The notes under the pieces were generated by a model, which was not told where the DNA came from, did not search any database, and saw nothing but the letters and a program-made list of their open reading frames with translations. 22,133 bases of DNA, from positions 1 to 22,133 of the IMG/VR virus record IMGVR_UViG_3300046525_000001. The stretch is one strand, 5' to 3'. The position numbers and the translations under genes were made by a program. Below, one piece after another: positions 1 through 22,133 of this stretch. The DNA is from a virus. How positions within the stretch are numbered: the first letter of the stretch is position 1; each line of letters opens with the position of its first letter.

Positions 1-688
1 GGATCTTGTAGCCGAGCTTCATCAGGAGCTCCTGGATGTCCCGGACCTGGACGTGCGTGGCACCGGGCTTGACCGCCGAGGAGAGCTGGTAGATGGGGTT
101 CGGCTTGGCCGGAGCGGGCTTGACCGGGGCAGGCTGCGCGGGAGCGGGCTTGGCCGGAGCCGGAGCCGGGGCAGGCTTGGGAGCCTCACCCTTGTAGGCC
201 GGGTCCGCCGACACGATGCCTTCGGGGAACTTCGGGTAGCCGTAACCGAAGACGTGGTCGGAGCGACGCTCGCGCTTCTTCCGGTAGACGCCGTCACCCT
301 CAGCGGAGCCGTTGTCGTTGGTGTTGCCCTCGACCGTGTAGATGTAGTCGGCGTCGTAGCTGATCACGATGCCGGTGTGCTCACCGCCACCCGGACCGTA
401 GAAGACCTGAGCGCCGACAGCCGGATACTCGCTGAAGCGACCGAGCTTCTTGAACCAGGCCACGCCCGCCACGCAGCTCGCAGTGCGCGGGTAGAGGTCC
501 GCAGCGCCAGCCTTCAGCGCGACCCAGGAGCAGAACGTGGCGCACCACGCCTGCCAGTCCGCCCACTCCAGGCCAGGGATCTGGGCGGCGTACTTCTCCT
601 TGTTGTTCCAGTGGCCGTCCGCCGACTTGCCTTCGTGGTAGCCGACCTCTGCCGACGCGATGTCGATGACCTGCTGAGTGATGCTCAC
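1..688 (-). CDS. Endolysin, CHAP peptidase/amidase with Pro/Ala linker and peptidoglycan-binding domain (3' end cut by window)
   Basis: Cell-wall hydrolase that degrades host peptidoglycan at the end of infection. I translated 229 codons with no stop, so the C terminus lies beyond the window. Residues about 1-155 form a CHAP-like NlpC/P60-type domain: Cys49 in WCATFCSW is the likely nucleophile, His104 in GGEHTGIV the partner, and Glu120/Asn122 in VEGNTND the likely third polar residues. Residues about 168-198 are a Lys-Pro-Ala-Pro linker. From about 209 a PG_binding_1-like helix begins (VRDIQELLMKLGY). The start is GTG at 688 with GGAG six bases upstream. It follows the one-TM membrane protein after a 66-base gap that holds a hairpin, which suits a lysis cassette. 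It carries no signal peptide, so export would depend on a holin. The CHAP assignment is from motif recognition; whether it acts as amidase or endopeptidase cannot be told. Confidence 0.88.
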   Translation of the reverse strand, partial: MSITQQVIDIASAEVGYHEGKSADGHWNNKEKYAAQIPGLEWADWQAWCATFCSWVALKAGAADLYPRTASCVAGVAWFKKLGRFSEYPAVGAQVFYGPGGGEHTGIVISYDADYIYTVEGNTNDNGSAEGDGVYRKKRERRSDHVFGYGYPKFPEGIVSADPAYKGEAPKPAPAPAPAKPAPAQPAPVKPAPAKPNPIYQLSSAVKPGATHVQVRDIQELLMKLGYKI

Positions 689-708
689 TCGATACTCCTT
701 CGGGTAGA

Positions 709-745
709 GCGAAGGCCCCGACTCGATGTGAGCCAGGGCCTTCGC
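709..745 (-). terminator. 10-bp perfect inverted repeat between membrane protein and endolysin genes
   Basis: On the minus strand GCGAAGGCCC is followed by a 17-base loop and its exact complement GGGCCTTCGC. It starts nine bases after the stop of the upstream gene. No U-tract follows, so it could be an intrinsic terminator of the U-poor type often proposed in actinobacteria, an attenuator that lowers endolysin transcription, or an RNA stabiliser. Confidence 0.5.
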
Positions 746-754
746 GCGGGTTGA

Positions 755-1108
755 TCAGATCCGGGGGCCTGAGACCAGGTGGTTGTCCAGGCGCTCAGAC
801 ACAGCCAGGCGCTCGACGCGCTCTTGGCGAAGGTCAGCTCGAAGGCCACCGATCTCGGAGCCGTGCTGACGAAGGACGTCCAGTACCTCGCGGACGTCGT
901 CATGAAGCCGATCCATGTCATCGCGCAGGTTCGTGCTGTGGCTGTTCGCGACCTGGTCGCGGGCTTCCTGCGTGTTGTCCCTGACCTCTGTCAGGGCCTT
1001 GTGCTGACGTCGCATGAACTCGACGCAGACACCGATGAGGGTCACAAGGATCGTGCCTCCGGTAGATACGAGAGCCACCTGAACGGTGGGCTCCATTGCG
1101 TTGGTCAT
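755..1108 (-). CDS. One-TM coiled-coil membrane protein, DUF2746-like, lysis-cassette (holin candidate)
   Basis: A 117-residue protein with one hydrophobic segment near residues 9-31 (VQVALVSTGGTILVTLIGVC) followed by a positively charged turn (FMRRQHK) and a long charged helix with heptad-like spacing (about 37-110), predicted coiled coil. This resembles the DUF2746 proteins of actinobacteriophages, which lie beside endolysin genes. Its ATG overlaps the stop of the fibre gene by four bases (ATGA), so translation is probably coupled. A second in-frame ATG at codon 5 could serve as an alternative start. Position next to the endolysin supports a membrane role in lysis, but a single TM with a long soluble helix is not a classical holin, and a membrane anchor or lysis regulator is equally possible. 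No spanin genes are expected for a Gram-positive host. Confidence 0.7.
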   Translation of the reverse strand: MTNAMEPTVQVALVSTGGTILVTLIGVCVEFMRRQHKALTEVRDNTQEARDQVANSHSTNLRDDMDRLHDDVREVLDVLRQHGSEIGGLRADLRQERVERLAVSERLDNHLVSGPRI

Positions 1109-2367
1109 GAGGCCAGGGCCTCGACCAGCTTCTCCAGCTTCTCGATGCGAGCCTGCTGGTCCTTCACGACGGCGAGCAGAGCCACACCGAGCAGGTCGTA
1201 GCGGACGGAGTCGATCTCGCCATCCATGTAGGAGACGATCTCGGGAAGGGTCTCGGCGACCTCCTCTGCGATCAGGCCGTACTCGTCCTTGCGGCCCTCG
1301 ACCAGCTCACCCTCGTCGTTCTCGGTGGCCTTGCGGTCGTAGATCACAGGACGCAGGGCGAGGATGTCCTTGGGGTTGATCTCGTAGCTGCGGACGTTCT
1401 CCTTGAACCGGATCGAGGAGGTGTTCCGGCAGAAGTTGTGGTTGCCGTCGACCCACACCGCGTACCAGGTGGAGCCCGAAGGCGTGTAGCTGTGCGGTCG
1501 GTCCGAGCCGTTGGCCCGGTAGATGACATCGCCATACGACAGGTAGCTGTGCGTGTGGGAGCTCGGCGTGAACGTGCTCGGCTTCGACGTGATGCTGTTC
1601 CAGTCGTGCGCGTGCGTCGAGGGCGGGAAGGTCGCAGGCTCGCCCGTAATGTCGGCCCACGCGGTGGTGTGCGGAGCCGGGGTGAACGTGGTCGGCTTGC
1701 CGGTGACCTCGGACCAGGTCGGGGCTGTGTGCGTGTGCGCGCTCGGGGGGAACGTCGCAGGCTTGCCCTGAATCGTCGTCCAGTCGACGGTCGGTGCCAG
1801 GTCCATCCAGGCACTGCCGTTCCAGAACTCCCACTTGCCAGTGTCGGAGTTGAGCCCGAGGCGACCGACGCGAGGAGTGGTCGGGCGAAGCAGCGTGCTC
1901 CAGGAGCCGATCCGGCTGCCAACGAAGCGGCGCTGGTCGGTGACGCTGCCAGCCGAGATCGAGGTGACGTTCGCACCCACCGAGACGTTCGCCAGGCAGA
2001 TCTCGTAGATGCCGGTGTCAGTCTGGGTCAGGGCTGGAGTGCCGCCGCCAGCCGAGCCCTTGATGACGGCCAGGACGATGCTGTTCGCAGTCGGGTCGAG
2101 TCGAAGGACGATGCGGTCCATGCGAGCCGCCGTGTCGGCAGCCGCGATCGTCAGGTTCTCGACCGCCGTCGAGGAGTAGGCGTGACCGCGAATGACCGCC
2201 AGGCCCGGCTGCACCGTGAGGATCATGCTGGTGCCAGCGGAGGCGACTCGCAGGTCAGGGGCGGACGAGGACGATGCGACGCCCGTGTCCTGAAGCTCCC
2301 TGAAGAAGGCGCTGTACTGGGACTCGGTGACGCTCTGGGCGTCGAAGGGGTAAGAGCTCTGGGCCAC
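1105..2367 (-). CDS. Tail fibre/receptor-binding protein with C-terminal S74 intramolecular chaperone domain
   Basis: 420 residues. The N-terminal part (about 1-150) looks like a tail-attachment domain of the kind that begins YPFDAQSVTESQYSAFFREL. Residues 175-190 form a WEFWNGSAWMDL-type module. Residues 196-273 hold four repeats of about 19-22 residues with pattern W..I.(G/S)(K/E)P.TF.P, most ending in HTH or HAH; such HxH motifs bind metal along trimeric fibre shafts in other phages. From about 316 to the end is a Peptidase_S74/endosialidase-type chaperone: TSSIRFKENV, then ILALRPVIYDRK, DEYGLIAEEV and a terminal coiled coil. Ser317 and Lys322 match the spacing expected of the self-cleavage dyad. 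GTG start with GGAAGGA upstream. The protein is probably a trimeric fibre whose tail end is removed after folding. The host receptor cannot be inferred. Confidence 0.88.
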   Translation of the reverse strand: MAQSSYPFDAQSVTESQYSAFFRELQDTGVASSSSAPDLRVASAGTSMILTVQPGLAVIRGHAYSSTAVENLTIAAADTAARMDRIVLRLDPTANSIVLAVIKGSAGGGTPALTQTDTGIYEICLANVSVGANVTSISAGSVTDQRRFVGSRIGSWSTLLRPTTPRVGRLGLNSDTGKWEFWNGSAWMDLAPTVDWTTIQGKPATFPPSAHTHTAPTWSEVTGKPTTFTPAPHTTAWADITGEPATFPPSTHAHDWNSITSKPSTFTPSSHTHSYLSYGDVIYRANGSDRPHSYTPSGSTWYAVWVDGNHNFCRNTSSIRFKENVRSYEINPKDILALRPVIYDRKATENDEGELVEGRKDEYGLIAEEVAETLPEIVSYMDGEIDSVRYDLLGVALLAVVKDQQARIEKLEKLVEALAS

Positions 2368-2395
2368 TGGGGGTCCTTCCTTGTGGGCATGGAAG

Positions 2396-2424
2396 AAGCC
2401 CCAGGCCGTGAGGCGCAGGGGCTT
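2396..2424 (-). terminator. Weak hairpin upstream of the S74 fibre gene
   Basis: Minus-strand AAGCCCC and GGGGCTT form a 7-bp stem around a 15-base loop in the 74-base gap between two tail genes. There is no U-tract. It may be a weak attenuator or simply a stabilising structure. Confidence 0.3.
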
Positions 2425-2441
2425 GAAGGATGCGGGTGGGG

Positions 2442-2819
2442 TTACAGGACGTAGGTTGCTGAGAAGCGGACCGTGTCATTCGCCGCCAGGTTGTACGTGT
2501 TGGTCGTTCGGATCGTGACGTCTCCGTCCGGAGTGATGTCGCACTCTCCATCCGCGTAGCCCGTGGAGTAGAGAGCGGTCATCGTGTTCCGGGGGCGGTA
2601 GCCATCCGGGATGTTGCAGCACACGGTGTCCGCCAGGTTGTACGGGGCGGACGATCCGGTATTCAGCGCCGTGACCACCTTGATGTCGGCCTTGACCGTA
2701 GCCACTCCGTTGATCTTCGTTGCGAAGAAGTTGTTCACGGAGAAGCCTGTCGTGGCCACACATCCAGAGGTGGTCGTCACTGGGGCTGCGACAGGTGGGG
2801 GGTAGAGGGCTGCGCCCAT
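2442..2819 (-). CDS. Small tail-tip protein with N-terminal MGAALYPPP motif
   Basis: 125 residues, beginning MGAALYPPP and followed by an alternating hydrophobic/polar sequence with many Thr, Asn and Val residues, typical of a beta-sandwich virion protein. I do not recognise a family. The first nine residues nearly match those of the preceding gene (MGAGLYPPP), whereas the remainder does not obviously align. ATG start with GAAGGA eight bases upstream; longer in-frame extensions lack such a site. It lies between a related small protein and the S74 fibre, so it is probably a tail-tip or fibre-associated component. Function unknown. Confidence 0.75.
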   Translation of the reverse strand: MGAALYPPPVAAPVTTTSGCVATTGFSVNNFFATKINGVATVKADIKVVTALNTGSSAPYNLADTVCCNIPDGYRPRNTMTALYSTGYADGECDITPDGDVTIRTTNTYNLAANDTVRFSATYVL

Positions 2820-2862
2820 GTGCGGGGTCCTTCGGTTGCGCTGAACTTCAGTAGGGATGGGG

Positions 2863-3366
2863 TCAGAAGGCCGGGCCGATGTCCTCAACGATGAGGTGGC
2901 TCAGGCCGGTGGGACCGGTGATGTATCGGACGCTGCCGTAGGTTGCCGCAGCGCGCATCGCCCTGGTGCAGATGGCAGCCGACACCGGGCCTGCGGGCGG
3001 GTCGCTGAGTACCCACTCCGCGAAGACGCCGTTGCCAGTCAGCGAGTCGTCGTCGTAGACGGTGGTCTGCGTGTAGCCCAGGCTTGTGCTGGTTACCGTC
3101 GCGGTGCCGGAGCCGGTGGCCCATCGGCACGACGTCATGGCTGCCTGCTTGGCGTAGCGGTAGGTCGTCTGATCGCCGACGCCGTCAGCGTCAACGATGG
3201 CCGCCATGAACCTGATCATGTAGGCGCGACCGGCCTCGGCAGTCCAAGTGATGGCGTATGCCCTCGTCTCGGTGTCGCCGACGTAGCCACTGGTTACCAG
3301 CGGAACGAAGGCGACGATGCCCTTGGCCGCGACGCCCTTGGGTGGTGGGTAGAGTCCTGCTCCCAC
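2863..3366 (-). CDS. Small tail-tip protein with N-terminal MGAGLYPPP motif
   Basis: 167 residues, beginning MGAGLYPPP; the rest is rich in Tyr, Thr, Ala and Val (for example YAITWTAEAGRAYMIRFMA), suggesting a beta-rich structural domain. The start is GTG at 3366 with GGGAG six bases upstream, just after the stop of the collagen-repeat gene. The frame stays open to 3948, but that extension overlaps the preceding gene and reads as low-complexity out-of-frame sequence, so the short start is preferred. Neighbours place it among minor tail proteins downstream of the hub. The recurring AGRAY..RF segment resembles domains seen in actinophage minor tail proteins. No precise role can be given. Confidence 0.78.
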   Translation of the reverse strand: MGAGLYPPPKGVAAKGIVAFVPLVTSGYVGDTETRAYAITWTAEAGRAYMIRFMAAIVDADGVGDQTTYRYAKQAAMTSCRWATGSGTATVTSTSLGYTQTTVYDDDSLTGNGVFAEWVLSDPPAGPVSAAICTRAMRAAATYGSVRYITGPTGLSHLIVEDIGPAF

Positions 3367-3392
3367 AGGGAACTCCCTTCTGTCACAAGGGG

Positions 3393-5315
3393 TTACGCCA
3401 GCGCAGCCCAGAAGCGGTTCGCTCCGTTCTCGATGGCGCTGGTCGTGATGGATGCCGGGGACGCGGTCAGCGAGGTGGCGCTGAGCATGCCGAACCGCTT
3501 GACCGGAGTGAGGCCGAAGGCGTTGGGCGGTGAGCCCGCAGCGTTCTCGTAGGCCAGGCACATCGGACCGTCGCCGGTCGTCGTGTTGTAGATGAACCGC
3601 CAGGCGATGTAGTACGTCCCGGCAGCCAGCGTGGTCGTCGCGGTCAGCGGGGCGAAGGAAGCACCACCACCCGCAGCGTGCTGCTCGGCAGGCTCGTACG
3701 CCACCGTTGACAGGTCGCCGCTCGTCGCCACGCGAGTGCCCGAGCTGTTGTAGATCGCAGCCCAGGAGCCGGTCTGGAGACCGCCCGCGTACCCGAGGAA
3801 GTGCCAGACAATCTTCGAGATCGACTGGCTCTGCCGAAGCGTGACCGCCGTGATGCGGACGGCGGTCGTGCCCGTGTAGATGCCAGTCGACTGGCAGTTG
3901 GCAGGGTCTGAGGACCACGCCTTCAGGCCCAGGTCTTCCGGCAGCCACTCGTCAGCTCGCGGCTGGAGCTCCCAGTTCATCGCGCCACCAGGCGAGGCAC
4001 CCGTACCGCGCTGGGCGTAGACCCTGCCGGACTTGGCGTAGACCTGAGCGCCGAGCGATGTGGTTGACGGGTCTGCCGCCAGGTTCTTCAGGCCGACCGC
4101 GCCTTCAACGCTGACGCGGGAGCCGTTCATCAGGTCGCTGGTGCCCAGTCCCACGTAGCCGTTGGCACGCTTGACGTAGACGGCGTAGCCGTTGTCCACC
4201 TCGGCGTCCGTGTAGCGGACCAGGTAGAAGTTCGAGCCCTCGTCCGCGCCCGTCTCGGAAGCCTCAGAAACGCCCATCACCCAGCGTCGCTTGTTCAGCT
4301 TGCGGAAGCCCATCACGCCGACATCCGTGTCGCTGATGGAGTTGATGATCAGCGAGGTGTTGATGACACTGCCGCCAGCGGTGGACGGTGCACCCACATC
4401 GGACGCACCCAGCGCGACTGCACCCGTCATGCCGTTGACCGAGGTGATCGCATCGTTGGCCACGGTCACGATCGCGCCGTCCGACTGGCGCACCTTCAGC
4501 TTGCCAGCCTCGGAGTAGACGATCGCGCCGTCAGTGATGCTCGAAGTCGGGACCGTCGCCGCGTTCTGCATGACCAGGTTGCCCATGCCACCGCCAGCCG
4601 CAGAGGCTGAGCCTCCGATGCGGACGTTCTTGTCCATGTAGACGTTGCCCTGCTGGAAGCGCACAGAGCCGGTGCTGCGCACCTCGAAGGAGTTGGCTGC
4701 GTTGTCGGCAGACTTGACCTCGAAGGGGTTCGAGGAGGAGCCGGAAGGCAGCGTGAGGATCATGGGCACCGTGGCCGTGCCAGCCGGACCCACCGGACCC
4801 TGCGGTCCAGTCGGTCCAGTCGGACCAGCCGGGCCAGTCGCGCCGGTCGTGCCCTGAATGCCCTGCGGTCCCTGCGGGCCTGTGGCTCCAGTCGCTCCGG
4901 TCGGCCCCTTGATGTTGCCGATCGCGGTACCCCAACCGGAAGCGCTGCGCTGCCAGATGTCGCCCGTGTCGGTGCGGAGGAGCATGTCGCCAGGCTTGGT
5001 GTCAGTGCTCGACGTCGCCGCGTTGTTCAGGTACCACTTCGCGCCGCCGACAGCCGAGGTGCCGACCTGGGTCCATACACCCGAGATCTTCTTGTAGATG
5101 GTCAGGTTGGTACTGGTCACACCGAGGAAGGTGCGGCTGTCGTCGTAGACGTAGAAGTCCCCGTCAACACCCTGCCCCGAGGTTGGGGCCGTGGTGCCAG
5201 ACAGCCACTGACTGCCGTTCGTTCCGTTCGTTCCGTTGGTGCCGGGCAGGCCCTGCGGTCCAGGGGCTCCCGTGAAGCCAGAGACCTCGGCGCTGGGGAT
5301 CACATTGAAGCCCAT
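3393..5315 (-). CDS. Minor tail protein with two collagen-like Gly-X-Y stretches
   Basis: 640 residues. Residues 16-34 are a short Gly-X-Y run (GAPGPQGLPGTNG...), residues about 35-130 a globular module, and residues 137-179 a second collagen-like run of 14 triplets rich in GPTG, GATG and GPQG. After this come fibre-like segments and a C-terminal beta-rich domain (about 450-640; for example SISKIVWHF, SWAAIYNSSG, LAAGTYYIAWRF) resembling carbohydrate-binding-type jelly rolls of actinophage tail proteins. Collagen runs imply a trimeric shaft. Its ATG overlaps the previous stop by one base (TGATG). Probably a tail-tip fibre that contacts the cell surface. The Gly-X-Y blocks are coded by near-identical DNA triplet repeats, so length variation between relatives is likely. 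Confidence 0.88.
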   Translation of the reverse strand: MGFNVIPSAEVSGFTGAPGPQGLPGTNGTNGTNGSQWLSGTTAPTSGQGVDGDFYVYDDSRTFLGVTSTNLTIYKKISGVWTQVGTSAVGGAKWYLNNAATSSTDTKPGDMLLRTDTGDIWQRSASGWGTAIGNIKGPTGATGATGPQGPQGIQGTTGATGPAGPTGPTGPQGPVGPAGTATVPMILTLPSGSSSNPFEVKSADNAANSFEVRSTGSVRFQQGNVYMDKNVRIGGSASAAGGGMGNLVMQNAATVPTSSITDGAIVYSEAGKLKVRQSDGAIVTVANDAITSVNGMTGAVALGASDVGAPSTAGGSVINTSLIINSISDTDVGVMGFRKLNKRRWVMGVSEASETGADEGSNFYLVRYTDAEVDNGYAVYVKRANGYVGLGTSDLMNGSRVSVEGAVGLKNLAADPSTTSLGAQVYAKSGRVYAQRGTGASPGGAMNWELQPRADEWLPEDLGLKAWSSDPANCQSTGIYTGTTAVRITAVTLRQSQSISKIVWHFLGYAGGLQTGSWAAIYNSSGTRVATSGDLSTVAYEPAEQHAAGGGASFAPLTATTTLAAGTYYIAWRFIYNTTTGDGPMCLAYENAAGSPPNAFGLTPVKRFGMLSATSLTASPASITTSAIENGANRFWAALA

Positions 5316-5623
5316 CAGACAGTCACCTCCACTCCACAGATGTGCACGGCAAGACCAGTCGAGCTGCCCTGCACCTCAATGACCTGACCGGCGATGTCCA
5401 TCACCTGTGCCATGTCGAGGGTGAAGATGCCGTTCGCCGGGACCGGCGTGTTGGGGATGACCGTGAAGGTGCCCATCTTGATCAGGATGCTGGCCGGGGT
5501 GGTGTTGCTGTTGGCCACCAGGATGTTCGTGACGATGGCGTTCGTGTTCGCAGCCACCGTGTAGACGGCGGTCAGCGTCGTGGAGGCCGCGCCTCGGAAA
5601 AGCTTCTTGGGCGTATTCGCCAC
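5315..5623 (-). CDS. Small beta-rich tail protein
   Basis: 102 residues beginning MANTPKKLFRGAA, then alternating hydrophobic strands (ALYTVAAN-like opening, IVTNILVANSN, ASILIKMG, IFTLDMAQVM, GLAVHICGVEV). No family name can be given with confidence; the composition suggests a compact beta-sandwich. GTG start at 5623 in the context ACCAGTGGC, three bases after the upstream stop, and one-base overlap with the collagen-repeat gene downstream. Position between the hub and the fibre suggests an adaptor, or a protein that decorates or trimerises at the tail tip. Its overall strand pattern resembles the 93-residue protein after the portal gene. Confidence 0.75.
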   Translation of the reverse strand: MANTPKKLFRGAASTTLTAVYTVAANTNAIVTNILVANSNTTPASILIKMGTFTVIPNTPVPANGIFTLDMAQVMDIAGQVIEVQGSSTGLAVHICGVEVTV

Positions 5624-5626
5624 TGG

Positions 5627-6841
5627 TTACCACACCCCCATGATTCGCATGATCTGATCGTCTGAGCTCGCCCCGCCACCGGAGCTGTTGCGCTCCAGTT
5701 GGGACACTCGACTCTCGGTGGACTGAACTCGCTTGGCGTATGCCGCCTCGGCGTTGAAGCCGGTGGCGTCCCCGAGGAGAGCGCCGATCTTGAAGCCATC
5801 GGACGTCGCCTTCAGCACCATGCCGGTGACGGTGGCCACCAGCTCCTGCGTGTCCACGACGACGCTCACGACGTCGCCCATGTTCCAGTCGACGCCGAAC
5901 TGCATGGCGCTGTCCTCCATTGGAACCGCCTGCACCGCAACGGCTGTGAAGCCCTTCTCGGCAAGCGTCTCCAGTCCGGAGTTGTCCAGCTCCTGGTCGT
6001 CGTTCGTGTTGCGCTGGTCCTGGAAGACCTCGATGCGTCGACCCCAGTCCGCCTCTGCGGCAAGGGATTCAGCGGTCGTAATGTCCTTGAACGTTCGGTC
6101 GACCAGCTCGCCCTGTCCAGCCACGATGACGTGCGTCGCGCTCGGAGGAGTGATGGCCACACGCTGACCGGAGAGCGTGTTGTTCATGACGTCGAGCCGG
6201 ATGTAGCTCGCGCGGTTGGTGACCTGCCCAGTCTCGAAGACCAGGTTCGAGCCGCGCTGCACGATGCGGAAGGTCAGTCCATCCACGACGGCGATCTCGG
6301 TGAGCAGGTTGCCCAGCACCGGGAAGCGCGCCGACTTCTTGACGACCGAACCGCGAGCCAGGTTGGTGCCCATGATGAGCCCAGCCTTGCGTCGAGCTGC
6401 CGGTGCAGACGGGCCGACGTTGACGTTGACGTAGGAGTGCATGACCGTCTCGGCTGCGCCCGAGCGGACGTCGTGCGAGAGGGTCTGCGTGGTCGGGTTG
6501 ACGTTGCTTGGCTGAGGGAAGGCCAGGTAGTCCGACAGGATGCAGGTGTCGGAGATCCCCTCGAATACCACCGAGCCGCCTGGGTCTTCGGGAGTGGCGG
6601 CGAACTCATGCTTGCTGGTCGGTCCCGACATCAGGACGTCGGTGGGGCCGGTGATGATGACGCCGGAACCTGGAGTCCGCAGCGCAGTGACGAGCGGGTG
6701 CTCGGCTTGCAGTGTGAGCTTCCAGGTTCCGACGTTGTTGAACTGGTCTTCCAGTTCCAGCACCAGCTCCTCGGGACGGATGGCACCAATGCGGTTGAGT
6801 GCCTTGTCCCGGACCTCGACCGTGAGGTCACGGAGCTTCAT
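5627..6841 (-). CDS. Tail hub/baseplate protein, Siphovirus ReqiPepy6 Gp37-like
   Basis: 404 residues. The N terminus (MKLRDLTVEVRDKALNRIG) and the middle regions (GTWKLTLQAEHPL, VVFEGISDTCIL, GRRIEVFQDQRNTND, FGVDWNMGDVVSVVV) match what I know of the Gp37-like family, which in Gram-positive siphoviruses follows the Dit gene and forms the tail hub below the tail tube. The C terminus carries a short coiled coil (VQSTESRVSQLERN) followed by a Gly/Ser-rich stretch, a likely attachment point for downstream fibres. ATG start, three bases after the Dit stop. No peptidoglycan-cutting domain is visible. The family call is by recognition of sequence style and position, not by search. Confidence 0.8.
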   Translation of the reverse strand: MKLRDLTVEVRDKALNRIGAIRPEELVLELEDQFNNVGTWKLTLQAEHPLVTALRTPGSGVIITGPTDVLMSGPTSKHEFAATPEDPGGSVVFEGISDTCILSDYLAFPQPSNVNPTTQTLSHDVRSGAAETVMHSYVNVNVGPSAPAARRKAGLIMGTNLARGSVVKKSARFPVLGNLLTEIAVVDGLTFRIVQRGSNLVFETGQVTNRASYIRLDVMNNTLSGQRVAITPPSATHVIVAGQGELVDRTFKDITTAESLAAEADWGRRIEVFQDQRNTNDDQELDNSGLETLAEKGFTAVAVQAVPMEDSAMQFGVDWNMGDVVSVVVDTQELVATVTGMVLKATSDGFKIGALLGDATGFNAEAAYAKRVQSTESRVSQLERNSSGGGASSDDQIMRIMGVW

Positions 6842-6844
6842 GGA

Positions 6845-7699
6845 TCAGATCACCATCCACTTCCGGGGCTTCCAGGAGACCGTGATCCGCGAGGCGGTGG
6901 TCACGTTCATGAAGCTCGCATCGCAGGTCGACGTGCCGGGCTCGATGGCCCAGAACCGGGGAGCCGTGTTCAGGAGGGAGTAGCGGTTCGCGCCGGTCCC
7001 GTCCTTGACAGTGCCCAGCCGGGTGTCCACGACCAGCGTCTCGCCAGCCGCGAGCGTGCCCTTCCACCACAGCGTCTCGCCCGTAGGGGAGACCGCCTTG
7101 AAGTTGTCACCCGGACCGAAGACGGTCCAGACGGGGTAGGCCGGAGCGTCGCCCGTGTTCTCCAGCGTGATCTGGCCAATCGCCTGCGAGGAGGCCACTG
7201 GCATGGACATGAAGTTGGAGACGAACGGGGTGACCGCATTGCCGCCGACCTGCGCTGTGGTGGAGACCGAGGACGTCCAGTACGGGTCGCCCGCGCGAAG
7301 CGTGATCACCGTCTGGACGTCCTTCAGGCCGGTCGTATCCGAGCCGTAGGTGTACTCGCCTCCCCCGATGCGGACCACTTCCGTCGACCAGTCCGTGCCG
7401 TCGTCCTCAATGAGGCGCAGCGTGCACGGACCGGCCAGCATCTTGGCCAGCCGGGAGAGGATCTGCTTCAGGTGGACGCGGTCGCGTCCGACGATGTCAA
7501 GCGGGACGTCGATGTCCCGCGCGGTGACGCGGGTGCGGCGATACACAGCACCGTCACCCGCGCCTTCGAGCCACTGGACCGAGACAGGGGGCAGGCCCAG
7601 ACCAGTCACGCCGGTCGTCGCCTGCACCCCCGTCCCATCATCCTGAACCCCACTGAGGCTCAGCTTGTCCAGGGCGTTCTCCAGAAGGAGCTTCGCCAT
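6845..7699 (-). CDS. Distal tail protein (Dit-like, siphovirus tail component)
   Basis: 284 residues. Features of the Dit/siphovirus tail component family include the N-terminal beta-rich ring domain (LPPVSVQWLEGAGDGAVYR..., DIDVPLDIVGRDRVHL, LSRLAKMLAGPCTLRLIEDDG) and the mid-protein AGDPYWTSS segment that links to a C-terminal galectin-like beta domain (ITLENTGDAPAYPVWTVFGPG, LVVDTRLG). Dit forms the hexameric ring joining the tail tube to the hub. The ATG immediately abuts the TAA of the tape-measure gene (TAAATG), giving tight coupling. Position between tape measure and Gp37-like hub is the standard one. Confidence 0.88.
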   Translation of the reverse strand: MAKLLLENALDKLSLSGVQDDGTGVQATTGVTGLGLPPVSVQWLEGAGDGAVYRRTRVTARDIDVPLDIVGRDRVHLKQILSRLAKMLAGPCTLRLIEDDGTDWSTEVVRIGGGEYTYGSDTTGLKDVQTVITLRAGDPYWTSSVSTTAQVGGNAVTPFVSNFMSMPVASSQAIGQITLENTGDAPAYPVWTVFGPGDNFKAVSPTGETLWWKGTLAAGETLVVDTRLGTVKDGTGANRYSLLNTAPRFWAIEPGTSTCDASFMNVTTASRITVSWKPRKWMVI

Positions 7700-10600
7700 T
7701 TACCAGCCCACCATCCTTGCTCGGTTGGCTGCCGTGAACAGATCCTCCTCCGAGGAGAGGGATGATCCCGGAGCCGCGTAGTAGTTGAGAACCTTGGTTG
7801 CACCGCCTTCCGAGGAGGAGGCGTCGATCGCGCCAGACACGGTGTGTGCGACGCTTCGAGCGGACGGGCTCAGAGCCATGCCGCTGGGGTCGACGTCCAG
7901 GCCGAGGCCGGACTTCATCGAACTGAGGACGTCCTTGCGGGAGCCTTCGAGTCCGAGCGCGAAGCCCTTGCCGACGTAGCTACCGAGAGCCTTGAAGACT
8001 CGCGAGGGGGAGTGGATACCCAGCGCCTTCTTGATCGCGTCCGTCATGGACTTGGCGATCTTCAGCATCTGGTTCTCGATCTTGTCGGCTTGCGCCTCCA
8101 GACCCTTGACCAGTCCCTCGGCCATGTGGATGCCGTTGTCGAACATCACCTTCGAGGCGACGGACCCGACGTCCTTGGCCGCTGCGGCAAGGTCCTTCTC
8201 CAGCTTGTTGACCTGGTCGATGCCAGCCTGACCAGCGCCGAGCAGCGCCTCAGCCGCAGCCATGCCCGCTTCCGGGCCAGCCTGGGCGAGCTGGTCGAAG
8301 ACCTCCTGGTTGAGGCCCAGCTTCTTCAGCCTGCCGAGTACGTCGGCGAAGTGACGAGCCTGATCCCGAGCCTGCGTGAGCTGCTCGATGATCCCGGAGA
8401 AGCCGCCCTCCATCTGGGTGACGTTGGCCGCGTTCACGATCTTGTCCATGAGGGACGCCGCGTAGTTGGCCTTGTCCGCCTTCAGCTTGGCGAGGTTGTC
8501 CTTGGCCGTCTTCAGCTTCGCAGCGATGCCATCCCACGCGCCGAGGAGCTTCGTGAGCACCTTCTGGTCGGCGACGACCGTGGCCCGCAGGCTCTTGCTC
8601 GCCGTCTTCGGGATGTCCGCAGTGAGCTCGCCGAGGGTCTTCTTGACCTTGTCGAACTGAGACTCCAGGCCCTTGATGAGACCACCGATGATGGCCTGAC
8701 CAGCGCCGTACAGGAGCTTCTTGTCCTTGGGCAGCGGACCCTTCCAGTCGGGGATCATGTCGGTGAGCTTCGAGAGCCCGGACTTGACCTTGCCGATCAT
8801 GGAGTTGATGCCGTCGATCAGGCCCTGGATCAGAGCCTTACCGGCACCGAGCAGCGTCGAGCCGAGCGAACCCAGTGCAGACCGAGCCTGACCAGGGAGT
8901 CCCCGGACCAGCGTGATGCAGCGCGAGATGCCGTCAGAGACAGCGGTTCGCAGCGTCGACCACGCAGAGGTGAAGATGCCCCGGACGGTCGCCCAGCCGG
9001 ACGAGAACAGACCGCGCAGGCCGGACATCAGCGAGGAGCCGATGCCGCGAAGCGTTCCGCCGAAGCCGGAGAACGCGCCCTTGATCATGTCCCAGATCAC
9101 GACACCCGCCATGCGGATGCCGCCCCACGCTGCGGTCCACAGCGCCTTCAGCGCAGTCAGCGCCGCACCGAACGCTCGGAGGATTCCGATGTTCAGGAAC
9201 GTCTTGATCGCGCCGATGATGACGTCCCAGATGCCCTTCAGGAAGGACCAGATGCCGGACCAGAACTGGTTCCAGCCGTCACCCAGGGTCGACCAGTTGC
9301 CGGTGAAGATGCCGACGATGATTCCCCAGGCCATCTTCAGGATTCCGACGATGATGTCCCAGACGCCTCGGAAGACCTCGACCAGTCCTTCGAGGACCAG
9401 GGCCACACCGTTGATCGCACCGACCAGGGCGTCAGCCAGGAGGCCGACGATGAAGCCGATGACCGGAGCCAGGATTGGCATCAGGAAGTTGACGATCGCG
9501 AGCAGTGCCTGGAGGAAGGGCTGAAGCGCCTCGGTCAGTCGAGTGAACGCCTCCTGGAGCGGAGGCAGGCAGGTCTGAACGATCTCCTGAACGATCGGGA
9601 TCAGCGGGGTGAGTACCGCCGAGATGATCTGGAGCGCGATGGAGATGAGCGGAGTCAGCGCCGCGACGATCGCCCCGAGGAACGAGCCGATGAGCGGCAG
9701 GATCGGAGCGAGTCCCGTCAGGAGCTGCTGCACCAGAGGTGCGACCGCTGCCAGGATCGTGCCGAACAGCGCAGCCAGCGGAGGCAGGAGCGCGCTGATC
9801 ATGGAGAGTGCCGAGGTGAGCATCGTGCCGATGACCGGGACGAGCTGCATGAAGACCGGGACGAGCTGCTGGACCGCACTGAGCAGAGCGCCCGAGAGCA
9901 GGGTGACCAGCGGCTGGATCAGCGGCACCAGGGTGGTGAACGCCTGAGCCAGGGGAGTCAGGACCGCAGCGATCAGCGGGCCGAACGCCGAGAGCATCGT
10001 GCCAGCGAGCTGAAGCAGTGCGCCGATCGCCTGACCGAGGGGGGCCATCGCGGGAGCGAGAGCCTTGACCGCGACCAGGATGCCATCGAAGACGGCCTTG
10101 ATGCCTTCGGACACAGCGGGCTGCGCCAGAGCCGAAGCCACTGCACCCAGCGCCGTACCGATGATCGCGCCGACCTGCGGGAGAACGGTGGTCAGGAGCT
10201 GACCGAGGGCCGTGAACAGCTTCTCGACTGCCGGACCAGACGTGGTGGCGATCGTGTTCATGGCGGTGTGTGCCGCCTTGAAGACGTCGACCAGTCCCTT
10301 CTGGAAGCCGTCGCTGTCGACCACCTTGTGGATGCGCTCCAGCGTGTCGCCCATCATCGCGAGGGACGAGCCGCCAGCCTCGTTGGCTGCGCGAGCCAGG
10401 CCCGCGAGGATGCCGCCAGCCTGAGCCAGGACGTTGCCGAGCTCCTTGATCTGGGTGATCGCGAGGTCGATCCAACCGGTGAGGTTGCCGTTGTCCTTGT
10501 TCTTCGTGAGCCAGTCAGAGAACTGGACGTTGATCTTCTCGAAGAACCCAGCGAGGCGGGGCAGGTAGCCAGCGCCGACCTCGCCGAGGATGGCGATCGA

Positions 10601-12082
10601 GTTGGCCATGTCGTCCGTACCGCCAGTGGCGATCTTGATGGACGAGTTGAAGTCCTCGAACATGCCGCCGAGGACCGGCCCCAGCTTGCCGTTGAGTGCC
10701 GTGGCGAACTTGCCGAAGAAGGTGCCGAGGAGAGTTGAGCTCGCCTGGATGTTCGTGCTGAACTTGGGGAGCAGGTTGTCGATCAGGTCCTGGAACGGGG
10801 CCTTGGCCTGCGCCCAGAAGTTCGCCGAGATGCCGTCCTGCATCTTCGCGAGCTGACCCTTGACCTGCGGGAAGATCTTGTTGAAGTCCTTGAAGGCTGC
10901 GACGGACGCGCCAATGCCGACCGCCAGGCCACCGAAGATGCCAGGCAGCGCGAGGGCTGCTGGACCGATCTGCGCGAGGGACTGCGACAAGGCGAACAGG
11001 TTGCTCGCAGCCGACAGTCCGAAGCCCGCCAGGCCAGCCATCGCCGTAGCCAGGGAGCCGATGATCGGGATGTTCTTGTCGAGGTTCTTCAGGGTGTTGC
11101 CCAGGTTCTCGAACACCTCGCCGAGGACTCGGGCACCCGACAGGGCGGCGATGGCAGCGGTCGCAGATGCAGCCGCAGACATGCTGACCTTCGGGATCAG
11201 GTTGATGATCCGGTCGCGGGAGAGGATCGCGAGCTGAGCGACGGCCAGGTACTTGCCGCCCTTGCTGACCTCGACCTGGATCTCGGACTTGATCTTGTCG
11301 ACCTTGTCCTTCAGGTCGTCAATCTGGTGCTCGACCTCGCGCTTGTCGCGCATGCTCATCTCGGGCGTGATGGTCGCCTTCAGATCGGAGATCTTGATCA
11401 TCGCGGTCTCGATCTCGCGCTTAGCCTTGGCCAGTGCAGCGGGCTCGATGTCCGGCTTGATCTTCAGGTCGCCGAGCTGGTCGCGGATCTTGCTCTGGAG
11501 CTTGGCGAAGTCGGCGTTGTCGAACGCCAGCTTGATGTCCTGCTCGCGCTGCATCACGTCCGCGAGGCTCTGCCGCGCAGCGTTGAGCGAGTCACGGTCG
11601 AGGTTGACCTTCAGGTCGATCTCGTCCATGTCGGAGATCTGCGCGTCGATCGCGGCGATGGCCTTCTGCACCGACGACATCGAGCCACGGTCCACCTTCA
11701 GGTCGAGGGTGGAGACCTTGTCGAGCTGTTCGCCGAGCAGGTCCATCGCAGCGTTGAGGTCGCTGCGGTTGACGCCGACCGAGATCTCAGTCTCGTCCAG
11801 TCGCTTCAACTGAGCCTGAACCTGCTTGATCGCCCGCTGGAGCGAGCTCTGATCCTCCAGGTCCACGCGGACCGTGATGTCCTTCAGTGCCGCCTCGGCC
11901 TTGCGCCGGGCAGCCTTGGCCTCATTGACCAGCTCGGAGGTGTCCGCCCCGATCTTGGCCTCGATGCGAAGCTGCTTCTCGATCTTCTCCAGATCCCGCT
12001 TCGCAGCTTCCTTGAAGTCTGAGGTGTCAGGGAGCACCTTGATCGAGACGCGCCCGATCTCCTGTCCTCCGGGACTGGCCAT
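7700..12082 (-). CDS. Tape measure protein
   Basis: 1460 residues, the largest gene here. It sets tail length and sits inside the tail tube until DNA ejection. Residues about 10-245 are tandem 23-31-residue repeats, each a short beta-like strand (I.V.V or DLKV) followed by an amphipathic helix. Residues 300-400 hold hydrophobic helices; about 690-930 a long run of Leu/Ile/Pro-rich repeats; then Trp-containing repeats (WDIIVGILKMAWGI). The C terminus has two related GLIxG...GLE segments and the motif LGIHSPSRVF common near tape-measure C termini. No lysozyme or M23 peptidase motif is seen. ATG start, GGAGGT eight bases upstream, overlapping the end of the T chaperone frame. By the usual 1.5 angstrom per residue the tail would be roughly 200 nm (inference). 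Confidence 0.97.
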   Translation of the reverse strand: MASPGGQEIGRVSIKVLPDTSDFKEAAKRDLEKIEKQLRIEAKIGADTSELVNEAKAARRKAEAALKDITVRVDLEDQSSLQRAIKQVQAQLKRLDETEISVGVNRSDLNAAMDLLGEQLDKVSTLDLKVDRGSMSSVQKAIAAIDAQISDMDEIDLKVNLDRDSLNAARQSLADVMQREQDIKLAFDNADFAKLQSKIRDQLGDLKIKPDIEPAALAKAKREIETAMIKISDLKATITPEMSMRDKREVEHQIDDLKDKVDKIKSEIQVEVSKGGKYLAVAQLAILSRDRIINLIPKVSMSAAASATAAIAALSGARVLGEVFENLGNTLKNLDKNIPIIGSLATAMAGLAGFGLSAASNLFALSQSLAQIGPAALALPGIFGGLAVGIGASVAAFKDFNKIFPQVKGQLAKMQDGISANFWAQAKAPFQDLIDNLLPKFSTNIQASSTLLGTFFGKFATALNGKLGPVLGGMFEDFNSSIKIATGGTDDMANSIAILGEVGAGYLPRLAGFFEKINVQFSDWLTKNKDNGNLTGWIDLAITQIKELGNVLAQAGGILAGLARAANEAGGSSLAMMGDTLERIHKVVDSDGFQKGLVDVFKAAHTAMNTIATTSGPAVEKLFTALGQLLTTVLPQVGAIIGTALGAVASALAQPAVSEGIKAVFDGILVAVKALAPAMAPLGQAIGALLQLAGTMLSAFGPLIAAVLTPLAQAFTTLVPLIQPLVTLLSGALLSAVQQLVPVFMQLVPVIGTMLTSALSMISALLPPLAALFGTILAAVAPLVQQLLTGLAPILPLIGSFLGAIVAALTPLISIALQIISAVLTPLIPIVQEIVQTCLPPLQEAFTRLTEALQPFLQALLAIVNFLMPILAPVIGFIVGLLADALVGAINGVALVLEGLVEVFRGVWDIIVGILKMAWGIIVGIFTGNWSTLGDGWNQFWSGIWSFLKGIWDVIIGAIKTFLNIGILRAFGAALTALKALWTAAWGGIRMAGVVIWDMIKGAFSGFGGTLRGIGSSLMSGLRGLFSSGWATVRGIFTSAWSTLRTAVSDGISRCITLVRGLPGQARSALGSLGSTLLGAGKALIQGLIDGINSMIGKVKSGLSKLTDMIPDWKGPLPKDKKLLYGAGQAIIGGLIKGLESQFDKVKKTLGELTADIPKTASKSLRATVVADQKVLTKLLGAWDGIAAKLKTAKDNLAKLKADKANYAASLMDKIVNAANVTQMEGGFSGIIEQLTQARDQARHFADVLGRLKKLGLNQEVFDQLAQAGPEAGMAAAEALLGAGQAGIDQVNKLEKDLAAAAKDVGSVASKVMFDNGIHMAEGLVKGLEAQADKIENQMLKIAKSMTDAIKKALGIHSPSRVFKALGSYVGKGFALGLEGSRKDVLSSMKSGLGLDVDPSGMALSPSARSVAHTVSGAIDASSSEGGATKVLNYYAAPGSSLSSEEDLFTAANRARMVGW

Positions 12083-12088
12083 GTGGGG

Positions 12089-12804
12089 TTACCTCCGGGG
12101 TGAGAACTTCTTGTAGAGGTCGGCGACCGAGGTGAACTTCTTCTCGGCCTTCGCCTTCTTGGGCTTGGTCTTCGGGCGCGGGTACTCGGGGATCTTGGGT
12201 GCGCCCTTCTTGCCCCACTGCCCCGTCGCTCGGGTGTTCTGGTTGAGCGCGTCGTACAGGTCGGCTGTCATGTGGCGGTCTACGCCCCAGCCGAAGTGCT
12301 CACGTCCGCCCTGCGCGAGGGCCATCGTGAGCGAAGTGTCAGGGAGCCTCTGCACCAACAGGAGTACGAGAGATGGGGAAGGACCCCGACCCGCTACCAC
12401 ATCGGCGAGATTGACGCCGTAGTGAAGTAGCAGGTCGGGGTAGAGCCCTTCGCCGTAGTCGTCTACGAGCCGGGCGAGGCTCAGGCTTCCCCCGCCTGGG
12501 TGCCCTTCCCGTAGTTCTCGAAGATCTGGGCCAGCACAGCGAGGTCCGAGCCGACCAGGGCGAGCAGCTTGTCAGCCGCCTTCTCGCTCTCGGCGACCAG
12601 CTTGATCGCGTCAGCGAGCACCTGCTCCTGGTCGACGTCGTCGCCGTCGAGCTTGCTCTGGATGTTCGTCAGCTCCGCACGCTTCTCCTTCGGGAGGCGA
12701 AGCGGGTTGAGCAGTCGGCAGACGTCGTTGCCGAAGGTGATGTCAGTGGAACCGTACTTGGCCTCAGCGGCAGAACGGATGTCATCGAGAGAGAAGCTGG
12801 ACAT
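12089..12804 (-). CDS. Tail assembly chaperone GT fusion made by -1 ribosomal frameshift
   Basis: Fusion of the G protein (105 codons, 12804-12490) with a second frame of 133 codons (12490-12092, stop at 12091-12089), giving 238 residues. The second frame has no good start of its own and reads on from the G stop as LARLVDDYGEGLYPDLLLHYG, then LVLLLVQRLPDTSLT, GWGVDRHMTADLYDALN and a Lys-rich tail, a pattern typical of T regions of actinophage tail chaperones. As in lambda gpG/gpGT, a small amount of the fusion would bind tape measure and tail-tube subunits during tail assembly and is absent from virions. The slippery site is described separately. Immediately upstream of the tape measure, as expected. 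Confidence 0.85.
12481..12804 (-). CDS. Tail assembly chaperone G
   Basis: 107 residues, MSSFSLDDIRSAAEAKYGSTD..., mostly helical and acidic, ending FENYGKGTQAGEA. Its family role is to coat the tape measure during tail assembly with the GT fusion. The ATG at 12804 has AGGAGG 11 bases upstream. The frame is open to 12912, but the extension runs into the hairpin region and reads as Pro/Ser-rich noise, so the ATG is chosen. Lies 141 bases after the major tail protein stop, behind a strong hairpin, so it may be transcribed less than the tube gene. Confidence 0.88.
   Translation of the reverse strand: MSSFSLDDIRSAAEAKYGSTDITFGNDVCRLLNPLRLPKEKRAELTNIQSKLDGDDVDQEQVLADAIKLVAESEKAADKLLALVGSDLAVLAQIFENYGKGTQAGEA
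12487..12493 (-). promoter_or_regulatory. Programmed -1 frameshift slippery site GGGGGAA
   Basis: The minus-strand heptamer G GGG GAA lies two codons before the G stop. A slip of one base back lets the P-site Gly tRNA re-pair perfectly with GGG; reading resumes as GGA AGC CTG AGC and stays open for 133 codons. This is the only place in the short overlap with a homopolymer of five. Confidence 0.8.
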
Positions 12805-12882
12805 GGGGTTGCGGACCTCCTGTGTTGGATGGACTTGCGGGAAGGGGCGCGGACCTGGTGAAGCAGAACTCCCCGAGGGGAG

Positions 12883-12926
12883 CCCCCGGTGTGCAAGCGG
12901 GTCCGCACTCACTTACACACCGGGGG
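12883..12926 (-). terminator. Strong 15-bp hairpin downstream of the major tail protein gene
   Basis: Minus-strand arms CCCCCGGTGTGTAAG and CTTGCACACCGGGGG pair over 15 positions with one wobble, around a 14-base loop, 19 bases after the tail-protein stop. A second small hairpin (12869-12882, CTCCCCTCGGGGAG) follows directly. No U-tract. Likely a partial terminator or 3' stabiliser that makes the tube protein more abundant than the chaperones. Confidence 0.65.
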
Positions 12927-12945
12927 AGTTGTTGTGATCCTCAGA

Positions 12946-13500
12946 TCACGGAGCCGGGACAGCGCCCAGCGGGGTGACCGAGTAGGTCCAGGTGTTGTTC
13001 CCGGACGCCATCGGCTTGACGCCGAGGGGCAGGCCAGCCAGGGACTCGGTGTCCGCCAGGGCCAGGTCGTCAGCGCGGTAGACCTCGGCCTTCGGGGCGT
13101 AGAAGGCGAAGTGGTTGTCGCCGTCCACGAAGATGGCGAGGAACGCGACCACGGTCGGCTCGGGCTCGGTCGGAACACCGACGCTGCCGTCCGGCAGGAT
13201 CGGGGCGTTCGCGCCGTAGTAGAGCTTCAGGCCAGCCTCATCGAACTGCTGGAGGGTGAAGGTCATCGTCTCGGTGCGCGCGCTGTACTTGGTCCGGAGG
13301 GACTTGTTCTGGAGCGTGCCGATCGTGGTGGCCTCGCCACCCTCGGACGAGATGCTGAAGATGTCCTCCAGCGAGGTGTGGCCAACGGTCGCCCACGGGG
13401 CGTTCGGGGACAGAAGGTCACCGGGAATGTCGGTGTCGACAGGGGCGGTCAGGTAGTTACCACTACCAATGACGAGAGTTGCGTCGTCGTTCAGAGCCAC
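12946..13500 (-). CDS. Major tail tube protein
   Basis: 184 residues: MALNDDATLVIGSGNYLTAPVD..., then a beta-rich body (TKYSARTETMTFTLQQFD, LKLYYGANAP, VVAFLAIFVDGDNHFAFYAPKAEVYRADD) characteristic of the phage tail-tube fold, ending in a Pro/Ala-rich tail. It polymerises as stacked hexamers forming the DNA channel. GTG start with AAGGAG eight bases upstream; 16 bases separate it from the tail-terminator stop. Followed by a strong hairpin, consistent with high expression of an abundant structural protein. No Ig-like extra domain is visible at the C terminus. Position before the chaperones and tape measure is standard. Confidence 0.93.
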   Translation of the reverse strand: MALNDDATLVIGSGNYLTAPVDTDIPGDLLSPNAPWATVGHTSLEDIFSISSEGGEATTIGTLQNKSLRTKYSARTETMTFTLQQFDEAGLKLYYGANAPILPDGSVGVPTEPEPTVVAFLAIFVDGDNHFAFYAPKAEVYRADDLALADTESLAGLPLGVKPMASGNNTWTYSVTPLGAVPAP

Positions 13501-13504
13501 GGAG

Positions 13505-13517
13505 GCGTCTCCTTACT
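13505..13517 (-). repeat. Copy of 13-base leader AGTAAGGAGACGC (ribosome-binding site)
   Basis: Minus-strand AGTAAGGAGACGC lies just upstream of the major tail protein start and is identical to the leader of the connector gene at 15213-15225. It contains the AAGGAG ribosome site. Confidence 0.7.
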
Positions 13518-14020
13518 CAGGGGGTGGGAATGGGGAATGGGCGGGAGCGCGGCTTGCGGATGTCGATCTGGTAGATCGACTCGTAGCGCCACACGCCCGT
13601 AGGCAAGTCGGCGTACTGGACAGGCCCGGAGGACGTTGCCCAGTCAGTGACTCGCCGAGGAGCTGAGGTGAGCTCGACCTTGGTGAAGTGGCCTCGTCCC
13701 GGCACGACCTTCTGGCTGAGCCAGGCATCGCGAAGGACTACGCGCACGGCCTCGGAGAGGATCGCCGCGTCCTCGTCACCGTCCGGGTCTTCGCAGAACG
13801 TATGAACTGCGATCTGCGCCGAGTCGGTGAAGCGTGTGTCGCCGTTCCACAACCCGAAGGTCGGGGTTCGGCGGATCAGTACGAGGGGGAAGGTCTGATG
13901 GGCAGCGATGAGCGACTTGACCTGGATGCCAGGCAAGCCGTCCCGGAGGATCGCGAGGAGCAGATCCTCGACCGGGCTCATCTCCGCCATTCCCTTGATG
14001 TGGTCAGGCAGTCCGGCCAT
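13517..14020 (-). CDS. Tail terminator / tail completion protein
   Basis: 167 residues starting MAGLPDHIKGMAEMSPVEDLLLAILRDGLPGIQV. The pattern of an N-terminal helix followed by strands (FPLVLIRRTPTFG, AQIAVHTFCEDPD) and a helix (AILSEAVRVVLRDAW) is that of tail terminator proteins, which cap the tail tube at the head-proximal end. ATG at 14020 overlaps the previous stop by one base (TGATG). Later in-frame ATGs at codons 11 and 14 are possible alternatives. The gene lies directly before the major tail protein, the usual place. Assignment rests on position and general pattern; sequence conservation in this family is low. Confidence 0.75.
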   Translation of the reverse strand: MAGLPDHIKGMAEMSPVEDLLLAILRDGLPGIQVKSLIAAHQTFPLVLIRRTPTFGLWNGDTRFTDSAQIAVHTFCEDPDGDEDAAILSEAVRVVLRDAWLSQKVVPGRGHFTKVELTSAPRRVTDWATSSGPVQYADLPTGVWRYESIYQIDIRKPRSRPFPIPTP

Positions 14021-14418
14021 CAGTCGAGGTGCACCTTGCCCTTCCGCTTCTTGGGAAGGTTCGACGCGCGGGCCAGGATGTAGAGCCCGTCGCTCGCGCC
14101 CCACTTGATGGTGACCTTGTCGCCGTGCTTGTCCTTGACTTCCTTCTCGCCAGCGGCACGCCCGTACTCGATGGACATCGCGGCCTTCTGGCCACGGTCG
14201 TCGTTGAGCACCACGTACCTGTCGACGTCGCCGCGATCAACCTCGATGAACGAGTGAGCGTCAGGCGAATCGTCGTAGTCCTGGTGCTCCTGAAGGAGCC
14301 CTTCTGCACGGACCGCGATCTCGAAGGTGTAGTTGTCGAGGGCGAACTGAACGCCATCGTTCTTGCCGAGGAACTTCTCCAGCTTCTTGCCGCCGACCTT
14401 GTCGAAGATCTCTGCCAC
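14020..14418 (-). CDS. Neck/head-tail connector-region protein (small)
   Basis: 132 residues: MAEIFDKVGGKKLEKFLGKND..., a mixed alpha/beta protein ending in a strongly basic tail (LPKKRKGKVHLD). It occupies the slot that HK97 gp10-like proteins or related neck proteins fill between stopper and tail terminator in siphoviruses; the family cannot be named with confidence, and a DUF5403-type protein is a possibility. The frame is open to 14514 but the GTG at 14418 is chosen: it follows the upstream stop by one base in the junction TGACGTGGC, with GAGG seven bases upstream, and the upstream extension is out-of-frame noise. Confidence 0.75.
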   Translation of the reverse strand: MAEIFDKVGGKKLEKFLGKNDGVQFALDNYTFEIAVRAEGLLQEHQDYDDSPDAHSFIEVDRGDVDRYVVLNDDRGQKAAMSIEYGRAAGEKEVKDKHGDKVTIKWGASDGLYILARASNLPKKRKGKVHLD

Positions 14419-14419
14419 G

Positions 14420-14755
14420 TCACGTCCTCTCTCGGATGTCGATCGACCAGTGCCGCGACTTCCGGGGTCCGTGGTGGTAGGCAGGCGGGGAGACGATGTC
14501 CCACTGCTTGCCATGGACTTCGACGCGCGACCAGAGATTCACGTCTTCGAGGTCGGCGGCGACGATCATCCGGGTGATGTTGATGAGCTGCTGACCGGGA
14601 ACCTCAGCCTTGGCCGATCGCTGCGGGATGAACGCGGCTCGAACCTCATGGGGACCGTCAGCTGTCGCACGAACGATGTCGTTGCCACGCCGGTCGGTCT
14701 CGACCTTGGTCTTCCAGATGCGCGCCGTCTGGCCGCGCCTACGCTGCATGCTCAC
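14420..14755 (-). CDS. Head-tail stopper protein
   Basis: 111 residues from GTG at 14755 (GTG AGC ATG CAG), overlapping the connector stop (GTGA); ATG at 14749 is an equally possible start. The sequence MQRRRGQTARIWKTKVETDRRG..., then VRAAFIPQRSAKAEVPGQQ, MIVAADLEDVNLWSRVEVHGKQWDIVSPPAYH is a small beta-barrel pattern that fits SPP1 gp16-like/head-tail joining proteins: a basic N terminus, a KAEVPGQQ loop, and a strand pair ending WDIVSPP. Such proteins close the portal-connector channel until tail joining. The frame continues upstream inside the connector gene but reads as noise there. Confidence 0.78.
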   Translation of the reverse strand: MSMQRRRGQTARIWKTKVETDRRGNDIVRATADGPHEVRAAFIPQRSAKAEVPGQQLINITRMIVAADLEDVNLWSRVEVHGKQWDIVSPPAYHHGPRKSRHWSIDIRERT

Positions 14756-15210
14756 CAGGGACTCACCGGGTCGTCGTAGAGCGGGAAGCTCTTGCCGTCG
14801 TAGTCGACCGGGACGCGACCAAGGTCTCCGCGCCGGATCTTGCTGCCGTAGGCGACGATCGGGACCGACACGATGCCGGGCTTGCGACCGCCGAGAGCGG
14901 CGAGGAGCTTGATCTCCTCGTCCGAGAAGTAGACGGTGCCAGCGTTCTCGCCAGCCTTGTCGTTCCAGGCCAGCGTCTCGTCGCCAGCACGGGACTGCGT
15001 GTAGCCGTCCGGGTTCTTCATGTACCGCGAGGTGGCCTTCAGGACCAGGGTCCGAACCAGGCGGGGTGCAGCGTCTTCGGCCCAGTTGCGCCCGTAGTGG
15101 GCAGCGAGGTCCGAAGCGTCTTCCAGGGCACCGCCTGCGATCCGCGCCTCGTCCTCGTCCAGCTCCCAATCGAGGCGAGCCTTCAGGTCCTCCAGGGTGG
15201 CGTAAGCCAT
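14752..15210 (-). CDS. Head-tail connector/adaptor protein (gp6/gp15-like)
   Basis: 152 residues: MAYATLEDLKARLDWELDEDEARIAGGALEDASDLAAHYG..., a helical bundle start typical of head-tail connector adaptors that bind the portal. A helix RTLVLKATSRYMKNPDGYTQ contains the R-x-x-x-x-P-x-G-x-x-x pattern common in this family, and the C-terminal region (DEEIKLLAALGG, KIRRGDLGRVP) is extended. ATG start with AAGGAG six bases upstream within the leader AGTAAGGAGACGC. It follows the capsid gene after a 70-base gap holding a strong hairpin and overlaps the stopper gene. Confident by position and N-terminal pattern. Confidence 0.85.
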   Translation of the reverse strand: MAYATLEDLKARLDWELDEDEARIAGGALEDASDLAAHYGRNWAEDAAPRLVRTLVLKATSRYMKNPDGYTQSRAGDETLAWNDKAGENAGTVYFSDEEIKLLAALGGRKPGIVSVPIVAYGSKIRRGDLGRVPVDYDGKSFPLYDDPVSPW

Positions 15211-15212
15211 CA

Positions 15213-15225
15213 GCGTCTCCTTACT
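15213..15225 (-). repeat. Copy of 13-base leader AGTAAGGAGACGC (ribosome-binding site)
   Basis: Identical on the minus strand to the leader of the major tail protein gene (13505-13517). It provides AAGGAG for the connector start at 15210. Confidence 0.7.
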
Positions 15226-15237
15226 GCGAGGACGAGC

Positions 15238-15269
15238 GAGGGGGCCAGCTCCGTAGAGCCAGCCCCCTC
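15238..15269 (-). terminator. 14-bp hairpin with UACG tetraloop after the major capsid gene
   Basis: Read on the minus strand the 32 bases form a 14-bp stem (two G-U wobbles) with an outer GAGGGGGC/GCCCCCTC block and inner GCTC/GAGC closing a TACG loop. C(UACG)G belongs to the extra-stable UNCG tetraloop class. It begins 11 bases after the capsid stop. No U-tract follows; probably a partial terminator or 3' stabiliser. Confidence 0.75.
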
Positions 15270-15280
15270 ACTCAGCGGGA

Positions 15281-16336
15281 TCAGGCGTTCGCCGGGTCCG
15301 TCTCGGCCTTCATGCCAGCCGGGGTCCAGACGCGAGCGTCAGAGACACCCGTGATCTGCGCGAGCTCGGAGCTCGCAGCCGGGTAGTCCGAGGAACCGTT
15401 CAGGGAGAGCTTGATGCCACGGACGAAGTGCTCGCCCACGGAGACCAGCTCGCGGTTGTTGGCCTGGTCCCAGCCGACCAGGACGTCGGTCACCGAGCGG
15501 AAGCCCGCGTAGGTGTTCACGACGGAGCGGTCCTGCATGTAGAGCGGGTCGTAGTCGCGGACCCAGCGGAGCGCGATGCTCTCGAAGGAGGTCGTCGCAC
15601 CGTAGGGCACGGACTGCGGAACGCTCGGCGCACCGGAGAGGAAGATGAACGCGGAGCCAGCGAAGGCGTACGCGGCGTCAGCCGGGATGGTCTGGTCGAC
15701 CACGATCTTGAAACCGAAGCGGTTCGTGATGGTCGCGGTGAGCAGGGCGCTCTCGGCCTCGGAGTCGCCGACGTTCTGGGCGAGGTTCAGCTTCTCGTCG
15801 TTGAGCAGGGCCGACTCGAAGTCGGTACCAACGAGCAGGTAACGCTGACCGTCCGGGACGTTGAAGGCGTTGAGGACGCGACGCGCCTCGATGATCGCAC
15901 CACGCAGGTTCTGCTCGGCGTTGCCGATGGTGACGTTGTAGGTCTGGCCGGTCAGGGTGTTGACCGCCCGACGCGACAGACCGCGAGCGACGGCCTTGAC
16001 CTGCGGACGGAGCAGCTTGCCCCAGTCGTCCAGGTCGAAGTCGTTCTGCTCGTCGGTGACCTTCACGGCGGAGTAGACGTTGCCACCGAAGGTGACAGCG
16101 ATCTTCCGCTCCTTGTACTCATCGAAGACGATGGGCGAGGAGCGGTCGTTGCGGAAGGCGTAGTCGTGGAACGGCAGGACGCCCTCGACCTTGACGCTCA
16201 GGGTGTCGTTGTCGGCACCCTTGAACTGGTCGACCGATTCCTTCTGGAACAGGTTGGGGATGACGAGCTCCTGCTCCAGCATCCCGACCGCAGTCGCGGC
16301 CAGCTTCTCGGGCTTGACGATCTGGTGTTCAGCCAC
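15281..16336 (-). CDS. Major capsid protein (HK97 fold, P22 coat-like family)
   Basis: 351 residues beginning MAEHQIVKPEKLAATAVGML. The arrangement fits the P22-coat-like branch of HK97-fold capsid proteins: an N-terminal helix, an E-loop-like region rich in charged residues (GVLPFHDYAFRNDRSSPIVFDEYKE), a spine helix with LLRPQVKAVARGLSRRAVNTL, a P-domain segment LVGTDFESALLNDEKLNLAQ, and a C-terminal A-domain (AFAGSAFIFLSGAP). A further beta module (NRELVSVGEHFVRGIKLSLNGSS) lies near the C terminus. GTG start in CCAGTGGC with GGAGGT eight bases upstream. Lies after the scaffold gene, and hairpins flank it on both sides, consistent with high expression. No delta-domain or protease cleavage site is evident. 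Confidence 0.93.
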   Translation of the reverse strand: MAEHQIVKPEKLAATAVGMLEQELVIPNLFQKESVDQFKGADNDTLSVKVEGVLPFHDYAFRNDRSSPIVFDEYKERKIAVTFGGNVYSAVKVTDEQNDFDLDDWGKLLRPQVKAVARGLSRRAVNTLTGQTYNVTIGNAEQNLRGAIIEARRVLNAFNVPDGQRYLLVGTDFESALLNDEKLNLAQNVGDSEAESALLTATITNRFGFKIVVDQTIPADAAYAFAGSAFIFLSGAPSVPQSVPYGATTSFESIALRWVRDYDPLYMQDRSVVNTYAGFRSVTDVLVGWDQANNRELVSVGEHFVRGIKLSLNGSSDYPAASSELAQITGVSDARVWTPAGMKAETDPANA

Positions 16337-16360
16337 TGGTGATTACCTCCAGGTAGACGA

Positions 16361-16387
16361 AGGCCCCGGTCACGTCGACCAGGGCCT
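16361..16387 (-). promoter_or_regulatory. 11-bp hairpin just upstream of the capsid ribosome site
   Basis: Minus-strand arms AGGCCCTGGTC and GACCGGGGCCT pair over 11 positions (one wobble) around a 5-base loop. It lies between the scaffold stop and the capsid ribosome site. It could be a partial terminator after the scaffold, an RNase-stop that stabilises capsid mRNA, or a translation element. Confidence 0.6.
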
Positions 16388-16413
16388 GGGGGTTGGGTAG
16401 GTGAGGGAGTGCG

Positions 16414-16950
16414 TCAGCGACGTCGTGTGCGCCGCGCGAGCTTGCGCGGGTCCATCTCGTCGTCTCCGTCGTCAGACGGCGTGAGACCGCCACCCAGGGA
16501 CTCGGGTGCAGCCGGGACCACGAACTTCAGAAGGGACTTGGCGTCCGCTTCCAGCTCGGCCTCGGTGGCACCGTTGAGTCGGGCAGCGAGCTCGTCAGGA
16601 AGCTCGAACTTGCGAGCAACGTTCGACCGCAGGAGAGACGACTCCAGCTCGGCGATCCGGGTCGAGAGCTCGGACCTTGCGGCCTCGAACTCCTCGGGGG
16701 TCTTCGCGTTCTGGAGGGACGTCTCGGCCTCCCGCAGCTTCACGCGGTAGTTGGCCGCTTCGCCGCGAGCCTTGGTCAGCTCCTTGCGCGCCCACTCGGG
16801 AAGCTCGTCCTCGGGCTTGACCGCAGGCTGTTCGCCTTCGGGCTTCTGCTCGGTGGACGTCTCGGTGGACGGGGTCTCCGTGGTGCTGCCCTCTGCGGGC
16901 TTCTCCTCGGTGACGGGAGTGGAACCGGGGGTCTCGGTCGGGGTGCTCAC
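16414..16950 (-). CDS. Capsid scaffolding protein
   Basis: 178 residues. Residues 1-45 are a Pro/Thr/Glu-rich disordered region; about 48-125 a charged coiled coil (ELPEWARKELTKARGEAANYRVKLREAETSL...); then a disordered acidic linker (SDDGDDEMD) and a basic C terminus (RKLARRTRRR). This order, directly before the capsid gene, is characteristic of actinophage scaffolds, whose basic tail probably contacts the capsid shell. GTG start in CCAGTG with AGGAGG eight bases upstream, three bases after the MuF stop. Expected to be removed from the procapsid; no protease gene is seen beside it, so release without cleavage (P22 style) is plausible but not shown. Confidence 0.9.
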   Translation of the reverse strand: MSTPTETPGSTPVTEEKPAEGSTTETPSTETSTEQKPEGEQPAVKPEDELPEWARKELTKARGEAANYRVKLREAETSLQNAKTPEEFEAARSELSTRIAELESSLLRSNVARKFELPDELAARLNGATEAELEADAKSLLKFVVPAAPESLGGGLTPSDDGDDEMDPRKLARRTRRR

Positions 16951-16953
16951 TGG

Positions 16954-17946
16954 TTACGCCTCCTGGACGCTCGTTGTGGATCGCCGCGCCTCCTGGGCAG
17001 CGGCTTGCTGTTCCGTGCGGATGAATCGCCGCCAGGCAGAGATCGCGGCCTTGCCGCTCAATCCCTTGGTCACCTGGGGCCACAGCTCCTCGTACTTGCG
17101 GTTCAGCGCGTAGAGGGGGGAGCTGCTGTACTGCGCGTCGGAGAACACGGGCTCCGCGTAGCAGTGGCAGTTGTCGTGGTACTTGTCTCCGTCGCCGTAC
17201 TCGGCGCTGTTCTTGGAGCGGTAGACAGGTCCACGCGAGATCAACATGGCGCACCACCCACAAGGGGTTCCGGTGCGCGAGAGTCGGATGTAGCCGAGTG
17301 CGCGCTTGTCGCGGTTGGCGTGGTTCCAGACAGCGGAACGTGCGCCGTTCATCGCGATGCGCTCAGCGGCTGCGGCTTGACGGGCACCGGCCTGGGCATG
17401 AGCCTCGTCGCGGAGCCTGTCCACGTCCTTGGCCGGTGCCTCGGGGTCGATCTCCCGCAGCTTCCGTTCGAGGTTCTTGGTGCCGAGGGCTTCGAGAGCT
17501 GCACGCAACTCCAGTAGCGCCTCGCGTTCGAGCCGATCCTCATCGGCCTTCAACCCGTCCAGCTTCTCGACCAGGACGCGGTCGCCCTCAGTGGGCTTGT
17601 CTGCGTCCGTCTCGCGGGGCTGGGCGGGTTGTGAAGCGGGGTCGGTCTCCGTGGTAGGGGTCGACTCTGTTCGGCCCTCCTGGGGCTTCTCAGCGTCTCC
17701 GGTCAGGGAGGCGAACTCGCGTCGCAGGGTGTCGAGCGTGATGTACGTCGGCTCGGGGTGGTACGGGTCGGCGACCGTGGAGCCAGTGCGTAGTGCCCGC
17801 GCCAGGCGGTAGTACGCACGGGCCAGGTCGCGGCTCATGCGCCGCCTGGTCATGACCATCGTGATGGCCTTGGTCAGCCAGGCGGTTGAGGTGGACGCCC
17901 TCGCCGTAACGGGGACGTCCGACCACAGCTTCAGTGCCTCCTCCAC
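16954..17946 (-). CDS. MuF-like minor head protein
   Basis: 330 residues from GTG at 17946. Residues about 1-55 are helical, 60-125 a Pro/Thr/Glu-rich linker, 126-200 a charged helical region, and 200-270 the conserved MuF-type core: C229-x2-C232 (TPCGWCAML), then H257-x2-C260-x-C262 (YHDNCHCYAEP), likely metal-binding. The family acts in head morphogenesis, bound to the portal. The coding frame continues upstream as LTTPAKSKEAEEASVAFHIA, so the true start may be CTG at 18030, five bases after GGAGGTG, adding 28 residues. The GTG choice has GGAG eight bases upstream. The Thr/Pro-rich linker in mid-protein is unusual relative to compact MuF proteins. Stop lies three bases before the scaffold start. 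Confidence 0.82.
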   Translation of the reverse strand: MEEALKLWSDVPVTARASTSTAWLTKAITMVMTRRRMSRDLARAYYRLARALRTGSTVADPYHPEPTYITLDTLRREFASLTGDAEKPQEGRTESTPTTETDPASQPAQPRETDADKPTEGDRVLVEKLDGLKADEDRLEREALLELRAALEALGTKNLERKLREIDPEAPAKDVDRLRDEAHAQAGARQAAAAERIAMNGARSAVWNHANRDKRALGYIRLSRTGTPCGWCAMLISRGPVYRSKNSAEYGDGDKYHDNCHCYAEPVFSDAQYSSSPLYALNRKYEELWPQVTKGLSGKAAISAWRRFIRTEQQAAAQEARRSTTSVQEA

Positions 17947-18034
17947 CGTGCCGACTCCGATCTGGGTCAGCGCGATGTGGAAGGCGACGGAGGCTTCCTC
18001 CGCTTCCTTGCTCTTGGCAGGGGTAGTCAGGGGG

Positions 18035-18041
18035 CACCTCC
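18035..18041 (-). promoter_or_regulatory. Ribosome binding site that argues for a CTG start of the MuF gene
   Basis: GGAGGTG on the minus strand is the strongest ribosome site between the previous stop and the MuF frame. The in-frame codon five bases beyond is CTG (18030-18028); no ATG or GTG in that frame occurs before 17946. A GTG that overlaps the site is in a frame that reads as noise. Confidence 0.5.
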
Positions 18042-18049
18042 AAGGGGGA

Positions 18050-18397
18050 TCAGGCCAGAGGGTCGACCGTCTGCGCGATTGCGTTCCAACGCCCTCTTAC
18101 TGTCAATGGGACGAGCGAGCCGGTTTGTTGCATTCCCTTGACAGTCAATGCTTCTCGGACTCCGCCGTGCCATCGAGTGAGGCCGGTCGAGCCGACAACG
18201 TTGATGTTGACCGCCGCGAAGCTCGTCGGCTGGAGCGTGCGCTCGATGCCGACATTCAGGTTCGCGACGGCGAAGGCGTCCCGTAGGGGCTTCAGCTCGA
18301 CGCCGACGTTGAGGCTGACCGTGGTGAGGGTCGTGGCCCGAGAGGGCTCGTTGGCACCAACGTTCGCCACGATGTAGGCGAAGCCGTCACTGGCCAT
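18050..18397 (-). CDS. Small virion protein with NVG repeats
   Basis: 115 residues with tandem segments each containing NVG or NV: AYIVANVGANE, VSLNVGVE, ANLNVGIE and AVNINVVG, separated by about 18-21 residues, suggesting a repeated beta-strand structure similar to short ENVG repeats seen in actinophage structural proteins. The C-terminal third has a second pair (LTVKGM, LTVRGR) and codons rare in high-GC hosts (AGA, GTA, TTG). ATG at 18397, one base after the previous stop (TGACATGGC). Probably a head-surface or portal-associated structural protein; function unknown. Its frame overlaps a weak promoter-like sequence described separately. Confidence 0.78.
   Translation of the reverse strand: MASDGFAYIVANVGANEPSRATTLTTVSLNVGVELKPLRDAFAVANLNVGIERTLQPTSFAAVNINVVGSTGLTRWHGGVREALTVKGMQQTGSLVPLTVRGRWNAIAQTVDPLA
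18078..18106 (-). promoter_or_regulatory. Weak promoter-like sequence inside the NVG-repeat gene
   Basis: Minus-strand TTGACA at 18106-18101, 17 bases, then CGCAAT at 18083-18078. The -35 hexamer is perfect but the -10 is poor, and the stretch is coding, so chance occurrence is likely. Confidence 0.15.
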
Positions 18398-18398
18398 G

Positions 18399-19262
18399 TC
18401 AGGCCCAGCTCGTCGCCGCAGCCTTCAACCGCAGGGACCAGAGGCCCAGAGCAGCGGTCGTGCTGAGGTTGCGACGAACGTAGATGAGGGGGCTCATCGC
18501 GCCGGGCGCGAGGTTGCCGACGTTCACGGACGTCGAGTACGTGAGGCCGTCGAGCGAGACCTGGAACTGGCCGACCAGTGAAGGGGTTGCGTCGGTCAGC
18601 GTCTCGACCGAGACGATCACGCCCGAGGCCGTCTGTGTGCCCGAGAGGTTCTTGGTTCGGAACTGGACGACGGCCTGCGAGTTGCGGGGCGACTCGGCGA
18701 AGTCGAAGTAGTTCGGGGCCGGTCGCTGATCGAGGGTCGGGTGCCATACCTCCAGCCGGTTCGGGTTCGCGCCAGCGATCGGCTGCCCGTACAGGTGGAT
18801 GTTCTTCCAGGAGATCCCGAAAGAGTTGTTGTCGTAGTACCGGAACCGGATCGCCCGCTGCGCCTTCGCGGTCAGGCTCCTGATCTGGTTGCGGTACGCC
18901 GGTTTCGGGGCCGTGTTCATCAGGTCCGTCGTGGTACCGAGCGAGACCCACGTACCGTCGAGCACGTTCGTCGTATCAGTCGAGACCTCGAACGCCTGCG
19001 CGGTCACGAAGTTCGAGTTGCGCGTGACGCTGGTGAAGTATGCGTCGATGTCCCGAAGCTCGGGGAAGATCGCGCAGATCGTCATGGTGCCAGCGCCCGC
19101 TCCGGGCGAGGTGTACGCGACGTCGTCCGCCTCGTTGTTCAGTGACGTCACCTGTGCCGCCGTCAACTGGGTGAGGACGCCGCCTCGCTCATGGAACCAG
19201 GTGGTTCCGTCCTTGTCGTGCGCCATGCGGTACGAAGGCGCATCGGGGTAGTTACCTGCCAC
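18399..19262 (-). CDS. Beta-rich virion structural protein in the post-portal cassette
   Basis: 287 residues: MAGNYPDAPSYRMAHDKDGT..., then alternating strands (AGTMTICAIFPELRDIDAYFTSV, RAIRFRYYDNNSFGISWKNIHLYG) resembling discoidin/jelly-roll-type domains, and a C-terminal module with VQFRTKNLSGTQTASGVIVSVETL and SLDGLTYSTSVNVGNLAPGAMSPLIYV, a pattern found in phage fibre and structural proteins. Function not established. GTG start one base after the previous stop (TGACGTGGC). It sits with three small genes between portal and MuF, where head-associated decorations or fibres could be coded. A tail role cannot be excluded. Confidence 0.75.
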   Translation of the reverse strand: MAGNYPDAPSYRMAHDKDGTTWFHERGGVLTQLTAAQVTSLNNEADDVAYTSPGAGAGTMTICAIFPELRDIDAYFTSVTRNSNFVTAQAFEVSTDTTNVLDGTWVSLGTTTDLMNTAPKPAYRNQIRSLTAKAQRAIRFRYYDNNSFGISWKNIHLYGQPIAGANPNRLEVWHPTLDQRPAPNYFDFAESPRNSQAVVQFRTKNLSGTQTASGVIVSVETLTDATPSLVGQFQVSLDGLTYSTSVNVGNLAPGAMSPLIYVRRNLSTTAALGLWSLRLKAAATSWA

Positions 19263-19263
19263 G

Positions 19264-19482
19264 TCAGACCGTCCTCTCCAGAATCAGGGTTCCGTCCGGG
19301 GTGCCTGCGGGAACCGCAGCCCCGTTGTTGATGACGAGGAAGCCCGAGCCGGGACTGGTCCAGGTGGCCTCGCCGTCTCCCGCGCCGGACTTGGTCAGCA
19401 CTTGGCCGACCGCACCGCCCGCAGGGAGACTCGGACCAGAAGGACCACCACTGGAGGGGTGGGTGAAAGATGCTCGCGCCAC
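19264..19482 (-). CDS. Short fibre-like protein of the post-portal cassette
   Basis: 72 residues: a flexible Ser/Gly/Pro-rich N terminus, then GGAVGQVLTKSGAGDGEATW, a motif (GQVL.K....A.W) that recurs in phage tail- and head-fibre proteins just before a terminal domain, and GFLVINNGAAVPAGTPDGTLILERTV, a compact beta stretch. GTG start one base after the upstream stop (TGACGTGGC). Probably part of a virion fibre or decoration whose larger partner is the 287-residue neighbour. Too short for a confident family. Confidence 0.7.
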   Translation of the reverse strand: MARASFTHPSSGGPSGPSLPAGGAVGQVLTKSGAGDGEATWTSPGSGFLVINNGAAVPAGTPDGTLILERTV

Positions 19483-19483
19483 G

Positions 19484-19765
19484 TCACACCCCCATGTGGA
19501 GGACGGTGACAGACTGGGCCGAGCTGGCGACGCCGAACAGGATGTCGCCGAGAGTCAGGTCGAACGACGCCTCGCTCCCCGAAGGGAGCTCGTAGCCGAA
19601 GGACGAAGTGGTGACACCGGGACCGCCAAGGAAGACGGACCCGGTGCCCTTGTTCTGGACGACGACGGTGCGGGTTACCCCGTTGAAGCCGTGGTCGTCG
19701 CGGATGCTTGATGTCAGATCGGTAGACGTGGTGCCCACCGTGACGGATGCGTGCTTGACGGCCAC
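19484..19765 (-). CDS. Small beta-rich protein after the portal
   Basis: 93 residues: MAVKHASVTVGTTSTDLTSS..., then TVVVQNKGTGSVFLGGPGVT, LPSGSEASFDLTLGDILFGVAS and SVTVLHMGV. The strand-turn-strand layout with GSxASFDLxLGDxL suits a small beta-sandwich virion protein. GTG start in CCAGTGGCC with GGGAGG six bases upstream, 12 bases after the portal stop. It opens the four-gene cassette that ends at 18050. Possible decoration or head-fibre component; no family identified. It resembles in layout the 102-residue tail protein at 5315-5623. Confidence 0.75.
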   Translation of the reverse strand: MAVKHASVTVGTTSTDLTSSIRDDHGFNGVTRTVVVQNKGTGSVFLGGPGVTTSSFGYELPSGSEASFDLTLGDILFGVASSAQSVTVLHMGV

Positions 19766-19777
19766 TGGCCGCCTCCC

Positions 19778-21241
19778 TTACTCAGTAGCGAATGGGGGTT
19801 GCTCCGTGGGGGGTTGAACATCAGGGGTTGCGCGGGTGATCGAGGAGGCCAGTGCCAGTGCGGGGTCTTCGTCCTCGCGCAGCGACTCCCACTCCTCGAT
19901 CTCGTTCTGGGTGACACCGGGCACGCGCTTCCAGAGACCTCGGGCAGGAATGCCGAGCTGCTCCTTCAGCTTGCCGAGAGCGTCAGCGGCCTGAGCCAGC
20001 GAGCGGGACTCCATGTCGCGCCAGTTGACCTCGCCCGCAAGGTCCTCAGCGGACGTCGCGTCGCCTTCGAGCTCACCGGCAAGACGGAAGACCCGCTCCC
20101 AGCTCTCACCGAATGCAGCTCGGAACTCCGCGATCTTGCGCGACAGCGCAGTCTCGGCGGCGAGAAGCGCCTCAGCGGAGAGGTTCGCGATCTGGCCAAG
20201 CAGGTGATGGGGCGGCGTCTGCGACACGGCAGCCAGGTGGCGGATGCTCATGTCAATGGAGTCGATGAGGCCGTTCAGTGGACCGCCCGGCAGGGAGCCG
20301 AACTTGACATCCGAGTCCTCGGCGAACAGGAAGCGACGAGCGTTGTGGTTCATGGGGATCGGCTTCGGCTGACCGTTGTCATCCAGGACCGGATCGCCGT
20401 CTGCGTCCCGCTCGATGGGCGGGGCCATCCCGGTCGCGTACCGCACCTCGGAGGAGGTGAAGGTCTGCGCCACCAGGAGGTCGAAGACGGTCTGGTTGAT
20501 GCGGTTCTGGAGGGCGATCATCGGCTCGATCACGCCGAGCGTGCGGCCTTCGAGGTCGATCTGCGCAGCGAACCGGGTGACCGGGCACTCGCTCGCGCCG
20601 TGGCGCTTACCGGCACCGACCGTGACGGTCTTCGTGTCCTCCAAGGACTTGAAGCTCACGGGGTACTCGGCCCTGCCGTCCCACAGACGGGCCTTGCCAG
20701 GGACCTTGTCCTTCGGCATCGACACGACAGTGAGCGCCGCGTAGGGCGTGTCGTCGTTCGCCGGGTCCTCGAACAGGGCAGCGGTCTTCAGGGCCGACAG
20801 GCCCTTGGTGACCACGCCGCGCTTGGTCCGCTCGGTCAGCGTGAAGCTGTGACCGAAGGCCAGCGCGCCCCGGTAGACCGCAGCCTGCCGGGCGTCGAGC
20901 CGTGAACGCTGCCAGTGCTTCCACTCCACGGAGCTGGAGTCGGGCTGGGCATTCGTCAGGTCGTCGCCGAGCGAGCCGCGCCGGAAGCCGTCCACGTACA
21001 GCGCCTGAGCCGGTGTCCCGACCAGGAGCGGCATCCAGTTGGATACTGCCCGCTTGGCCAGGAGTCGGTACTCATCGTCTGCCTGGGGCGGCATGTAGGG
21101 GTCGTCGTGCTCGCCTTGCTGGTAGGCGTCGATGCGACGCAGCCGATCGCCGTCCCGATGGAGGATCGACAGGAGCTGCTTCGCCAGCGACGCTGGGGAG
21201 ATGTCCGTCACGGGCTCCCACCGTCCTTCCGTAGGTGTCAC
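19778..21241 (-). CDS. Portal protein (SPP1 gp6-like)
   Basis: 487 residues. The opening ...DISPASLAKQLLSILHRDGDRLRRIDAYQQGEHDDPYMPP and the block LLAKRAVSNWMPLLVGTPAQALYVDGFR are typical of the SPP1 Gp6-like portal family. Further along are the clip/stem-type segment LGVIEPMIALQNRINQTVFDLLV and a C-terminal crown segment with Glu/Asp-rich helices (EIEEWESLREDEDPALALAS). The dodecameric ring at one capsid vertex is the DNA entry channel and terminase docking site. The reported start is GTG at 21241, but GTG at 21211 (codon 11), giving MTDISPASL, has better matching to typical N termini and a GGAG nearby. The stop is 12 bases before the next gene. Confidence 0.93.
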   Translation of the reverse strand: MTPTEGRWEPVTDISPASLAKQLLSILHRDGDRLRRIDAYQQGEHDDPYMPPQADDEYRLLAKRAVSNWMPLLVGTPAQALYVDGFRRGSLGDDLTNAQPDSSSVEWKHWQRSRLDARQAAVYRGALAFGHSFTLTERTKRGVVTKGLSALKTAALFEDPANDDTPYAALTVVSMPKDKVPGKARLWDGRAEYPVSFKSLEDTKTVTVGAGKRHGASECPVTRFAAQIDLEGRTLGVIEPMIALQNRINQTVFDLLVAQTFTSSEVRYATGMAPPIERDADGDPVLDDNGQPKPIPMNHNARRFLFAEDSDVKFGSLPGGPLNGLIDSIDMSIRHLAAVSQTPPHHLLGQIANLSAEALLAAETALSRKIAEFRAAFGESWERVFRLAGELEGDATSAEDLAGEVNWRDMESRSLAQAADALGKLKEQLGIPARGLWKRVPGVTQNEIEEWESLREDEDPALALASSITRATPDVQPPTEQPPFATE

Positions 21242-21254
21242 TTACACAGATGGG

Positions 21255-22133
21255 TCAGAGGAAGTAGCCGCGCCCACTGCGCTGCTTCTTCTTCTTGCCG
21301 CGAGCTCGCATCTCCACCAGCGCTTCATGCGCGAGGAGAAGGGCCGCGTAGGCGTCGACCTTGCGGGGGGAGTCCTTGGACTCCTTGCCGAAGCCGACGC
21401 CGTAGTTGTTGGTGCGCCGACGCGCATTGAGCGCGTGACGCCGTAGCTTCAGGTCGCCATCGTGGATGAGCTTCTTGTCGAAGATCGACCGCATCAGGCG
21501 CTCATGCGCCATGGTGGAGACCTTCTGGGAAGCTCGCATGTCCCAGCCGATGGAGTCCTTGCCGAGCGGTGAACGCACCGCCAGGCCCTCGCCGTAGTGG
21601 TCATCCCACTCGGAGATGTACGACTCCCACAGGGCAACGTCAGCGAAGAAGCCCTGCACCTCGAAGGTGGCGAAGGCGTCATGCACTGCGCTGTCCACGG
21701 CGGCGCGAGGAACTGTCCACCCGTCGCCCTGCTGGCCGTCCGGCTTCTCCCACAGCCCGAGCACGAACGCGGCCATGTCCCTGACGCGCAGAGCTACAAG
21801 AGCTGTCGCGTCATCGGACTTGCCACCGTCGAAGCCGAGAGTGATCTCGTCGCCGGGCTTCAGCATCAGCTCGTCACGTCGCAGGACGTCCCACTCGGCA
21901 GGGCCGAACAGGGCGTCTTCCTCGGCCACGATCTGGTTGAGCCACATGCGCCGCGAGCGGCTGGCTGCCATCGTCGTGTCGAGGACGGACTGGATGATCG
22001 TCTCCACGTTGAGCCACACCGCGTCGCCCCGGATCTTCGGGATGACGATGCGTAGCGCATCGGGGGAGAGAGGGGTCTTCGGGTGCGCTTCGAGGCTGTC
22101 GTACATGAAGCCGATGTCGAGAGCTCGGCCCTC
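21255..22133 (-). CDS. terL: Terminase large subunit, C-terminal nuclease part (5' end cut by window)
   Basis: 292 codons read openly to the right edge, so the ATPase half lies outside. The visible part holds the RNase H-like nuclease: motif I near TLGFDGGKSDDATALVALR (Asp of GFDGG), motif II around GFFADVALWES, and motif III near SPRKVDAYAALLLAHEA. The acidic residues of these motifs would hold two metal ions that cut packaged DNA. The protein ends with a basic tail (RGKKKKQRSGRGYFL). Its stop is 13 bases before the portal start, in line with the terminase-portal order. The small terminase subunit must lie beyond the right edge. Confidence 0.92.
   Translation of the reverse strand, partial: EGRALDIGFMYDSLEAHPKTPLSPDALRIVIPKIRGDAVWLNVETIIQSVLDTTMAASRSRRMWLNQIVAEEDALFGPAEWDVLRRDELMLKPGDEITLGFDGGKSDDATALVALRVRDMAAFVLGLWEKPDGQQGDGWTVPRAAVDSAVHDAFATFEVQGFFADVALWESYISEWDDHYGEGLAVRSPLGKDSIGWDMRASQKVSTMAHERLMRSIFDKKLIHDGDLKLRRHALNARRRTNNYGVGFGKESKDSPRKVDAYAALLLAHEALVEMRARGKKKKQRSGRGYFL

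Follow-up and report, generated by a model that had tools for sequence, protein, structure and literature searches.

Two neighbouring tail genes in this DNA encode proteins that start with almost the same nine residues and then diverge, which raises the question of what so short a shared start is for. The window, by which we mean the whole stretch of 22,133 bases that was analysed, is an IMG/VR record that carries siphophage structural genes on the minus strand. The nearest relatives of its tail proteins are found in Streptomyces phages of Arquatrovirinae and, judged by these proteins, the source phage belongs to the R4-like group of Streptomyces siphophages (Arquatrovirinae; Camvirus, Likavirus and others). 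In transcription order, the tail-tip genes encode Dit, the hub, a 102-aa protein, a collagen-like fibre, the two proteins in question (genes A and B) and an S74 fibre (Table 1), and this gene order from Dit to S74 recurs in annotated relatives. Group-wide, one or two genes composed of a leader and a head are found after the collagen-like fibre gene and before the S74 fibre gene. Elsewhere in the window, four small genes at 18050-19765 (-) lie between a portal-like gene (21241..19778) and a gene at 17946..16954; in phiScoe10, five accessory genes are reported to separate the portal from the capsid protease, one of them tail-fibre-like (PMC10276819).

Table 1. Tail-tip genes of the window and the leaders of genes A and B.
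Feature	Position	Strand	Evidence
Tail fibre with C-terminal S74 chaperone, N-terminus MAQSSYPFD	1105..2367	-	Pfam and phrog; leader-profile comparison
Gene B, 125 aa, ATG start, phrog_9468	2442..2819	-	phrog E 3e-45, AlphaFold2, Foldseek
Leader of gene B, MGAALYPPP	2793..2819	-	sequence, motif scan, family alignment
Gene A, 167 aa, GTG start, DUF7298 (PF23972, phrog_4817)	2863..3366	-	Pfam E 1.3e-55, phrog, AlphaFold2, Foldseek
Leader of gene A, MGAGLYPPP	3340..3366	-	sequence, motif scan, family alignment
Collagen-like tail fibre, 640 aa, N-terminus MGFNVIPSAE	3393..5315	-	Pfam Collagen, phrog_4013, leader-profile comparison
102-aa protein (phrog_1276 N-terminal part), candidate docking partner by linkage only	5315..5623	-	phrog
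Baseplate hub (Sipho_Gp37)	5627..6841	-	Pfam E 1e-49
Dit (distal tail protein)	6845..7699	-	Pfam and phrog

The gene A protein opens MGAGLYPPPKGVAAKGIV and the gene B protein opens MGAALYPPPVAAPVTTT. A purine-rich sequence of the ribosome-binding type lies upstream of both A (GAAGGGAG) and B (GAAGGAC). Longer open reading frames, 3948..2863 and 2888..2442, were rejected as the genes, since this sequence type together with the family alignment favours starts at 3366 and 2819. The initial annotation had noticed the shared start and the divergence after it, and profile comparison confirms both: when the A family (16 sequences) was compared with the B family (25 sequences) by hhalign, columns 1-11 aligned and nothing else did. 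To that description we add that both genes lie on the minus strand, that A starts with GTG, and that at least two further head families carry the leader elsewhere.

A degenerate pattern of the motif has exactly two matches in the 22-kb record and none in a reversed control. An exact motif scan of IMG/VR returned 85 stretches, about 70 of which are tail genes of A's, B's or a third family that start at the motif, so the leader is not a product of chance. Applied to 85,000 bacterial and archaeal genomes, the scan returned 29 stretches, and the open reading frames at the motif there included none of these tail genes. The motif does not belong to this phage alone but recurs at protein starts across Arquatrovirinae phages. 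Other viral contigs contain a group with MGAFLYPPF, which was judged unrelated and excluded.

Behind the leader, A and B are predicted to carry different folded heads. Gene A scores 188 bits against the Pfam model of DUF7298, compared with a curated cut-off of 27. Its AlphaFold2 model is a beta-sandwich with a mean pLDDT of 89.4, and of 55 at residues 1-10, and its best solved matches in Foldseek are the phi812 spike knob, the Bc2L-C lectin, C1QL3 and 4-1BBL, at modest TM values of 0.45-0.54. The head is tentatively predicted to be a TNF/C1q-like jelly roll, and the predicted viral relatives of this fold include long minor tail proteins. The gene B model (pLDDT 90.7, with 64 at residues 1-10) matches TP901-1 ORF49 (E 3e-5, probability 1.00, TM 0.48-0.60, 13-17% identity), and its head is predicted to be a receptor-binding head of the TP901-1 BppL/p2 type. 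In both models, every block after residues 1-10 lies at pLDDT 77-97. We count this step up from 55-64 at residues 1-10, as well as the predicted TP901-1/p2 fold of gene B, as support for reading the leader as an anchor. Sequence searches against solved structures gave no match for A, B or the 102-aa protein.

Other phages carry the leader on other heads: a third family occurs in Sitrop (phrog_18853) and L222, and a fourth in Yosif, Lannister and VieEnRose. The head at the C-terminus of the collagen-like fibre in Sitrop and Kamino is matched by heads of the fourth family (E 2e-4 and 3e-4), and heads thus exist both fused to a shaft and mounted on a leader. A fibre-internal GVYPEP that resembled the leader was judged spurious. 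In Kamino, the annotation after gene B (L206:7536-8613) contains no full-length S74 fibre gene. B and the fourth family share some minor-tail-protein family matches and may be remotely related, and gene A's family stands apart from both. The leader is thus found with at least four head families, two of them possibly remotely related.

To follow the leader without selecting on it, loci were gathered by the hub protein rather than by the motif, and seven GenBank genomes were added; L063 and L234 (mis-called fibre) and L246 (no fibre) were left out. This hub-anchored set was used in place of alignments A1 and A2, in which leader conservation is inflated because the sequences were collected by motif. 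A fibre start of MGFxV[IV]P went with the slot leader MGAx[LIM]YP in 46 of 46 loci and MALTVYP went with MGLxIWP in 6 of 6. Classes II and III possibly arose only once each, so that the locus counts do not stand for independent events. No leader gene was present in any of the seven loci with the fibre start MPTTYYPYD, nor in five loci with other fibre starts. Where MPTTYYPYD loci were inspected, the slot gene was DUF7298-like; those of Pablito and Daudau (L202:7036-7506 and L203:7009-7515) are of this kind and lack the leader, so that the anchor may have been lost or replaced naturally in these phages. VieEnRose has its own leader variant, MGVx[IL]YP (in full the unusual MGVx[IL]YPPP), and there two consecutive small genes (L170:1273-1916) replace the single 102-aa protein.

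Across these loci, the sequence class of the leader is tied to the genome and not to the head. DUF7298 heads carry the MGA class in 22 cases and the MGL class in four, heads of the phrog_18853 (Sitrop) type carry MGA once and MGL twice, and the fourth family appears with three leader variants. Both genes of two-gene loci share one leader class in all but Yosif; Lannister, for example, places MGLMIWPPP and MGLNIWPPP ahead of two different heads in one genome. Two loci, L104 (62-559) and L089 (5557-5976), have MGAS[IL]YPPTKND in common and near-identical upstream DNA, and their bodies differ; a recombination or exchange boundary probably lies right after the leader.

Such a boundary just past the leader, together with the position of the leader at the start codon, could also be read as the mark of a role in expression or in the DNA itself, namely a conserved translation-start region, a ribosome-pausing signal (PPP is able to pause ribosomes) or a recombination site at the gene start. 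The codons speak against this. Over leader codons 2-9 in 23 within-genome two-gene comparisons, there were 95 synonymous differences, 49 identical codons and 40 residue changes, so that codons for the same residue differed in 95 of 144 cases, which argues against a conserved DNA site and against a recent duplication. Moreover, G, A and Y are conserved to the same degree as P, and class II preserves the pattern, as MGLxIWPPP/Q, and not the codons. By this measure selection is on the leader peptide rather than on the DNA, and we regard a role in expression or DNA as very improbable. Full-length paralogy is a different proposition: A and B are both small all-beta proteins encoded side by side, and DUF7298 is present twice in some loci, so the pair might be diverged paralogues in which the leader is the best-conserved piece, retained because it belongs to the fold of the protein itself or to its trimer cap. 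Paralogy over the full length was, however, undetected, with the A/B profile match limited to the first 11 residues and with different best solved-fold matches for the two models. The leader class also shifts with the genome jointly in different head families, and the leader is modelled at low confidence outside the folded head. Paralogy is in our judgement improbable.

Binding of the leader to a partner is the most economical explanation, and the question then becomes which protein it would bind. The hubs of L222 and Phettuccine are 94% identical, but their 102-aa proteins are 40% identical and their fibre and slot leader classes differ. Nearly the same hub thus goes with different leaders, which makes it unlikely that the hub sets the leader class and disfavours it as the partner. 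Of the docking peptide with swappable C-terminal domains put forward in the initial annotation, the swapping is well supported, by four head families and by a leader class that follows the genome, whereas the hub is not favoured as its partner. Linkage points to the 102-aa protein next to the hub as one candidate socket, possible though not probable; because the 102-aa, fibre and slot genes are contiguous, the L222/Phettuccine pattern shows linkage and not contact. Docking instead onto the collagen fibre, Dit or another tail protein has a chance that we place a little under even. The concordance of leader class with fibre N-terminal class is perfect, and the fibre gene sits between the 102-aa gene and the slots; since the fibre, 102-aa and slot genes are adjacent, their concordance could also be co-inheritance of one block. 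Against the fibre as partner, its N-terminus (MGFNVIPAPE in many relatives) is itself leader-like, suggesting that the fibre either shares the socket or competes for it. When profiles were compared in a register fixed at the start codon, that of the MG-type fibre starts was closer to the slot leaders than 99.8% of column permutations were, and for the fibre starts of the M[AP] type the likeness to the S74 start exceeded that of 99.98% of permutations. With short profiles and related sequences, this is no more than suggestive evidence that the fibre start is a degenerate version of the leader and that the S74 start resembles the MALTVYPYD type of fibre leader. It seems more likely that the collagen fibre uses the anchor too than that it is the receptor for it. 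Extended to all tail-tip fibres, this idea would give the collagen-like fibre, the one or two heads and the S74 fibre each a variant of a single plug, M-[GA]-x-x-hydrophobic-[Y/W/I]-P, for which the 102-aa protein would form the socket, with plug and socket inherited as matched classes. We hold this general scheme to be doubtful; if it were true, any head gaining the right plug could be displayed.

The reading that we prefer is that a short N-terminal anchor peptide is the plug by which receptor-binding heads can be exchanged in a common socket at the tail tip, and on the sequence evidence we consider it probable. The nine-residue leader would be the N-terminal anchor for small head proteins at a common tail-tip site, and each head, a beta-sandwich of the lectin or receptor-binding type, would be joined to it by a short variable linker. 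Attachment by the peptide alone would allow a single head or two, drawn from at least four families, to occupy the slots that separate the fibre gene from the S74 gene. Heads would be exchanged by recombination, while the anchor would stay matched to the socket of its genome. The heads presumably bind cell-surface receptors and are presumably trimers. Leaderless DUF7298 proteins of the Pablito/Daudau type count against the anchor, as they must attach in another way, if at all.

Short anchors of this kind have precedents. In K1E, K1-5, SP6 and several Klebsiella phage groups, conserved N-terminal peptides of 7 to 11 residues attach receptor-binding proteins to a shared adaptor (PMC6872550). As here, one short peptide is found on different receptor-binding proteins of one phage and the bodies are exchanged, and anchoring was proposed or shown in those phages (PMC6872550); in our phage, the same short N-terminal peptide is carried by otherwise different predicted receptor-binding proteins. 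The cargo differs, with large tailspikes on a T4gp10-like adaptor there and heads of 110-160 residues here; the heads here also come from several families, and the class of their leader goes with the genome. Seven tail-tip proteins scanned with Pfam gave no match to the T4gp10-like adaptor domain. TP901-1 BppL/p2 offers a second likeness, in the predicted head fold of gene B, the Gram-positive host of a siphophage, and the Dit-hub-fibre gene order. However, gene B has no room for the N-terminal shoulder of BppL: about 13 residues precede the first strand in its model, so that a nine-residue leader and a short linker take the place of the shoulder and neck of BppL/p2 heads.

In the phiScoe phages, three proteins of the same tail-tip region were assigned as receptor-binding by HHpred (PMC10276819). 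The string 'N-termin' does not occur in the main text of that report, and we found there no description of the leader, its classes or head swapping. In Camvirus, variable tail fibres were proposed to explain differences in host range (PMC10656467). We found no description of this leader in the open-access literature that was searched. DUF7298 (PF23972), phrog_9468 and phrog_18853 are the family models of A, B and Sitrop's head gene, and they begin at the leader and do not separate leader from head.

These observations offer a way to study from sequence how tail tips are assembled and re-armed in an abundant group of Streptomyces phages. The nine-residue leader flags putative receptor-binding heads that databases call hypothetical, and leader classes predict which tail-tip parts belong together. 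The principle of a short anchor peptide, known in enterobacterial and Klebsiella phages, would thereby extend to siphophages that infect Gram-positive hosts, where several unrelated heads use it.
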